Assembly: GCF_003940805.1 (NCBI RefSeq)
Contig: NZ_CP034328.1
Location: 4,125,113-4,189,112 of the forward strand
Source: Tabrizicola piscis
GTDB taxonomy: Bacteria > Pseudomonadota > Alphaproteobacteria > Rhodobacterales > Rhodobacteraceae
DNA: 64,000 bases
Reading direction: 5' to 3'
Numbering within the stretch: the first letter of the stretch is position 1; each line of letters begins with the position of its first letter. Shown here in pieces: positions 1-64,000 of this stretch. The translations under genes were made by a program, and so were the position numbers. The notes below the pieces were generated by a model. The model ran no database searches. It was not told where the DNA came from and saw nothing but the letters and a program-made list of their open reading frames with translations.

Positions 1-67
1 CGCGCAGGAAACAGTGGCAATACACCATTAACGTTTTGCGGAAATGCATTATGTGAATGGGAATCGA

Positions 68-1258
68 ATGCGAATTTGTGCCTTCTCGCGGATCATGGGA
101 GAGCATCGTCCCCATTACCCGTCGCTGATCTCGATCCTGTCGCCGATGTTCCGCGAATTGGGGCATGAGGTGACGGTTCTGACCACGGTGATGCCGGATG
201 GCGCGTCGGGGGTCCGGCAGGAAGGCATTGCCGAGGTTCACTATCTGGCCGGAACGAAGGCTGACCGGCTGGATGCGGCGTTCTATGCGGCCAGTGCGCG
301 GGCCTTTGATGCGTTGCACGCAAAGCGCCCGTTTGACTTGACCTTCGGGCGGGGAAAGTCGGTATGGGGCTTTGTCAGCCAAAGCGCCAACGCGGCGCGG
401 GTGCCGCTGGTGCTGCATGAGGGGACCTATCCCAAGTGGCTTCACAAGATTGAAACGCGGTTCGGGCCGCTGGCCCCTGCGGTGGCGCGCGCCTTGGCCC
501 CGGCCTTTGCGCTGAAGAACGGCGAAACGCGGGCGTGCAAGCAGGCGGCGGCACGGGTGGTGTGCAACTCCTCTGCGCTGGCCGAGGCCGAAAAGCTGGC
601 GGTCTGGTGGCAGCCGCCGCGCGCGGTTCCGCTGGAATATGGCTTTGACACCACGCCCTACCGGGTGGAACCGCCCCCCGCCGGCCAGCCGCCCCGGTTG
701 ATCTTCGTCGGGCGGCTGACATGGGACAAGGGCATCTTGCCGATGATCGACGTCCTGGCGCAGCTTAAGAATCGGACGGCGACGCTTGAAGCGATTGGCC
801 CCGCATCCCCCGCGATCCAGCAGCGCCTGCTCAACCATGCGCAGCAGGCGGGGGTGGCGGACCGCTATTCCCTGCCCGGGCCGGTCAGGAATGATGAGCT
901 GCCGGATCACCTGGCCGGGGCGTCGGTGTTCCTGTTCCCCTCCACCCATGGTGAGGGGTTGCCGAAATCGGTGCTGGAGGCGATGGCGGCGGGTTTGCCA
1001 GTGGTGGCCTACCGGACGAAGGTGCTGGAAGAGGTTGTGGATGACGGCGTGACCGGGTTTCTGGTGCCGATCCGGTCGGCCAAAGCGATGGCAGAGCGGG
1101 TGGACCAGCTGTTGGCCGACCCGGCGCTGCGGGCCCGGATGGGGGCAGCGGCCCGGCAAAAGCTGGAAACCAAGTTCCGGCCCGAGGTGATCAACGCCCG
1201 TTGGCGCGTCCTGCTGGATGAGGTTGTGGCCGAAGCCGCCTCACGGCCATCGCGCTAA
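68..1258 (+). CDS. Family 4 glycosyltransferase
   Basis: Predicted GT-B fold glycosyltransferase that would move a sugar from a nucleotide-sugar donor to a glycan or lipid acceptor at the cytoplasmic side of the membrane; donor and acceptor cannot be read from sequence. The N-terminal domain carries the GHEVTVLTT strand. The C-terminal domain has LIFVGRLTWDKG near residue 211 and the E-x7-E signature in EGLPKSVLEAMAAG near residue 296, typical of GT4. I start it at MRICAFSR; an in-frame ATG at 44 would add eight residues and the ribosome-binding sites do not decide. The next gene begins one base after the stop, so co-transcription is likely. The real upstream neighbour lies outside the window. 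Confidence 0.85.
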   Translation: MRICAFSRIMGEHRPHYPSLISILSPMFRELGHEVTVLTTVMPDGASGVRQEGIAEVHYLAGTKADRLDAAFYAASARAFDALHAKRPFDLTFGRGKSVWGFVSQSANAARVPLVLHEGTYPKWLHKIETRFGPLAPAVARALAPAFALKNGETRACKQAAARVVCNSSALAEAEKLAVWWQPPRAVPLEYGFDTTPYRVEPPPAGQPPRLIFVGRLTWDKGILPMIDVLAQLKNRTATLEAIGPASPAIQQRLLNHAQQAGVADRYSLPGPVRNDELPDHLAGASVFLFPSTHGEGLPKSVLEAMAAGLPVVAYRTKVLEEVVDDGVTGFLVPIRSAKAMAERVDQLLADPALRARMGAAARQKLETKFRPEVINARWRVLLDEVVAEAASRPSR

Positions 1259-1259
1259 G

Positions 1260-2165
1260 ATGGATTGGGACGACCTGCGCATCTTTCTGGCCGTGGCGCG
1301 GACGGAAAGCCTGTCAGCGGCGGGCAAGCGGTTGAAGATCGACCCGGCCACCGTGGGCCGCCGCATCGCCCGGCTGGAAGAGGCGATCGGCGCGCATCTG
1401 TTTGCAAGGTCGCCCCAAGGCTACGCCATGACCGAGGCTGGGACCCGCCTGATCCCCCATGCCGAAGCCGCCGAACGGGCCACGCTCGGCGCGGTGGAAA
1501 GTCTTTCGGGCCCCGGCGGCCTGACGGGCCAGATCCGCCTTGGCGCGCCCGATGGCTGTGCGAACTATCTTCTGCCGCAAGTGCTGGCCCGGATCTGCGA
1601 TGCCAATCCGGGGCTGGAAGTACAGATCGTCGCCCTGCCGCGGGTCTTCAACCTGTCCAAGCGCGAGGCGGACATGGCCATCGCCGTCAGCCGACCGGAG
1701 GCAGGGCGGCTGACCGTGCAAAAGCTGACCGACTACCACCTGCACCTTGCCGCCAGCCGCAGCTTTCTGGCGGCCCACCCCGTGCAAGGCCCGGAAGATC
1801 TGCGGCACCACCGCTTTGTCGGCTATATCCCCGACATGATCTTTGACAAGGAACTGGATTATCTTTCCGAAATCGGGGCCGGGCCGGCCGCGTTGACCTC
1901 GAACTCGGTCTCGGTGCAGCTGAACTGGCTGCGGCATGGGGCAGGGATCGGCGTTGTGCATGACTTTGCGCTGCCCTCTGCGCCGGATCTGGTGCGGATC
2001 ATCCCCGACCGGGTGCATCTGACCCGCGCCTTCTGGTTGATCCGGCATGAAGGCGACAGCCGCCTCGTGCGGTTGAACCGCTTTGCCGACCAGCTGACCC
2101 GCGAAGTCCGGTCCGAGATGGCGCGCCTTGAGGCCGCCGTGGCCGCTTCTGAACTGCGTGCTTGA
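1260..2165 (+). CDS. LysR-family transcriptional regulator
   Basis: 301-residue LysR-type regulator. The first 60 residues form the winged helix-turn-helix (LSAAGKRLKIDPATVGRRIA), followed by a linker helix and a periplasmic-binding-protein-like effector domain from about residue 90. The ATG at 1260 gives the family's usual MDWDDLRIF opening and sits one base after the glycosyltransferase stop. The regulon is unknown; LysR proteins usually act on a divergent neighbour, but here the upstream gene is on the same strand, so a distant target or read-through regulation is possible. Confidence 0.9.
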   Translation: MDWDDLRIFLAVARTESLSAAGKRLKIDPATVGRRIARLEEAIGAHLFARSPQGYAMTEAGTRLIPHAEAAERATLGAVESLSGPGGLTGQIRLGAPDGCANYLLPQVLARICDANPGLEVQIVALPRVFNLSKREADMAIAVSRPEAGRLTVQKLTDYHLHLAASRSFLAAHPVQGPEDLRHHRFVGYIPDMIFDKELDYLSEIGAGPAALTSNSVSVQLNWLRHGAGIGVVHDFALPSAPDLVRIIPDRVHLTRAFWLIRHEGDSRLVRLNRFADQLTREVRSEMARLEAAVAASELRA

Positions 2166-2220
2166 CAGAATCCCGTACCAGTCCGACCCTTGCCCTCCGG
2201 TCAGGAGGAGGGGCCGCCCC

Positions 2221-2655
2221 ATGCTCGTGCAACAAATCCTCAAATCCAAGGGCGATGACGGTGTCGTCACGGTTCCGCCCGGAACGACGGTGACCAAGGC
2301 GGCCGAACTGCTGTCGTCCCGGCGGATCGGGGCGGTGATCGTGTCGCCCGATGGCAAGCGCGTGGCGGGCATCCTGTCCGAACGTGACATCGTGCGGGAA
2401 CTGGGCCGCCGGGGCATTTCCTGCCTCACCGACACGGTCGATGCGCTGATGACCGCAAAGATCGTCGGCTGCACCCGCAATGAAAGCACGGATGAAGTGC
2501 TGGGCCGCATGACCGAGGGCCGTTTCCGCCACATGCCGGTGATGGAGGGCGACGAAATGGTGGGCCTCATCTCCATCGGGGATGTGGTGAAGGCCCGGAT
2601 GATGGAACTGGCGGCCGAGAAGGACGCGCTGGAAGGGATGATCAAGGGCTTCTGA
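2221..2655 (+). CDS. CBS-pair domain protein
   Basis: 144-residue stand-alone tandem CBS protein. The first CBS motif covers about residues 8-60 (GTTVTKAAELLSSRRIGAVI) and the second about 73-130 (STDEVLGRMTEGRFRHMPVM). Such proteins bind adenine nucleotides and sense energy charge or regulate partner enzymes; no partner is evident here. The start at 2221 follows a purine-rich AGGAGG at 2205-2210. The C-terminus ends with a short charged helix. Confidence 0.88.
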   Translation: MLVQQILKSKGDDGVVTVPPGTTVTKAAELLSSRRIGAVIVSPDGKRVAGILSERDIVRELGRRGISCLTDTVDALMTAKIVGCTRNESTDEVLGRMTEGRFRHMPVMEGDEMVGLISIGDVVKARMMELAAEKDALEGMIKGF

Positions 2656-2684
2656 CCCGCCGATTTCTTCCAAGGAATCGGACC

Positions 2685-2727
2685 GGAGCCTTCAAAGGCT
2701 CCGCTGCGGAGTTTTCGAAAACTCCGC
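2685..2727. repeat. Two adjacent perfect palindromes behind the CBS gene
   Basis: Arms GGAGCCTT/AAGGCTCC (2685-2702, 2-base gap) are followed after three bases by a 22-bp perfect palindrome at 2706-2727 (arms GCGGAGTTTTC and GAAAACTCCGC). They lie 30-72 bp after the CBS stop and about 90 bp before coaD. They may act as a transcript 3' end or processing hairpin. There is no T-tract, so this is not a classical intrinsic terminator. Confidence 0.7.
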
Positions 2728-2819
2728 TTCCCACGCCCGGCGTCGTGTGAAACTTTTGGCCTTGCAGGCGGGCGCGTGATCTTGTTGCTTGCCGTGTGTC
2801 AGCAGGGCGGGGGACAACC

Positions 2820-3311
2820 ATGCGCATCGGGCTTTATCCTGGGACCTTCGATCCGGTCACCCTTGGCCATGTCGACATCATCCAGCGCGCCATGGCGCTG
2901 GTCGATCGGTTGGTGATCGGTGTGGCGATCAACCGCGACAAGGGCCCCTTGTTCACCCTGGAAGAACGCGTCGCCATGGTCGAGGCGGAATGTGCTGCAA
3001 TCACGGCCAAGACCGGGGGCGAGATTGTCGTCCATCCGTTCGAGAACCTGCTGATCGACTGCGCCCGCGACGTAGGGGCCAGCATCATCATCCGCGGCCT
3101 GCGCGCCGTGGCGGATTTTGAATATGAATTCCAGATGGTTGGCATGAACCGGTCCCTCGATGCCAGCATCGAGACGGTGTTCATGATGGCCGATGCCCGG
3201 CGGCAGGCCATCGCGTCGAAACTGGTCAAGGAAATTGCCCGGCTCGGCGGTGACGTGTCGAAATTCGTCACACCGCCGGTTGTGCTGGCGTTGCAGGCCA
3301 AGTACGGCTGA
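2820..3311 (+). CDS. coaD: Pantetheine-phosphate adenylyltransferase
   Basis: Catalyses the fourth step of coenzyme A synthesis: 4'-phosphopantetheine plus ATP gives dephospho-CoA and pyrophosphate, in the cytosol. The 163-residue protein opens with the nucleotidyltransferase T/HxGH motif (YPGTFDPVTLGH) and has the conserved IIRGLRAVADFEYEFQM and SKLVKEIARLGGDV segments, with full family length. The start at 2820 follows the GGGGGA tract at about 2809-2814; upstream in-frame codons would add non-conserved residues. It appears monocistronic, with a hairpin nine bases after the stop. Confidence 0.97.
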   Translation: MRIGLYPGTFDPVTLGHVDIIQRAMALVDRLVIGVAINRDKGPLFTLEERVAMVEAECAAITAKTGGEIVVHPFENLLIDCARDVGASIIIRGLRAVADFEYEFQMVGMNRSLDASIETVFMMADARRQAIASKLVKEIARLGGDVSKFVTPPVVLALQAKYG

Positions 3312-3319
3312 CATGCAAA

Positions 3320-3337
3320 GGGGGCCGAATGGCCCCC
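3320..3337. terminator. Hairpin between coaD and the DUF1127 gene
   Basis: Perfect stem GGGGGCC / GGCCCCC with loop GAAT lies between two convergent genes. The T-tract is poor in either direction (three Ts on the minus strand), so efficiency is uncertain. It can serve both transcripts. Confidence 0.55.
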
Positions 3338-3364
3338 GGATCGTCGCACAGGATTTGGCTACCC

Positions 3365-3535
3365 TCAGGCGGCCTTGCCGTACACGGCTTCGCGGGCAAT
3401 GCGCTCTGCGTCGCCGGGATAGATGCCGATGTCCAGCGCCACGTCCAGCGGCAGGTTGGCAATCTCGTCCCGGGTGGAGCGATAGGCCGCATAATTGCGG
3501 GCGGCGGTTTTCAGCATGTCGAACACGGTAATCAT
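3365..3535 (-). CDS. DUF1127 small protein
   Basis: 56-residue protein of the DUF1127 (YjiS-like) group, starting MITVFDMLKTAARNYAAYRS and carrying the typical RDEIANLPLDVALDIGI core. DUF1127 proteins are small basic proteins; one in Rhodobacter sphaeroides (CcaF1) has been described as RNA-binding and is encoded just upstream of the CcsR small RNAs. No CcsR-like CUCCUCCC motif follows this gene. I chose the ATG at 3535 because AAAGGA lies 7-8 bases upstream; a GTG at 3553 would add six residues. Confidence 0.8.
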   Translation of the reverse strand: MITVFDMLKTAARNYAAYRSTRDEIANLPLDVALDIGIYPGDAERIAREAVYGKAA

Positions 3536-3667
3536 TTTATCGTCCTTTTTCACTGCGGGGGTCTGCTTGTCCTCCTCGCATGGTCAGTATGTAGGAAAGG
3601 CGTTAGCGCCAACAACGGCCAATGCTGCGCTGTGGCTATGCAGCGCTTGCATGGCTTGATCATGCAA

Positions 3668-3691
3668 AAAGGGCGCCCGAAGGCGCCCTTT
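3668..3691 (-). terminator. Intrinsic terminator of gap
   Basis: Ten-base perfect stem (AAAGGGCGCC / GGCGCCCTTT, loop CGAA). On the minus strand the stem is followed by a run of Ts, 20 bp after the gap stop codon. Confidence 0.88.
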
Positions 3692-3711
3692 CCGATGCGA
3701 TTTCAGTGGGT

Positions 3712-4713
3712 TCAGATGAGCTTGCCCATGGCGACAGCCGTGTCAGCCATGCGATTGGAGAAGCCCCATTCATTGTCATACCAGCTGAGGATCGACACGA
3801 AGGTCCCGTCCATCACCTTGGTCTGGTCCATGTGGAACACCGAAGAATGTGGATCGTGGTTGAAGTCCGAGCTGACCAGCTTTTCCTCGGTATAGCCCAG
3901 AATGCCCTTCAGCCGTCCATCCGCCGCGGCCTTGATGGCGGCGTTGATCTCTTCCACCGTGGTTGCCCGCTTGGCGATGAACTTCAGGTCCACGACCGAT
4001 ACGTTCGGCGTCGGCACGCGGATCGACATGCCGTCCATCTTGCCCTTCAGCTCGGGAAGGACCAGACCCACGGCCTTTGCCGCCCCGGTCGAGGTCGGGA
4101 TCATCGACAGCGCCGCCGCGCGGGCGCGGTACAGGTCCTTGTGCATGGTGTCGAGTGTGGGCTGGTCGCCCGTATAGCTGTGGATGGTCGTCATCATCCC
4201 CTTTTCGATGCCGATGGCGTCGTGCAGCACCTTGGCCACCGGAACCAGACAGTTCGTCGTGCAGGATGCGTTCGACACGACGATGTCGTCCTTGGTCAGC
4301 GTGTGGTCATTCACGCCATAGACGATGGTCTTGTCCGCGCCGTCGCCCGGGGCGCTGATCAGCACCCGCTTTGACCCGTTTTCCAGATGCGCCTGGCACT
4401 TTTCCTTCGAGGTGAAGATGCCGGTACATTCCATCACGATGTCGACATCCGACCACGGCAGATCGGCCGGGTTCCGCAGCGCCGTGACCAGCATGTGGCC
4501 GCGGCCGACGTCGATCCAGTCTGCCCCCGTGGTCACCGTGGCCGGGAACTTCCCGTGGACCGAATCGTAGCGCAACAGATGCGCGTTGGTTTCAACCGGA
4601 CCAAGGTCGTTGATCGCCACGACCTCGATGTCGGTGCGCCCTGATTCCACGATTGCCCGCAGCACGTTGCGGCCAATGCGACCGAACCCGTTGATGGCGA
4701 CTTTGACCGTCAT
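3712..4713 (-). CDS. gap: Glyceraldehyde-3-phosphate dehydrogenase, type I
   Basis: NAD(P)-dependent glycolytic and gluconeogenic enzyme that interconverts glyceraldehyde 3-phosphate and 1,3-bisphosphoglycerate. The 333-residue protein begins with the Rossmann motif [17 protein letters not shown], has the catalytic cysteine in [12 protein letters not shown] (about residue 152) and the conserved SYTGDQ and [13 protein letters not shown] blocks. Length and motifs are complete. A strong terminator follows. Transketolase is encoded 3 kb away on the same strand, but not in the same operon. Confidence 0.98.
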
Positions 4714-4801
4714 GATCTTCCCTCCGTCCGGATGCGACTCACGTCGCTGTTAGCGGTAACATCCATCTATGCCCGCCGATTGCAACCACAGTTTGACGCG
4801 G

Positions 4802-4945
4802 TCAGCGCCAGAATGCCACCCATTCCACCAGCCGCAGGAACTTGCGCGTCAGAAAGGTGAGGGCGGCGCCGTCATTGGCCAGCAAATCAAGGCCGATGGC
4901 GGCGACCAGCAGAAGGCCAAGGAATAAGGCGATGGTGTTTGTCAT
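4802..4945 (-). CDS. Small single-pass membrane protein (47 aa)
   Basis: 47-residue reading frame starting MTNTIALFLGLLLVAAIGLDL and ending in KFLRLVEWVAFWR. It has one hydrophobic helix (about residues 4-20) and a basic, aromatic tail. It lies 88 bp upstream of gap on the same strand, an arrangement I associate with Rhodobacteraceae genomes, where such a short protein often precedes gap. Function unknown. The match to membrane-protein composition is the main support. Confidence 0.6.
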   Translation of the reverse strand: MTNTIALFLGLLLVAAIGLDLLANDGAALTFLTRKFLRLVEWVAFWR

Positions 4946-5068
4946 GGCCGCCTTGTCGTTTGACTGCTGCACGTGGTCTATACGGCAATTCTGAAGCTGG
5001 CGTGAAGGGGGGCTATTCCACCACCATCGCAACGCGCTAGATGGACCCGAACAAGAACGGAGATTGGC

Positions 5069-6043
5069 ATGAGCGGACTTCTCGCCCTTCTGGATGATGT
5101 GGCTGCCATCGCCAAGGTGGCCGCAGCCTCGGTTGACGATATCGCAGCCGCTGCGGGCAAGGCCGGGATGAAGGCGGCGGGGGTGGTGATCGACGATGCC
5201 GCGGTCACGCCAAAGTATGTGCACGGCTTTTCGGCCGACCGCGAATTGCCGATCATCTGGCACATCGCGCAAGGATCGCTGCGTAACAAGATTGTCGTCC
5301 TCCTTCCCGCATTGCTGGCGTTGGACCATTTCCTGCCGCAGGCCATCACGCCGCTGCTGATGCTGGGTGGCGCCTATCTGTGCTTTGAAGGGGCGGAAAA
5401 GGTGGTGCACGCCTTTGCCCCGCACGCCGACCATGCGGTCGAGGCGGATTTTGACACCAAGGATCCGACCCATCTGGAAGAGGAAAAGGTGGCAGGGGCC
5501 ATCAAGACCGACTTCATCCTGTCGGCCGAGATCATGACCATCGCGCTTGCCACCATCGAAAGCCCCAGCTTCTGGATGCAGGCGATCACACTTGCGGTGG
5601 TCGGGGCCTTCATCACCGCGCTGGTCTACGGCGCAGTCGCGCTGATCGTGAAGATGGATGACTTGGGCCTGCATCTTGCCGCCACCGGGCGCACCTCCGG
5701 GGGCAGGGCCTTCGGACGGGGGCTGGTGCTGGCGATGCCAAAGCTCATGGCGTTCCTGTCCACGGTGGGGACGGCGGCGATGCTGTGGGTTGGCGGCAAC
5801 ATCGTGCTGCACGGGCTTGAGGTGACGCATCTCTGGGCCTGGCCCTATGACACGATCCACCACATCGCCGATATCGCCGCCGCAGCCGTTCCGGCGGCGC
5901 AGGGCTTTGTGGCTTGGGTGGTCACGGCCACGTTGGACGGTATCTTCGGGCTGATCCTTGGCACGCTTCTGATCCCGCTGGCCACGCGGGTCATCGGCCC
6001 GGCCATCGCCGCCGTCTGGCCGAAGAAGAAGCGCGCCGCATGA
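5069..6043 (+). CDS. DUF808 family inner-membrane protein
   Basis: 324-residue polytopic membrane protein of the DUF808 (YedI-like) family. It opens with the diagnostic MSGLLALLDDVAAIAKVAAASVDD and has VTPKYVHGF and RELPIIWHIAQGSLRNK near residues 55-80, followed by about six to eight hydrophobic segments and a basic C-terminus (KKKRAA). No biochemical function is established for the family. The next gene overlaps the stop codon by four bases, so translation is coupled with the DoxX-like protein. Confidence 0.88.
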   Translation: MSGLLALLDDVAAIAKVAAASVDDIAAAAGKAGMKAAGVVIDDAAVTPKYVHGFSADRELPIIWHIAQGSLRNKIVVLLPALLALDHFLPQAITPLLMLGGAYLCFEGAEKVVHAFAPHADHAVEADFDTKDPTHLEEEKVAGAIKTDFILSAEIMTIALATIESPSFWMQAITLAVVGAFITALVYGAVALIVKMDDLGLHLAATGRTSGGRAFGRGLVLAMPKLMAFLSTVGTAAMLWVGGNIVLHGLEVTHLWAWPYDTIHHIADIAAAAVPAAQGFVAWVVTATLDGIFGLILGTLLIPLATRVIGPAIAAVWPKKKRAA

Positions 6044-6414
6044 CCCCTGCCTGGGGCGACCTTGCCACGCTGGTCGGTCGCATCCTGCTTGCGGCGCTGT
6101 TTCTGGGCGGGGCCGCGCAAAAGGCCATCGACCCCAGCGCGGTTGAGGCGCTGTTGGCCATTCGCGGCTTGCCAACCGCCCTTGTCTGGCCTGCGCTGGC
6201 CTTCAACCTGCTGGCGGGTCTTGCGCTGGTCCTTGGGGTGGCCGTACGGACCGTTGCCCTTGCCCTGGCGGGCTATTGCGCAGTGACCAGCCTCTTTCAC
6301 TGGATCCCCGGCGATCCGTGGCAGATGTCGATCTTCGTCAAGAACTGGGCCATCGCCGGCGGCTGCCTGATCCTTGCTGCGCATGGGGCAGGGCGCTACG
6401 CCCTGCGCCCCTGA
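6040..6414 (+). CDS. DoxX-like membrane protein
   Basis: 124-residue four-helix membrane protein of the DoxX/SURF4-like group: LVGRILLAALFLGGAAQKAIDP, then helices around residues 45-65, 67-85 and 102-115. Members occur in redox and detoxification contexts but the role here is unknown. The ATG overlaps the DUF808 stop (ATGA), indicating a two-gene operon. It converges on the HPP gene, with only four bases between the stops. Confidence 0.78.
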   Translation: MTPAWGDLATLVGRILLAALFLGGAAQKAIDPSAVEALLAIRGLPTALVWPALAFNLLAGLALVLGVAVRTVALALAGYCAVTSLFHWIPGDPWQMSIFVKNWAIAGGCLILAAHGAGRYALRP

Positions 6415-6418
6415 CCCC

Positions 6419-7459
6419 TCACCCGCCCGCCAACCGACGCGCCAGCGCCGAGACAAGATCGGTCCGCGTCACGATGCCAACCAGCCGGTCATCCTGCACG
6501 ACAGGCACCGCCTCGGTCCCGCCATCGGACAGGATCGGCAGCAGGGCCCCCACCGGCGTCTCCGCGCGGACAAGCGGCACATCGGTCTGCATCATCTCGG
6601 CAGCGGTCATTGTGTCGGCGCGGCGGATCACGTCGATCTGAAAGATCACACCGGCCAAACGGTCCCCGTCGACCACGGGCAGGGACGTGAAACCATGGCT
6701 GCGGAACAGCTCCGCCACTTCAGCCAAGGGAGTATCAAGCCCGACGGTCACCAGATCGCGCGACATGATATCTGCCGCGCTGATCCCCTCCAGCCGCCGC
6801 GCGGCGGCAGCCTCTTCCACCGCGCCGACCAGACGGGCAAGGTCGGCCACCCCAAGGTTGGCCGACTGGCGGTAGTCCTCCAGAATCGCCTGCAGCCCTG
6901 CCGGGTCAACGCCAATCCGCGCCTGCGGGGTGGGGTCGGTCGTGCCATGGGGGCCGGGGCCATCGGGCTGGCGGAACGGATAGGCCCGTCCCGCCGCCCT
7001 GTTCCACAGCACCCCTGCCAGCATCAGGACCGCAGACCCCAGCACCACGCTGCCCAGCGTCACGGCCCAGCCTTCCGTTGTGCCAAGGGCCACCAGCAGT
7101 GCCACGGCCCCGCCTGGCGGGTGCAGCGCCCGCAAGGCCAGCATGGCGATGATGGCAAGGCCCACGGCCACCGGCATCACCCAAGGTGCCGCAGGCAGCA
7201 CTGCGACGACAGCCAGCGCCACAAGGGCCGAGACGCCATTGCCCACCACCACCGACCACGGCTGCGCCAAGGGGCTGTTCGGCACCGCAAAGACCAGCAC
7301 CGCCGACGCCCCGAAGGGCGCGATCAGCCAGCCAAGCGACAGACCCCGCAAGGCCAGCCCCGCCAGCAAAAGCCCGGTCATCGCACCAATCCCGGCCCGG
7401 GCCAGATCAATGCCCTTCGGCCCCGCCATTGCTGGACCGTATGCCCGCCATCCTGCCAT
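6419..7459 (-). CDS. HPP family membrane protein with C-terminal CBS pair
   Basis: 346-residue protein. The N-terminal half (about residues 15-170) has four to five transmembrane helices with the HPP signature (LIAPFGASAVLVF, ALRALHPPGGAVAL). The C-terminal half (about 225-345) is a tandem CBS pair (MSRDLVTVGLDTPLAEVAELF; VRAETPVGALLPILSDGG). HPP proteins have been linked to nitrite transport in plants and cyanobacteria; the CBS pair suggests control by nucleotide level. The start follows AGGGGGG. A terminator separates it from transketolase upstream. Confidence 0.9.
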   Translation of the reverse strand: MAGWRAYGPAMAGPKGIDLARAGIGAMTGLLLAGLALRGLSLGWLIAPFGASAVLVFAVPNSPLAQPWSVVVGNGVSALVALAVVAVLPAAPWVMPVAVGLAIIAMLALRALHPPGGAVALLVALGTTEGWAVTLGSVVLGSAVLMLAGVLWNRAAGRAYPFRQPDGPGPHGTTDPTPQARIGVDPAGLQAILEDYRQSANLGVADLARLVGAVEEAAAARRLEGISAADIMSRDLVTVGLDTPLAEVAELFRSHGFTSLPVVDGDRLAGVIFQIDVIRRADTMTAAEMMQTDVPLVRAETPVGALLPILSDGGTEAVPVVQDDRLVGIVTRTDLVSALARRLAGG

Positions 7460-7504
7460 GCGTGGTTCCCCCCTGCGGCAGGTTGACGGAAGCCGACGCC
7501 AATG

Positions 7505-7529
7505 AAAAGGCCGCCCAAACCGGGCGGCC
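7505..7529 (-). terminator. Intrinsic terminator of tkt
   Basis: Stem GGCCGCCC / GGGCGGCC (7509-7516 and 7522-7529) followed on the minus strand by four Ts (7505-7508). It begins 26 bp after the transketolase stop. Confidence 0.85.
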
Positions 7530-7555
7530 GCTCCGTTTTCGCCATGGGGCAGGGG

Positions 7556-9571
7556 TCAGAGCAGGGCTTTGACCTTGGCCACGGTGGCGTCGGCGGTGAT
7601 CCCGAACTCGGCATAAAGCCGCTCCATCGGGGCCGAGGCGCCGAAGGACGACATCCCCACGAAATCCGCTTTCGCCTCGCGCCCGCGCTCGCCCAGAAGC
7701 CAGCGGTCCCAGCCCTGACGGACGCCAGCCTCGATCGCCACCCGCACGGGCCCGGCAGGCAGCACACGCTTGCGCCATGCCTCGTCCTGCGCCGCGAACA
7801 GCTCCATCGACGGCATGGACACGACGCGGGTGCCGATCCCCTCCGCCTCAAGCGTTTCGCGGGCTTTCAAAGCGATTTCCACCTCGGACCCCGTCGCCAT
7901 CAGGATCACCTGACGCTTGCCGGTCGCTTCGGCCAGCACATAGCCGCCCTTGGCAACCATGTTCTGCGCCGTATGGGCCTTGCGGACCGCAGGCAGGTTC
8001 TGCCGCGACAAGGCCAGCACCGTGGGCCGGGTCTTTTCGGTCAGCGCAATTTCCCAAGCCTCGGCAACCTCCACCAGATCGGCGGGGCGGATGACCAGAG
8101 TATTGGGCGTGGCGCGCGAGATTGCCAGATGCTCAACGGGCTGGTGGGTTGGGCCGTCTTCGCCCAGCCCGATGCTGTCATGCGTCATCACATAGACGAC
8201 CGGAATACCCATCAGCGCCGACAGGCGCATCGACGGGCGGGCATAGTCGGTAAAGCACATGAAGGTGCCGCCATAGGGCCGCACGCCCCCGTGCAGCGCC
8301 ATGCCGTTCATCGCCGCAGCCATCCCGTGTTCGCGGATGCCGAAATAGACGTAGCGGCCCTTGCGATCTTCGGCGGTGAAAACACCCAGATCCGCCGTCT
8401 TGGTGTTGTTCGACCCGGTCAGGTCGGCCGAGCCACCGATGGTTTCCGGCAAGACCGGGTTCAAAGCCGCCAGCACCTTTTCCGACGAGGCGCGGGTTGC
8501 CAGCTTCGGCATGTCGGCCACGGCCTGCTTTTTCACCGCGCGCACGGTTGCCGCCAGCTTCGTCGGGGCCTCCAGCGCGAAGATGCGGGCGAATTCGGCC
8601 TGCTTGGCCGGGGACAGGGCGGCCATCCGCGCCTCCCACTCAGCCCGGGCCTTGGCGCCCTTGGCCCCCAGCGATTCCCACCAGCGCTTGATCTCTGCCG
8701 GCACTTCGAACGCGCCGCCGGTCCAGCCATAGCTGTCCTTGGCGGCTTGCAGCTGCGCCTTGTCGGTCAGCGCGCCATGGCCTTTCGACGTGTCCTGCGC
8801 GGCATGGCCCAGCGCGATATGCGTCTTGCAAGCCACCAGCGCCGGACGAGGAGATGCCTTCGCCGCCGTCAGCGCCCGGTCGATGTCCACCGGATCGTGG
8901 CCGTCACAGTCGAACACGTCCCAACCGCTGGCGGCAAAGCGCGCCTGCTGGTCCGTCACGTCGGACAGCGACACCTTGCCGTCGATGGTGATGCCGTTGT
9001 TGTCCCACAGCACGATCAGCCGCGACAGCTGCTGCTTGCCCGCCAGACCGATCGCCTCCTGGCTGACGCCCTCCATCAGGCAACCGTCGCCAGCGATGAC
9101 CCAGGTATAATGGTCCTGCACCTTGGCCCCCCAGCGGGCGCGCAGGGATTCTTCGGCCATCGCAAAGCCGACGGCATTGGCAATCCCTTGGCCCAAGGGC
9201 CCGGTCGTGGTTTCAACCCCGGCCACATGGCCATACTCCGGGTGCCCCGCCGTGATCGACCCCCACTGCCGGAAGGCCTTGATCTGGTCCAGCGTCATGT
9301 CGGCGTACCCGGTCAGGTACAGCACCGAATAGATCAGCATCGACCCATGGCCGGCGGAAAGGATGAACCGGTCGCGATCCGCCCAGCGTGGGGCCTTGGG
9401 GTCGAACTTCAGATGATTGGCAAACAGCACCGTCGCCACATCCGCCATGCCCATCGGCATGCCCGAGTGGCCGGAGTTCGCCGCCGCCACCGCATCCAGC
9501 GTCAGGGCGCGGATCGCGGTTGCCCGCATCCAATGGTCGGGGTGCGTCTGGCGAAGGGTCTGGATGTCCAC
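7556..9571 (-). CDS. tkt: Transketolase
   Basis: Thiamine-diphosphate enzyme of the pentose phosphate and Calvin cycles that transfers two-carbon ketol units between sugar phosphates. The 671-residue protein has the family order: the ThDP pyrophosphate domain ([16 protein letters not shown], then [13 protein letters not shown]), the pyrimidine domain ([19 protein letters not shown]) and the C-terminal domain ([10 protein letters not shown]). I start it at a GTG giving [22 protein letters not shown]; the family's N-terminus begins there and no nearby in-frame ATG precedes it. A 225-bp divergent spacer separates it from the coiled-coil gene. Confidence 0.96.
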
Positions 9572-9796
9572 GGCAGCGGTCCTTTGGCTTTGGAAACGGG
9601 GGCAAGTGTTGTCCCGCGTCCTATCCACCGCCACCGGCAAGATCAAGCGCGCAGGCCAACACCTTGGCAAGAAAGGCCCGTCCCCTTTCCCCCGTTTCGC
9701 GTTAAGATCAGGATCAATCCAGACTGGCCGATTCGCAACGGCCGGATACCGGGCAATGCACAGGCGCGCCACAGCGCCGGGACCAAGGGGTAGGGG

Positions 9797-10309
9797 ATGC
9801 AGGACATCAGCGAACTTGAAGGGCGGATCACCGCCGCACTGGAACGGATCGGCAAGGGCGTGGACCGGCTTGCCGCCATGCCGCGCCCCGCGCCGCCCGT
9901 CGCCACCCCGCCTGCGCCGGCAGCGACTGGCGCCAATGCGGCGTCCGCCGATGCTGCCCTGCGCGCCCAGCTTGAGGAAGAAAAGGCCCTCACCGCCCAG
10001 TTGCAGGAACGGCTGCGCGCGCTCAAGGACCGCGAACCGAAAGGCGATCTGCAGGAAAAGGTCGAACGCCTGACCCAGCAGCTGGATGTGCAGGGGCTGG
10101 AACTGCAGCGGATGCGCCGCTCCAACACCGCGTTGCGCGATCAGCTGGCCACCTTGCGCCAGGCGCAGATGGCCGGCGTCGCCGAACCCCAGCTGATCAA
10201 CAAATCCCTCATGGCCGAACTTGACGCCCTGCGCGCCATTCGCCTGACCGAAGTGGCCGAGATGGACGAAATCCTCGCCGCCCTTGAACCCCACCTGAAC
10301 CCCAACTGA
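9797..10309 (+). CDS. Coiled-coil protein upstream of zapA
   Basis: 170-residue protein with no recognised catalytic domain. Residues 1-27 form an amphipathic helix, 28-50 are Pro/Ala-rich, and about 55-165 are strongly predicted coiled coil ([38 protein letters not shown]). It precedes zapA by 12 bp, so a helper role in division-ring assembly is a reasonable inference, not shown. The start follows AGGGG. Confidence 0.7.
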
Positions 10310-10321
10310 TGGAGGCCAGAC

Positions 10322-10687
10322 ATGCCTGATCTTGAAGTGATGATTGGCGGACGGGGCTTTCAGGTCTCGTGCCAGCCCGGTGAGGAGCATTTTCTGCGCT
10401 CCGCCGCCGCCATGCTGGATGCCGAAGCGGCACCCTTGATCACCCAGCTTGGGCGGCTGCCGGATGCCAAGATGCTGCTGATGGCCGGGCTGATGCTGGC
10501 CGACAAGACCGCCGCGCAGGACGACGAACTGCGCGCCCTGCGCGCCCGCGTCGCCGAGCTTGAGGCGCGCCCCGTCGCCACCCGCGATGTCGCCGTGATC
10601 CCGCCGCAAGTGATGGAAACCCTTGCCGAAATCGCCGCCCGGGCCGAAGCGATGGCCGCCCGCGTCGAAGAACGGACCCCGGCATGA
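10322..10687 (+). CDS. zapA: Cell division protein ZapA
   Basis: 121-residue ZapA-type protein that would bundle FtsZ filaments at midcell. Residues 1-70 match the fold ([21 protein letters not shown], then [16 protein letters not shown]) and about 72-115 form the dimerising coiled coil. GGAGG lies 5-10 bases before the ATG. The stop overlaps the next start (ATGA), so it is coupled to the lysozyme-inhibitor-like gene. Confidence 0.85.
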
Positions 10688-11007
10688 TGCGGTGGACGGC
10701 ACTCATGCTTCTGGCGGCGACGCCAGCATTGGCTGAGACGCAGGTGGCTTCCACCCGCTACGCCTGCGACCGTGGGGTCGAGGTTCCGGCAACCTATGTG
10801 ACCGCCGACGATCTGGCGATTGCCGTCATCAACGTCGATGGCACGCAGATCACGCTCTATCAAGAGGAAGCAGCCTCGGGCGTGCGCTATGGCTGGCCAT
10901 CTGATGGTGCGAATTACGTCTGGTGGACCAAGGGCAAGGACGCCACGCTTTATTGGAAAGAAGCCGGGGTCGAAACGCCGCTTCTGACCTGCGCCGACAC
11001 GCAGTAA
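10684..11007 (+). CDS. MliC-like secreted protein
   Basis: 107-residue secreted protein: signal peptide in residues 1-18 ([17 protein letters not shown]) and then a small beta-barrel domain with cysteines at about 28 and 103 and [21 protein letters not shown], resembling the MliC/PliC C-type lysozyme inhibitors. It lacks a lipobox, so it is probably periplasmic rather than lipid-anchored. Coupled to zapA by a four-base overlap. The family call rests on pattern similarity and could be wrong. Confidence 0.68.
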
Positions 11008-11069
11008 CGCCCCCTAGCGGTCGAAGGTGGGCCGTCCGGCCCACCCATCACGCCCGGATCAGGCCCCGA

Positions 11070-11429
11070 TCAAGCATTCGCTTCGCGGATCTTGTCTGCC
11101 GCCGCCTTGTCAAAGCTGACACCCTTGGCTTCAAACAACTGGTCCAGCTCACCCGAAAGGGTCATCTCGGTCACGATATCGCAACCGCCGACAAATTCGC
11201 CTTTGACATAAAGCTGCGGGATCGTCGGCCAGTCGCTGAAATCCTTGATCCCCTGCCGCACCTCGGCATCTGCCAGCACGTTCACATCGGCAAACTCTAC
11301 CCCCATGAAGTTCAGCACCCCCGCCACGCGGGAGGAAAACCCGCATTGCGGCATCATCTTGGTGCCTTTCATGAACAGCACCACATCGTTCTTTTCGATC
11401 GTGGATTTGATCGTGTCTTGCGCGCTCAT
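11070..11429 (-). CDS. grxD: Monothiol glutaredoxin, Grx4/GrxD type
   Basis: 119-residue CGFS glutaredoxin. The active site CGFS is at residues 29-32 ([10 protein letters not shown]), with [19 protein letters not shown] giving the TIPQ and GG glutathione-binding motifs. CGFS glutaredoxins carry [2Fe-2S] clusters and pair with BolA proteins in cluster transfer and iron sensing. It is the last gene of an operon that starts with bolA; its ATG overlaps the stop of the 85-residue gene upstream. Confidence 0.95.
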
Positions 11430-11683
11430 CGCCTGCTCTCCTGTGCGTTCTCGCCATTTGGCGCATCAACGGGCGCCATGTATCGGCTGTCCGACTGGCG
11501 CCCCGCCAGATAGGACGCCATGCGCCGTTCCACCTCGGCGGCGGCAGCCTGCCGACGCTCGAAATCCTCATCCACTTGCACGGGGCCATTGCGCCGTTTG
11601 GCGCGGGCCCGCAGCATCGTGACGATGCCGACCAGCGTCATCGCCACTGGTATCAACGCGCCCAAGCCTGGTCCCGTGGCCAT
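11426..11683 (-). CDS. Small membrane-anchored protein in bolA-grxD operon (85 aa)
   Basis: 85-residue protein with one N-terminal hydrophobic segment ([18 protein letters not shown], residues 7-24), then a basic stop-transfer stretch RARAKRRN and a charged helical cytoplasmic tail with [24 protein letters not shown] do not recognise a family. It overlaps grxD by four bases and follows the 103-residue gene by 30 bp, so it belongs to the bolA-grxD transcript. Confidence 0.65.
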
Positions 11684-11713
11684 CTCAGCCCTGTTCCTTG
11701 CCAGTCTGGGGCA

Positions 11714-12025
11714 TCACACCATCCCCAGATCCCGACCCAGCACATAAGCTGCCGCCACGATGCCGACAAGGATCATCAGCGTGAATGGCGCGCGCAGGCC
11801 GGGGCGGTCCGCCGTCGATTGCGGCAATCGGGCAAGCGAGAAAAGCAACAGCGCCAGGATCGCCCCGTGCAGCACCTGATTGAAAAGCAGATACCAATCC
11901 GGCACGGCCTCGACGATTTCGCCGGGTTCGGGCCGGTCGATCCACTCCATCGCCGCGATGAAGATCGACCCGATGGACATCACGACCGCGGCAAACCGTT
12001 CCTGCTTTGCCTGTGCTGGGGACAT
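11714..12025 (-). CDS. Small three-helix membrane protein in bolA-grxD operon (103 aa)
   Basis: 103-residue integral membrane protein. Hydrophobic segments lie at about residues 10-26 (FAAVVMSIGSIFIAAMEW), 44-63 (LLFNQVLHGAILALLLFSLA) and 77-95 (LRAPFTLMILVGIVAAAYVL). No family recognised. Four bases separate it from the 57-residue gene upstream. Placement between BolA and Grx4 suggests, without proving, a link to iron-sulfur or redox homeostasis. Confidence 0.65.
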   Translation of the reverse strand: MSPAQAKQERFAAVVMSIGSIFIAAMEWIDRPEPGEIVEAVPDWYLLFNQVLHGAILALLLFSLARLPQSTADRPGLRAPFTLMILVGIVAAAYVLGRDLGMV

Positions 12026-12029
12026 CTGC

Positions 12030-12203
12030 TTACTCCTTCGGGTGAAAGGGAACAGGGATCAGGGCTTTGGTCTGCGGATATGTGGTCAGGTGAAAGGCAT
12101 GGCAAAGGTTCCACGCCCGTTCACGTCGTGCCAGAACGATCAGCGACGCACCCAGCACTGTGACCACGGTCAGCCAGAACTGGGGCATCGCAAGGACGGT
12201 CAT
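12030..12203 (-). CDS. Very small membrane protein in bolA-grxD operon (57 aa)
   Basis: 57-residue reading frame: MTVLAMPQFWLTVVTVLGAS then a basic patch ARRERAW and a hydrophilic tail containing one Cys and two His (NLCHAFHLTT), ending FHPKE. One transmembrane helix at about residues 8-25. The ATG overlaps the bolA stop (ATGA) and its stop is four bases before the next start, which makes it very likely a real coupled gene although it is short enough to be missed. Family unknown. Confidence 0.65.
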   Translation of the reverse strand: MTVLAMPQFWLTVVTVLGASLIVLARRERAWNLCHAFHLTTYPQTKALIPVPFHPKE

Positions 12204-12436
12204 TCCGGCGCCTTCGTCGTCAGCGCCAGCGCATGCAATTCGCCCTGCGCGCCGTCCATCTTGCCCTTCAGCGCCGCATAGACCGCGCGCTGTTGCTGGA
12301 CCCGGTTCAGGCCGCGAAAGCTTTCGTCGATGACTTCGGCGGCGAAATGCGCGCCGTCATCGCCCTGCACGCTGATCTTGGCGTTGGGAAAGCTGGCGCG
12401 CAGCAAGGCTTCGATGTCGCGGGCGTCGATGGGCAT
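12200..12436 (-). CDS. bolA: BolA family protein
   Basis: 78-residue BolA-like protein (MPIDARDIEALLRASFPNAK, then ESFRGLNRVQQQRAVYAAL with the conserved FxGxxxVxRxxxV-like helix). BolA proteins form [2Fe-2S] complexes with CGFS glutaredoxins, and grxD lies at the end of this operon. The start at 12436 has AGGAG at the correct distance; a GTG two codons upstream overlaps that site and is less likely. The short form without a long C-terminal tail fits the IbaG/BolA2 group. Confidence 0.9.
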   Translation of the reverse strand: MPIDARDIEALLRASFPNAKISVQGDDGAHFAAEVIDESFRGLNRVQQQRAVYAALKGKMDGAQGELHALALTTKAPE

Positions 12437-12495
12437 GGCCACTCCTGTCTGTCAGCACAAATGTAAGCGCAGGGGGCGGGGGCCTGCAAGGCTCG

Positions 12496-12996
12496 TCACC
12501 GGGCGTCGGACCCACTGCGCCGGGCCAGCCATTCGGTCCGCAGCATGCCAAACAGATGCAGATCAACCGCCCGGCCCAGGGCGGGGCGCCACCAATGCGC
12601 CCGCTGAACGCCTTCGCGGCGACAGCCTGCGCGGTCGTAGACCGTCATGGCCCGGGGGTTTTCGCCGCTGGCATCAAACCAGACCCGTTCCGCCGCCAGC
12701 TCCGTGAAAGCATGGTCAAGCAGCGCGTTGAAGAACGCATCCCCGCGCCCGGTGCCCGCCTTGTCCAGCGCGATGCGGAACAGTTCGACCACACCTCCGG
12801 GCGTGCCGATCTCACGAAAGACCGCAAATCCCCGGGCATCGCCGCCGTCCCAGATCAGCACACGCGCCGCCGGGCTGTGCAGCCAGTCGCGCAGCGTCGC
12901 CTCATCCGAATCGCCGATGAAGGGCGCATACTCCGCCCGCGTGGTCAGCCCCCGGATAAAGGGCACATCCTCCAGCGTCGCCGCACGCAGGGTCAC
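12496..12996 (-). CDS. GNAT family N-acetyltransferase
   Basis: 166-residue GNAT protein that would acetylate an unknown amine using acetyl-CoA. Visible features are TLRAATLEDVPFIRGLTTRA at the N-terminus, the motif A region DKAGTGRGDAFFNALLDHAF (about residues 88-107) and WFDASGENPRAMTVYDRAGC. The start is uncertain: GTG at 12996 has AAGGG ten bases upstream, while a GTG at 13005 is too close to it. It lies 25 bp after purL on the same strand, so probably co-transcribed. Confidence 0.85.
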   Translation of the reverse strand: MTLRAATLEDVPFIRGLTTRAEYAPFIGDSDEATLRDWLHSPAARVLIWDGGDARGFAVFREIGTPGGVVELFRIALDKAGTGRGDAFFNALLDHAFTELAAERVWFDASGENPRAMTVYDRAGCRREGVQRAHWWRPALGRAVDLHLFGMLRTEWLARRSGSDAR

Positions 12997-13021
12997 GGTC
13001 GCCACGCCCTTACCAGAAGCA

Positions 13022-15184
13022 TCACCCACCCAGCGCCGCCGCAAAGGCGCTGCGGTAAAGGTCAGAGAGCGCCGCCATCGGCGCGACCTCTGCCCCGAAG
13101 GCCAGATTGGTCCCGCCGAACTGCCCCACCGGGGCAACCGGCACGCCTGCCGCCTTGCCTGCCGCAACCAGTGCAGCCACATCGCCTGCCGCGACCGCCA
13201 GCAGATAGCGCGCCTGATCCTCGCCAAACAGCGTCGGGATATCCCCCGCCTCCAGCACCAGCCCCACGCCCGCGGCTTCCGCCATCTCGAACGCGGCCAG
13301 CGCAAGGCCACCGTCCGACAGGTCAGCGCAGGCCCGGATCAGCCCACGGTTCGCCCGCACGAACTCGCCATTCCGGCGCTCGGCGGCAAGGTCCACCGGC
13401 GGGGCGTCGCCCGCTTCGATCCCGAACGCCTCGGCCAGCAGCGCCGATTGGCCCAGATGCCCCAGCGTCGCCCCCACGACCACGGCCACATCCCCGTCAA
13501 CCGGCCGCCCGGCAATCAGCTCGTCCAGCGAGGCCAAGATCCCCACCGCGCCGATCGTGGGCGTCGGCAGGATGCCCTTGCCATCGGTTTCGTTGTAAAG
13601 GCTGACGTTGCCCGACACGATCGGCATGTCCAAAGCCGCCACCGCCGCGCCGATCCCTTTGATCGCGCCGACGAACTGCCCCATGATCTCGGGCTTTTCG
13701 GGGTTGCCGAAGTTCAGGTTGTCCGTCGTCGCCAGCGGCCGCGCGCCCACGGCACAGAGGTTGCGATAAGCCTCAGCCACCGCCTGCTTGCCGCCTTCGA
13801 ACGGGTTTGCCTTCACATAGCGCGGCGTCACGTCGCTGGTAAACGCCAGCGCCTTGCCCGTGCCATGCACCCGCACGACACCGGCGCCAAGGCCCGGGGT
13901 CACCACCGTATCCGCGCCAACCTGACTGTCATATTGCTCATAGACCCAGGCCTTGTGGGCATAGGACAGCGACCCGATCAGCGCGCGCAAGCCGTCCAGC
14001 GCCGAAATCTCCGGCACCGGGCCCAAGGCCGCCGCCGCCGGGGTCTCCACCCAGGGCCGGTCATATTCCGGCGCGCTGGAGGCCAGCTTCGACAGCGGCA
14101 GATCAGCCTTCACTTCATTGCCATGCAGGATCAGGAACCGGTCCTCGGGGATCGTCTCGCCGACAATGGCAAAATCCAGATCCCACTTCCGGAAGATCGC
14201 CCGCGCTTCGGCCTCAAGCTCGGGCTTCAGCACCATCAGCATCCGTTCCTGAGACTCCGACAGCATCATCTCATAGGCCGTCATGTTGGTTTCGCGCTGC
14301 GGCACGTCATCCAGCTGCAGCTTGATGCCAAGCCCGCCCTTGTCGCCCATCTCGACCGCGCTGCACGTCAGCCCCGCAGCCCCCATGTCCTGGATCGAGA
14401 TCACCGCACCCGATGCCATCAGCTCCAGACAGGCCTCCAGCAACCGCTTTTCCGTAAAGGGGTCACCAACCTGCACCGTGGGGCGCTTTTCCTCGATCGT
14501 GTCGTCAAACTCAGCGCTGGCCATCGTGGCCCCGCCAACCCCATCCCGGCCGGTCTTGGCCCCAAGATAGACCACCGGCATCCCCACACCGGACGCGACA
14601 GAGTAGAAGATCTTGTCCGCATCCGCCAACCCGGCGGCAAAGGCGTTGACCAAACAGTTGCCGTTGTAGCTGGCGTGAAAGCGCACCTCACCGCCCACGG
14701 TCGGCACGCCAAAGGCATTGCCATAGCCGCCCACACCTTCAACCACGCCCTTGACCAGATGCTTGGTCTTGGGATGCGACGGCAACCCGAAGGACAGCGC
14801 GTTCATCGCCGCAATCGGCCGCGCGCCCATGGTGAACACGTCGCGCAGGATGCCGCCGACGCCGGTCGCAGCGCCCTGATAGGGTTCGATGTAGGACGGG
14901 TGGTTATGGCTCTCCATCTTGAAGATCACCGCCTGCCCATCACCAATGTCCACTACACCCGCGTTCTCACCCGGCCCGCAAATCACCTGAGGCCCGGTGG
15001 TCGGAAGGGTCCGCAGCCATTTCTTTGACGACTTGTAGGAACAATGTTCGTTCCACATCGCGGAAAAGATGCCCAGTTCGGTGAACGAGGGCACCCGCCC
15101 GATGATGTCCAGAAGCCGGTCATATTCATCCGGCTTCAGCCCATGGGCGGCCACCAGCTCGGGCGTGATTGCGGGTTCGGACAT
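13022..15184 (-). CDS. purL: Phosphoribosylformylglycinamidine synthase subunit PurL
   Basis: Synthetase subunit of FGAM synthase in purine biosynthesis: FGAR, ATP and ammonia (delivered by PurQ) give FGAM. At 720 residues it is the small PurL that needs separate PurS and PurQ, neither of which is in the window. Motifs include [15 protein letters not shown] near residue 45, [43 protein letters not shown] and the second-half nucleotide-binding-like repeat. The ATG at 15184 gives [21 protein letters not shown]. Confidence 0.97.
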
Positions 15185-15291
15185 CGGCAGGCCTCCACAA
15201 CGTTTGGCCAGCGTCATAGGCCATGGGGCAGGAGAGGGGAAGCACCTCCAACCGCCGCCAAATTTTTTCACCGAATAATTTTGCTGTGCCT

Positions 15292-15318
15292 GTCGAAATT
15301 CGCTCTCGTCCTGCGTCC
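15292..15318 (+). promoter_or_regulatory. Candidate ECF42 sigma factor promoter
   Basis: TGTCGA at 15292-15297, 17 bases, then CGTC at 15315-15318, 43 bases before the DGPF gene. From memory, the promoter motif described for ECF42 sigma factors is TGTCGA near -35 and CGA/TC near -10, so this fits autoregulation of the sigma-factor operon. Single-site evidence only. Confidence 0.55.
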
Positions 15319-15360
15319 TTGGGGTACGATCAACCCAACGCCTACAAACAGGAAACGAAG

Positions 15361-15708
15361 ATGCAATACCTGGCACTCCTTTACACCGACCCTGCCGCCG
15401 AACCTGCCTACGGCACCCCCGAGTTCGAAGAGCTGATGAAGGGCTATTTTGCCTTCACCGCTTTCCTCAAGGAACAGGGGGCGTTCAAGGGGGGTGATGG
15501 CTTGCAGCCGGTTGAGACTGCCACCTCCGTGCGCATTCGTGGCGGCAAGGTCGAAACGATGGACGGCCCCTTTGCCGAAACAAAGGAATATCTTGGCGGC
15601 TACTATCTTATGGAGGTGCCCGATCTGGATACAGCCCTCAAGTATGCCGCGATGATCCCGACCGCACGCTATGGCACGGTCGAGCTGCGGCCTGTGATGG
15701 TTTTCTAG
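15361..15708 (+). CDS. YCII/DGPF-domain protein
   Basis: 115-residue YCII-related protein carrying the DGPF motif that names its subgroup ([20 protein letters not shown], about residues 62-81). The fold is a dimeric ferredoxin-like barrel; the N-terminus [20 protein letters not shown] is typical. The biochemical role is unknown. It is followed six bases later by an ECF42-type sigma factor, the known partner arrangement for DGPF proteins. AGGAAA lies upstream of the ATG. Confidence 0.9.
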
Positions 15709-15714
15709 GTCGGC

Positions 15715-16917
15715 ATGCAGGACACCGTCGCCCGCGCCGTCGAGGCCGTGCTGCGCGAGGACCGGGGGCGGCTTCTGGCCGCCCTCATGGCCCGGTTCCG
15801 CGATTTCCAGCTGGCCGAGGATGCGCTGCAAGACGCGGCGGCTTCGGCCTTGGTCCATTGGGGCCGCACTGGCCCGCCGCATTCGCCGCAGGGCTGGCTT
15901 TTGAAGGTGGCAGGGACCAAGGCGATCGACCGGCTGCGCCGCATGCGGCGCGAGGGCGACAAGGCTGCCGCAGCCGCCGTCCTGTCCGGCGATGAGGCCG
16001 AGGAAGACCCCGAGATGATCCCCGATCACGGCCTGCGCCTGATCTTCACCTGTTGCCATCCCGCGCTTGACCCCAAGTCGCGCGTGGCCCTGACACTGCG
16101 CACACTAGGTGGCCTTTCGACCGCCCAGATCGCCCGCGCCTTCCTTGATGCCGAACCCACGATGGGCCAACGCCTGTCTCGCGCCAAGGCCAAGATCGCC
16201 GCCGCCGGTATTCCCTTCAAACTGCCGGAAGCCGAAGACCTGCCCGACCGGCTGAATTCGGTCCTGACCGTGGTCTACCTGATCTTCAACGCAGGCTATA
16301 CCGCTGGCCCCGCGCAGGACCGCGACCTTTGTGACGAGGCGATCTGGCTGGCCCGGATGCTGTGCACACTGCAACCCGCTCAGGCCGAGGTGGAAGGCTG
16401 CCTTGCCCTCCTTCTTCTGACCCACGCCCGACGCGCAGCCCGGATAAGGGACGGGGAAACCGTGGCGCTGGCCGATCAGGACCGCAGTCTCTGGGACCAG
16501 CCGATGCTGGACGAGGGTCTTGCCACCCTTGACACCGCCCTGGCCCGACGCGCCCCGGGGCCGTTTCAGATCAAGGCGGCGATCGCCGCCTGTCAGGCGC
16601 AACAGCCCCCCAACTGGCCCCAGATCGCTGCCCTTTACGCAGGCCTTTACCGGTATGAGCCGACACCAATCATCCGCCTGAACCAGTCCGTGGCTCAGGC
16701 AGAGGCGGGCCACCTGCCAGCCGCCCTGACCGCGCTGGACGGCCTTGCCGAAGCCTTGGCTGACTACCAGCCCTATCACGCCGCCCGCGCCGAATACCTT
16801 GCCCGCGCCGGGCGCACCGCGGATGCGCTGGCGGCTTATGCCACTGCCATCACCCACGCCGCCTCACCTGCGGATGCGGCCTTCCTGACCCGCCGCCGCG
16901 ACCGGCTGCGATCATGA
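15715..16917 (+). CDS. ECF42-type RNA polymerase sigma factor
   Basis: 400-residue extracytoplasmic-function sigma factor. Sigma region 2 spans about residues 10-80 (FQLAEDALQDAAASALVHW, KAIDRLRRMRREGDKA), region 4 about 110-165 (TLRTLGGLSTAQIARAFLDAEPTMGQRLSRAK), and a long C-terminal extension of TPR-like helices fills about 185-400. That extension and the adjacent DGPF gene define ECF42. No anti-sigma factor is encoded beside it, as usual for this group. The stop overlaps the A-tract of a minus-strand terminator. Confidence 0.93.
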   Translation: MQDTVARAVEAVLREDRGRLLAALMARFRDFQLAEDALQDAAASALVHWGRTGPPHSPQGWLLKVAGTKAIDRLRRMRREGDKAAAAAVLSGDEAEEDPEMIPDHGLRLIFTCCHPALDPKSRVALTLRTLGGLSTAQIARAFLDAEPTMGQRLSRAKAKIAAAGIPFKLPEAEDLPDRLNSVLTVVYLIFNAGYTAGPAQDRDLCDEAIWLARMLCTLQPAQAEVEGCLALLLLTHARRAARIRDGETVALADQDRSLWDQPMLDEGLATLDTALARRAPGPFQIKAAIAACQAQQPPNWPQIAALYAGLYRYEPTPIIRLNQSVAQAEAGHLPAALTALDGLAEALADYQPYHAARAEYLARAGRTADALAAYATAITHAASPADAAFLTRRRDRLRS

Positions 16918-16944
16918 AAAAAAAGGCCGAGCTTCCGCTCGGCC
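16917..16944 (-). terminator. Intrinsic terminator of candidate RNA A
   Basis: Eight-base perfect GC-rich stem (16925-16932 and 16937-16944), loop of four, then eight Ts on the minus strand. It points toward the ECF42 gene's 3' end and so does not serve that gene. Confidence 0.85.
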
Positions 16945-16996
16945 AAGTCCAACAGGGAGGTATGAAGCAACGAGAGCAAAGTCATCGTTTCTTCAT
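16917..16996 (-). ncRNA. Candidate small RNA A (anti-Shine-Dalgarno type)
   Basis: Predicted 80-nt transcript. Upstream are TTGTTT (17030-17025), 17 bases and TATTTC (17007-17002). The RNA would open with a 12-bp hairpin with one mismatch (AUGAAGAAACGA / UCGUUGCUUCAU). Next comes the single-stranded CCUCCCUGUUGG (minus strand of 16949-16960), complementary to ribosome-binding sites, then the terminator stem GGCCGAGC/GCTCGGCC and eight Ts. No convincing open reading frame. Element B at 50366-50444 has the same design and element C can pair with it. Confidence 0.6.
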
Positions 16997-17069
16997 GGCT
17001 CGAAATAGAGGCACATGATGGCGCAAACAAGGGCAGGCTGCCCGCTTATTCGGCATTGCTGATATGCAC

Positions 17070-17086
17070 TTGCTGCATGGCAGCAA
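17070..17086. promoter_or_regulatory. Perfect inverted repeat TTGCTGC-ATG-GCAGCAA
   Basis: Seven-base arms around ATG. The core CTGC-N3-GCAG matches the motif reported for the polyhydroxyalkanoate regulator PhaR in Paracoccus and Rhodobacter. It lies about 75-90 bases before the predicted start of RNA A and 37 bases after the stop of the LysR gene. A second perfect palindrome, GGGCAG-G-CTGCCC, is at 17031-17043 next to the presumed -35. Confidence 0.5.
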
Positions 17087-17122
17087 TCCACGCCCCCCTC
17101 AGCCCGCCAATGGCACCCTCCG

Positions 17123-18028
17123 TCAGGCCGCCGCCTCATCCTGCTGGCGGCGGCGGTAGGCCATGATCTCCTCGGTCACGAAGTCGCGGAACGCCGCCAC
17201 CCGCTTGGAATGGCGCAACTCCTCGGGGTAGGCCAGAAACACCGGCACCTCAGCGCTTTGCACATCGGGCAAGACGCGGACAAGATTGGGGAAATCCTCG
17301 GTAAGATAGTCCGGCAGCACGCCCACGCCCAGATGGTTCAACACGGCCTGCAGCACGCCAAAGTAGTTGTTCACCGTCAGCGTCGACGGAATGTCATGCG
17401 ACATCAGGTCCTGCACCAGCACCGCCCCCGCCGCGACCTGAGGTGTCCCGGCATGCTGGCTGATCAGGCGATGCGCGCTCAGGTCGTCCAGCACCTCGGG
17501 CTTGCCATGCACGGCAATATATTCCGGCGTCGCGTAAAGCCGCATCTGGATGTTCATCAACCGCTTGCGGATCAGATCGGCCTGCGACGGCTCCTTCATC
17601 CGGATCGCCACATCCGCCTCCCGCATCGGCAGGTCCAGCACCCGTTCCTCCAGCATGAGGTCAATCTTCAGCGCCGGGTATTTCTCATACAACCGCGCCA
17701 GACGCGGGGCCAGCCACAGCGTCCCGAACCCCGTCGTCGTCGTCACCCGCAATTCGCCAAAGACCTCGTCCTCGGAATCCCGGATCCGCGCCGCCGTCGC
17801 ATCCAGCCGCTTGACCATGGCCTGCGTCGCGTCAAACAGCAGTTCCCCCTGTTCCGTCAGGATCAGCCCCCGCGCATGGCGATGAAACAGCGTGACCGCG
17901 AGGCTTTCCTCCAGCGCCCGGATCTGGCGGCTGACGGCCGATTGCGACAGGTGCAACACATCGCCGGCATGGGTCAGGCTGCCCTTCTCCGCCACCGCGT
18001 GAAAGATCCTCAGCTTGTCCCAATCCAT
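17123..18028 (-). CDS. LysR-family transcriptional regulator
   Basis: 301-residue LysR-type regulator. The DNA-binding helix-turn-helix is in residues 1-60 (LTHAGDVLHLSQSAVSRQIRALEES) and the effector domain spans about 92-295 (GFGTLWLAPRLARLYEKYP). The MDWDKLRIFHAVAEKGS opening supports the ATG at 18028; a further 22 in-frame residues upstream lack family resemblance. It is divergent from murI across about 190 bp. The target is unknown. Confidence 0.92.
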   Translation of the reverse strand: MDWDKLRIFHAVAEKGSLTHAGDVLHLSQSAVSRQIRALEESLAVTLFHRHARGLILTEQGELLFDATQAMVKRLDATAARIRDSEDEVFGELRVTTTTGFGTLWLAPRLARLYEKYPALKIDLMLEERVLDLPMREADVAIRMKEPSQADLIRKRLMNIQMRLYATPEYIAVHGKPEVLDDLSAHRLISQHAGTPQVAAGAVLVQDLMSHDIPSTLTVNNYFGVLQAVLNHLGVGVLPDYLTEDFPNLVRVLPDVQSAEVPVFLAYPEELRHSKRVAAFRDFVTEEIMAYRRRQQDEAAA

Positions 18029-18220
18029 AACCGTCCCCTCAAAATACCAGCGGCACCCTAGCATGCCCGGCCCTAGATAGGGAAACCCGATCACAATTGC
18101 ACCCCGTCCTCAGGCCCAAACTGCCCCTCCGCTTGGCCCTTTCGCGGGCGCACGCTCCACCGTATGATCGACAAAACGGCAGCGCGTGGCCCGTTTGCGC
18201 GCGACCAGAAGGGAAACGGC

Positions 18221-19033
18221 ATGGCAGTTGGCATCTTCGATTCGGGTCTTGGCGGGTTGACTGTCCTTGATGCAGTAACAAAGCGCCTTCCCGACGTGCC
18301 CTTTGTCTACTTTGGTGACAATGCCCATGCCCCCTACGGCGTCCGCACCGCCGATGACATCTTCAACCTCACCTGTGCCGCGACCGAACGCCTCTGGGCC
18401 GAAGGCTGCGATCTGGTGATCCTTGCCTGCAACACTGCCTCTGCCGCAGCCCTCAAGCGCATGCAGGAAACCTGGGTCCCGCCGGAAAAGCGCGTCCTTG
18501 GCGTGTTCGTCCCGCTGATCGAGGCGCTGACTGAACGCCAGTGGGGCGACAACTCCCCCCCGCGGGAAGTTGCCGTGAAGCACGTCGCCCTTTTCGCCAC
18601 CCCCGCCACCGTCGCCTCCCGCGCGTTTCAGCGCGAACTCGCCTTCCGCGCCATCGGTGTGGATGTTGAGGCGCAGCCCTGCGGCGGCGTCGTCGATGCC
18701 ATCGAACAGGGTGACGAAATCCTTGCCGAAGCCCTCGTCCGCTCCCATGTCGAAGCCCTGAAACGCCGGATGCCCCACCCCGAGGCGGCGATCCTTGGCT
18801 GCACCCATTACCCCTTGATGGACAAGGTCTTTCAAGAGGCCTTGGGGCAGGGGGTCAAGGTCTATTCCCAAGCCAACCTTGTGGCTGAAAGCCTTGCCGA
18901 CTACCTGACCCGCCGCCCCGAATTTCGCGGCAGCGGCACGCAGTCCAAAGCCATCACCACGGGCGATCCGGTGAATGTCACGAACAAGGCCACCCAGTTC
19001 CTGCGCCGCAGGATCGTGTTCGAGGCGGCATGA
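18221..19033 (+). CDS. murI: Glutamate racemase
   Basis: Cofactor-independent racemase supplying D-glutamate for peptidoglycan. The 270-residue protein has the two catalytic cysteines at residue 70 (ILACNTASA) and residue 194 (GCTHYPLMD), plus the N-terminal [16 protein letters not shown] and [10 protein letters not shown] motifs. The ATG at 18221 places the family start exactly; a longer in-frame extension to 18164 is not conserved-looking. Its stop overlaps the DUF1684 start by four bases. Confidence 0.96.
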
Positions 19034-19773
19034 CATCCACCCTGACTGACTGGCGCGCTGCCCGGCTGGCGGCGCTGACCGCCCCGGACGGTTGGCTGAA
19101 CCTTGTCGCCCGCATCGACCTGACCCCCGGCAGCCATCCCGTCGGTCGCACTCAGGCGGTTGAACTGCCCTCTGGCCCTGACCTCCTCGGCACACTTACC
19201 CTTGGCCCGGAGGGTGCCAGCTTCGCCCGTCCGGGTGCCGCAGTCGAGCCTTTCAGTTCGGTCCCTGATGCCTTCCCGCAGCTGCAGGTTGATCCCTTCC
19301 TGCTGGAGATCCACACCGTCGACGGCACCCCCGCCTTGCGCGTCCGTGACTTGACGCTTCGCCCGCAAGTCACGCTGGGCTATTTTCCCGTAGCCCCAGA
19401 TTGGGTGATCCGCGCAACTTGGGTAAGCTTCGCCCCGGAAGCTACGGAAATCAAAATGAAAGACGGCTCTACCGCCACCGTCACGCTGACCCATCGCGCC
19501 AGCTTTCCCTATCAGGGCCAGACCGTCACCCTGACGCCGACGCATTGGAAATCAGGCAAACCGATGTTCGTCTTCCGCGATGCAACCGCAGGCGAAACCT
19601 ACCCCGCCTGCCGCTTCCTGATCGGCGAAGAGGCCAGCGACACGGAAATCACCCTCGATTTCAACCGCGCCTTCACCCCGCCCTGTGGCTTCACCGATTT
19701 TGCGATCTGCCCGCTGCCGCCCCCCGGCAACATCCTGCCCTTCCGGGTTGAGGCTGGCGAACTGGCCCCCTGA
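19030..19773 (+). CDS. DUF1684 family protein
   Basis: 247-residue soluble protein of the DUF1684 family. The C-terminal signature is visible ([38 protein letters not shown]), as is the central [14 protein letters not shown] strand region. Family function is not established. Overlap with murI by four bases (ATGA) suggests translational coupling, but a shared pathway is not implied. Confidence 0.85.
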
Positions 19774-19810
19774 CGCCCCAAACCCCTTGCCCCTCACCCC
19801 GCACGGCCCT

Positions 19811-19834
19811 GTAGGTCGGGCTTCAGCCCGACTC
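19811..19834. repeat. REP-like hairpin repeat, copy 1
   Basis: 24-bp unit containing the hairpin GTCGGGCT-TC-AGCCCGAC preceded by GTAG. An identical unit starts 47 bp downstream. It lies in the spacer between the convergent DUF1684 and formate/nitrite channel genes. Confidence 0.85.
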
Positions 19835-19857
19835 TCCCTTCACCCCCGCACTGCCAC

Positions 19858-19881
19858 GTAGGTCGGGCTTCAGCCCGACTC
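19858..19881. repeat. REP-like hairpin repeat, copy 2
   Basis: Exact copy of the 19811-19834 unit in the same orientation. The pair resembles dispersed GTAGGTCGGG-type REP sequences found in many bacterial genomes. No transposase of the RAYT type is in the window. Confidence 0.85.
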
Positions 19882-19890
19882 CCCCCGCAA

Positions 19891-20679
19891 TCACCCCCGT
19901 TTCGCCCCAAAAGCATAGCGATAAGCCAACGCCACACCCCCCGCACCCCCCACGATATTGCCCAAGGAGACCCACAGCAGGTTCCCCGCCACGCCGCCCG
20001 CCGTAACTTCGGCCCCCGCCCAGATCCCCGCCGGAAACAGGAACATGTTGGCCACCGAATGTTCCATCCCCATGGCGACGAACCCCGCCACCGGCCACAG
20101 CACCGCCAATATCTTGTCCGTCGCGGTGCGGGCGGCAAAACTCAGCCAGACCGCAAGGCAGACCAGCGCATTGCATAACGCTCCGCGCAGGAACGCCGCC
20201 CCCGGGTCCAACCCCGCCTTGGCCTCTGCCGCCCGCGCTGCCGTGTCGCCCATCGGCCCATCCAGCAGGCCCGACAGGCCAAAGGCCGCCGCCAGCCCGA
20301 CCGCCCCCACAAAGTTGCCCAGCCAGACAATCCCCCAGTTGCGGAGGAGGGCGCCGGGCGTGATCCGGCCATCCACCGCCGCCATCACCATCAGCGCATT
20401 GCCGGTGAAAAGTTCGGCCCCGCCGACGACCACAAGGATCAGCCCCAGCGCAAAGACCACGCCGCCCAGCACGCGGGCAGGGCCATAGCTTGGGTCCACC
20501 CCCGCCATCGCCACACACCAGAACGCCGCGCCAAAGCCGATGAAGGCCCCCGCCAGCAGCGCAAGTGTCGCCATCCGGTGCAGGGGCAGGGCGGCCTTGG
20601 CAACCCCCGCCGTCTCGATCAGCGCCGCGATCTCGGCGGGGCGATAGGCGTCATGGCTTTGCGGCTGTTCTGCGGGCAT
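19891..20679 (-). CDS. Formate/nitrite transporter family channel
   Basis: 262-residue six-helix membrane protein of the FNT family (FocA, NirC, HSC). Visible landmarks are GAELFTGNALMVMAAVDGRI (about residues 86-105, with the FTGN omega-loop), CNALVCLAVWLSFAA in the second half and EHSVANMFLFPAGI. FNT proteins pass formate, nitrite or hydrosulfide as monovalent anions; the substrate cannot be assigned. No nitrite or formate enzymes lie next to it. Confidence 0.93.
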   Translation of the reverse strand: MPAEQPQSHDAYRPAEIAALIETAGVAKAALPLHRMATLALLAGAFIGFGAAFWCVAMAGVDPSYGPARVLGGVVFALGLILVVVGGAELFTGNALMVMAAVDGRITPGALLRNWGIVWLGNFVGAVGLAAAFGLSGLLDGPMGDTAARAAEAKAGLDPGAAFLRGALCNALVCLAVWLSFAARTATDKILAVLWPVAGFVAMGMEHSVANMFLFPAGIWAGAEVTAGGVAGNLLWVSLGNIVGGAGGVALAYRYAFGAKRG

Positions 20680-20734
20680 CGCGGCCTCCGTGATCCGGTG
20701 TTCAACTTACCCGCTCTACGGCTTTCGCAAAGCG

Positions 20735-20759
20735 AAAAGGCACGCCCTGCGGCGTGCCT
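20735..20759 (-). terminator. Intrinsic terminator downstream of efp
   Basis: Stem AGGCACGCC / GGCGTGCCT with loop CTGC, preceded on the plus strand by AAAA, giving a short T-tract on the minus strand. It lies about 80 bp after the efp stop and just before the channel gene. Confidence 0.75.
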
Positions 20760-20840
20760 GTCAAACCTTGCCATTTCCTTAACGCCCACGCCCAAGCCAT
20801 TGATTTCAATGGTTCGGGCCCAGTGTCCCTGCAAGGGACA

Positions 20841-21407
20841 TCAGTCCTTGGACCGGCCAACGTAAGAGTTGTCTTCGGTATTGATCTCGATCTTCGTGCC
20901 CGGCCCGATATGCGGCGGCACCATGACCCGCAGCCCGTTGGAACAGATCGCCGGCTTGTACGAGGATGAGGCGGTTTGCCCCTTCACTACCGGCTCGGTC
21001 TCGGTGATCTCGACGATGACCCGCTGGGGGAATTCGATGGCGATGGCGACGCCTTCGAAGGTCTTGAGGTAGACCTTCATCCCGTCGGTCAGGAACACCT
21101 TGCCATCGCCCACCACGTCCGGGTCGACCGTGATCTGCTCATAGCTCTCCGGCTCCATGAAGTGGAACCCTTCGCCGTCTTCATAAAGGAAGTCATACTC
21201 CCGCTCGTCCACGGTGGCCTTCTCGACCATCTCGGTCGTGCGCCAGCGTTCCGCGACCTTCACCCCGTCCGAGATCCGCCGCATGTCGACGCTGGTGGTC
21301 GGCGTGCCCTTGCCGGGGTGGAAGTTTTCGGACTTCAGGACGACATAAAGCCGCCCATCCAGTTCGACGACGTTGCCCTTGCGGAGCGAGGAGGCGATGA
21401 CTTTCAA
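20841..21407 (-). CDS. efp: Elongation factor P
   Basis: 188-residue translation factor that relieves ribosome stalling at polyproline. The KOW-like N-terminal domain carries the modifiable lysine at position 33 in [12 protein letters not shown], the context used for beta-lysylation by EpmA. Two OB domains follow. Its gene is divergent from epmA, encoding the ligase for that lysine, with a 96-bp shared promoter region. Confidence 0.97.
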
Positions 21408-21503
21408 AGCGCGGTCCTTGTGAATGACGGGCAGGGTCCCTAAACGGACCCGGTCCCTTGACGGGGATGGCGCGACCTAACCCATCCTGACCGGAATTTC
21501 CAG

Positions 21504-22556
21504 ATGAAACCCGACAGCACGCCGGACCGCCCCTGGTGGACCCCCGCCACCCACGCCGACCGCAGGCCGATCCTGCTGGCGCGCAACCGGATTCAGGCGG
21601 GCATCCGGGGCTGGCTCGCGGCGGAAGGCTTCACCGAGGTGGACCCGGCCGCCCTTGCCACCTCACCCGGGAACGAGGCGCATCTGCACGGGTTCCGCAC
21701 CGACGCGATCGGCAATGACGGGGTGGCCCGGCAGATGTATCTGCACACCTCGCCCGAGTTTGCGATGAAAAAGCTGCTGGCGGCGGGGGAGACGCGGATC
21801 CACGCCTTTTCCCATGTCTGGCGCAACCGGGAACGGGGGGCGCTGCATTCCCCCGAGTTCACGATGCTGGAATGGTACCGGGTGGGCGAGGGGTACGAGG
21901 TGCTGATGGCGGACAGCGTCACCTTCCTGCGGCTGGCCGCAAGGGAGGCAGGGGCGCGCCTGCTGCAGTTCCGGGACAGGACCTGCGACCCCTTTGCCGA
22001 GCCGGAGCGGCTGTCGGTGGCCGAGGCCTTTCGCATCCGTGCCGGGGTGGACCTGCTGGCCACGATCAACCCCGATGGCACGACCGATGCGGCCCGCTTG
22101 GGGGACGCACTGGACGGGATCGGCCTGCGCCGGGCGGCGGATGACACCTGGTCCGACATGCTGAGCCGGGTGCTTTCAGAGAAGGTGGAACCGCATCTGG
22201 GGCAGGGGCGGATCACCATCCTTGACCATTACCCCAGTGCCGAGGCGGCGCTGGCCCGCAAGGTCCCCGGCGATGCCCGGATTGCGGAGCGGTTTGAGGT
22301 CTATGCCTGCGGGGTGGAGCTGGCCAACGGCTTTGGAGAATTGACCGACCCCGCCGAACAGCGCCGCCGGTTTGAAGCTGAGATGGACGAGAAGGAACGG
22401 GTCTACGGGCTGCGCTATCCCCTGGACGAGGATTTTCTGGCCGCCTTGGCGCTGATGCCCCCGGCAGCGGGAATTGCAATGGGGTTCGACCGGGTGGTGA
22501 TGCTGGCAACCGGGGCGCCGCGCATCGATGATGTGGTCTGGACGCCGGTTCCCTGA
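21504..22556 (+). CDS. epmA: EF-P lysine lysyltransferase (EpmA/GenX/PoxA)
   Basis: 350-residue class II lysyl-tRNA-synthetase-like enzyme that lacks the N-terminal tRNA-binding domain and attaches (beta-)lysine to EF-P. Class II motifs are visible: motif 2 in AFSHVWRNRERGALHSPEFTMLEWY near residues 97-120 and motif 3 in GIAMGFDRVVMLATG near the C-terminus. It faces efp. EpmB, the lysine aminomutase partner, is not encoded in the window; argC follows instead. Confidence 0.95.
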   Translation: MKPDSTPDRPWWTPATHADRRPILLARNRIQAGIRGWLAAEGFTEVDPAALATSPGNEAHLHGFRTDAIGNDGVARQMYLHTSPEFAMKKLLAAGETRIHAFSHVWRNRERGALHSPEFTMLEWYRVGEGYEVLMADSVTFLRLAAREAGARLLQFRDRTCDPFAEPERLSVAEAFRIRAGVDLLATINPDGTTDAARLGDALDGIGLRRAADDTWSDMLSRVLSEKVEPHLGQGRITILDHYPSAEAALARKVPGDARIAERFEVYACGVELANGFGELTDPAEQRRRFEAEMDEKERVYGLRYPLDEDFLAALALMPPAAGIAMGFDRVVMLATGAPRIDDVVWTPVP

Positions 22557-22653
22557 CCTTTTCGCCTGTTGCGTCGGTTGTGAAATAGAGCGCGTGCCGC
22601 GCAAGCCTTTGTCTCGCCTCTGCGCGCAAGAGGCGCGCAACCGGCTCGGGCAG

Positions 22654-22697
22654 CGGGGGTTTTCCACCCCCGGAGGATATTTGGGCAAATGTGAAAG
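22654..22697. repeat. Hairpin plus GGAGGATATTTGGGCAAATG intergenic element
   Basis: A hairpin (CGGGGGT / ACCCCCG, loop TTTCC) runs directly into GGAGGATATTTGGGCAAATG. I recall this composite as recurring in intergenic regions of Rhodobacteraceae genomes. Here it lies between epmA and argC. The ATG at its end is followed at once by TGA, so it does not start a gene. Confidence 0.55.
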
Positions 22698-22780
22698 GGT
22701 TGCAGACAAAGGGGGGTGTGGTCTTGCAAAGGCGGGACGCGGAGCGCAAAGAGGGCACGTTTGTTGGACGGGAGGTTGCC

Positions 22781-23809
22781 ATGACCCATCGTATCGCCAT
22801 TCTTGGCGCATCGGGCTACACCGGGGCGGAACTGGTGCGGCTGATTGCCACCCATCCCGAGATGCGGATTGTCGCCCTGTCGGCGGACCGCAAGGCTGGG
22901 CTGGCGATGTCGGAGGTGTTTCCCTTCCTGCGCCATCTGGACCTGCCACCGCTGGTCAAGATCGACGAGATCGATTTTTCCAATGTGGACTTGTGCTTCT
23001 GCGCGCTTCCTCATGCGACGACGCAGGAGGTGGTGGCCCGGCTGCCGCGCGATCTGAAGATCGTGGACCTGAGCGCCGATTTTCGCCTGCGCGACCCTGC
23101 GGCTTACGAAAAGTGGTATGGGCAACCCCATGCTGCGCAGGACCTGCAGGCCGAGGCGGTATACGGCCTGACCGAGTTCTACCGCGACGAGATCAGGTCG
23201 GCTCGGCTGGTTGCGGGGACGGGGTGCAATGCGGCGACGGGGCAGTTTGCGCTGCGGCCGCTGATCGCTGCCGGGGTGATTGATCTGGACGACATCCTGA
23301 TCGACCTGAAGGCGGGTGTGTCCGGGGCCGGGCGGTCCTTGAAGGAAAACCTGCTGCACGCCGAGCTTTCGGGCGGCACGCATGCCTATTCCGCCGGGGG
23401 CAAGCACCGGCATCTGGGCGAGTTTGATCAGGAATTCTCCAAGGTGGCGGGGCGGCCGGTCCTTGTGCAGTTCACGCCGCATCTTCTGCCAATGAACCGG
23501 GGGATTCTGGCCACGGTCTATGTCAAAGGCGACGCAAAGACCGTGCATCAGACTCTTGAAAACGCTTATGAAAATGAGCCATTCCTGCGCGTGCTGCCAT
23601 TTGGTGCGCTGCCGTCGACCCGTGACATTGCCGGCAGCAACTTCTGCCATCTGGGTGTTGTCGGCGACAGGATCGCCGGGCGTGCCGTGGTGGTGGCAGT
23701 GCTGGACAACCTGACCAAGGGATCCTCGGGTCAGGCGATCCAGAATGCGAACCTGATGCTGGGGATCGAGGAAACGGCGGGGCTGATGCTGGCGCCGATC
23801 TTCCCGTGA
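22781..23809 (+). CDS. argC: N-acetyl-gamma-glutamyl-phosphate reductase
   Basis: NADPH-dependent reductase, third step of arginine biosynthesis. The 342-residue protein begins with [18 protein letters not shown] (nucleotide binding) and has the catalytic cysteine in [15 protein letters not shown] near residue 148. The later [13 protein letters not shown] and [10 protein letters not shown] blocks mark the type found in most bacteria. GGGAGG lies eight bases before the ATG at 22781. No other arg biosynthesis gene is adjacent. Confidence 0.96.
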
Positions 23810-23913
23810 TCTGGCCTCGGGCAGGCTGCGGCATCCTGCAGCCCTTGACCGGGATCAAGGCATCCCCACTTTAGGTGGGACAAGCTTCCCCCAAGGGGAA
23901 AGGACGGCGGCAG

Positions 23914-24390
23914 ATGAGCGTGAAGCAGGAATTCCGGGGCCTTAAGGGGCTGAAAAAGCAGCGGCGGGTGCAGATCATCGCCCTTGCGGCAGTGGCGCTG
24001 GTCGCTTCGACCGCGCTGATCGGTTATGCCATGCGCGACGGGATCAACTTCTTCCGCAGCCCAAGCCAGGTGATGAGCGAGCCGCCCGAACCCGGTGAGA
24101 CGTTCCGGATTGGCGGGCTGGTCGTCGAAGGATCAATCCAGCGGGGGGAGGGGGCGACGGTGGCCTTTGCGGTGACCGACACCAATGCGACCGTGCCGGT
24201 GACCTATACCGGGGTGCTGCCGGACCTGTTCAGCGAAGGGCAGGGCATGGTGGCACTTGGCCGGATGGAGGGCGACACGTTCGTCGCGACCGAAGTGCTG
24301 GCCAAGCATGATGAAACCTATATGCCGAAAGAGGTGGTGGACGCGCTGAAAGAACAGGGCGTCTATCAGGAACCGGCCCCCGAAAGCTGA
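23914..24390 (+). CDS. ccmE: Cytochrome c-type biogenesis protein CcmE
   Basis: 158-residue periplasmic heme chaperone of System I cytochrome c maturation. One N-terminal transmembrane helix (residues 19-39) anchors an OB-fold domain; the covalent heme ligand is His132 in LAKHDETYMP. The ATG at 23914 gives MSVKQEFRGLKGLKKQRRVQ. Other ccm genes are not adjacent, as is common in Rhodobacteraceae, where argC-ccmE pairs occur. Confidence 0.95.
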   Translation: MSVKQEFRGLKGLKKQRRVQIIALAAVALVASTALIGYAMRDGINFFRSPSQVMSEPPEPGETFRIGGLVVEGSIQRGEGATVAFAVTDTNATVPVTYTGVLPDLFSEGQGMVALGRMEGDTFVATEVLAKHDETYMPKEVVDALKEQGVYQEPAPES

Positions 24391-24456
24391 GCGCGCGCCC
24401 GGTCAGGGCGGCGTTAACGGCAGATCGGCAGGGTAGCCCCGCAAATGGGGGTGCCG

Positions 24457-25068
24457 ATGCCAGATGTCCGCGAGATTGCCGAAGCGATTGTCGCCCGTGA
24501 GGGCGGGTTTGTGAATGACCCCGATGATCCGGGAGGGGCCACGAACCATGGCGTGACGATCCACACGCTGCGGCGTCTGGGGATTGACGTGACCCGGGAT
24601 AGGCGGATCGACTTGGCCGATGTGCGCGCCCTGACCCGGGCGCAGGCCGTCGAGATCTATCTGGAACACTACTACACCCGCCCCGGCATCGCCGCTTTGC
24701 CTGAGGCGATTCAGGCAGGCGTGTTTGACATGTATGTCAACGCGGGCGGCAATGCGGTGAAGATCCTGCAGCGGCTTTTGACCGACATGGGCTTTCCCTG
24801 CGACCCGGATGGCGAGATCGGGCCCCAGACCATTCGCGCGGCACAGCTGGCGCAAGAGGCGGCGCCGACGCATCTGGCGGATGCCTACGGGATCGCGCGG
24901 CGGAACTACTATTACGCGCTGGCGGATCGGCGGCCTGCCAGCCGCAAGTTTGCCCGGGCAAGGGATGGCGGCAAGGGCGGCTGGATCAAGCGGGCGGAGG
25001 AATTCATCGCGCCGCGCTATCACCTGACAACGGCGCAGCATGCGGCTCGGGTGGCGGCATGGGGGTGA
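24457..25068 (+). CDS. GH108-type N-acetylmuramidase (endolysin)
   Basis: 203-residue muramidase of the glycoside hydrolase 108 group, which cleaves the peptidoglycan glycan strand. The catalytic segment is at the N-terminus (AREGGFVNDPDDPGGATNHG, with the glutamate in REGG), followed by the C-terminal putative peptidoglycan-binding part (DGEIGPQTIRAAQ). The next gene is a holin overlapping by ten bases, giving a lysis cassette. In Rhodobacter capsulatus a GH108 endolysin and holin away from the main cluster release the gene transfer agent. An ATG at 24445 is an alternative start. Confidence 0.9.
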   Translation: MPDVREIAEAIVAREGGFVNDPDDPGGATNHGVTIHTLRRLGIDVTRDRRIDLADVRALTRAQAVEIYLEHYYTRPGIAALPEAIQAGVFDMYVNAGGNAVKILQRLLTDMGFPCDPDGEIGPQTIRAAQLAQEAAPTHLADAYGIARRNYYYALADRRPASRKFARARDGGKGGWIKRAEEFIAPRYHLTTAQHAARVAAWG

Positions 25069-25529
25069 TCGGCAGGCTGGTGGGGTCGCCCGGTGCCGTG
25101 TCGGCACTGGGGGACGCGGCGAAGGGGGTGGCGGAGGTGTTCCTGCCGTCAGCCACGCGGAAGATGGAGTTGAGCGCCGAGGCACAGATGGCGGCGCTGC
25201 GGCAGCTGGGGGAGGAGTATCAGCATCCCGCCCTCAATTGGTTCGACCGGCTGGTGAACGGGCTGAACCGGTTGCCGCGGCCCTTGCTGGCCTTTGGCAC
25301 GCTGGGGCTGTTTACCTATGCGATGGTGGACCCCGAGGCTTTTGCGCGGCGGATGGTAGGCCTCAGTGCCGTGCCAGAGCCGCTTTGGTGGCTGTTGGGG
25401 GCGATTGTCGCCTTCTACTTCGGCGCGCGCGAGACGCATTATTTCCGCACGCGGGGTGTGGTGTCGCCCTTCGCAGCCCAAGCCCCGGCCGAGGAAAATG
25501 CCGCGCTGGCAGACTGGCGGCAGGGTTGA
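25059..25529 (+). CDS. Holin family protein
   Basis: 156-residue protein with two hydrophobic helices (about residues 72-89, [15 protein letters not shown], and 107-124, [19 protein letters not shown]) after a soluble N-terminal region containing [16 protein letters not shown]. This matches the holin family linked to GH108 muramidases. Its start lies inside the muramidase gene, ten bases of overlap, so both are translationally coupled. It would permeabilise the inner membrane to release the endolysin. Confidence 0.85.
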
Positions 25530-25590
25530 GCGATCCTTGACCTCTGCCGCACCCTCTGGCATGGCGAAGGGCGTCAGAGGATGTGATCAA

Positions 25591-27333
25591 ATGAACCTTT
25601 TCGCCGATATCCGCGCGCTTGTCGTGGCCGAACTGCAGGCGCTTATGGCGGCGGGCGTGCTGCCTGCGGGCCTTGACCTTGCTGCTGTCGCGGTGGAACC
25701 GCCACGCGATGCGGGCCATGGCGACATGGCGACGAATGCGGCGATGGTGCTGGCCAAACCGGCGGGGATGCCACCCCGCGCGATTGCCGATGCGCTGGCG
25801 GTCAAGCTGATGGAGGACCCGCGGATTGCCGGGGCCGATGTGGCGGGGCCGGGGTTCCTGAACCTGCGATTGGAGCCTGCGGCCTGGCACGGTCTGGTCC
25901 GCGCGGTTTTGGAGCAGGGTACAGCCTATGGCCGGTCCACCCTTGGTGCCGGGCGCAAGGTGAATGTGGAGTTTGTCAGCGCCAACCCCACCGGGCCGAT
26001 GCACGTCGGCCACGTCCGGGGCGCGGTGGTCGGCGATGCGCTGGCGCGGCTTCTGGCCTATGCCGGCTGGGACGTGACGCGGGAATATTACATCAACGAC
26101 GGCGGGGCGCAGGTCGACGTGCTGGCACGGTCGGCCTATGAACGCTACCGCGAGGCGAACGGCCTTGAACCCGAAATCCGCGAGGGGCTTTACCCCGGCG
26201 ATTACCTCATTCCGGTGGGCGAGGCGCTGAAGGCCAAGTATGGCGACAGCCTGCTGGACAAGGGCGAGCAGTATTGGCTGACCGATGTCCGCGATTTCGC
26301 GACCGAGATGATGATGGCGATGATCCGTGAGGATCTGGCCGCGCTTGGCGTGCAGATGGATGTCTATTCATCGGAAAAGGCGCTGTACGGCACCGGCCAG
26401 ATCGAGGCTGCGATCAAGGCATTGCGCGACATGGACCTGATCTATGAAGGCGTCCTTGAACCCCCGAAGGGCAAGGAACCCGACGATTGGGAACCCCGCG
26501 TCCAGACCCTGTTCCGGTCCACCGCGCATGGCGACGACGTTGACCGCCCCGTGCAGAAGTCTGACGGGTCCTGGACCTATTTTGCCCCCGACATCGCCTA
26601 TCACTACAACAAGGTCCAGCGCGGCTTTGATGAGCTGATCGACATTTTCGGCGCTGACCATGGCGGCTATGTCAAGCGAATGAAGGCGGCCGTGGCGGCC
26701 CTGTCCAACGGCCGGGTGCCTTTGGACATCAAGCTGATCCAGTTGGTCAAGCTGTGGAAGAATGGCGAGCCCTTCAAGATGTCGAAGCGGGCCGGGACGT
26801 TTGTCACCCTCCGCGACGTCGTCGACGAAGTCGGAGCGGATGTCACCCGGTTCATGATGCTGACGCGCAAGAACGACGTGGCCTTGGACTTCGACTTTGA
26901 CAAGGTGATGGAACAGTCGAAGGACAACCCGGTCTTCTATGTCCAATATGCCAATGCGCGCGTGAACTCGATCCTGCGCAAGGCGCGCGAGGCGGGGCTG
27001 GATGTCCGGGATACCAGTCTTGCCGGGTCTGTACTGACCAGTCTGACGCATCCGGCCGAGCTTGAGATGATCCGAAAGCTGGCCGAATGGCCGCGTCTGG
27101 TGGAAATCGCCGCCAAGGGGAATGAACCGCACCGGGTGGCGTTTTACCTCTTTGAACTGGCGTCAGACTTCCATGGGCTGTGGAATCGGGGCAATGACGA
27201 TGCCAGCTTGCGGTTCTTGCAAGAGGATCAGTCCATTTCTCAGGCGAAAATCGCCCTTGTAAGGGCCGTGGGCGTTGTCATTTGCGCAGGCCTTGGTATC
27301 CTTGGCGTCACTCCGGTTGAGGAAATGCGCTGA
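25591..27333 (+). CDS. argS: Arginyl-tRNA synthetase
   Basis: 580-residue class I aminoacyl-tRNA synthetase that charges tRNA-Arg. The N-terminal additional domain precedes the HIGH motif ([14 protein letters not shown], about residue 130), the KMSKS-like loop is KMSKRAG (about residue 397), and the C-terminal DALR helical domain ends the protein. The ATG at 25591 gives [18 protein letters not shown]. It heads a run ending in scpB that includes SPOR and nagZ. Confidence 0.97.
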
Positions 27334-27407
27334 CTGAAAAAGCGCCCTGCCGGGGATGAGGCGCAAAGGCAGGGACGGACAAACCGTCCCGCAGGCAGGG
27401 GCAGCAT

Positions 27408-28442
27408 ATGGCGGACGCAGATTACGAAGATCATGGCGGCCAATATGACGCAGATGCGCCGCCGCACTGGCCGGGCGCGCACAAGTTTCAGCGCTGGGTG
27501 ACACTGGCAGGGGCGGTGGCTTCTGTCGGGCTGGTTGTGGGGCTTGGCTTCTGGGGCTACCGGCTTGCCGTACGCGATGTCACCGGGGTGCCGGTGGTGC
27601 AGGCGCTGGACGGGCCGATGCGGATTGCCCCCGACAACCCGGGGGGCGAGATTGCCAGTCATCAGGGTCTGTCGGTGAATGATGTCGCCGAGTCCGGCGT
27701 TGCCGCCGCGGTGCCCGAAACGCTGATCCTTGCGCCGCGCCCGGTCGAGCTTGCGCCCGAAGACACCGCCGGTCTTGCCGCGCCGCAGATGCCGGGGCTG
27801 GCTGAGGTGTCGGCCCCGCTGCCCGACCCCGGCGTGGTCGACCCCGCCGGCGCCGATCTGGCGCTGGCCGCCGCACCGCCTGTCGAAAGCGCCAGCCCGA
27901 CCGAACTGGCCGTAGATGCCGCCTTGGCCGAGGCTTTGGGTCTGGACCCTGACCCTGCTCCCGCTGCGAATGCCGGTTCCTTGGCTGCAGCCTCCACTGA
28001 CCCGCTGAGTGACCCTCTTGCTGACTCCCTGAGTGACGCGATGCCTGCAACGGCCGAGATTGCGCCTGCCGGGGCGATCACCCTGTCGCCGCGCCCGAGA
28101 GCCCGCCCGTTGCGCGCCGCTGAAGCCCCTGCGCCTACCGAGGCCATGGATATGTCGGCCGTCAATGAGATCGACCCCGCGACGATCCCGCTTGGCACCC
28201 GGCTGGTGCAGTTTGGCGCCTTCGACAGCGCGGATGAGGCTCGGGCCGAATGGGCGCGCTTGCAAGGCAGCTTTGGCGATCTGTTGGCGGAAAAGGCCAT
28301 GGTCGTGCAACCGGCCGAAAGCGGCGGACGCACCTTCTTTCGCCTTCGCGCCCATGGGTTTGAGGATGAAACCGACGCCCGCCGCTTCTGCTCGGCCTTC
28401 GTTGCGCAAGAGGCGACCTGCATCCCGGTTCCGCAGCGATGA
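27408..28442 (+). CDS. SPOR-domain membrane protein
   Basis: 344-residue bitopic protein: short cytoplasmic part, one transmembrane helix at about residues 28-50 (WVTLAGAVASVGLVVGLGFW), a long Ala/Pro/Asp-rich periplasmic linker (about 60-245) and a C-terminal SPOR domain (LVQFGAFDSADEARAEWARL to ATCIPV). SPOR domains bind denuded glycan strands at the division septum. Its stop overlaps the nagZ start, and argS precedes it. Confidence 0.88.
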   Translation: MADADYEDHGGQYDADAPPHWPGAHKFQRWVTLAGAVASVGLVVGLGFWGYRLAVRDVTGVPVVQALDGPMRIAPDNPGGEIASHQGLSVNDVAESGVAAAVPETLILAPRPVELAPEDTAGLAAPQMPGLAEVSAPLPDPGVVDPAGADLALAAAPPVESASPTELAVDAALAEALGLDPDPAPAANAGSLAAASTDPLSDPLADSLSDAMPATAEIAPAGAITLSPRPRARPLRAAEAPAPTEAMDMSAVNEIDPATIPLGTRLVQFGAFDSADEARAEWARLQGSFGDLLAEKAMVVQPAESGGRTFFRLRAHGFEDETDARRFCSAFVAQEATCIPVPQR

Positions 28443-29434
28443 CTGCCGCTTTTGGCGCGACGATCCTTGGTTGCGCGGGGCCTGCGCTGCTGCCTGAGGA
28501 GCGCGCCTTCTTTCGCGCAGCCGACCCGTTCGGGTTCATCCTCTTCGCCCGCAACGTCGAAACGCCGGACCAGCTGCGCCGCTTGACGGGCGACCTGCGC
28601 GATGCGGTGGGCCGCGATGCGCCGATCCTGGTCGATCAGGAAGGGGGCCGCGTCCAACGCCTGCGTGCGCCGCACTGGCACGACTGGGACCCGCCGCTTG
28701 AGACGGTGGAACGCGCCGGATCGCTGGCCGAAGCCGCGCGGATCCTGCGCTTGCGGTCGCAGGTGATTGCAGCGGAACTTGCGGCGGTCGGGATCGACGC
28801 CAATTGCGCGCCGGTGGCTGATGTGGCCTTTGCCCAGACCCACCCTTTCCTGCGCAACCGGTGCTATGGGACTGACCCTGCCAGCGTCGCCACCATCGGT
28901 CGCGCGGTGGCTGACGGGTTGCTGGCCGGGGGTGTCCTGCCGGTTCTGAAGCACATGCCGGGGCATGGCCGGTCGCATCTGGACACGCATCTGTCCTTGC
29001 CGACAGTCACCGCCGGGTTGGACGACCTGCGCGCGGTGGACTTCGCACCCTTCCGCGCGCTGGCCGACCTGCCGATGGCGATGACAGCGCATCTGGTCTT
29101 TGCCGCGCTTGATCCTGACTTGCCCGCCACCCAGTCGCCAACGATGATCCGCCAGATCCGCGACGAGATCGGCTTTCAGGGCCTGCTCATGACCGATGAC
29201 CTGAACATGGAGGCGCTTTCGGGCAGCCTTGCAGACCGCACCGCACGCTCGATGGCGGCGGGGGTTGACGTGGCCCTGCATTGCAAGGGCGATCTGGCCG
29301 AGATGGCGGCCGTGGTCGATGCCGCCGGGCAGATGACCCCAGCCGCCATGGCGCGGGGCAGGGCGGCGCTGGCCCTGCGGCGCAAGGTTGCCGCTGACAT
29401 GCCCGCCCTCTTGGCGGAGTTGGCCGATGGCTGA
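28439..29434 (+). CDS. nagZ: Beta-N-acetylhexosaminidase
   Basis: 331-residue GH3 enzyme that removes N-acetylglucosamine from muropeptides during peptidoglycan recycling in the cytosol. Signatures are FGFILFARNVETPDQLRRL, the KHMPGHGRSHLDTH loop carrying the catalytic His/Asp pair (about residues 177-184) and MTDDLNMEAL with the nucleophilic aspartate. The four-base overlap with the SPOR gene and eight-base overlap with scpA place it in one operon. Confidence 0.95.
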   Translation: MTAAFGATILGCAGPALLPEERAFFRAADPFGFILFARNVETPDQLRRLTGDLRDAVGRDAPILVDQEGGRVQRLRAPHWHDWDPPLETVERAGSLAEAARILRLRSQVIAAELAAVGIDANCAPVADVAFAQTHPFLRNRCYGTDPASVATIGRAVADGLLAGGVLPVLKHMPGHGRSHLDTHLSLPTVTAGLDDLRAVDFAPFRALADLPMAMTAHLVFAALDPDLPATQSPTMIRQIRDEIGFQGLLMTDDLNMEALSGSLADRTARSMAAGVDVALHCKGDLAEMAAVVDAAGQMTPAAMARGRAALALRRKVAADMPALLAELADG

Positions 29435-30218
29435 TGTCGACAGCTGGGACCAACCGGAACGCCTGCCCGTCGAAGACCGGATCGCCGCCGAGGCGTTGAT
29501 CGTGGATGTCGACGGGTTCGAAGGGCCGCTGGACCTGCTGCTGACCCTCAGCCGGACGCAGAAGGTGGACCTGCGCAAGATCTCGGTCCTGAAGCTGGCG
29601 GAACAATACCTTGGCTTTGTCGAACAGGCCCGCAGCCTGCGGATCGAACTGGCGGCAGATTATCTGGTGATGGCGGCCTGGCTGGCCTTCCTGAAGTCAC
29701 GCCTGCTGTTGCCGCCCGAACCGGGCGAGGCGGGCCCCAGCGCCGAAGACCTTGCCGCGCATCTGGCGTTCCAGCTGGAACGGTTGCAGGCCATGCGCGA
29801 TGCCGCCGCCCGTCTGATGGGCCGTGACCAACTTGGCCGCGATTTCTTTGTGCGTGGCGTGCCCGAGGATGTCACCCATCACCGCAAGGTCACCTATACC
29901 GCCACGCTGCTTGACCTGATGCGCGCCTATGCCCGCATCCGCACCAAGGATGAATTCCGCCCCTTCGTGATGGACCGCGAACATGTTTTCACCATGGAAC
30001 AGGCGCTGGACCGGTTGCGCGGGCTGATCGGCTATGCGGGTGACTGGGCCGATCTGACCAGCTTCCTGCCCGAAGGCTGGAACGTCACCCCCATGGCCCG
30101 CCGGTCCGCCACTGCCGCCCATTTCGCGGCGGTCCTGGAGCTTGCCAAGGCCGGGCAGATCACCCTGCGGCAGGGCGACACCTTCGCCCCCATCCAGCTG
30201 CGGCGGAGGGAGCCATGA
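29427..30218 (+). CDS. scpA: Segregation and condensation protein A
   Basis: 263-residue kleisin that bridges the SMC heads in the bacterial condensin. The N-terminal signature FEGPLDLLLTLSRTQKVDLRKI (about residues 31-52) and the C-terminal winged helix are present. The start at 29427 overlaps the nagZ stop by eight bases, and scpB overlaps its stop by four, so ScpA and ScpB are translated as a coupled pair. smc is not in the window. Confidence 0.95.
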   Translation: MADVDSWDQPERLPVEDRIAAEALIVDVDGFEGPLDLLLTLSRTQKVDLRKISVLKLAEQYLGFVEQARSLRIELAADYLVMAAWLAFLKSRLLLPPEPGEAGPSAEDLAAHLAFQLERLQAMRDAAARLMGRDQLGRDFFVRGVPEDVTHHRKVTYTATLLDLMRAYARIRTKDEFRPFVMDREHVFTMEQALDRLRGLIGYAGDWADLTSFLPEGWNVTPMARRSATAAHFAAVLELAKAGQITLRQGDTFAPIQLRRREP

Positions 30219-30853
30219 GCGACCTTGACGAACAAAGCCTGTTCGACGCGCCCCCGATGGGGGAACAGGAGCGGATGGTCGAAGCGATCCTCTTCGCCAT
30301 GTCGGAACCCGTGACCCTTGCCGAACTGGCGGCCCGCCTGCCGCATGGGTCGGACCCGGCCGAAGCGCTGGTCCATTTGCGCAAACGCTATGAGGGGCGG
30401 GGTGTGAACCTGGTCAAGGTGGGCGACGCCTACGCGTTCCGCACCGCGCCCGATCTTGGCCACCTGATGCGGCGCGAAACGGTCGAGACGCGGAAGCTGT
30501 CCCGTGCCGCAATCGAAACGCTGGCGATTATCGCCTATCACCAGCCCGTCACCCGCGCGGAGATCGAAGAGATTCGTGGCGTTGCAGTCAGCCGCGGCAC
30601 TGTCGACCAACTGCTGGAACTGGACTGGATCCGCCTTGGCCGCCGCCGGATGACCCCGGGTCGCCCTGTGACCTTTGTCGTGACGGAAACCTTCCTTGAC
30701 CACTTCGGCCTAGAATCTGCCCGCGATCTGCCGGGCCTGAAAGAACTGCGCGCCGCCGGCCTGCTGGACAATCGCCCGGCTCCGGGTCAGGCTTTGGCCG
30801 GCGATGACGATGACGAAGCCACAGCCGGCCAGACCGAGCTGTTTGAGGATTAA
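30215..30853 (+). CDS. scpB: Segregation and condensation protein B
   Basis: 212-residue double winged-helix protein that dimerises and binds ScpA. Characteristic segments are EAILFAMSEPVTLAELAARL near the N-terminus and LSRAAIETLAIIAYHQPVTRAEIEEIRGV near residues 93-122. The acidic tail after residue 180 is non-conserved. Coupled to scpA by overlap. Confidence 0.95.
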   Translation: MSDLDEQSLFDAPPMGEQERMVEAILFAMSEPVTLAELAARLPHGSDPAEALVHLRKRYEGRGVNLVKVGDAYAFRTAPDLGHLMRRETVETRKLSRAAIETLAIIAYHQPVTRAEIEEIRGVAVSRGTVDQLLELDWIRLGRRRMTPGRPVTFVVTETFLDHFGLESARDLPGLKELRAAGLLDNRPAPGQALAGDDDDEATAGQTELFED

Positions 30854-30860
30854 GGCCAGC

Positions 30861-31061
30861 ATGGATCTCAATCGGCTTATCACGATGCGGACCAGACTGT
30901 TCATCCGGTCGGCGGTAAAGACCGGCGTGGACTTTGCCGCGCGCAGTGGCAAGCCCGCCTCAGATATGACCCCGGAAGAGCGCAAGCAGGCCAAGACCGC
31001 CAAGGCGATGGCCGACAAGGCGCAAAAGGCGGCCCGACTAAGCCGCAGGTTCTTGCGCTAG
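30861..31061 (+). CDS. Small basic hypothetical protein (66 aa)
   Basis: 66-residue protein rich in Lys and Arg (RTRLFIRSAVKTGVDFAARS; KQAKTAKAMADKAQKAARLSRRFLR). It has no transmembrane helix. It starts seven bases after scpB and appears to end the argS-scpB operon. In many relatives the Tat genes follow scpB; they are absent here. Its last four bases overlap the end of the convergent dCTP deaminase gene. Confidence 0.65.
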   Translation: MDLNRLITMRTRLFIRSAVKTGVDFAARSGKPASDMTPEERKQAKTAKAMADKAQKAARLSRRFLR

Positions 31062-32140
31062 GGCCTCGTCCGGAACTGCTTGGCCAGCTTCAGCCCCTGA
31101 CCTTGGTAATTCGAAGAAATCCCAACGCCGTAAAGGGTTTCCGGCCGTTCGCTCATCCGCTCATAGACCAGACGGCCCACAACCTGCCCATGTTCCAGCA
31201 CGAAGGGCGCTTCGTGGCAGCGCACCTCCAGCACCCCGCGCGACCCGCTGCCCCCGGCTGCAGCATGGCCGAAACCGGGGTCGAAGAACCCGGCATAATG
31301 CACCCGGAATTCGCCCACCATGGCCAGATAGGGGGCCATTTCGGCGGCATAGTCGGGGGGGATCGTCACAGCCTCACGGCTGACCAGAATATAGAACGCG
31401 CCGGGGTCAAGGATGATGCGGCCATCCGTGGAATGCAGTTCTTCCCAGAAGTCCTGCGCCGGATAGTGGCCGATCCGGTCAAGGTCCACCACCCCCGTAT
31501 GGGGTTTGGCACGGTAGCCGACCAGAGTGCCTTTTGCAGGGCGCAAGTCCACGGAAAAGCCCAGACCTTCGGAAATCACCGCCTCGCCGGTCACCAGCGG
31601 ATCAGCGGCGTGCAGGCTGGTCAATTCGGCGTCCGACAGCACCGCCTGACCGCTGCGAAAGCGGATCTGGTTCAGCCGCTGCCCGGCCCGCACCAGCACC
31701 GAAAAGCTGCGTGGGCACACCTCGGCATAAAGCGGCCCGGCATAGCCTTCGGGGATGCGGTCAAACTCAATCCCGCCATCGGTGATCGTGCGGGTCAGCA
31801 GGTCCAGCCGACCGGATGAGCTTTTGGCGTTGGCTACCGCTGTCACACCCGGCGGCAGGGCCAGGCGTTCGGCCAGGGGAATCACATAGACGCAGTTCTT
31901 TTCCAGCACCGCCCCTTCGGTCAGGTTGACCTTGTGCATGGTGAATTCGTCCAGCCGGTCCTGCACGCGGCGGCCCTTGCCCGCCAGAAACGACGCGCGC
32001 ACCCGGTAGGCCACCGTGCCAAGCCGCAGGTCAAGGCTGGCGGGCTGCAACTGGTCGTCCAGAACATCGGGACTGGCGGCAATGCCACCCGCAGCGATCA
32101 ACCCGCGCAGGGCCTGTGAGGGGAGAACGCCATGTGTCAT
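31058..32140 (-). CDS. 2'-deoxycytidine 5'-triphosphate deaminase, long form
   Basis: 360-residue protein made of two dUTPase-like modules, about twice the length of E. coli Dcd (193 residues). It has QLQPASLDLRLG near residue 30, AKSSSGRLDLLTRTITDGG near 106 and SREAVTIPPDYAAEM plus HYAGFFDPGFG in the second half. It would deaminate dCTP to dUTP for thymidylate supply. The tandem-module form occurs in alphaproteobacteria. Upstream is tRNA-Pro. Confidence 0.88.
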   Translation of the reverse strand: MTHGVLPSQALRGLIAAGGIAASPDVLDDQLQPASLDLRLGTVAYRVRASFLAGKGRRVQDRLDEFTMHKVNLTEGAVLEKNCVYVIPLAERLALPPGVTAVANAKSSSGRLDLLTRTITDGGIEFDRIPEGYAGPLYAEVCPRSFSVLVRAGQRLNQIRFRSGQAVLSDAELTSLHAADPLVTGEAVISEGLGFSVDLRPAKGTLVGYRAKPHTGVVDLDRIGHYPAQDFWEELHSTDGRIILDPGAFYILVSREAVTIPPDYAAEMAPYLAMVGEFRVHYAGFFDPGFGHAAAGGSGSRGVLEVRCHEAPFVLEHGQVVGRLVYERMSERPETLYGVGISSNYQGQGLKLAKQFRTRP

Positions 32141-32168
32141 CAGATCCCCGCCCCGGATGGTGAAAACG

Positions 32169-32205
32169 AAACCGCCCGCGCTGCCGCAGGGCAGGCGGGC
32201 GGTTT
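32169..32205 (-). terminator. Intrinsic terminator of the tRNA-Pro transcript
   Basis: Eleven-base perfect stem (AAACCGCCCGC at 32169-32179 and its complement at 32195-32205). On the minus strand it follows the tRNA 3' end by five bases and is followed by CGTTTTC. Confidence 0.8.
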
Positions 32206-32210
32206 TGCAA

Positions 32211-32288
32211 TGGTCGGGCCGGAGAGATTCGAACTCTCGACCTCCCGCCCCCCAGACGGACGCGCTAACCAGGCTGCGCTACGGCCCG
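32211..32288 (-). tRNA. tRNA-Pro (anticodon GGG)
   Basis: 78-nt tRNA including an encoded CCA. The acceptor stem is CGGGCCG/CGGCCCG, the D arm is GCGC...GCGC, the anticodon stem-loop is TCCGT-CTGGGGG-GCGGG with anticodon GGG, and the T arm is GAGAG-TTCGAAT-CTCTC. It reads CCC and CCU proline codons. It is preceded by merR on the same strand and followed by a strong terminator. Confidence 0.97.
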
Positions 32289-32360
32289 ACACGGGGCGAT
32301 ACATACTGATATTCCGGGCCGGGGCAAGCGGGAAAGCATCCGGTCATCCACATGATGCGC

Positions 32361-33038
32361 TCAGCCCTCGCCGCCTTCGGACCGGCTGGCAAGTTGCGCG
32401 CGCAAGGCGGCCAGACGGCGGGCCAGAACAGCAATTTCCGGCGCTGACAGTCGTAGAGCTTTGGGCGGCAAGGCTCTGATCAAGCTGGCAAAAGTTTCAT
32501 CTTCCCGGCGGGTTGGCTGTCGCGGGGCAGCTTTCGGCGCGGGAGGTGTATCAAACAGTGGCAGGACAGATTGCACCGGAGTTGCGGGGGCGGCAGGCGC
32601 CAGATCCTCATCATCCTCGATGGCGATGAATCCGGCTTCTGGGATTACTTCTTCGACCGGATCCGGCGCGAACGCTGTCGCGTCTTCCGCGTCGGCATCC
32701 TGTCGGCTGTCAAGGCGGATGACCTCGGCCGTCACAGCCGGGGCGATCAGTCCTTCAACCGACACCGAATCGTCCGAAAGGCCCGCCACATGGCGCACAC
32801 CCTGATCACGGAGGATCTTCTGGACGCCCCGGATCGTCAGACCTTCATCATGCAGCAGCCGTTTGATGCCTGCCAGCAACGCCACGTCGGAAGGACGATA
32901 ATACCGCCGCCCCCCGGCACGCTTGACCGGGCGGATCTGCGTAAACCGACTTTCCCAGAACCGCAGCACATGGGCCGGGGTTTCCAGAACTTCGGCCACT
33001 TCGCTGATCGTGCGGAAGGCGTCAGGCGACTTGTCCAT
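32361..33038 (-). CDS. MerR-family regulator downstream of ihfA
   Basis: 225-residue protein with an N-terminal MerR-type winged helix ([48 protein letters not shown]) and a long, acidic, low-complexity middle (about residues 100-180) before a C-terminal helical segment. It follows ihfA by 14 bp, an arrangement seen across Rhodobacteraceae. No effector cysteines typical of metal-sensing MerR proteins are present. Target unknown. Confidence 0.9.
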
Positions 33039-33052
33039 CCGCTACAGCCCCT

Positions 33053-33355
33053 TCAGCGCTTCTTTCCGGCAGCAACGCGATCCTTCATCAGATGCGAGGG
33101 GCGGAAGGTCAGGACGCGGCGCGGGGAAATCGGAACTTCTTCGCCAGTCTTGGGGTTGCGGCCCACCCGGGCGGATTTGGCACGGACCGAAAAGGTCCCG
33201 AAGGACGAAATTTTCACCGTCTCGCCCGAGGCCAGCGCGTCCGACATATGCTGCAGCACCGCTTCGACAAGATTGGCAGATTCGTTGCGGCTCAGGCCCA
33301 CTTCGCGAAAAACGGCTTCGCTGAGGTCCATTCTGGTCAGGGTCTTCTCGCTCAT
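33053..33355 (-). CDS. ihfA: Integration host factor subunit alpha
   Basis: 100-residue DNA-bending protein that pairs with IhfB in nucleoid structure, recombination and promoter architecture. [20 protein letters not shown] opens it, [20 protein letters not shown] forms the core and [20 protein letters not shown] the DNA-inserting arm with its conserved proline. The start at 33355 is preferred over an upstream in-frame ATG at 33430. About 100 bp separates it from fabH. Confidence 0.97.
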
Positions 33356-33457
33356 CTCGTCCCCCCATGAGCTTGTGAACACGGCTCTTTCCACGACCAT
33401 GCGGCGGATGGATTTCCGAGTCAATATCAACCACTTGGGGCGCGGGCTTAAAGGCGC

Positions 33458-34429
33458 CTACCAGCGCAGGACGACCGAGCCCCAGGCCAGCCCGCCGCCA
33501 ATCGCCTCGGTCACCAGAAGATCGCCCGGCTTGATCTGGCCGCGCGCCTTGCCAACCGACAGGGCCAGTGGGATCGACGCGGCTGATGTGTTGCCATGAT
33601 CCTGCACCGTGACGATCACCCGGTCCATCGACACCTGCATCCGTTTTGCGGTGCCTTCGATGATGCGGATATTGGCCTGATGCGGCACGATCCAGTCAAC
33701 ATCGTCCGACGTGAGCCCAGCCTTCTCCAGCGCGGTATGCGCGGTTTCTGCCAGCTTTTCAATGGCATGGCGGAAGACTTCCTTGCCTTCCATCACCAGA
33801 TGCCCGGTGGTCCCGGTGGATGTCCCGCCGTCCACATAAAGCAGGTCCCGGAACCGCCCGTCCGAGTTGAGGTCAGCCGCCAGGATGCCCCGGTCGGCAC
33901 TGCTGCCGCTGGCCTCAACCGCCTCAAGCACCAGCGCCCCGGCACCGTCACCGAACAGCACACAGGTCCCCCGGTCCTTCCAGTTCATCAGACGGCTGAA
34001 CGTCTCGGCCCCGATCACCAGCACGCGTTTTGCCTGACCCGACAGGATCAGCGCATTGGCGTTGGTGAGCGCATAGACGAAACCCGCGCACACTGCCTGC
34101 ACGTCGAAGGCATAGCCCTTGGTCATCCCAAGCGCGGCCTGCACCATGGTTGCAACGGAGGGAAAGGTGAAATCCGGGGTCGAGGTGGCGACGATGATCG
34201 CGTCGATATCGGTAGCCGCCATCCCTGCGTCGGCCAAGGCGGCCAAGGCCGCCCGTGTGGCAAGGTCTGAGGTCAGCTGGCCTTCGGCGGCGAAATGCCG
34301 GCGCTCGATCCCTGATCGGCTTTTGATCCATTCATCCGAGGTATCGACAATGGCTTCGAACTCGGCGTTCGGGACTACGCGGTCGGGCAGGTAGTGCCCG
34401 ACGCCCTTGACTGTGGCGCGTATCGTCAT
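33458..34429 (-). CDS. fabH: Beta-ketoacyl-ACP synthase III
   Basis: Initiating ketosynthase of type II fatty-acid synthesis that condenses acetyl-CoA with malonyl-ACP. The 323-residue protein has the catalytic triad: Cys114 in VQAVCAGFVYAL, His in VPHQANIRII and Asn in DHGNTSAAS. The start overlaps the plsX stop by four bases. Part of rpmF-plsX-fabH. Confidence 0.97.
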   Translation of the reverse strand: MTIRATVKGVGHYLPDRVVPNAEFEAIVDTSDEWIKSRSGIERRHFAAEGQLTSDLATRAALAALADAGMAATDIDAIIVATSTPDFTFPSVATMVQAALGMTKGYAFDVQAVCAGFVYALTNANALILSGQAKRVLVIGAETFSRLMNWKDRGTCVLFGDGAGALVLEAVEASGSSADRGILAADLNSDGRFRDLLYVDGGTSTGTTGHLVMEGKEVFRHAIEKLAETAHTALEKAGLTSDDVDWIVPHQANIRIIEGTAKRMQVSMDRVIVTVQDHGNTSAASIPLALSVGKARGQIKPGDLLVTEAIGGGLAWGSVVLRW

Positions 34430-35565
34430 GCGGTCGGACTGCTCCCCAACCCGGCGTCGCTGCCGGGCGCTTCCTGCGCGGCATCCTGCCCCGCACCTTC
34501 GGCCGATGCAACCCGGGCCGCCAGCCGTTCGATGAAACGGACTTGCGCGAGTTGATAGGCAAGGCCGATGGCCGCAGCCACACCCGTGGCATCGGCAGCG
34601 CCGTGAGATTTCACCACAGTGCCGTTCAGCCCCAGAAAGACCCCACCGTTCACGCGGCGCGGATCGATGCGTTTCTGAAAGCGTTTCAGCGAATTCATTG
34701 CCAACAGGGCCGCAAATTTTGACAAGATGCCCGCCCCGAACGCGTCTCGCAGAAAGTCCGAGATCAGCTTGGCCGTACCTTCACCCGTCTTCAGCGCGAC
34801 GTTACCGGTGAAACCATCGGTCACGATGACATCCACCCGGTTCGATGGCAGATCGCCACCTTCGACAAAGCCGACATAGTCAAAGCTGCCGACCTTGGCC
34901 ACAGCGGTCATCCGGTCATGCGCTTCCTTCAACTCGGCCCGGCCCTTGTGTTCTTCGGTGCCGACATTCAGCAGGCCAATCCGTGGCCGTGCCAGGCCCA
35001 TGCCGTTGCGGGCATAGGACGCGCCCATCGTGGCATATTGCAGCAGATCGTCGGCTTCGGCCTTCACATCGGCGCCCACGTCCAGCATCAGGTTGAACCC
35101 GCCCGGATTGCGCGACGGCCAAAGGCAGGCAATCGCTGGCCGGTTCACCCCAGGCAACTTCCGCAAGCGCAGCATCGACACGGCCATCAGCGCACCGGTA
35201 TTGCCGCAGGACACGGCAACCGTCGCCTCGCCGTCCTTGACGCTGTCGATCGTCGACCACATCGACGTGCCGGCCCCGTGGCGCATCACCTGGGCGGGCT
35301 TGTCCTCCATCGTCACGACGCGCGGGGCGTGCCGCAAGGTGCAACGACCGCTCAGAATCGGATGGCGGGCGACCAGCGGTGCAACCACCGCCTCGTCGCC
35401 ATGCAGGATCGCGTCCATCTGGGGATGTTGGGCCATGGAATCAGCAAGACCGGCAACAACCGCTGCCGGTCCACGATCACCCCCCATGGCATCTACCGAA
35501 ATGACGACGCGATCAGAAGCCGATACAGAGGCCGTGGCAGACGCAAAATCGGGTCCGGTGGCCAT
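34426..35565 (-). CDS. plsX: Phosphate acyltransferase PlsX
   Basis: Makes acyl-phosphate from acyl-ACP, feeding PlsY in membrane phospholipid synthesis. The 379-residue protein has VISVDAMGGDRGPAAVVAGL near residue 21, AVSCGNTGALMA near 118 and VVTDGFTGNVALKTGEG-type segments near 245. The C-terminal 35 residues (Ala/Glu/Gly-rich) are a non-conserved tail. It lies 26 bp after rpmF. Confidence 0.96.
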   Translation of the reverse strand: MATGPDFASATASVSASDRVVISVDAMGGDRGPAAVVAGLADSMAQHPQMDAILHGDEAVVAPLVARHPILSGRCTLRHAPRVVTMEDKPAQVMRHGAGTSMWSTIDSVKDGEATVAVSCGNTGALMAVSMLRLRKLPGVNRPAIACLWPSRNPGGFNLMLDVGADVKAEADDLLQYATMGASYARNGMGLARPRIGLLNVGTEEHKGRAELKEAHDRMTAVAKVGSFDYVGFVEGGDLPSNRVDVIVTDGFTGNVALKTGEGTAKLISDFLRDAFGAGILSKFAALLAMNSLKRFQKRIDPRRVNGGVFLGLNGTVVKSHGAADATGVAAAIGLAYQLAQVRFIERLAARVASAEGAGQDAAQEAPGSDAGLGSSPTA

Positions 35566-35591
35566 GGGATATGTCGCGCGAAAGGCGCGGC

Positions 35592-35798
35592 TTACGCCGC
35601 ATCCTCGTCAAGATCCACTTCACGGGCCATCGACACGACTTCGCGCGAATCATAGTGGCCGCAGGACGGGCACACATGGTGCGGGCGCTTCAGCTCGCCA
35701 CAGTTCGGGCATTCGTTCGGATTCGCGGCAACCAGCGAGTCATGCGCGCGGCGCATGTTGCGCTTGGATTTCGTAGTGCGGTTCTGCGGGACAGCCAT
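35592..35798 (-). CDS. rpmF: Ribosomal protein bL32
   Basis: 68-residue 50S protein. [20 protein letters not shown] is the universal N-terminus; the [18 protein letters not shown] segment holds four cysteines that form a zinc ribbon, so this is the zinc-binding (C+) form. The rpmF-plsX-fabH order is widely conserved and links ribosome and lipid synthesis. Confidence 0.97.
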
Positions 35799-35970
35799 GT
35801 CACAACCTCAGGCAGTGGGGACAGGCCCCTGGATTTCCTTTGCAAAGCAACGCGGTCAGAGGATGCCTCGGCAATAGCCGACCGGTGCTGCTTCACAGCT
35901 TGAATGAGGCGCGATACATACTCGCATTTCTGGCATGCGCAAGCCCTTTTCGCCCGGTAGGCGGCGGGTT

Positions 35971-36534
35971 TCAGCCCTCTTTGTCAGGCTTTGCCGCCAT
36001 CCGTCCGGCAAGGGCGGCAAGCCCCGCAAAGGGCTTCAGGTCGCTGTCCTCCAGCGGCGTCACCCCGTCCGGCGCCAGTGTCAGGTTGCCCAGTTCCGCC
36101 CCCGGCGCCCTGGGGTAAAGCGGCAGCGCCAGCATCAGCGCCTCGGCCGCGATGTCGGCAATATCAATGACCTCGGGCATCGGTTCGACGGTATCATCCT
36201 CGGGCATTTCCATCTCATCCGCATCGGGCGCGGGCAGATCGACGACATATCTGCGCCGCACCTCTTCGCTGATCCGTGCGCGCACCGGGGCCAGGGTCAC
36301 GATGCAGGCCTGATCACATTCGGCCGTCAGCGTGGCGGTCAGCACCATTGCGTCACGCCCGTCCGGCGTGATCTGGCCCGCAAACTCCAGCTTGCGCAGC
36401 GCCAGCAGGCCCAGGTCCTGCGCCAGACTGGCTTGCACCTCGGCATCGGGGGCATAGTGAAAGCGCGTCGGCTTGCGCGGGCTAAGGCCGCCGGTGCGAA
36501 ACCGGGTCGGGCGGGCAGGGGCGGCATCGGTCAT
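35971..36534 (-). CDS. DUF177 family protein (YceD-like)
   Basis: 187-residue protein of the DUF177/YceD family. PTRFHYAPDAEVQASLAQDLGLLALRKL lies near the N-terminus, the TATLTAECDQACIVTL strand holds the partly conserved cysteines, and EALMLALPLYPRAPGAE the C-terminal motif. In many bacteria it sits directly upstream of rpmF and is linked to 23S rRNA maturation; here it is about 170 bp upstream on the same strand. An in-frame ATG at 36597 would add 21 residues. Confidence 0.88.
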   Translation of the reverse strand: MTDAAPARPTRFRTGGLSPRKPTRFHYAPDAEVQASLAQDLGLLALRKLEFAGQITPDGRDAMVLTATLTAECDQACIVTLAPVRARISEEVRRRYVVDLPAPDADEMEMPEDDTVEPMPEVIDIADIAAEALMLALPLYPRAPGAELGNLTLAPDGVTPLEDSDLKPFAGLAALAGRMAAKPDKEG

Positions 36535-36683
36535 GGTGGGGCCTTCACAAGGGAATGATGGCAGGCAGCCCCGGTCAGGCGTTCCATTCTTGAACAAGGG
36601 GCCACCCTTCTGTTATCCCCTTTGCAAAGGGTTTTGAAGAACCCGCGTCGCGAGCGGCGTTTTTGGCGGGCATGAGGGCAGGT

Positions 36684-37172
36684 ATGGCGGTATTCCGGTT
36701 GGCGCGGACGGTCCTGGCGATGTGCCATAGGACGCGCAAGCAAGGTGCAATGCTGGTCCTCGTGGCAGGCATCGCCGCCTGTTCGTCGGTCTATCGCAAC
36801 CATGGCTATGTGCCGGCTGAGGATGAACTCGCCCTCGTCGAAGTGGGTGTCGACACGCGCGAGACTGTTGGCCAGAAGATCGGCCGCCCCTCGACCTCGG
36901 GCCTTCTGAATGACGAAGGCTGGTTCTATGTCCAAAGCCGCTATGAACATCGCGGCCCCCGCCAACCCCGCGAGATCGAGCGTGAGGTTCTGGCCGTCAC
37001 CTTCAACGCCTCCGGCACGGTGGAAAACATTGCGCGCTATGGCCTTGAAGACGGCAAGGTCGTGCAGATTTCACGCCGCGTGACCGAGACGAACATCAAG
37101 GGCATCTCGCTGATCCGGCAGCTTTTGGGCAACTTCGGGCGCTTCCAGGCGAGTGACTTCATCGGCGAATAG
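36684..37172 (+). CDS. bamE: BamE/SmpA-like outer-membrane assembly lipoprotein
   Basis: 162-residue predicted lipoprotein. The signal segment MLVLVAGIAACSSVYRNHGYVP has a lipobox ending at Cys36, followed by the BamE-type repeat VEVGVDTRETVGQKIGRPSTSG and GWFYVQSRYEHRG. BamE stabilises the BamA-D complex that inserts outer-membrane proteins. Start choice is unsettled: ATGs at 36663, 36684, 36720 and 36750 are in frame and all keep the lipobox. It is divergent from the DUF177 gene. Confidence 0.85.
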   Translation: MAVFRLARTVLAMCHRTRKQGAMLVLVAGIAACSSVYRNHGYVPAEDELALVEVGVDTRETVGQKIGRPSTSGLLNDEGWFYVQSRYEHRGPRQPREIEREVLAVTFNASGTVENIARYGLEDGKVVQISRRVTETNIKGISLIRQLLGNFGRFQASDFIGE

Positions 37173-37173
37173 G

Positions 37174-37192
37174 CCGGAGGTCAATCCTCCGG
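37174..37192. terminator. Hairpin at the bamE/msrB convergence
   Basis: Stem CCGGAGG / CCTCCGG with loop TCAAT spans the msrB stop codon and follows the bamE stop by two bases. There is no T-tract, so it is a weak candidate. Confidence 0.4.
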
Positions 37193-37573
37193 TTCGAACC
37201 GCAAGGCCACGCCATTGATGCAGTAGCGCAGGCCCGTCGGGGCCGGACCGTCCGGGAACACATGTCCAAGATGCGCCTCGCAGCGGTTGCAGTGTACTTC
37301 GGTGCGGCGCATGAACCAGCTGTTGTCGGACTGCTCGCCCACCATCTCGTGGTCAAGCGGGGCATAGAACGACGGCCAGCCGGTCCCGCTTTCGAATTTT
37401 GTGGTATGATCGAACAAGGGCGCGTCGCAGCAGATGCAGCGGAAGGTGCCGGGCGCTTTCGGGAAGTCATCATGCGTGAAGGCGCGTTCAGTGCCGTGCT
37501 TGCGCGTGACCTTGTAGGCGAGGTCGGACAGTTGGGCCTGCCATTCGGCTTCGGTCTTGATGATCTTGTCCAT
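37181..37573 (-). CDS. msrB: Peptide-methionine (R)-S-oxide reductase
   Basis: 130-residue enzyme that reduces the R-epimer of methionine sulfoxide in proteins. Zinc-binding CxxC pairs are in FRCICCDAPLF and VHCNRCEAHLGHVF, and the catalytic cysteine is in GLRYCINGVALRF. The absence of a signal peptide points to the cytosol. No msrA is adjacent. Confidence 0.96.
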   Translation of the reverse strand: MDKIIKTEAEWQAQLSDLAYKVTRKHGTERAFTHDDFPKAPGTFRCICCDAPLFDHTTKFESGTGWPSFYAPLDHEMVGEQSDNSWFMRRTEVHCNRCEAHLGHVFPDGPAPTGLRYCINGVALRFEPED

Positions 37574-37632
37574 TTCGGGGACTCCTGTTTTACAGGTTCT
37601 ATCTAGGGCGTGGTGCAGCGGGGGAAAAGGGC

Positions 37633-38361
37633 GTGCAGCCTTTGGTACGGGGCAGACTGATCGCGCGGTTGGCGGAGGGTCCGGGGGATCTGGGCCGGAT
37701 CATGGACTTTCGCCGCGCCGCCTTTCCCCGGCATGTCGGCGAAGAAGAGGACGCGCAGGACGCGCTGTCGGCCCATGTCATGGTCGAATCCGCCGAGGGT
37801 GAGCTGCTGGGCTACTTCCGCGTCATGCTGTTCGGCTGGGGGGCCGGGCTGGAGCAAGGCTATGCCGCGCGGTTTTATGATGTGACCCCGCTTGCCGGAT
37901 ACGCGCTTCCCATCGCCGAGATGGGGCGGTTCTGCCTGGCCCCCGGAGGCGTCCACCCCGATGTGCTGCGCATGGCCTGGGGGGCGATGACGCGGCTGGT
38001 GGATGAGGGGCAGGCGGGGCTCTTGGTCGGCTGCACCTCGTTCCGGGGGGCGGACTGGGGGCTGCACCGGTCGGGGCTTGCCTTGCTGGCCGCGGGTCAT
38101 CTGGGGCCAGAGGAACACCGGCCCGGGCGGAAGGCGGCTGAGGTGGTCAACTATCCCGCGCTGGTGGGGCCGGTCACGGACCGGCGGGCGTCGCTGGCCG
38201 CGCTGCCGCCCTTGCTGCGGACCTATCTGGGGATGGGGGGGTGGGTCAGCGACCACGCGGTGGTGGACCGGGAGCTGGATACCCTGCACGTCTTTACCTG
38301 TGTCGAGGTCGACAAGGTCCCGAAGGCGCGGGCTGCGAGTTTGCGGGTGGTGGCGGGGTAG
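37633..38361 (+). CDS. olsB: L-ornithine N(alpha)-acyltransferase
   Basis: 242-residue GNAT-type acyltransferase matching OlsB, which joins a 3-hydroxyacyl chain from ACP to ornithine to make lyso-ornithine lipid. Characteristic are ALPIAEMGRFCLAPGG, GCTSFRGADWGLH and the C-terminal LRTYLGMGGWVSDHAVVDREL. Ornithine lipids replace phospholipids under phosphate limitation. OlsA, the second acyltransferase, is not adjacent. The start follows a GGGG tract. Confidence 0.87.
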   Translation: MQPLVRGRLIARLAEGPGDLGRIMDFRRAAFPRHVGEEEDAQDALSAHVMVESAEGELLGYFRVMLFGWGAGLEQGYAARFYDVTPLAGYALPIAEMGRFCLAPGGVHPDVLRMAWGAMTRLVDEGQAGLLVGCTSFRGADWGLHRSGLALLAAGHLGPEEHRPGRKAAEVVNYPALVGPVTDRRASLAALPPLLRTYLGMGGWVSDHAVVDRELDTLHVFTCVEVDKVPKARAASLRVVAG

Positions 38362-38467
38362 GTGTCCCGGGCAGGGACAGGGGCTCATTTGTGGCGAATC
38401 AAGGGGTTACAGGTCGCCGTTCAGACTTTCTTAGGGTTTGAACGCGCAGCCAGCCGCCGCAAGGTGC

Positions 38468-39499
38468 CTATTCGGCGGACCGGCTATTCAACTGTCTGGT
38501 GACTTCGGCCATGAAGCTTGGCCAGTTCAACGGATGAATGCGCAGGGTCTGGAAGCTTACATAAAGCAGCATGCTGCCCAGAAGGAAAAACACCGGCACG
38601 CGCCGCAGCGGCAGTCCGCGGAAGAAAATGCCCAGAAATCCGATCAACAGCGCCAGCGCCACCAGCGCGAACGCGATGACAGCGCTGCCCATTTGCACAG
38701 CATTTGCCGTCCTCGCGTCCACCTCACCGATGGCACGCAAGTGCGCGACAACATTGCCGAAATACAAGAAGAAGCAGGCAATTCCGCCCATCGCGAGCCC
38801 AAGAAGCGAGAAGATTGCGCGCGCGCCTCCGGAGGTTTGCACCGGAGGTCTGGTCATCGCGACTGTGTATACGGGCGCCCCCTGTTCAGCTGGCGCGGTG
38901 TTGCCGGGAAAGATCGCCCGGATGAACAACGCCACGCCAAGCGACACGATCGCAATGCCGCCAAGCCCCAAACCCGCTGCTGCCCCCCCACCATAGTCAT
39001 CCCGGATCACCACGTAGTCATCCATGGCAATCCTTGCCATTTGAATGCCCACTGCACAGCCTAAGCCCCCAAGAATGACAAGGCCAAACCGGTACCGCCA
39101 GCGAAAGCGCGAACGTGTCGGCTGCATCTGGATCGGCGAGGCAGCCGTCGCAGAAGCTTGCGGGGAATAGACGGCCGGCGCATTAGAGGAACGCTCGGAA
39201 TGCGCTTTGCGAACACCGCCAATTGCGCGGATCGTCAGCACCACGCCAAATATAATGATCGCAATGCTGCCAAATCCCAGGCCCAGGGCGGCAGCAAGGC
39301 CATACTGGTCCTTGATCGATTCGTAGTTGAGGTTGATGACTGCGACCAGATACGCTCCGGCATTGACCATGATCGGGCCGAAAAATAAGCCCTTGGGCAA
39401 ACGGCGTTTCGTCTTTGTCGCGGCGAAGGGCTGGTTCGGGTTCTGTCCCGCGCCAGACCTGATCCGGTTGAGCCGCTCTTCGAAATCCGAGTTGGACAT
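38468..39499 (-). CDS. Hypothetical membrane protein with repeated modules
   Basis: 343-residue integral membrane protein I do not recognise. A soluble N-terminus (about 35 residues) is followed by paired hydrophobic helices in three modules. Modules 1 and 2 are clearly related: YGLAAALGLGFGSIAIIIFG (about residue 66) and YGGGAAAGLGLGGIAIVSLG (about 170), each followed by a V-L/F-IRAI stretch. A third, more diverged pair ends the protein. Linkers contain Pro/Thr/Gln-rich sequence. Codon use looks less GC-biased at third positions than in neighbours. Confidence 0.75.
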   Translation of the reverse strand: MSNSDFEERLNRIRSGAGQNPNQPFAATKTKRRLPKGLFFGPIMVNAGAYLVAVINLNYESIKDQYGLAAALGLGFGSIAIIIFGVVLTIRAIGGVRKAHSERSSNAPAVYSPQASATAASPIQMQPTRSRFRWRYRFGLVILGGLGCAVGIQMARIAMDDYVVIRDDYGGGAAAGLGLGGIAIVSLGVALFIRAIFPGNTAPAEQGAPVYTVAMTRPPVQTSGGARAIFSLLGLAMGGIACFFLYFGNVVAHLRAIGEVDARTANAVQMGSAVIAFALVALALLIGFLGIFFRGLPLRRVPVFFLLGSMLLYVSFQTLRIHPLNWPSFMAEVTRQLNSRSAE

Positions 39500-39607
39500 A
39501 GGGCGGCCCGATCCGTGCTGGTCAGCAAAAGCCTAGCGGATCGGGCAGCGCAACTGCAAGGATAAACGCGTGAATTGCGTTCATCTTTAGCGGGTTAGGG
39601 GTGTTGC

Positions 39608-40588
39608 CTACCCCCGGCCTTTACGCCCGCCACGCCGCCCGGCCGAGGCCTGGCTGGCCGCAGCGGACGCTTCGGCGAAGGTCATGCCGCCCTCGACCGC
39701 CTCAAGCACTTTGGCAAAGCGGATCCATTCGCCGCCGTTCGGGTCGTGGTTCATCAGGAAGTTGGCGGCGCGGATCGCTTCCATTTCCTGCTGGCGGACG
39801 GGGTTCATGATGGCGGAGGTCATGCCTGCGCCAATGGCCATGGGCAGGAAGGCCCCGTTGATGCCATGGCGGTGGGGCAGGCCGAAGGAGATGTTGGACG
39901 CCCCGCAGGTGGTGTTCACCCCAAGCTCATCCCGCAGGCGGCGGACGAGGGTAAAGACCTGCTGACCAGCGGACCCCATGGCGCCGACCGGCATCACCAG
40001 CGGGTCAACCACGATGTCATGCGCCGGGATGCCGAAATCGGCGGCGCGTTCGACGATCTTCTTGGCCACGGCAAAGCGCACGTCGGGGTCTTCGGAAATG
40101 CCGGTGTCGTCGTTGGAAATCGCCACGACCGGCACGTTGTATTTCTTGACCAGCGGCAGCACGAGTTCCAGCCGGTGCTCCTCACCCGTGACGGAGTTCA
40201 GGAGGGGCCGGCCTTCGCAGGCCATCAGGCCGGATTCCAGCGCCCCGGGAACCGACGAATCGATGCAGAGCGGCACGTCGACGGTCTGCTGGATGATCTC
40301 GATCAGAGCCTTCATCAGCGGCGGTTCGACAAAGTTGTTGTCGGCATAGCGCGGGTCGGTGGCCATCATGTTGGTGAAGACAGCGCCGGAGTTCACGTCA
40401 AGGACCGTGGCCCCGCAGGCGACCTGTTCCAGCGCGTCCTTGATGACGGTTTCGAAATTGCCCTGCTCCAACTCGGCCGCGAGTTTCTTGCGGCCGGTGG
40501 GGTTGATCCGTTCGCCGATCACGCAGAAGGGTTCGTCGAAACCGATGATGACGGTTTTCGTTTTGGATTCAATGACAGTACGGGTCAT
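39608..40588 (-). CDS. Methyltetrahydrofolate:corrinoid methyltransferase component
   Basis: 326-residue TIM-barrel pterin-binding protein of the MetH middle-domain/AcsE type (CVIGERINPTGRKKLAAELEQG, LDVNSGAVF, CIDSSVPGALESGL, NTTCGASNISFGLPHR). It would transfer the methyl of 5-methyl-THF to a separate corrinoid protein. In Rhodobacterales methionine synthase can be split into pterin-binding, cobalamin-binding and homocysteine-methylating proteins; this fits the first. The C-terminus ends in a Ser/Ala/Gly/Arg tail. The MetF-like gene starts upstream with two bases between. Confidence 0.88.
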   Translation of the reverse strand: MTRTVIESKTKTVIIGFDEPFCVIGERINPTGRKKLAAELEQGNFETVIKDALEQVACGATVLDVNSGAVFTNMMATDPRYADNNFVEPPLMKALIEIIQQTVDVPLCIDSSVPGALESGLMACEGRPLLNSVTGEEHRLELVLPLVKKYNVPVVAISNDDTGISEDPDVRFAVAKKIVERAADFGIPAHDIVVDPLVMPVGAMGSAGQQVFTLVRRLRDELGVNTTCGASNISFGLPHRHGINGAFLPMAIGAGMTSAIMNPVRQQEMEAIRAANFLMNHDPNGGEWIRFAKVLEAVEGGMTFAEASAAASQASAGRRGGRKGRG

Positions 40589-40590
40589 TC

Positions 40591-41505
40591 TTAAACCTTT
40601 TCAGCGTTTGCAGGGACGCCCGAGGCGCCGCCATTGTCGGTGACCCATTGGGCATTGGTCTTGATGCCACCCAAGGGGAAGAAATGGACCTGTTCGATGC
40701 CAAAGCCGGGGTTTGCGGCCTTGTGGGCGGCAAGATCGGCCAGAACCTCGGTCGGCTCATAGGGCAGGAGGAGTTTGGTGACATCCATCGCCCGTTTCTG
40801 CAAGACGCGGAGGCTTGGCCCCACACCGCAGGCGATGGCGAATTTGATCAGGGTCTGCAGTTTCGCGGGGCCAGCGATGCCGATATGGACCGGCAGCTTG
40901 ACGCCTTCGGCCTGCAGGCGGTTCACCCAGTCGATGACCGGCTGCGCCTCGAAGCAGAATTGGGTGGCCATGGCCATCTGCGCATCAGTGCGGTCCATGA
41001 AGGCGGATTTCCAGCGCGCGGCTTCCATCACCATGCGGTCGGACCCATCGGGGTCGATATCCTTGTTGCCTTCGGGGTGGCCTGCGACATGAAGGCGGTC
41101 AAAGCCGGTAAAGGCCCCGGATTCAAGAAGTTGCATCGAGGTTGCGAAGTCGCCCACGGGTTGGGCGACACCGCCGGCAAGCAGAAGGCCCTGCCGCACG
41201 CCCACGTCCTTGTAGCGCGCGACCCAGTCGGTCAGCGTGGCCTTGTCCTTGATGATCCGCGCGGGAAAGTGCGGCATGGCGCTGTAGCCTTCCGCCGTGA
41301 CCCGCGCGGCGGTGGCCACCATATCCTCGATCGGCGTGCCGTCGATATGGGCGATGTAGACGCGGGTGCCGGTGGGGAGGATGTCGCGGAGGCTGTCCAC
41401 CTTTTCGGCGGTGCGGGGCATCACCTCGATCGAGTAGCCCTTGAGGAACGCCTCCAGCGGGGCGGCGGCGGGTTCGTCCTTGCGGCGGAAGTTGAACAGG
41501 GCCAT
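40591..41505 (-). CDS. Methylenetetrahydrofolate reductase-like protein
   Basis: 304-residue MetF-type TIM barrel that would reduce 5,10-methylene-THF to 5-methyl-THF, supplying the adjacent methyltransferase. Visible: SIEVMPRTAEKVDSLRDILP, GRMV-equivalent DRLHVAGHPEGNKDID and TQFCFEAQPVIDWVNRLQ. It is a divergent MetF whose N-terminus (LFNFRRKDEPAAAPLEAFL) differs from E. coli. I start at 41505 because AAGGA is eight bases upstream; 41550 is an alternative. Confidence 0.85.
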   Translation of the reverse strand: MALFNFRRKDEPAAAPLEAFLKGYSIEVMPRTAEKVDSLRDILPTGTRVYIAHIDGTPIEDMVATAARVTAEGYSAMPHFPARIIKDKATLTDWVARYKDVGVRQGLLLAGGVAQPVGDFATSMQLLESGAFTGFDRLHVAGHPEGNKDIDPDGSDRMVMEAARWKSAFMDRTDAQMAMATQFCFEAQPVIDWVNRLQAEGVKLPVHIGIAGPAKLQTLIKFAIACGVGPSLRVLQKRAMDVTKLLLPYEPTEVLADLAAHKAANPGFGIEQVHFFPLGGIKTNAQWVTDNGGASGVPANAEKV

Positions 41506-41554
41506 CACGGTTTCCTTGAGTGTCAGGGGCTTGGCGGGCGGCAGGGGCATCTGG

Positions 41555-41857
41555 TCAGGCCTTGGCCCAACCATCCGTTGCGATCAGGGCTTTCAGGCGG
41601 TCAGTGTCGAATTCGGCCTCAAGCCGGGCGGCTTCGGTCGCGGCAATCGTGTCAGGCTCGCCCTCGACATCGCCGATGGGGGCTTTGCGCCATTCGGCAA
41701 GGTAGGCGTCCGCGTCCTTGGCGCCGATCTTCATGGCGCAGCGGTCGATGGCCTGTTCGAAGCGTTCGGACAGCTGGACCTTGGAGGCGCGGCGGCCGGT
41801 GCCGACGATGACCTGCGCCGGGATGTCGCGCCAGTAAACGATGGTGACGGTGGTCAT
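41555..41857 (-). CDS. Small 'virulence factor' domain protein in the methyl-THF cluster
   Basis: 100-residue protein of the family labelled 'virulence factor' in databases. It opens MTTVTIVYWRDIPAQVIVGT and has RASKVQLSERFEQAIDRCAMKIGAKDADAYLAEW. The label reflects annotation history, not function. Its consistent place beside the MetF-like and pterin-binding genes suggests a role in one-carbon or methionine synthesis. It is the first gene of this minus-strand group; a 289-bp divergent spacer separates it from ppx-gppA. Confidence 0.8.
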   Translation of the reverse strand: MTTVTIVYWRDIPAQVIVGTGRRASKVQLSERFEQAIDRCAMKIGAKDADAYLAEWRKAPIGDVEGEPDTIAATEAARLEAEFDTDRLKALIATDGWAKA

Positions 41858-42146
41858 GGCGCAGATCCTTTGACTTTCCTGCTAGATAATCGCCGGGCGG
41901 CGACGCCCCATGTCGATTTCCGACCTTGGACAGGCGTCAAGCGACGCTGGCATCCTATCCCGATTGCGCAAGACCCTGCCATGGGTTCGAAGATGAAATC
42001 TTCCCATGAACATCATGTCGGGACGCGCAGGCCGGGCCCCAGGGTCGCCTGCCCGCGCGGCACTGCCGCCTTGGGGCGCTGTCACACCACTTGCACCATC
42101 CTTGGTTCCCGACTACCTTTTCCTCAACCACACATGGAGGGCGATC

Positions 42147-43289
42147 ATGACGCCCGAGCGTCCCCGTAGGGCGGACGCGACTGACGCGCAGGTCGAGACT
42201 TCCCTGGATGTTTCCCGCGCTGATGCACCGTCTGCCCTATCTGACCCGGGGTCAGCTCCGCTTTATGCGGCGCTTGATCTTGGGACCAACAGTTGCCGGA
42301 TGCTGATTGCCCAACCCACGGGCAGTCAGTTCGTGATCGTTGACAGCTTTTCCAAGTCGGTCCAGCTGGGCGTCGGGCTGGAAGCGTCCGGGCGGTTGAG
42401 CCGGTCGTCGATGGCGCGCACGATTCAGGCGCTGCGGATCTGCGAGAAGAAGCTGGAAAAGCACAACGTCCGCCGGATGCGGCTGGTCGCGACCGAGGCG
42501 TGCCGCCGCGCGCGCAACGCCCGCGACTTCATCCGTCAGGTGCGGCGCGAGACGGGTCTGCAGCTGGAGATCATCGCCCCCGAGGAAGAGGCGCGGCTGG
42601 CGGTCATCTCTTGCGCGCCTCTGGTCAGCCACACGACCGAGCAGTTGCTGGTGGTGGACATCGGCGGCGGATCGACGGAGCTGGTCTGGATCGACCTGTC
42701 CGCTGTGGCCCCGCCGGACCGGCCCAAAGCGATCATGCGGTTGCACATGGGGTTTGACGCGCAGGGCGAGGGGGCCGTGGCCCGGGTGGTGGACTGGATT
42801 TCGGTGCCGCTTGGTGTGGCGACGCTGAAGGACCAGTTCATCGACGTGGATGACGATGCCGCGCGCTTTGCCCTGATGAGCTGGTTTTTCGAGGAGAACC
42901 TGGCCAGCTTCAGCCCCTACAACGCCGAAAACCCGCGTGAGGGGTTTCAGATTGTTGGCACCAGCGGCACGGTGACCACGGTCGCGGCCAGTTTCCTGAA
43001 CCTCAAGCGCTATGACCGGACCAAGGTGGACGGGCTGCAGATGACATCCGACCAGATCGACACGGTGATCCGCGATTACCTGTCTTTGGGCCCGGAAGGG
43101 CGGCGGAATGACCCGAGGATCGGCCGCGATCGCCACGCCTTGATCATGTCGGGTGCTGCGATCCTGCAGGCCCTGATGCGGATCTGGCCGACGGACCGCT
43201 TGTCGGTGGCCGACAGGGGCCTTAGGGAGGGCCTCTTGTACGCGCAGATGAGCAGCGACGGCATTCTTGAGGACGGGCCTTACACATGA
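42147..43289 (+). CDS. Ppx/GppA exopolyphosphatase family protein
   Basis: 380-residue ASKHA-fold phosphatase acting on polyphosphate or pppGpp. [20 protein letters not shown] near residue 35, [11 protein letters not shown] with the catalytic Glu near 145, [17 protein letters not shown] near 172 and [15 protein letters not shown] near 272 are the family motifs. The first 30 residues are a variable Asp/Ala-rich extension. GGAGG seven bases upstream supports the ATG at 42147. Its stop overlaps rlmE. Confidence 0.93.
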
Positions 43290-44008
43290 CGGAAAAACCA
43301 GGCTCGGGCCGGGGCCAGCGCGAATTGCGGGTGCGGGTCAAGACGGCGAAGGGGCGCAAGCTGTCTTCGACGCTGTGGCTGGAGCGGCAGCTGAATGACC
43401 CCTATGTGATCCGCGCCAAGAAGGAAGGCTACCGGGGCAGGGCGGCCTACAAGATCATGGATCTGGACGACCGCTACGGGTTTCTGAAGCCCGGGGCGCG
43501 GGTGGTGGATCTTGGCTGCGCGCCGGGGGGCTGGTGCCAGGTGGCGGTGGTCCGGGTCAATGCGCTGGGGCAGAACCCGAAAAAGCCGGTGGGCCGGGTG
43601 ATTGGCGTGGACCTGCAAGAGGTGGAGCCGATTGCGGGGGCCGAACTCCACCAGCTCGATTTCCTGTCGGATCAGGCGGATGATCTGGTCAAGGGCTGGC
43701 TTGGGGGCCGGGCCGACGTGGTGATGTCCGACATGGCGGCGGCGGCCAGCGGACACAAGGCGACGGACCACTTGCGGATTGTGGCGCTGGTCGAGGCGGC
43801 GTTGGCCTTCGCCTTCGACGTGCTGGAGGATGACGGGACCTTTGTCGCGAAGGTGCTGGCAGGCGGGGCCGAGAACGAGATGCAGGCTGTGTTGAAGAAG
43901 AACTTCAAGAAGGTGGCGAACGTCAAACCACCCGCCAGCCGCGCCGACAGTTCGGAGAAGTTCGTGGTGGCGATGGGCTTTCGCGGGCGCGAGGTGGGCG
44001 AGGGCTGA
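43286..44008 (+). CDS. rlmE: 23S rRNA (uridine-2'-O)-methyltransferase RlmE
   Basis: 240-residue FtsJ-type enzyme that methylates U2552 of 23S rRNA using SAM. The SAM-binding [17 protein letters not shown] and catalytic residues around [18 protein letters not shown] and [15 protein letters not shown] give the K-D-K-E set. Residues 1-25 are a basic extension ([15 protein letters not shown]). Coupled to ppx-gppA by a four-base overlap, a conserved alphaproteobacterial pairing. Confidence 0.96.
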
Positions 44009-44010
44009 CG

Positions 44011-44085
44011 ATCCTCCTCATCCTCCTAACCCTCCTCGTTCGACTTCGTCTTCTCGTCGGGAAGAGCGAGGAGCGACGAAGTCGA
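44011..44085 (+). repeat. Triple 9-bp CCTCCT repeat and 11-bp-arm hairpin after rlmE
   Basis: Three 9-bp units (ATCCTCCTC, ATCCTCCTA, ACCCTCCTC; 44011-44037) begin two bases after the rlmE stop. They run into an inverted repeat with arms TCGACTTCGTC (44040-44050) and GACGAAGTCGA (44075-44085). The terminator at 44114-44140 follows. CCUCCU is complementary to Shine-Dalgarno sequences, so this could be a regulatory 3' UTR or a 3'-derived small RNA. Confidence 0.6.
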
Positions 44086-44113
44086 CGACGAGCGGGAGGC
44101 TGGTGCAGAAATG

Positions 44114-44140
44114 AAAAAGGCGCCCGAAGGCGCCGCTTTT
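44114..44140. terminator. Bidirectional terminator between rlmE and the DUF882 gene
   Basis: Stem GGCGCC-CGAA-GGCGCC flanked by five As on the left and GCTTTT on the right. It would end both the rlmE transcript and the convergent DUF882 transcript, whose stop lies 17 bp away. Confidence 0.8.
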
Positions 44141-44156
44141 CCAATTGTTCGGGGTG

Positions 44157-44726
44157 TCAGCCGCCCCAGCTGCGGACCGGGCCGCAATCCATGTGGACGA
44201 AGTTCGACCGCGAATACTTGCCGACGCCGCCCGAAGCACAGGCCGCCGCCGCCTTGGCCATCTGGCCGACCGACCGCGATTTCAGCCGCAGGTCTGCCGC
44301 CTGGCCCTTCATGTGCAGCGAGTTCTTCGCCACGCCGCGCGACTTGGACCGCAGCATCGCGTTGGTCTTGGGACTGCGGAAGCCCGACAGCAGCATGTAG
44401 GGTTCGCTGACATCCATCAGCCGGTGCGACGCGGCCATGATGTCCACTGTGCGCATGTCGATCCCGATGGCATCATCAGACCGCCAGTCGCGCATGAAGT
44501 AATTGATTTCCTTCATGACTTCGGGGATGTATTCCCCTTCGATCCAGTAGATCGTGTCGATGCTTTCCCCGGTTCTGCCCGAGTACATGCGGATGCGGCG
44601 AATGTCGCCGGACCCTTTCAAAAGCCCGAAGGCATTCGAGTAGGTCGGGGCCGCAATCACGGCCGTTGCCGCAAACGCACCCAATAGGCCACGCCGTGTG
44701 ACGCCGAAACTTGTCTGGTCAGTCAT
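44157..44726 (-). CDS. DUF882 (YcbK-like) exported peptidase-fold protein
   Basis: 189-residue exported protein with a twin-arginine signal (VTRRGLLGAFAATAVIAAPT) and a zinc peptidase fold of the M15/DUF882 type: LLSGFRSPKTNAMLRSKSRGV, NSLHMKGQAADLRL with the HxxxxAxD metal motif, and FVHMDCGPVRSW with the last histidine. Related proteins cut peptidoglycan peptides (MepK in E. coli cleaves cross-links made by L,D-transpeptidases). It is divergent from the L,D-transpeptidase gene, which fits that role. Confidence 0.9.
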   Translation of the reverse strand: MTDQTSFGVTRRGLLGAFAATAVIAAPTYSNAFGLLKGSGDIRRIRMYSGRTGESIDTIYWIEGEYIPEVMKEINYFMRDWRSDDAIGIDMRTVDIMAASHRLMDVSEPYMLLSGFRSPKTNAMLRSKSRGVAKNSLHMKGQAADLRLKSRSVGQMAKAAAACASGGVGKYSRSNFVHMDCGPVRSWGG

Positions 44727-45085
44727 TCTTACGCCTGTCCCCGTTGCTGTCTTCGACTGCCTTAGTGCAGCTTTCGTGCAACTTCTTCCCCAAGTGCCAC
44801 TGGGTTATGGCACAAGTCGAATCGAAGCCCAAGCCTCGATTGTTCCTTGGTTCCCCACCACAACCTGAATCGGCAAATTTTCGCTGAACGTGCCTGAAAG
44901 TTGCCCAGTGTTGTGTCGCTGCATCGGTTTGCCCGGTCACTGTCGCGATTTTGGACACAGTCAAGGGGTCAAGTCACTGTCCTACCGGTTTGTGAATGGA
45001 CAGCGGCGCGATTTTCAAGAAACGATGACAAAACGCTGCCCAAACGCTGCCCAAACGCTGCCAAGTCCTTGGAAATGAGAGTTGA
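44727..45085. other. Divergent promoter region between DUF882 and L,D-transpeptidase genes
   Basis: 359-bp gene-free spacer. It holds the 11-bp tandem repeat at 45031-45062 and an imperfect inverted repeat around GGACACAGT...ACTGTCC at about 44953-44982. I see no convincing reading frame or RNA gene. Base composition is noticeably less GC-rich than the flanking genes, as expected for regulatory DNA. Confidence 0.6.
45031..45062. repeat. 11-bp tandem repeat (AAACGCTGCCC) upstream of the transpeptidase
   Basis: Two perfect units (45031-45041, 45042-45052) and a third matching ten bases (45053-45062). It ends 23 bp before the ATG of the L,D-transpeptidase. One helical turn per unit would present the same face of DNA to a bound protein; alternatively it lies in the 5' UTR. 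Confidence 0.85.
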
Positions 45086-46687
45086 ATGACCCGGTCTGCC
45101 CCTTACAAGTTGCCTGCCCTTACCATCGTGCTGTCCTTGACCCTGGGGGCGTTCCTGTCGGCTCCGGCTGCGGCGCAACCGAGCGCATTTTCTCAATCCC
45201 TTGCCGCCGCGGCGACCGATGATGCGGTCATTGCCGACTGGTATGGCAAGACGGGGTATGAACCCCTGTGGACGGGGAGCGATGATGCCGAACGCCGGCA
45301 GGCGTTTCTGGCGGCGATCGCCAGTGCCGCCGATCATGGCCTGCCAGTGCAGCGCTATGATGCGGTGGCCCTGACCAACGCGCTGCGCGCGGCGGAATCC
45401 GAAGGGGACCGGGGCCGGATCGAAGTGGCGATGACCCGGGCCTATCTGGCCTGGGCGCGGGATCTGACCTCGGGCGCGATTGATCCGGCCAAGGTGGATG
45501 CGGGTATCGTGCGCGAGATCGACCGGATTGATCCGCAGATCCTGCTGACGCGCATTGCCGCCGGGAACCCCAAGGCGGTCATGACCTGGCTGATGCCGAA
45601 ATCTCCGGCCTATCTGAACCTGATGAAGGCCAAGATCGGGCTTGAAGCGCAGATTGCCGCGGGGGGTTGGGGGGAACCTTTGGCGGTGACTCCGGTTGAG
45701 CCGGGCGACACGGGCGCTGCCGTCGTGGCGCTGCGCGACCGGCTGGTGCGGATGGGCTATCTGGCACCGACAGCGACGGCAAGCTATGACCGCGCCGTGC
45801 AGGCGGCGGTGCAGGCGTTCCAACTGGCGCATGGGCTGGTGGCCGATGGGCGCGCCGGCGAAGGCACGATCCTTGAGATGAACATCAGCGCCGGGGACCG
45901 GCTGAAATCGGTCATCGTGGCGCTGGAGCGGGAACGCTGGCTGGATATCGACCAGTCGGTGCGCCACATCTGGGTCAACCTGCCGGACTTCCGCGCCAAG
46001 ATCATCGAGCACGGCCGCACGGTCTTTGATACGCGCGTGGTGATCGGGAAGAACGTGCCCGACCAGCGCAGCCCCGAGTTTTCCGACGAGATGGAGCATA
46101 TGGTCATCAACCCGTCCTGGGGGGTGCCGCGGTCGATCATCGTCAAGGAATACCTGCCGCTTTTGCAGCAGAACCCCAATGCCGTGGGGCATTTGCAGGT
46201 GATCGACGGGCGTGGACGGGTCGTGCCGCGCGGGTCGGTCGATTTCTCGGCCTATTCAGCGCGCAGCTTTCCCTATGGCCTGCGTCAGCCGCCTTCGGAC
46301 GGCAATGCGCTGGGGCTGGTGAAGTTCATGTTCCCGAACAAGTACAACATCTACCTGCACGACACCCCGTCCAAGTCGTTGTTCGGCAATGACGTGCGCG
46401 CCTACAGCCATGGCTGCATCCGGGTGGCCGATCCGTTTGACCTTGCCTATGCGCTGCTGGCGCTGCAATCCGATGACCCGGAAGCCGAGTTCCAGGCGCA
46501 TCTCGACACGGGTAACGAAACCACGGTGAAGCTGGACAAGACCGTGCCGGTGCATCTGGTCTATTTCACCGCCTATCCGGACAGCAAGGGCCGCATCGGC
46601 TATCGTCGTGACGTCTATGGGCGGGACGCGGCGCTGTTTCGGGCGCTGGAAGAGGCCGGGGTGGCCTTGGGCGGGGTTCAGGGCTAA
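45086..46687 (+). CDS. L,D-transpeptidase with peptidoglycan-binding domain (YcbB/LdtD-like)
   Basis: 533-residue periplasmic enzyme that forms 3-3 peptidoglycan cross-links. A signal peptide fills residues 1-30 (LTIVLSLTLGAFLSAPAAAQ). A peptidoglycan-binding domain lies near residues 205-270 (PGDTGAAVVALRDRLVRMGY), and the YkuD catalytic domain at about 295-490 has the active-site Cys in YSHGCIRVADPFD (near 450). The paired divergent DUF882 hydrolase suggests balanced making and cutting of cross-links. Confidence 0.93.
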   Translation: MTRSAPYKLPALTIVLSLTLGAFLSAPAAAQPSAFSQSLAAAATDDAVIADWYGKTGYEPLWTGSDDAERRQAFLAAIASAADHGLPVQRYDAVALTNALRAAESEGDRGRIEVAMTRAYLAWARDLTSGAIDPAKVDAGIVREIDRIDPQILLTRIAAGNPKAVMTWLMPKSPAYLNLMKAKIGLEAQIAAGGWGEPLAVTPVEPGDTGAAVVALRDRLVRMGYLAPTATASYDRAVQAAVQAFQLAHGLVADGRAGEGTILEMNISAGDRLKSVIVALERERWLDIDQSVRHIWVNLPDFRAKIIEHGRTVFDTRVVIGKNVPDQRSPEFSDEMEHMVINPSWGVPRSIIVKEYLPLLQQNPNAVGHLQVIDGRGRVVPRGSVDFSAYSARSFPYGLRQPPSDGNALGLVKFMFPNKYNIYLHDTPSKSLFGNDVRAYSHGCIRVADPFDLAYALLALQSDDPEAEFQAHLDTGNETTVKLDKTVPVHLVYFTAYPDSKGRIGYRRDVYGRDAALFRALEEAGVALGGVQG

Positions 46688-46720
46688 TCCTTCCGTCACG
46701 GGCTGAGACGGAGGTTCCCC

Positions 46721-47812
46721 ATGCCGCATACGATCCGCGACATCGCGCTGGCCCTGGGGGCCGAGGCGGCGGGTGATCTTGACCTGACCGTGGCCCGCGC
46801 GGCCGAACCGCAGGCGGCGGGGCCCGGCGATCTGGCCCTGGCGATGGACCCGCGCTATGCGGACGGGATTGCCAAGGGGCAGGCGCAAGCCGCGATGCTG
46901 TGGCCCGGGGCGGATTGGCAGGCGATGGGCCTGAAGGCCGCTATCTTTGCCCCGCGCGGGCGGCTGGCCATGGCGGGGCTGACGCGGCTGATGGACCCGG
47001 GGCCGGATATTGACGCCGGCGTGCATGGGATGGCGATTGTGCATCCCTCAGCCGTTATCGGGAGCGGGGCGGCGATTGGCCCGTTCGTCACCATCGGTGC
47101 GGGTGTAGTGATCGGACCTAATGCGCGGATCGCGTCGCACACCTCAATCGCCGAGGGTGCGCGGATCGGGGCGGATTGCCTGATCCTGCACGGCGCGCGG
47201 ATCGGGGCGCGGGTGACCATCGGTGACCGGTTCATCTGCCAGCCCGGGGCGGTGATCGGCGCGGACGGATTCAGCTTTGTGACACCCGAAAAATCGGGGG
47301 TGGAGGAGATCCGCGAAACCTTGGGCAGCCGCGCCGACATCAAGGACCAAAGCTGGACGCGGATACATTCGCTTGGTGCCGTAACCATCGGGGATGACGT
47401 GGAAATCGGTGCGAATGTCTGTGTGGACCGGGGCACGATCCGCGATACCGAAATCGGGCCCGGCACCAAGCTGGATAACCTTGTCCACATCGGCCACAAC
47501 GTGCAGATCGGCCGTGACTGTCTGCTCTGCGGGCAGGTTGGCATTGCCGGATCGGCCCGGATCGGCGACCGGGTGGTTTTGGGCGGGCAATGCGGGGTCA
47601 ATGACAACATCTTTGTCGGCAATGACGTGATCTGCGGCGGGGCGACCAAGATTTTCACCAACGCGCCTGCAGGGCGGGTGCTGCTGGGATATCCCGCGGT
47701 GAAGATGGAGACCCATGTGGAAATCCAGAAGGCGCTGCGCCGCCTGCCGCGCCTTGCCACCCGGGTGGCCGCGTTGGAGAAGGGCGTTCCCTTCGCCCCG
47801 GAAGCCGAGTAG
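46721..47812 (+). CDS. lpxD: UDP-3-O-(3-hydroxyacyl)glucosamine N-acyltransferase
   Basis: Third enzyme of lipid A synthesis; adds a 3-hydroxyacyl chain from ACP to the amine of UDP-3-acylglucosamine. The 363-residue protein has the N-terminal uridine-binding domain, then left-handed beta-helix hexapeptide repeats (about residues 105-315, e.g. IGSGAAIGPFVTIGAGVVIG) and the catalytic histidine region LVHIGHNVQIGRD. It is followed by a dedicated ACP and a ketosynthase rather than by fabZ and lpxA. Confidence 0.95.
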   Translation: MPHTIRDIALALGAEAAGDLDLTVARAAEPQAAGPGDLALAMDPRYADGIAKGQAQAAMLWPGADWQAMGLKAAIFAPRGRLAMAGLTRLMDPGPDIDAGVHGMAIVHPSAVIGSGAAIGPFVTIGAGVVIGPNARIASHTSIAEGARIGADCLILHGARIGARVTIGDRFICQPGAVIGADGFSFVTPEKSGVEEIRETLGSRADIKDQSWTRIHSLGAVTIGDDVEIGANVCVDRGTIRDTEIGPGTKLDNLVHIGHNVQIGRDCLLCGQVGIAGSARIGDRVVLGGQCGVNDNIFVGNDVICGGATKIFTNAPAGRVLLGYPAVKMETHVEIQKALRRLPRLATRVAALEKGVPFAPEAE

Positions 47813-47849
47813 GAACCGCCACGGAAACACCGGGGATTGCAGGCCAAAA

Positions 47850-48113
47850 ATGCAAACGGACGTTGAAATGGCAGTGATCGAGATTCTCGCAGCGCAGCTA
47901 TTGCTGACCCCGTCCGAGATTGCCCCGGATGCGCGGGTGGATGATCTGGGTCTGGACAGTCTTGGCAAGGTCGAGGCGATCTTTGCGCTGGAGGAACGCT
48001 TTGGCATCACCATCCCATTCAACGCCAATGAACCCGACCTGCCGGACTTCGACTTCGCCTCGGTCCCTGGCATTGTTGCGGGCGTGGCGCGGCTGATCGC
48101 CGAACGGGGATGA
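47850..48113 (+). CDS. Acyl carrier protein (specialised)
   Basis: 87-residue ACP-like protein. The phosphopantetheine attachment serine is Ser37 in LGLDSLGKVEAIF, a DSL motif, followed by ALEERFGITIPF. Sequence differs from a housekeeping AcpP and it lies between lpxD and a ketosynthase, so a role in making or delivering a special lipid A acyl chain is likely but inferred. Its stop overlaps the ketosynthase start by four bases. Confidence 0.88.
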   Translation: MQTDVEMAVIEILAAQLLLTPSEIAPDARVDDLGLDSLGKVEAIFALEERFGITIPFNANEPDLPDFDFASVPGIVAGVARLIAERG

Positions 48114-49300
48114 GGCGCGTCGTCATCACCGGCATTGGCACGGTGAATGCGCTGGCGCAGGACGTGCCGGGCACCTTTGCCGCGCTGGCCGAAGGGCGCT
48201 CAGGGATCGGCCCCCTGACCTTTCGCGATGCCGACCGTCTGTCGATCCGCATTGGCGGTGAAGTGCGGGACTGGGCCCCCACGCTCGACCCCGGACGGAT
48301 GCCGCTTTACGACCGGGTGACGCAATACGCTCTGGTCGCAGGGGCCGAGGCAATGGCGATGGCGGGGCTGTCTTCCGGCCTTGGCGCGCGGGGTGGGGTG
48401 ATCCTTGGCACGGCGGCGGGCGGGATCAGCACTTGGGAAGACAGCTATCGCGCGGTCTTTGCCGAGGGGAAAAGCCGCGTCTCGCCCCTGGTCGTGCCGC
48501 GGTTGATGCACAATGCGCCCGCGTCGCATCTTTCGATTGTCTATGGATTGCAGGGGCCTGTGCTGTCAGTCTCCTCGGCCTGCGCCAGCGCCAACCATGC
48601 GATGGGGCTGGCGCTGCAGCAGATCAGGCTTGGGGCGGCGGATGTGATGCTGACCGGGGGCAGCGAGGCGATGCTGTGCTTTGGCGGCGTCAAGGCGTGG
48701 GAGGGGCTGCGCGTGCTGGCACCCGACGCCTGTCGCCCGTTCAGTCTGGGTCGCAAGGGCATGGTCATCGGCGACGGGGCCGGGGTGCTGGTCTTCGAGG
48801 CCGAGGACCACGCCCGGGCAAGGGGGGCTGCGATCCTGGCCGAGGTTGCCGGCTTCGGCATGACGGCGGATGCGGGGGACATCGTGGCCCCTGACCCCGA
48901 CGGTGCGGCCCGTGCCATGCGGCTGGCGCTGGCGGATGCGGGCCTGAGCGGGGGCGACATCGGTTACCTCAACGCGCATGGCACGGGCACGCTGGCAAAT
49001 GACCGCAGCGAAGCCGCGGCGATCCTGCAGGTGTTCGGGCCCGCGCCGCCTCCGGTGTCATCGACCAAGTCGATGCACGGCCATGCCATCGGGGCGACGG
49101 GGGCGCTGGAGGCGATTGCCTGCCTGCTGGCGCTGACGCGCGGCATCCTGCCCCCGACGATTGGCCATCAGGCAGCTGACCCGGAGTGCCCGCTGGATGT
49201 GGTGCCAAATCAGTCGCGGGAGGCACGGGTGTCTGCGGTGCTGTCCAATGCCTTTGCCTTTGGCGGGCTGAACGCGGTTCTGGCCTTTCGCACCGCCTGA
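48110..49300 (+). CDS. Beta-ketoacyl-ACP synthase (FabF-like)
   Basis: 396-residue ketosynthase of the FabF/KAS II fold. The catalytic Cys158 is in SVSSACASANHAMGL; the two histidines are in YLNAHGTGTLANDRSEA and KSMHGHAIGATGALEA. It probably elongates a chain carried by the adjacent ACP. The arrangement recalls acpXL-fabF clusters that build very-long-chain lipid A acyl groups in Rhizobiales, but no acpXL or lpxXL homologue is evident. Confidence 0.9.
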   Translation: MRRVVITGIGTVNALAQDVPGTFAALAEGRSGIGPLTFRDADRLSIRIGGEVRDWAPTLDPGRMPLYDRVTQYALVAGAEAMAMAGLSSGLGARGGVILGTAAGGISTWEDSYRAVFAEGKSRVSPLVVPRLMHNAPASHLSIVYGLQGPVLSVSSACASANHAMGLALQQIRLGAADVMLTGGSEAMLCFGGVKAWEGLRVLAPDACRPFSLGRKGMVIGDGAGVLVFEAEDHARARGAAILAEVAGFGMTADAGDIVAPDPDGAARAMRLALADAGLSGGDIGYLNAHGTGTLANDRSEAAAILQVFGPAPPPVSSTKSMHGHAIGATGALEAIACLLALTRGILPPTIGHQAADPECPLDVVPNQSREARVSAVLSNAFAFGGLNAVLAFRTA

Positions 49301-49302
49301 CG

Positions 49303-49331
49303 CAAAAGGGCCGGCCCTTGCGGGCCGGCCC
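49303..49331 (-). terminator. Intrinsic terminator of the IalB-like gene
   Basis: Perfect ten-base stem GGGCCGGCCC twice around TTGC (49308-49331). On the minus strand it is followed by TTTTG. It lies between the convergent ketosynthase and IalB-like genes. Confidence 0.82.
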
Positions 49332-49353
49332 CAAGCTGGCAGCTAAGCTGCGG

Positions 49354-50094
49354 TCAGTCGTTCGTGGCGGGCGCTTCTTCGGCAGGTGCTTCGGTCGCGG
49401 GCGCCTCGGTCGCCGGTTCAGCCGCGCGCGCTGCGGCGCTGGCAGCATCGGCGGCGGCGTTGGCGGCATCCACAGCCGCAAGCCCTGCGGTGAAGCCTTT
49501 CAGCGAGATCGGCAGTTCCACCCGGGCGTCGGGGGCGACGAAGGGGACGATGGTGATCTTGGCACCGGCGCCCTTTTTCAGCTGGGCCACTTCTTCCGCA
49601 GTGAAGCCAAGCCGGGCCACACAGCCGATCTGGGTGCAGAAGGTGAAGGGATAGGCCTTGGGAGCCGCCGCGTCGATCTGCAGCGTCATGCCTGCGGTCA
49701 GCAGCGTTTCAAGCGGGGCGATGAAGGTGGCACCGGCGGTGGCCGGGCCTTCGGTGCCTTCCGGCAGACCGAACATGGTGAATTCGGCGACGGCATTCCC
49801 CTGGTCGTCCTTCAGCAGCATGTAAAGCTGGCAAGGGTCGATCCCGGATTCGGTGCGCGCGCAGCGCTGTTCCCAGGCTTCGAAGTTGGCGGCGATATAG
49901 GTGTCGCCGATTTCATTGCCGGTTGACACCTCGGTGCCCATCGACAGCCCGTCCAGCGAGGCCCCATCGGCCGGGGCGGCTGTGCCCTCAGCTGCGGCGG
50001 GGGCATCGGCGGGGACGTCGGTCGTTTGCGCGAACAGGGGGCCTGCTGCCAAGGCAAGCATCAGGGCAAGTGCGGTGGTTTTGGTATTGGCCAT
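49354..50094 (-). CDS. Invasion-associated locus B (IalB) family protein
   Basis: 246-residue exported protein: signal peptide in residues 1-23 (ALALMLALAAGPLFAQ), an IalB domain at about 65-205 (FEAWEQRCARTESGIDPCQLYMLL with a cysteine pair, and FTFCTQIGCVARLGF) and a low-complexity Ala/Glu/Pro/Thr tail with repeated EAPATEAPA. The name comes from Bartonella; in free-living relatives the function is unknown. The start at 50094 gives a clean signal peptide. Confidence 0.88.
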   Translation of the reverse strand: MANTKTTALALMLALAAGPLFAQTTDVPADAPAAAEGTAAPADGASLDGLSMGTEVSTGNEIGDTYIAANFEAWEQRCARTESGIDPCQLYMLLKDDQGNAVAEFTMFGLPEGTEGPATAGATFIAPLETLLTAGMTLQIDAAAPKAYPFTFCTQIGCVARLGFTAEEVAQLKKGAGAKITIVPFVAPDARVELPISLKGFTAGLAAVDAANAAADAASAAARAAEPATEAPATEAPAEEAPATND

Positions 50095-50223
50095 CTGGGG
50101 CGGATCCTCTGGTAGGACTTTCGGTTGCGCGGTGCTTAGCATGGCTGGGCGGGTGAAGTCAGGTCAGAAAGTGCGCCATTGGCAACCTTCTGCCCGCCGT
50201 TTCAAACGCTGGAACACAAAATG

Positions 50224-50247
50224 AAAAAGGGCCGGTCAGACCGGCCC
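50224..50247 (-). terminator. Intrinsic terminator of candidate RNA C
   Basis: Stem of eight (50229-50236 and 50240-50247), loop CAG, then five Ts on the minus strand (50224-50228). No protein gene on the minus strand ends near it, which is the reason to look for an RNA gene. Confidence 0.85.
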
Positions 50248-50293
50248 CTTCCGAATTTTGTTTTTTGCTCCCTGTCGGACTGGCCGACTTCAT
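50226..50293 (-). ncRNA. Candidate small RNA C (antisense to RNAs A and B)
   Basis: Predicted 68-nt transcript beginning AUGAAG, with hairpin GUCGG-CCAGU-CCGAC, then AGGGAG, an A-rich unpaired stretch and a terminator (stem GGGCCGGT/ACCGGCCC, TTTTT). The segment GGCCAGUCCGACAGGGAG (minus strand of 50285-50268) can pair with RNA B over 17 bp with one bulge, and with RNA A over 18 pairs with one bulge. A promoter-like pair precedes it at 50302-50330. Confidence 0.6.
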
Positions 50294-50301
50294 GGGAAGG
50301 G

Positions 50302-50330
50302 ACGCTACGGTGGATTGAAGGGGCCGTCAA
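50302..50330 (-). promoter_or_regulatory. Promoter-like pair for RNA C
   Basis: TTGACG (50330-50325), 17 bases, TAGCGT (50307-50302) on the minus strand; the start would be at about 50293. Five of six bases match the housekeeping -35 consensus; the -10 is weaker. Confidence 0.5.
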
Positions 50331-50365
50331 CGGGATTCTGCATGGGCAGGGCCCAGCTTTGCCGC

Positions 50366-50394
50366 AAAAAAACCGCGCCTTTTCAAGGGCGCGG
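50366..50394 (-). terminator. Intrinsic terminator of candidate RNA B
   Basis: Stem CCGCGCC (50373-50379) / GGCGCGG (50388-50394) followed on the minus strand by seven Ts (50366-50372). No minus-strand protein gene ends here. Confidence 0.85.
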
Positions 50395-50444
50395 CCAGTC
50401 GACAGGGAGGAAGTCACCCCCAGGCCAAAGCCGAACCCTGACCT
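50366..50444 (-). ncRNA. Candidate small RNA B (anti-Shine-Dalgarno type)
   Basis: Predicted 79-nt transcript with the same order as RNA A: a 5' hairpin closed by AGGUCA/UGACUU (50444-50439 with 50416-50411), the unpaired CCUCCCUGUCGACUGG (50410-50395) and a terminator stem CCGCGCC/GGCGCGG with seven Ts. Upstream TTGTTA (50477-50472) is placed like the -35 of RNA A, but the -10 is poor. It lies 72 bp from RNA C on the same strand. Confidence 0.58.
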
Positions 50445-50549
50445 GAGACGATCAGACTGGCAGAAAGGGGTTAACAATGTATTTTGGCAGCACACGTCAT
50501 TTCGGCGGGCCTGCGTCAGCGGGCTCGCCTCAGGGTTGCAGGGTGGAAC

Positions 50550-52091
50550 ATGGTGGACGAAACAAGGCCGGCAGACAGCATCTTCATCGGTGGCGGCGGT
50601 GAGGGGTATGGACTGCCGCAAAGCCTGCTCTTGAAGTACGGCAACCGGCACGGGCTGATCGCCGGGGCCACCGGCACCGGCAAGACCGTGACGCTGCAGA
50701 TCCTGGCCGAGGGCTTTTCGGCGGCCGGGGTGCCGGTCTTCCTGTCGGATGTGAAGGGCGATCTGTCGGGCATCGCGGCTGCCGGGTCGGCGGAGGGCAA
50801 GCTGCATGACGCCTTCACCAAGCGCAGCCAGACGATCGGGCTGGACCTGCAGTATCGCGCCTTTCCGGTGATCTTCTGGGACCTGTTTGGCGAAAAGGGC
50901 CACCCGGTCCGCGCCACGGTGGCCGAGATGGGGCCGCTGCTGCTGTCGCGGCTGCTGGAACTGTCCGAGGCGCAGGAGGGTGTGCTCAACGTTGCGTTCC
51001 GGCTGTCGGACGAAGAGGAGTTGCCGCTTCTGGACCTCAAGGACCTGCAGGCGCTGCTGACCTTTGTCGCCGAACATGCGGATGAGATGTCGGCGCGCTA
51101 TGGTCTGGTGTCGAAGGAAAGCGTCGGTGCCATCCAGCGGCGGCTGCTGGTGCTGGAAAACCAGGGGGGCGCGCGCCTGTTTGGCGAACCTGCGCTTGAT
51201 CTGGCCGACCTGATGACCGTGGACGCAAACGGCCAGGGCCGGATCAGTCTTCTGGCGGCGGACAAGCTGATGAATTCGCCCCGGCTTTATGCGACCTTCC
51301 TGCTCTGGCTCTTGTCAGAGCTGTTCGAGATGCTGCCCGAGGTGGGCGATCCGGACAAACCAAAGCTCGTGTTCTTTTTCGATGAAGCGCATCTGTTGTT
51401 CGACGATGCCCCGAAGGCGCTGGTGTCGAAGGTGGAACAGGTGGCGCGGCTGATCCGGTCCAAGGGGGTGGGGGTGTATTTCATCACCCAGAACCCGGCG
51501 GACGTGCCGGAGAACATCCTTGGCCAGCTTGGCAACCGGGTCCAGCACGCGCTGCGGGCCTTTACCGCCAAGGACCAGAAGGACCTTGCCAAGGCGGCCG
51601 AGACCTACCGCCCCAACCCGCGCTTCAAGATCGACGAGGCGATCCGTGATGTCGGGACCGGTGAGGCGGTCACCTCGCTGCTTGAGGCGAAGGGGATTCC
51701 CGGCGTGGCCGAGCGCACGCTGATCCGCCCGCCGTCAAGCCAGCTTGGGCCGCTGGACGATGCCGCGCGGGCGGCGGTAATGGCGGCCTCACCGGTTGCG
51801 GGCAAGTATGATGTGGCGGTGGACCGTGACAGCGCGTGGGAACGGCTGCGGGCGCGGGCCGACAAGGCGGCACAGGCCGCCGCAGAGACCGAGGCCCGCG
51901 AAACCGAAGCGCGGGAGTTCGAGAAGGCCCGCCGTTATGACGGCAAGACCGAGGCCGCGCCGAAGAAATCCGCCAGCCGGTCGGACAGCATTGGCACGGC
52001 CTTTGCCAAAAGCTTTGCGCGCCAGTTGGGCACGAAGTCGGGGCAGGCAATCATTCGTGGCGTGCTGGGGTCGATCTTCGGCAAGCGCTGA
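50550..52091 (+). CDS. HerA-like ATPase (DUF853 family)
   Basis: 513-residue P-loop ATPase. Walker A is GATGTGKTVTLQ (about residue 40), Walker B LVFFFDEAHLLFDDAPK (about 275) and a sensor region GVGVYFITQNPADVPENILGQL follows. The C-terminal third is charged helix (about 430-480) ending in a small Ser/Lys-rich region. DUF853 proteins resemble HerA/FtsK translocases but their role is not established. No nurA or defence partner is adjacent. Start at 50550 follows GGGTGGAAC. Confidence 0.9.
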   Translation: MVDETRPADSIFIGGGGEGYGLPQSLLLKYGNRHGLIAGATGTGKTVTLQILAEGFSAAGVPVFLSDVKGDLSGIAAAGSAEGKLHDAFTKRSQTIGLDLQYRAFPVIFWDLFGEKGHPVRATVAEMGPLLLSRLLELSEAQEGVLNVAFRLSDEEELPLLDLKDLQALLTFVAEHADEMSARYGLVSKESVGAIQRRLLVLENQGGARLFGEPALDLADLMTVDANGQGRISLLAADKLMNSPRLYATFLLWLLSELFEMLPEVGDPDKPKLVFFFDEAHLLFDDAPKALVSKVEQVARLIRSKGVGVYFITQNPADVPENILGQLGNRVQHALRAFTAKDQKDLAKAAETYRPNPRFKIDEAIRDVGTGEAVTSLLEAKGIPGVAERTLIRPPSSQLGPLDDAARAAVMAASPVAGKYDVAVDRDSAWERLRARADKAAQAAAETEARETEAREFEKARRYDGKTEAAPKKSASRSDSIGTAFAKSFARQLGTKSGQAIIRGVLGSIFGKR

Positions 52092-52102
52092 CGATTGGGG
52101 CG

Positions 52103-52696
52103 CTAGGCGGTCAGTTGGTCGAACAGAGCCGCCAGCGTGGCATGGGCGCGTTGGCGGCGGTTTTCGCCGGGGTCCCCTTCGGCGGCCCAGAAGGCAAGGT
52201 TGATCGAGGCACCGTTGAGGAGATGGCCCAAGGCCTCGGCATCCGGGGCGCGGATGCGGTCGGTTGCGATGAAGAGCTGCAGGTCCTCAACCATGCTGCC
52301 AAAGCCCGATTCCATCAGGATGTCGACGGACTTCATCCCCAGCACGGCGGGGGCGTCCTGAAACAGGATGCGGCAGCGGTCGGGCCGCAGGACGGAATCC
52401 AGATAGGTGTGGAAACAGGCGCGAAACCCGTCCCATGGGTCGGAGTGCTGCTCGGCCACCGCCTGCATCTCGGCAGCGAGTTCGGCGTCGATCCGGCGCA
52501 GCACGGCTTCAAACAGCCCGGCCTTGTTGGTGAAGTGATGGTGAAGCGCGCCGCGCGTCACCCCCGCCTCGGCGGCAAGGGCATCAAGCGACACGTCGGC
52601 AAAGCCACGGTCGGCAAAGGCCCGATGGGCCGTGGCGATCAGCCTGTCCGTTGTGGCTTGTGCCGCGGCGGCGCGGGAGGTCCGGTACGTTGACAT
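52103..52696 (-). CDS. TetR-family repressor
   Basis: 197-residue TetR-type regulator. The helix-turn-helix is in residues 10-58 (LIATAHRAFADRGFADVSLDALAAEAGVTRGALHHHF) and the ligand domain follows. It is divergent from the MATE exporter across a 63-bp spacer holding two palindromes, one over its own start codon, which predicts autorepression and control of the exporter. The ligand would be an exported compound. Confidence 0.93.
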   Translation of the reverse strand: MSTYRTSRAAAAQATTDRLIATAHRAFADRGFADVSLDALAAEAGVTRGALHHHFTNKAGLFEAVLRRIDAELAAEMQAVAEQHSDPWDGFRACFHTYLDSVLRPDRCRILFQDAPAVLGMKSVDILMESGFGSMVEDLQLFIATDRIRAPDAEALGHLLNGASINLAFWAAEGDPGENRRQRAHATLAALFDQLTA

Positions 52697-52740
52697 ACGA
52701 TCCGTATGTGATATTGCCTTCACATACCAGTGGTATGTGA
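52693..52740. promoter_or_regulatory. Paired TetR operators in the tetR-MATE spacer
   Basis: Operator 1: ACATACG-ATC-CGTATGT (52693-52709) covers the tetR start codon. Operator 2: ten-base arms TCACATACCA / TGGTATGTGA around a central G (52720-52740). Both share the half-site ACATAC(G/C). Their centres are 29 bp apart. Confidence 0.85.
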
Positions 52741-52759
52741 ATTCATCCCCGAGGGCAAT

Positions 52760-54118
52760 ATGTCATCCATCCCGACCATCCGCCGCGAGGTTCCGGCCAT
52801 TCTGGCGCTGGCCGTGCCGATTGTGGCGGGGCTTGGCGCCTCGACGCTGCTGGGTGTCACGGATTCGGTGATGCTGGCGCCTTTGGGGCCGTTGCCCTTG
52901 GCGGCGGTGGGGATCACCAATGCGGTGGCGGTGATCCTGTTTGCCGCGATCTATGGCCTGTTGTCGGCAATGTCGGTGCGGGTTGGCACGGCGCATGGGG
53001 CGGGGCAGGGGCGCCGGATCCCCGGCCTGTTGCGCAACGGTCTGGCGCTGGGGGGCATCGTCGGCACGCTGGGTGCTGTGTCGATGCTGGCGGTCTGGCC
53101 GCTGTTGCCGCTGCTGGGGCAACCGGTGGAAGTGCTGGCGATCATGTTCCCCTATTGGGTCATGATTTCGCTGCTGATGGTGCCGTTTTCGGTGCTGACC
53201 GTGTTCAAGGCCACGTTCGAGGCGGTGGACCGCCCGTGGCTGGGCGCTGGGTTTGCCTTCCTTGCGGTCGGGATCAACATTCCGCTGAACTATGCGTTGA
53301 TCTGGGGGATCGGCCCGCTGCCGCAATTGGGGCTGACGGGGGCGGGTGTCGCCTCGGTCGTGGCGGAAGCGCTCGCCCTGGGCGTCGCGTGGGCGTTCTG
53401 GCGGCGGGCGAGGTCGACCCGCAGGTTGCGGCTGCGGGCTGGGCTGTCTGGTGCAGAGATCACCTCGGTCGCGCGGGAGGGTGCCCCCTTGGGCCTGATG
53501 TATGTGGCCGAGACCGGCGCGATGGCGGTGGCGACGCTGATGATCGGGACCTTCGGCGCGGTGGCCTTGGCCGGCAATCAGGTGGCGATGAGCGTGGGCG
53601 GGCTGCTCTACATGGTGCCCCTTGGCGTGGCCGGGGCGGTGGCGATCCGCGTGGCGCAAGAGCGGGGGGCGGGCAACCTTGCGGCGCTGCGCCCGATCAG
53701 CTGGGCGGCGCTGGGGCTGGCGACGGTCTGGCTGGCGACAGCGGCGATCCTGCTGGGCCTTTTTGGGCGCACGGTCGCGGGCTGGATCACCGATGAGGCC
53801 GAGGTCGTCACCGTGGCGGCGGCGATCTTCTTCGTCTTCGCCTTTGCGCAGGTGATGGACGGGGTACAATCCACCATGACCGGGGCCTTGCGGGGGCTGT
53901 CCGATACCGGGTTTCCGGCACTGGTGTCGCTGGGGTCCTACTGGGTGCTGGGCCTGCCGCTTGGCTGGGTGCTGGCCCATCCCGTCGGGATGGGGCCTGC
54001 GGGGATCTGGGCGGGGTTCGTCATTGCGCTTGGGCTGGCGGGGATTGTGCTGGTCTGGCGCTTTCTTCGGCAGACGGGACCGGCTAGGGTCGCGCCAAAG
54101 ACCGGAGGAGAGACATGA
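52760..54118 (+). CDS. MATE family multidrug/toxin exporter
   Basis: 452-residue twelve-helix antiporter of the MATE family (DinF/NorM-like). It opens REVPAILALAVPIVAGLGAS and has LLGVTDSVMLAPLGPLPLAAVGI in helix 2 and a matching second half (GLMYVAETGAMAVATLMIGT). It exports cationic compounds using a Na+ or H+ gradient. It is under likely TetR control. AGGGC precedes the ATG at 52760. The stop overlaps the sugar isomerase start. Confidence 0.93.
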   Translation: MSSIPTIRREVPAILALAVPIVAGLGASTLLGVTDSVMLAPLGPLPLAAVGITNAVAVILFAAIYGLLSAMSVRVGTAHGAGQGRRIPGLLRNGLALGGIVGTLGAVSMLAVWPLLPLLGQPVEVLAIMFPYWVMISLLMVPFSVLTVFKATFEAVDRPWLGAGFAFLAVGINIPLNYALIWGIGPLPQLGLTGAGVASVVAEALALGVAWAFWRRARSTRRLRLRAGLSGAEITSVAREGAPLGLMYVAETGAMAVATLMIGTFGAVALAGNQVAMSVGGLLYMVPLGVAGAVAIRVAQERGAGNLAALRPISWAALGLATVWLATAAILLGLFGRTVAGWITDEAEVVTVAAAIFFVFAFAQVMDGVQSTMTGALRGLSDTGFPALVSLGSYWVLGLPLGWVLAHPVGMGPAGIWAGFVIALGLAGIVLVWRFLRQTGPARVAPKTGGET

Positions 54119-54795
54119 AACGATCCCGCATCAACGACATCATGCGCAGCGCAGATGACCTGATCCGCCAGTACGGCTTTGTGCTGCCGCCCTTTGCCTA
54201 TTGGACACCCGACCAGTTCACGGCCCGGACCGACGCGGGGGCCATCGTCAGCGCCCGCTGCGGCTGGGACATCACCGACTATGGTCAGGGCCGCTTTGAC
54301 GAGATGGGGCTGTTCCTGTTCACCCTGCGCAACGGGCGGCTGGCTGACCTGCAGCGGGGCGGGGGCATGTGCTATGCCGAAAAGCTGCTGATCAGCCGTC
54401 AGGACCAGCTTTCGCCGATGCACACCCATGTCATCAAGGCCGAGGATATCATCAACCGCGGCGGTGCCACGCTGGTGGTGGAGCTTTACGGGTCGGACGA
54501 CAAGGGCCAGTTCGCCCGGGATCGCGGCGGCGTGGTGCATTGCGACGGCATCGCGCGGCCCTATGGCCCCGGTGAGAAGCTGCGCCTTGCGCCCGGGGAA
54601 AGCGTGACGCTGATGCCGGGCGACTGGCACGCCTTCTGGGGCGAGGGCGGCGATGTGCTGATTGGCGAAGTGTCGACGGTGAACGACGATCTGACCGACA
54701 ACATCTTTGTCGAGCCGATTGGTCGCTTTGCCGAGATCGTGGAGGATGAAGCGCCGCTGCACCTGCTGGTCAGCGATTACGACCGCTGGCTATAG
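54115..54795 (+). CDS. D-lyxose/D-mannose isomerase family protein
   Basis: 226-residue cupin-fold sugar isomerase (D-lyxose ketol-isomerase type). Metal-binding residues are visible in QDQLSPMHTHVIKAEDIINR (two His and a Glu, about residues 98-117) and MPGDWHAFWGE (third His, near 168). It would interconvert D-lyxose and D-xylulose or D-mannose and D-fructose. It overlaps the MATE gene by four bases, so it is probably in the TetR regulon; no sugar transporter or kinase is nearby. Confidence 0.88.
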   Translation: MKRSRINDIMRSADDLIRQYGFVLPPFAYWTPDQFTARTDAGAIVSARCGWDITDYGQGRFDEMGLFLFTLRNGRLADLQRGGGMCYAEKLLISRQDQLSPMHTHVIKAEDIINRGGATLVVELYGSDDKGQFARDRGGVVHCDGIARPYGPGEKLRLAPGESVTLMPGDWHAFWGEGGDVLIGEVSTVNDDLTDNIFVEPIGRFAEIVEDEAPLHLLVSDYDRWL

Positions 54796-54814
54796 GGCCC
54801 TGCGGCGGCAAAGC

Positions 54815-54850
54815 AAAGGGCGCTTACGAAGGTTTCGCAAGCGCCCTTTT
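54815..54850. terminator. Bidirectional terminator
   Basis: Long hairpin: arms AAAGGGCGCTT and AAGCGCCCTTT with further internal pairing (CGAA/TTCG), ending TTTT. It lies between the convergent isomerase and L,D-transpeptidase genes. Confidence 0.8.
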
Positions 54851-54880
54851 CACATGGTAGCCGTGCCCGTGTGGCCCCGG

Positions 54881-55831
54881 TCAGTCCGTACCAGAGGCTG
54901 GCGGACAGACCCCATTGACCAGCGCAGTGGCGCAGGCGGGTGCGGTCGCAGCAGCGGCGTCAGGTGCAGCCGGTGCAGCAGCCGCAGCAGGGGCGGCGGC
55001 GGGCACGACAGCTGGCGCAGCACCCACGGCGATCGACGGCGGCGGGAGCACTTTCAGAGCGGGCACGGCCCCGGCGGGAACGACCGGCGCCTCAACGGCC
55101 TTCTTCTTCGGCGCGGGCGGCTTGGGGATGTAAAGGCCCTTCGGCATTTCACCCGAGGCGGTCAGTACGACGACCTTTTCGCCACCCTGCAGGCGGCTGT
55201 ACAGGTCGATCACGTCCTGGTTGATCATGCGGATACAGCCGGACGAGGCATTGCGCCCGATCGATTTCCATTCCGGGGTGCCGTGGATCCGGTAGCCGTA
55301 ATCCTTGCCGCCCGAGGTCAGATAGATCGCCCGCGCGCCAAGCGGGTTGGTCGGCCCGCCGGGCTGGCCCTTTTCCCATTTGGCAAGCTTGGGGTCACGC
55401 TCGATCATCTCTTTCGGCGGGGTCCAGGTTGGCCAGGGTTTCTTGTTGGCAACAATCGCCTCACCCGACCATTCAAAGCCGGCGCGGCCGACCGAAATGC
55501 CGTAGCGGATCGCCTTGTTCTTGCCGACGACATAGTACAGCAGCCGCGTCTTCGGATTGATGATGATGGTGCCCGGCGGCTGGTCGGTTTCATAGGCGAC
55601 GACCTGGCGGCGGTGGGTTTCCGGGATCTGTTCCACCGGCAGGGCCGGGATCTGGATGCCCGCGTCCATCGACGCGACATAGACGTTCTCATCCGCCTTT
55701 GGCAGCGGCTGGTTCGAGGTTGATGTGCTTGCGGACGGGTCCACGCAGCCCGCAAGGATCAGCACGGACAAAAGCGCCGGGGCAGCGGCGGTCTTGCGAA
55801 GAAAAGTCGTCAGGCGCATCATCAAGCTCAC
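54881..55831 (-). CDS. L,D-transpeptidase lipoprotein (YkuD domain)
   Basis: 316-residue lipoprotein. The signal segment APALLSVLILAGC gives a lipobox near residue 29. The YkuD domain covers about 85-215 and ends with the active site HGTPEWKSIGRNASSGCIRM. The C-terminal 90 residues are Ala/Pro-rich low complexity with a final Cys pair. It could cross-link peptidoglycan or attach proteins to it. Starts at MSLMMRL, MMRL or MRL are equally possible. It is a second L,D-transpeptidase in the window. Confidence 0.9.
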   Translation of the reverse strand: MSLMMRLTTFLRKTAAAPALLSVLILAGCVDPSASTSTSNQPLPKADENVYVASMDAGIQIPALPVEQIPETHRRQVVAYETDQPPGTIIINPKTRLLYYVVGKNKAIRYGISVGRAGFEWSGEAIVANKKPWPTWTPPKEMIERDPKLAKWEKGQPGGPTNPLGARAIYLTSGGKDYGYRIHGTPEWKSIGRNASSGCIRMINQDVIDLYSRLQGGEKVVVLTASGEMPKGLYIPKPPAPKKKAVEAPVVPAGAVPALKVLPPPSIAVGAAPAVVPAAAPAAAAAPAAPDAAAATAPACATALVNGVCPPASGTD

Positions 55832-55980
55832 TTGTCCAGGGGCCGCGGGTGCAGGGCCCGGGCCTTCTTGCCGGCACGGTAACCGAGCCGTGAGCGCGCG
55901 TCAAACCGTGCAAGGGTTCGAATGTGATCACGGGCGCGTGAAAATGACGTTAAAACAGGACGAAAGCCGGTCTTGACGGG

Positions 55981-56373
55981 TCAGGCCGCCGCAACTGCAT
56001 CAACCTCGACCAGCAGCGCGGGCGCGGCCAGCCCCGCGACCACCAGCAAGGTCGCCACCGGTGGGGCCGCGTCCCCGACCCAGGTATCGCGCACGGCGCG
56101 GTAGGTGGCCACGGCCGCGGGGCTGTTTTCGGTCAGGTAGACTGTGATCTTCATGAGGTTTTCCCGCCCCATCCCTGCCGCCGCGAGCGCCCGGTCCACA
56201 TTGGCCAGCGCCACCGCCAGCTGGTCGGCCAGCCCCTCATCCAGGCGCCCGTCCGGGTGGACGCCGATCTGACCTGCAATCTCCAGCCGCTGTGTCGCCC
56301 CTTCGGCCAGCGCACATTGGCTGTAGCGCGAGGCAGGTTTGGCCATCGTATCGGGATTGAAAAGCCGGATCAT
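55981..56373 (-). CDS. RidA family protein
   Basis: 130-residue YjgF/RidA-type trimeric protein (MAKPASRYSQCALAEGATQRL, IAGQIGVHPDG, ENLMKITVYL). RidA hydrolyses reactive enamine/imine intermediates released by PLP enzymes. The usual conserved C-terminal arginine/glutamate region is altered (LLVEVDAVAAA), so activity may differ from canonical RidA. It follows kynU, a PLP enzyme, by 49 bp on the same strand. Confidence 0.88.
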   Translation of the reverse strand: MIRLFNPDTMAKPASRYSQCALAEGATQRLEIAGQIGVHPDGRLDEGLADQLAVALANVDRALAAAGMGRENLMKITVYLTENSPAAVATYRAVRDTWVGDAAPPVATLLVVAGLAAPALLVEVDAVAAA

Positions 56374-56422
56374 GTGAGTGCCTCACTCTCTGGGTTCATC
56401 GGTTGTTTCCTGCCCGTCGCTC

Positions 56423-57616
56423 TCAGGTCACCGCCGCGCGCTGCTTGAACTCGGGCTTGTCCCAGGTGCCGTAGTCCATGATCCTTGCCAGCACGCCGAC
56501 AGCGCGGGCCACGTCATCTTCGTCAATGTAAAGCGGGGTGAAGCCAAAGCGCAGGATGTCGGGGGCGCGGAAGTCGCCGATCACGCCTTCGGCGATCAGG
56601 GCCTGCATGATGGCATAGCCTTCGGGATGGCGGAAACTGACTTGGCTGCCGCGCATCAGGTGCGACCGGGGCGTGGCCAGTTGCAGCATCGGCGCGCGGG
56701 CCTCAATCCCCTTGATGAACTGGTCCTGCAGCCGGAGCGACTGGGCATGAACCTCGGCCATGTCGACACCGTCCCAGACGTCCATCGCGGCCTCAAGGGC
56801 TGCCATCTGCAGCACCGGGGGCGTGCCGACGCGCATCCGTTCGATCCCCTGACCGGGGCGATAGCTGAGGTCAAAGGCGAAGGGGGCCGCATGCCCCAGC
56901 CAGCCGGACAGGGCAGGGCGGGCGGTTTCGGCGTGGCGGGGGGCGACGTAGATGAAGGCCGGGCCGCCGGGGCCGGAGTTGAGGTATTTGTAAGTGCAGC
57001 CCACCGCGAAATCGACCTGCGCACCGGCAAGGTTGACCGGAAGCGCCCCGGCGGAATGGGCCAGATCCCAGACGGTGATCGCCCCCATCTCATGCGCGCG
57101 GCGGGTGATGTCGGCCATGTGGTGGCGGCGACCGGTGCGATAGTCCACCTCGGTCAGCATGACGACGGCGACGCTGTCGTCGATGGCTGCCATCGCCTCT
57201 TCCGGGGCGACGGTCTTGAGGCGGTATTGCCCGCCAAGCGTGCGGCACAGCCCTTCGGCCATGTAGAGGTCGGACGGGAAGTTGCCGGTATCGGACAGGA
57301 TCACCCGGCGCTTGGAGTTCATCTCCAGCGCCGAGGCGAGGGCCTGGTAGACCTTGATCGACAGGGTATCGCCCAGAACCACCGTCCCCGGCTCTGCCCC
57401 GATCAGGCGGCCCACGCGGTTGCCAAGCAGGGCTGGTTGCGCCATCCAGCCGGCCTTGTTCCAGCCGCGGATCAGCATTTCGCCCCATTCGGCCTGCACC
57501 ACCTTGTCCACCGCGGCAGGGGCCGTCTTGACCATCGGACCCAGTGAATTGCCGTCGAGATAGGTCACCCCGTCGGGCAGGTGGAACAGGGCCTTCTTGG
57601 CGGCGAAATCGATCAT
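56423..57616 (-). CDS. kynU: Kynureninase
   Basis: 397-residue PLP enzyme that cleaves L-kynurenine to anthranilate and alanine in tryptophan breakdown. The PLP lysine is in FAVGCTYKYLNSGPGGPAFI; other blocks are VTYLDGNSLGPM, WDLAHSAGALPVNL and FRAPDILRFGFTPLY. kynA and kynB are not adjacent. The start at 57616 follows GGGAGA. Confidence 0.95.
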   Translation of the reverse strand: MIDFAAKKALFHLPDGVTYLDGNSLGPMVKTAPAAVDKVVQAEWGEMLIRGWNKAGWMAQPALLGNRVGRLIGAEPGTVVLGDTLSIKVYQALASALEMNSKRRVILSDTGNFPSDLYMAEGLCRTLGGQYRLKTVAPEEAMAAIDDSVAVVMLTEVDYRTGRRHHMADITRRAHEMGAITVWDLAHSAGALPVNLAGAQVDFAVGCTYKYLNSGPGGPAFIYVAPRHAETARPALSGWLGHAAPFAFDLSYRPGQGIERMRVGTPPVLQMAALEAAMDVWDGVDMAEVHAQSLRLQDQFIKGIEARAPMLQLATPRSHLMRGSQVSFRHPEGYAIMQALIAEGVIGDFRAPDILRFGFTPLYIDEDDVARAVGVLARIMDYGTWDKPEFKQRAAVT

Positions 57617-57736
57617 CGGTGGTCTCCCTTTGGGCGCAGTTATCGGGGGAACCGCTGGCAAAGCCAAGGTGCAACTGTGCGGCTTGCGGTGGGGGACGGG
57701 GTCTGCCTAGATCAGTGCGGTACGAAGGAGTGACCG

Positions 57737-58198
57737 ATGCGCCAAATCCTTGCCCTGATCGACCTGCCGCCGGTCTGGCTGGCCCTGCATGTGATCGCCG
57801 CCTGGACGCTGGTGCCGATCTCGCCCAGCGTCTTTGGCGATGTTGGGGATGTGCTGGGGCAGGGGCTGGTGCTGCTTGGGGTGGGCATCACCCTGACCGC
57901 CGTTTTGCAGATGACACATCATCAGACCACGGTGATCCCGCGCCGCGACCCATCGGCCTTGGTGACGACCGGGCTGTTCGGCTGGTCACGCAACCCGATC
58001 TATCTGGCCGATGCGCTGATCCTGCTGGGGGCGATCCTGTGGCTGGATGCCGTGCTGGCGCTGCCCTTGGTGGCGGTATTCGTCTGGCTGATCCAGACCC
58101 GCTTCATCCGGGATGAAGAGGCGCGGCTGACGATGGCCTTCGGGCCGGAGTTCGATCTTTGGGCCGCGCGGACCCGGCGCTGGTTTGGCCGCAGATAG
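57737..58198 (+). CDS. Isoprenylcysteine methyltransferase-like membrane protein
   Basis: 153-residue membrane protein of the ICMT/PEMT-like methyltransferase group, with three to four helices and the C-terminal SAM-binding signature SALVTTGLFGWSRNPIYLAD plus FIRDEEARLTMAFGPEFDLW. In bacteria the substrate is usually unknown. It stands alone between kynU (divergent) and pntA. Confidence 0.88.
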   Translation: MRQILALIDLPPVWLALHVIAAWTLVPISPSVFGDVGDVLGQGLVLLGVGITLTAVLQMTHHQTTVIPRRDPSALVTTGLFGWSRNPIYLADALILLGAILWLDAVLALPLVAVFVWLIQTRFIRDEEARLTMAFGPEFDLWAARTRRWFGRR

Positions 58199-58306
58199 CT
58201 TGCGTGCAGATGGACAGCCCCTGTGCAGCAAACTGGGGTTTGAAATATTCTTGCGCGATGATAAGTGCAGCAGGCTGGTTTCTATCGCTGGCAGCAGAAG
58301 CGGGGG

Positions 58307-59884
58307 ATGACGGTGAAGATCGGAGCACTGACAGAGGTTTTTCCGGGCGAGAACCGGGTTGCGATGACGCCGGAGTCGGCGGCGCAGCTGGTCAAGCTGG
58401 GGCATACATGCTGCATTCAGGCCGGGGCGGGGGCGAAGGCGGGGTTTTCCGACGCGCTCTACTCGGCCGCCGGGGTGACGGTGTTGCCCAGTGCCGCTGC
58501 GGTGATCGCAGACTCGGACGTCATCGTGAAGGTGCGTGGCCCCGAGGCTGCCGAGCTTGAGACCCTTGCCGAAGGTCAGACCCTGATCAGTTTCTTCTGG
58601 CCGGCCCAGAACCCCGAACTGCTTGAAGCGGCGGCGAAAAAGAACCTGACCGTGGTCGCCATGGATATGGTGCCCCGCATCAGCCGTGCGCAGAAGATGG
58701 ATGCCTTGTCGTCGATGGCCAACATCGCCGGCTACCGCGCTGTGATCGAGGCCGGGAACAACTTTGGCCGCTTCTTCACGGGTCAGGTGACGGCGGCGGG
58801 CAAGGTACCGCCTGCCAAGGTCCTGATCGTGGGCGCCGGTGTGGCGGGGCTTGCAGCCATCGGCACGTCGGTGTCGCTTGGTGCCATCGTCCACGCCTTC
58901 GACGTGCGCCCGGAAGTGGCCGAGCAGATTGAATCGATGGGCGCGAGCTTCGTGTTCCTTGAATTCGAAGACGCGCAGGACGGGGCCGCGACGGGGGGCT
59001 ATGCCGCGCCGTCCAGCCCGGAGTTCCGCGAAAAGCAACTGGCCAAGTTCCGTGAGCTTGCGCCCGAGATGGACATCGTCATCACCACCGCCCTGATCCC
59101 GGGCCGCCCCGCGCCGAAGCTTTGGACCGAGGATATGGTCCAGATGATGAAGCCGGGATCGGTCATCGTCGACCTCGCGGCGGAGCGCGGTGGCAACTGT
59201 GACCTGACGGTGCCGGACCAGAAGATCGTGACCGACAATGGCGTGACCATCGTCGGCTATACCGATTTCCCCAGCCGGATGGCCGCGCAGGCCTCCACCC
59301 TGTATTCCACCAACATCCGCCACATGCTGACAGACCTGACGCCCAAGAAAGATGGCGTGATCCTGCACAACATGGAGGATGACGTGATCCGCGGCGCGAC
59401 CGTGGCGCATGTGGGGGCGGTGACCTACCCGCCGCCGCCGCCGAAGATCGCGGCCATTGCGGCGGCCAAGCCGAAGCCGAAAGCGGTGGAACTGACCCCG
59501 GCCGAACGCCGCGCGCAGGAAGTGGCGGCCTTCAAGACGCAGACCCGCAATCAAGTCGGGCTGTTGGTCGTCGCTGGCGGGTTGATGCTGCTGGCGGGGC
59601 TTTACGCCCCGGCCAGTTTCATGTCGCACTTCATCGTGTTCGTGCTGTCGGTCTTCGTCGGCTTTCAGGTGATCTGGAATGTCTCGCACTCGCTCCACAC
59701 GCCGCTGATGGCCATCACCAACGCGATTTCGTCCATCATCATCCTTGGCGCGCTGATGCAGATCGGGTCGGGCAACTGGCTGGTCGTCATCCTTGCCGCT
59801 TTGTCGGTCTTCATGGCCGGGATCAACATTTTCGGTGGCTTCATGGTCACCCGGCGCATGCTTGCCATGTTCCAGAAGTCGTAA
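58307..59884 (+). CDS. pntA: NAD(P) transhydrogenase subunit alpha
   Basis: 525-residue subunit of the proton-translocating transhydrogenase that makes NADPH from NADH. The NAD-binding dI domain covers about residues 1-380 ([23 protein letters not shown]), a Pro/Lys linker follows, and four membrane helices (about 420-520) end the protein. Here dI and its membrane part are fused, unlike Rhodospirillum rubrum, where they are separate. pntB begins 12 bp later. Confidence 0.96.
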
Positions 59885-59896
59885 GGGGCGCGCGTC

Positions 59897-61330
59897 ATGG
59901 ATTACGGATTCACCACGGCCGCCTACGTTGTTGCAGCGGTTCTCTTCATCCTCTCGCTTGGCGGGCTTTCGGGCCAGGAAAGCGCGAAACGCGCGGTCTG
60001 GTACGGCATCGTCGGGATGGCGCTGGCGGTTGCCGCCACGCTGTACGGGCCAGGTGCTGGCAACTGGCTGATCAGCCTTGTGATGATTGCGGTTGGCGGG
60101 GCCATCGGCTGGGTCGTGGCCCAGCGGGTCCAGATGACCGAGATGCCGCAGCTTGTGGCTGCCATGCACTCACTGGTCGGCCTTGCGGCGGTGTTCATCG
60201 GCTTCAACACCCATATCGAACTGGTGCGCGTCGCCGGGATGGATGAGGCTGCGCGGGCCCTGCTGGACGGGTTTGCCGCCGTGGTTGCGCATAAATCCGG
60301 GGTCGAAGTCACGATCCTGCGGGTCGAGACGTTCCTTGGCGTGTTCATCGGCGCGGTCACCTTCACCGGATCGGTCATTGCCTTTGGCAAGCTGGCGGGC
60401 AAGGTCGACGGCAAGGCGAAAAAGCTGCCGGGCGGGCATCTGTTGAACGCGGGCGCCGCGATCATCTCGCTTGTGCTGCTGGCGGTCTACCTGCAATCGG
60501 GCAGCACGCTGGCGCTGATCGGGATGACGCTGGCGGCGCTGTTCATCGGCTACCACCTGATCATGGGGATCGGCGGGGCGGACATGCCGGTGGTCGTGTC
60601 GATGCTGAACAGCTATTCCGGCTGGGCGGCGGCGGCGATCGGCTTTTCGCTGTCGAATGACCTGCTGATCGTGGTCGGCGCGCTGGTAGGGTCGTCTGGT
60701 GCGATCCTGTCCTACATCATGTGCAAGGCGATGAACCGGTCGTTCATCAGCGTCATCCTTGGCGGGTTCGGTGGCACCACCGGCCCCGCGATGGAGGTTG
60801 TCGGCGAACAGATCGCCATCGACACCGAAGGTGTGGCCGCCGCGCTGAACGATGCCGACAGCATCATCATCATCCCCGGCTACGGCATGGCGGTGGCGCA
60901 GGCGCAGCAGTCGGTGTCGGAACTGACCCGCAAGCTGCGCGCCAAGGGCAAGACGGTGCGCTTTGCCATCCACCCGGTGGCGGGCCGCCTTCCCGGCCAT
61001 ATGAACGTGCTGTTGGCCGAGGCGAAGGTGCCCTACGACATCGTGCTGGAGATGGACGAGATCAACGAGGATTTCCCCACCACCGACGTGGCCATCGTCA
61101 TCGGGTCGAACGACATCGTGAACCCGGCGGCGCAGGAAGACCCGAACAGCCCCATCGCCGGGATGCCGGTGCTGGAATGCTGGAAGGCCAAGCAGGTGTT
61201 TGTCAGCAAGCGGGGTCAGGGCACGGGGTATTCGGGAATCGAAAACCCGCTGTTCTACAAGGAAAACACCCGGATGTTCTATGGCGATGCCAAGAAGTCG
61301 CTGGATGCGCTTCTGCCGATGATCGACTAA
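59897..61330 (+). CDS. pntB: NAD(P) transhydrogenase subunit beta
   Basis: 477-residue subunit with eight to nine membrane helices (about residues 1-270) and the NADP-binding dIII domain (about 295-477: [58 protein letters not shown]). Partner of pntA. A moderate hairpin follows. Confidence 0.97.
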
Positions 61331-61340
61331 GTGCCTGCAG

Positions 61341-61360
61341 GGTGGGCAGGACTGCCCACC
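61341..61360 (+). terminator. Hairpin downstream of pntAB
   Basis: Stem GGTGGGC / GCCCACC with short loop, 10 bp after the pntB stop, followed by only two Ts. Possible weak terminator. Confidence 0.5.
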
Positions 61361-61483
61361 TTGCGCGGCCGGACTTAGCGAAACTGCAACACCTGCCCGG
61401 CATACCCCGGTATTCCCGCATTTTGCTGGCAAGGGCATTCGGTGCGGCCTAACTCTGGCGGCAAGACAGCCAAAGGCCCGTAC

Positions 61484-62767
61484 ATGCCCCCGATCTCTGA
61501 CCATCCCCTGCGCTATGCCACTGTGAACGAGTTGCACGCGCGCCCCTTCCCGTCGCTGGAGGTGCCGTCGACCGCCGTCTATGTGGCGATCAAGGAGCCC
61601 TTCGCGGCGGTGAACCGTGACCGCACGCAGGACCTGTCGCATCTACTTGCGCTGCTTGACCGCCATGGCTCGGCCCACCCGCAGCCGGGGGCGACGCATT
61701 TTCAGGGGCCGATTGGCCGGTCCGAACTGAAGTGGGAAAGCCACACCGAGTTTGTGACCTACACCGCCTTCTCACGCGGCGTGTCGAAACGCCCCTTCGA
61801 CCCGGCAGAGGCCCAGGTGCTGCCAGAGGACTGGCTTGCCACCGCACCGGGCAAGCGGCTCACCTCGGTGCTGATCCGGGTGGAACTGATGCCCGCATCG
61901 GACGAAGACCTTTTTGCCCAGCTGGATGACTGGTTCGTGCCCGAAAGCCTTGCCGTCAGCCGGGTGGTCGATGGCGCCGCCGTGATTGCCGGTGACTTCC
62001 GTATCGACCCTGCGGGCCACATGCGCTTTGCCGTCTTTGTTCAGCCGGGCACCGGCCCGCGCCGCATCGGCCGCATCGTCCAGCGCCTGTGCGAGATTGA
62101 GACCTACCGCGCCATGTCGATGCTGGGCCTGATGCGGTCTCGCGATCTGTCGGCCAAGCTGAACACGCTGGACCCCAGGCTTTCGGCGCTTGTCTCCGGC
62201 CTCGACAATGCCGAACCCGCACCGGAGGCGGCGCTGCACGACCTGCTGATCATCTCGGCCGAACTGGAAAGCCTGGCGGTGCATTTCTCGTTCCGCTTCG
62301 GGGCGACGGCCGCCTATGAGGCGATCGTCAACCAGCGCATCCAAGTCTTGCGCGAAACGCGGATCGAGGGTCGGCAGACCTTCGCAGAGTTCATGATGCG
62401 CCGGTATGACCCGGCGATGCGCACGGTGAAATCGGCGGAAAGCCGGTTGCGGGGCATGGCGGAACGCGCGCAGCGGGCGGCGGAACTGCTCCGCACTCGG
62501 GTGGATGTGGAACGGTCGGCGCAGAACCAGAAGCTGCTGGAAAGCATGGACAAACGCGCCGACCTGCAGCTGCGCCTGCAGCGCACGGTCGAGGGGTTGT
62601 CGGTCGTGGCGATCAGCTACTACGCGGTCAGTCTGGCTGCCTACCTTGCCTATCCGCTGGCCAAGGCCTTGCACATGGGCAAGGAGGCGCTGACTGCGGC
62701 CTTGGTCCTGCCGGTGGTGGGCTTGGTCTGGCTTTTGGTCCGCCGCATCCGCAAGGCGCTGCACTGA
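61484..62767 (+). CDS. DUF3422 family membrane-anchored protein
   Basis: 427-residue protein of the DUF3422 family. The large N-terminal part is soluble (LRYATVNELHARPFPSLEVP, FTTEFVTYT-like HTEFVTYTAFSRGV); about residues 290-375 are helical and possibly coiled coil, and two transmembrane helices lie at about 375-420. Function is not established. The start at 61484 gives the family's MPPISDHPLRYATVNELHAR. Confidence 0.88.
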   Translation: MPPISDHPLRYATVNELHARPFPSLEVPSTAVYVAIKEPFAAVNRDRTQDLSHLLALLDRHGSAHPQPGATHFQGPIGRSELKWESHTEFVTYTAFSRGVSKRPFDPAEAQVLPEDWLATAPGKRLTSVLIRVELMPASDEDLFAQLDDWFVPESLAVSRVVDGAAVIAGDFRIDPAGHMRFAVFVQPGTGPRRIGRIVQRLCEIETYRAMSMLGLMRSRDLSAKLNTLDPRLSALVSGLDNAEPAPEAALHDLLIISAELESLAVHFSFRFGATAAYEAIVNQRIQVLRETRIEGRQTFAEFMMRRYDPAMRTVKSAESRLRGMAERAQRAAELLRTRVDVERSAQNQKLLESMDKRADLQLRLQRTVEGLSVVAISYYAVSLAAYLAYPLAKALHMGKEALTAALVLPVVGLVWLLVRRIRKALH

Positions 62768-62838
62768 CCTTTGCGCAGGGTCAAGGCGTGGGCGCGTGAC
62801 CTGTGCCAAACTGGCCGCATCCTATGGGGGAGGCGGCG

Positions 62839-63696
62839 ATGGTCTGGGTGAAATGGGGGGTGCTGGCCCTTGGGGCGCTTGTGGCGCTTTGGGCGGTGCT
62901 GGCGCTTTATGGCGGCTGGCGCTGGCAGCAGCGGACGGCGGCCCTTGTCGCAGACCTGACTGCCGCGCGTCTTCCCCTGACCGGGCGCTATGATCCGGCC
63001 AGCCTTGCAGGCCTGCCACCGCCTGTTCAGCGCTATTTCCGCGCGGCCCTGACGCCGGGCCAGCCGCTGGTGACGGGCGTCAGCCTGCACCACCAAGGCA
63101 CCTTCAACATGGGGGAGGGGGCGGACAATTGGAAGCACTTCACCTCGGACCAGACGGTGGAAACCGCGCGCCCCGGCTTTGTCTGGGATGGCACCATTCG
63201 CATGGCACCGGGGCTGCCCGTCCGGGTGCATGACGCCTATGTGGCGGGCGAGGGGGTGCTGGTCCCGGCGCTTTTCGGTCTGGTCAAGCTGACCGAATTG
63301 CGCGGCACCGGCGACATCGCGGAGGGCGAGCTTTTGCGCTGGCTGGCCGAGGCGGCATGGTACCCGACTGCACTTCTGCCGGGGCAGGGGGTGGAGTGGA
63401 CGGCGCTTGACGACCATTCCGCCCTTGCCACCCTGACTGACGGCACGGTGATTGCCCGGCTGACCTTTCGCTTTGGCCCCGATGACCTGATCGCTTCGGT
63501 CCGGGCCGAAGCGCGCGGGCGCACTGTGGAGGGGGCCATCATCCCCACCCCGTGGGAGGGTCACTGGTCAGACTACCGCCGTCACAACGGCATGATGGTG
63601 CCCATGGCGGGCGAGGTCGCGTGGATGCTGCCCGAAGGCCCGAAACCCTATTGGCGCGGCTGGATCACCGGACTGGACTACCGCTTCGCCGGTTAA
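62839..63696 (+). CDS. DUF6544-type hypothetical protein
   Basis: 285-residue protein with an N-terminal helix (WVKWGVLALGALVALWAVLALYGG is too hydrophobic to be soluble; residues 2-25) followed by a soluble domain with LPPPVQRYFRAALTPGQPLV, GTFNMGEG and the C-terminal GEVAWMLPEGPKPYWRGWI. This fits a family of uncharacterised proteins I know as DUF6544. GGGGAGG lies six bases before the ATG at 62839. Its stop codon shares two bases with that of the convergent permease gene. Confidence 0.75.
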   Translation: MVWVKWGVLALGALVALWAVLALYGGWRWQQRTAALVADLTAARLPLTGRYDPASLAGLPPPVQRYFRAALTPGQPLVTGVSLHHQGTFNMGEGADNWKHFTSDQTVETARPGFVWDGTIRMAPGLPVRVHDAYVAGEGVLVPALFGLVKLTELRGTGDIAEGELLRWLAEAAWYPTALLPGQGVEWTALDDHSALATLTDGTVIARLTFRFGPDDLIASVRAEARGRTVEGAIIPTPWEGHWSDYRRHNGMMVPMAGEVAWMLPEGPKPYWRGWITGLDYRFAG

Positions 63697-64000
63697 CGCC
63701 CCCGGATCCGTGGGTCCAGCGCGTCACGCAGGCCATCGCCGATGTAGTTGACCGACAGCACCGTGAGCGAGATGGCAAGGCCCGGGAAGATCACCCGTTC
63801 GGGGTAAAGCTGCATGTATTCCAGCCCTTCGAACAAGAGCCGTCCCCAGGTCGGAAAGTCGGGCGGAAAACCGAGGCCAAGGAAGGACAGCACCGATTCG
63901 GTGATGATCGCCTCGGCCACGCCCAGGGTCGCGGCCACCATCACGGGCGACACGACGTTGGGCAGGATATGCCGCAGGATCACCCGCTTGGGCGTGGCCC
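63693..64000 (-). CDS. Peptide ABC transporter permease, DppC/OppC type (3' part)
   Basis: C-terminal 102 residues of an inner-membrane permease whose 5' part lies beyond the window. ATPKRVILRHILPNVVSPVM contains the coupling loop, and SVLSFLGLGFPPDFPTWGRL is the signature of DppC-type proteins. The last helix and LRDALDPRIRGR close it. It takes up oligopeptides or dipeptides together with partners outside the window. Confidence 0.93.
   Translation of the reverse strand, partial: ATPKRVILRHILPNVVSPVMVAATLGVAEAIITESVLSFLGLGFPPDFPTWGRLLFEGLEYMQLYPERVIFPGLAISLTVLSVNYIGDGLRDALDPRIRGR

Follow-up and report, generated by a model that had tools for sequence, protein, structure and literature searches.

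A nearly invariant Rhodobacteraceae RNA complementary to the seeds of SorX, SorY and a third sibling: a candidate sponge of anti-Shine-Dalgarno sRNAs

SorX and SorY are established oxidative-stress sRNAs, whose published targets, potA and takP, respectively, fit a trans-acting role. According to the accessible parts of the cited reports, both co-precipitate with Hfq in R. sphaeroides (PMC5036791) and are controlled by stress sigma factors (PMC8307010). The accessible literature on Rhodobacter sRNAs and sponges mentions neither a mechanism switching SorX or SorY off nor a sponge of either. The closest described system, as far as the available part of the source goes, is CrfA of Caulobacter crescentus, which sponges the alpha-r8 sRNAs SisA-D via UUUCCUCCCU with Hfq (PMC12559287). 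A pairing between two sRNAs is also described, in the part available, for R. sphaeroides, where StsR targets the leader fragment UpsM (PMC8307010).

Here we analyze a 64,000-nucleotide stretch of the Tabrizicola piscis genome (the window), which contains an ortholog of SorY (RNA A), a further sibling (RNA B), and an RNA complementary to the seeds of both (RNA C). If the sponge role considered below is true, this RNA, complementary to the siblings and hardly changed across most of the family, would be an off-switch for SorX and SorY, the published RNA UdsE would acquire a function, and C would join CrfA as a second sponge of anti-Shine-Dalgarno siblings in the Alphaproteobacteria.

Layout of the locus and identity of the RNAs

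The main features are as follows (window positions, unless a genome position is given).

50224..50297, minus strand: RNA C, match to the C covariance model (genome 4175336-4175409); likely transcript from about 50296 to 50226
50302..50330, minus strand: candidate promoter of C by sequence, TTGACG (50330-50325), 17-nt spacer, TAGCGT (50307-50302)
50274..50288, minus strand: 5' hairpin of C, GUCGG-CCAGU-CCGAC, by RNA folding
50268..50285, minus strand: pairing core of C, GGCCAGUCCGACAGGGAG, complement of the A, B and SorX seeds
50224..50248, minus strand: predicted intrinsic terminator of C by sequence and fold, a GC stem followed by a U-run
50366..50444, minus strand: RNA B, with 5' hairpin, CCUCCCUG seed and terminator; probable third SorX/SorY-like sibling
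50393..50409, minus strand: seed of B, CUCCCUGUCGACUGGCC, by whole-genome motif search (genome 4175505-4175521)
16917..16996, minus strand: RNA A, ortholog of SorY judging by the SorY/SorX model scores and the LysR neighbour
16941..16959, minus strand: seed of A, CUCCCUGUUGGACUUGGCC, by whole-genome motif search (genome 4142053-4142071)
49354..50094, minus strand: gene of an IalB-family protein, downstream of C (Pfam IalB, 123.3 bits)
50550..52091, plus strand: gene of a HerA-like ATPase, divergent from B (Pfam HerA_C, 723.4 bits)
17123..18025, minus strand: gene of a LysR-type regulator, upstream of A (Pfam); neighbour common with R. sphaeroides SorY
Genome 1981844-1981918, outside the window: SorX of the same genome, 75.1 bits; seed common with A and B

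The minus-strand RNAs A, B, and C each terminate in a GC stem followed by a U-run, and the three terminated elements proposed by the first-pass annotation are indeed present where it had placed them. For C, the end at 50226 was kept, but the start is probably near 50296, judging by the promoter position, rather than at 50293. The layout of 5' hairpin, seed, and terminator ascribed to A and B was recovered in both; the seed of B, however, is not fully unpaired, as in the minimum-energy fold part of its CCUCCC pairs with GGGGG. The label "antisense" is correct for the seeds but not as a relation of loci, C not being encoded opposite A or B. Upstream of B (50450-50483), the block ATACA..TTAACC..TGCCAG is conserved across genera, and a similar block occurs in R. 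sphaeroides, where the HerA-like gene does not adjoin B. The block may be the promoter of B or of the divergent gene.

RNA A matches the Rfam SorY model (RF02651) with 48.5 bits (E 2.1e-9), below the gathering score of 111; this cut-off is species-narrow, since it is reached in only one of the 295 family genomes, that of R. sphaeroides. The match of A to the SorX model (RF02784; 43.6-43.7 bits, E 5.1e-10) is also below the gathering score, 46.6. The LysR gene lying just upstream of A is 83% identical in R. sphaeroides, and such a neighbour was found in 28 of the 30 best-scoring SorY loci of the family search. The position behind the LysR gene of R. sphaeroides SorY, taken with the SorY sequence match, identifies A as an ortholog of this oxidative-stress sRNA, that is, as an already known RNA. 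SorX of the same genome scores above its Rfam cut-off and adjoins an apparent response-regulator reading frame; by its seed it is one of the predicted partners of C.

RNA B is best called a third, weaker sibling. Its match to SorX in the window (17.5 bits, E 0.027) is below the gathering score, while the B RNAs beside C in other genera score 30.9-43.9 bits in five of seven loci scanned, the two others (L058 and L137) having no SorX match at E<=0.001. B shares the seed, the 5' hairpin and the terminator layout with SorX and SorY; however, SorX is situated downstream of ompR-1 and SorY downstream of the LysR gene, whereas B is found beside C. Multiple SorX-like matches occur in two genomes: G300 has five, including four on contig C6, one of which adjoins C, and G032 has two in tandem (C9:60608-60866). 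Thus the sibling family expands in some genera. C itself is the complement of SorX and SorY and not a member of their family. Its reading on the plus strand as a further sibling was rejected, the conserved promoter and the U-run terminator being on the minus strand.

Other families were not recovered. With the alpha-r8/mmgR model (RF00519, gathering score 41), A and B score 22.7 and 17.2 bits, respectively, and the best match in the genome (27.0 bits) is located elsewhere. The earlier link of A and B to the CcsR RNAs was unsupported: A is an apparent SorY ortholog, the partner set includes SorX, and cmscan of the two regions against Rfam, where the presence of a CcsR model is presumed rather than confirmed, listed no CcsR family. 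CcsR RNAs are homologous RNAs cotranscribed with ccaF1; the neighbours recognized here by Pfam encode a LysR regulator, an ECF-type sigma factor, a HerA-like ATPase, and IalB. The anti-Shine-Dalgarno type of the A and B seeds, on the other hand, was supported, and A and B may, as first proposed, block ribosome-binding sites. Identification of C with a known Rfam family was rejected: its best match has 18.9 bits against a cut-off of 50, and only a tRNA reached a gathering score in the window. Overall, A is a known RNA, B is a sibling of known RNAs, and C is a conserved sRNA below every Rfam cut-off.

Complementarity of C with the siblings

The seed regions are CCUCCCUGUUGGACUUGGCC in A and CCUCCCUGUCGACUGGCC in B, and the core of C is GGCCAGUCCGACAGGGAG. 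Both pairings described by the first-pass annotation were reproduced: C and B form 8+9 base pairs with one bulged C, located in C, and C and A form 18 pairs including one G-U, with one bulged U, located in A. More generally, SorX and SorY pair with C over 13-14 contiguous pairs including one G-U, or over 18 with a bulge, and the pairing of B with C spans 17-18 positions, interrupted by a bulge or mismatch. The SorY seed CTCCCTGTTGGACT, whose pairing with C is contiguous over 14 positions and includes one G-U, is invariant in all 66 readable loci (70 were taken, the 30 best-scoring and 40 chosen).

The strongest test against chance pairing is the rarity of the motif in the whole genome. In 4.39 Mb, the pattern CTCCCTGN{0,6}GACN{0,2}TGGCC has four sites, one in each sibling (SorX, A and B) and the fourth in the complement of C, and the reversed pattern, used as a control, has none. 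Hybridization energies, a check suggested at the outset, point the same way. The cofold binding energies are -15.6 kcal/mol for C-A, -12.8 kcal/mol for C-B, and -13.3 kcal/mol for C-SorX, the control cofolds A-B and A-SorX giving -3.2 and -1.9 kcal/mol. Among 150 dinucleotide shuffles of C, 0, 5 and 3 were as good with A, B and SorX, respectively; for 150 shuffles of the partner, the numbers are 2, 1 and 3. In R. sphaeroides the binding is -19.0 kcal/mol for C-SorY and -19.2 kcal/mol for C-SorX, with none of 150 shuffles of C as good, and -16.4 kcal/mol for C-B, a value that 15 of the 150 shuffled B sequences and one of the 150 shuffled C sequences also attained. Raw duplex energy, computed without folding, tells less than the cofold, and B does not stand out by it: among 6394 window tiles, 31 equal B in binding to the C core and eight equal A, among the latter tiles over the complement of C and over A itself. 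The plus-strand segment 27481-27560 has a raw duplex energy to the C core of -43.8, compared with -44.0 for the best tile of A. The complementarity of C to the siblings is real and beyond chance.

The reading that we favour, and hold to be reasonably likely, makes C an sRNA of some 70 nt, transcribed on its own, whose role is that of a decoy, or sponge, of the siblings SorX, SorY (A), and B. The best explanation of its action, by analogy, would be that of a CrfA-type sponge on SisA-D. C is complementary to the common seed of several sibling sRNAs, and, as far as the accessible part of the CrfA report allows the comparison, both RNAs have a G/A-rich stretch pairing with a common CCUCCCU seed of sibling anti-Shine-Dalgarno sRNAs. 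In C, unlike in CrfA as described there, the pairing is longer and runs through a 5' hairpin, and C adjoins one of the siblings; the action of CrfA is proven in that report, whereas that of C is deduced from sequence. The likeness to CrfA is one of proposed action, the C model itself being found solely in the family of the window among 190 genomes of the class.

We suggest the following course of events. The AGGGAG of C would meet the CUCCCU of a sibling, and the pairing would then zip onward into the 5' hairpin of C, the 3' arm of which extends the complementarity. The anti-Shine-Dalgarno seed of the sibling would be masked, so that the sibling would be withheld from its mRNAs and would probably decay together with C, the process most likely taking place on Hfq. 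The sponge action and its direction, the Hfq dependence and the transcription of C in Tabrizicola piscis are all predictions. The first-pass reading of C as a sponge of A and B is supported as likely: the complementarity is exact, while the sponging itself we infer.

Conservation of C and its R. sphaeroides counterpart

A covariance search across the family, also suggested as a check, found both sides of the proposed interaction. The SorY model matches 273 of the 295 Rhodobacteraceae genomes at E<=1e-4, and the C model (R1, built from 24 sequences) matches 260 at E<=0.01, of which 13 are weaker than 1e-3, leaving 247 at E<=1e-3; the stricter filters of this family search lose weak matches. Across the class, the C model was found in three of 190 genomes at E<=1e-4, including that of the window, and all three belong to its family. 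The exact C core occurs in at least 120 GTDB stretches; the 80 matches listed from these comprise 77 that are rhodobacterial by title, two with vague MAG titles, and one labelled Maritalea. With cruder patterns, the promoter and B were each found in 66 of these 80 loci.

We compared 134 C loci, leaving out one (L066), where the stretch ends before C. The core pattern is present in 128 of them. Of the six others, five deviate only at the final two positions of AGGGAG, and the sixth (L111) has GCCGG/CCGGC instead of GUCGG/CCGAC, a two-sided change preserving the 5' hairpin. This case came from outside the set of 24 C sequences, in whose consensus fold no two-sided change was found. Since the pattern fixes most letters of the core, tallies within the 128 loci are partly built in. 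At the free positions of 127 equal-length sequences we observed A 110, G 13, C 3 and T 1 (in the loop); A 122 and G 5; and A 82 and G 45. These are almost exclusively purines, as would follow from a need to preserve pairing with U.

A promoter of the form TTGAC..TA[GA].. precedes C in 117 of 128 loci, with a spacer of 17 in 116 and of 18 in one. The 12 nucleotides following the core are 60% A, compared with a background of 19% across the loci; an A-rich linker is typical of Hfq-binding sRNAs. The core is the invariant part of C, while the linker and terminator sequences vary. C has the appearance of a distinct sRNA, with a promoter and a terminator of its own. No counterpart of C was recognized among the sRNAs of Ruegeria pomeroyi and Paracoccus denitrificans in the accessible parts of the published accounts.

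The Shine-Dalgarno-like AGGGAG and, in the genus of the window, an ATG ahead of the core could alternatively mark C as the beginning of a short reading frame or a leader peptide rather than an RNA regulator. We regard this as very improbable: the ATG is absent in many genera, the linker length shifts by non-multiples of three, and the core bases are fixed at every codon position, though the pattern itself fixes most of the letters.

The neighbourhood of C is conserved as well. The HerA-like gene lies upstream in 120 of 128 loci and IalB downstream in 118, its start being at a median of 181 nt after the core. Both genes flank the C/B pair in 113 loci, HerA alone in seven, IalB alone in five and neither in three, some of the stretches being short. 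B was located upstream of C by script in 111 of 128 loci (median distance 124 nt) and by inspection in four more (G122, G119, G317, and G213); it is decayed in one (G004) and missing in 12.

In R. sphaeroides, C occupies 1,426,533-1,426,603 and the core of B 1,426,704-1,426,723. The pair is flanked by a catalase gene and by an IalB-like frame (tblastn match and position), to which a domain search assigned no family. In the R. sphaeroides locus L137 (C4:1417000-1436500), the HerA-like ATPase beside the B-C pair is replaced by the catalase gene and a LysR-type gene, which we take to be oxyR, and thus the pair lies at an oxidative-stress locus. The SorY match of genome G122 is at 1,632,645, next to the published R. 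sphaeroides SorY start at 1,632,642 in the available part of the source (PMC6238624); G122, to which the above positions of C and B refer, is therefore R. sphaeroides 2.4.1 or a strain sharing its coordinates.

The accessible parts of the literature give katE as RSP_2779 (PMC3413700) and describe RSs2778, renamed UdsE, as a "5'-UTR" sRNA born at a transcription start site with involvement of RNase E and PNPase (PMC8625941). As the UdsE numbering adjoins katE, where C and B are situated, the R. sphaeroides C locus is most likely that of RSs2778/UdsE. Both C and UdsE are short RNAs with their own start site at a locus next to katE; the identity of UdsE with C, rather than possibly with B, is deduced from the locus numbering. 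C has therefore probably been sequenced before in R. sphaeroides, with no function assigned: the published literature, as far as accessible, gives no function, target, or sponge role of UdsE. In the available part of the report, heat shock reduced all Uds RNAs save UdsD and UdsH (PMC8625941), which is compatible with a behaviour opposite to that of SorX and SorY under their stress sigma factors. An identification of C with StsR (RSs0827) seems improbable, as the locus number, from which its position was deduced, suggests that StsR lies near RSP_0847/SorX at 2.60 Mb and not at 1.43 Mb.

The position of C before ialB and the UdsE data bear on another reading, namely that the primary role of C is that of a terminated leader (5'-UTR attenuator) for ialB, whose read-through or decay is altered by SorX, SorY, and B. 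In that case the siblings would act on C as their target instead of being sponged by it, and both roles may coexist. The IalB gene downstream in most loci at a short median distance is consistent with such a leader, as is the classification of UdsE, the likely counterpart, as 5'-UTR-derived with cotranscripts verified by RT-PCR, in the accessible part of the report (PMC8625941). The pair UpsM/StsR, as described in the part available (PMC8307010), offers a precedent: there the sRNA StsR pairs with UpsM, itself an sRNA and a fragment of a leader, and C may be such a fragment too. Against the leader reading, invariance is confined to the pairing core of C, the linker and terminator sequences being variable; 10 of 128 loci have no IalB downstream (some stretches being short), and the core does not overlap the terminator stem. 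We therefore rate the leader reading as unlikely, well behind the decoy. Equally doubtful is a combination of the two, a built-in timer, in which B and C are expressed from adjacent promoters, C is also the terminated leader of the envelope gene ialB, and transcription towards ialB would release the decoy silencing SorX, SorY, and B in most Rhodobacteraceae genera.

Coevolution and co-occurrence with SorX, SorY and B

Direct signs of coevolution are sparse. In genome G044 the C core has GGCAAGU, and both B and SorX have ACUUGCC, which is a concerted change. Its B core is one of the 13 among 112 that have no CTGGCC, and C is unchanged in most of the others. In G032 a SorX with ACUUGCC coexists with an ordinary, non-matching C. 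The advantage of matched over permuted pairs is only 0.08 kcal/mol, both for C-B (111 genomes, p 0.02) and for C-SorY (51 genomes, p 0.019), with kinship ignored. The covariation is faint because the SorY seed is identical in all readable loci and the C core hardly varies. The first-pass annotation had named conservation of the siblings with no co-varying complementarity in C as the observation that would speak against its proposal; conserved complementarity is clearly present, but with covariation of only 0.08 kcal/mol (p ~0.02) this objection is half answered.

The presence/absence pattern says more than the permuted energies. Twenty of the 22 SorY-less genomes are listed, and 11 of these also have no SorX at E<=1e-3; C is absent from all 11 at E<=1e-3. 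Thus C is missing where both SorX and SorY are missing, although descent may confound this. In the nine other listed SorY-less genomes, which have a SorX-like RNA, C was found in two. Conversely, 10 SorY-bearing genomes from the 35 genomes that have no C were searched again and C was still absent, so SorY works without C there. Finally, in all 12 genomes with no B beside C, both C and SorY are retained, and therefore SorX and SorY look like the main partners of C, with B secondary.

These observations also bear on the origin of the match. The reverse complement of the C core resembles the B core, which makes an inverted duplication a plausible origin; C might then act in trans on mRNAs or ribosomes via its Shine-Dalgarno-like AGGGAG, its match to the siblings reflecting shared ancestry, for example as an inverted copy of B. 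This seems improbable, more so than the leader reading, as the complementarity is kept family-wide although B was lost in 12 of 128 loci, and as C is absent from every listed genome with neither SorX nor SorY, a pattern that descent may confound.

A hairpin with GUCGGCCAGUCCGACAG and no AGGGAG tail was observed in genome G060 (C29:25090-25146, L251; C model E 0.0066), which has neither SorX nor SorY, and is either a chance match or a remnant of C.
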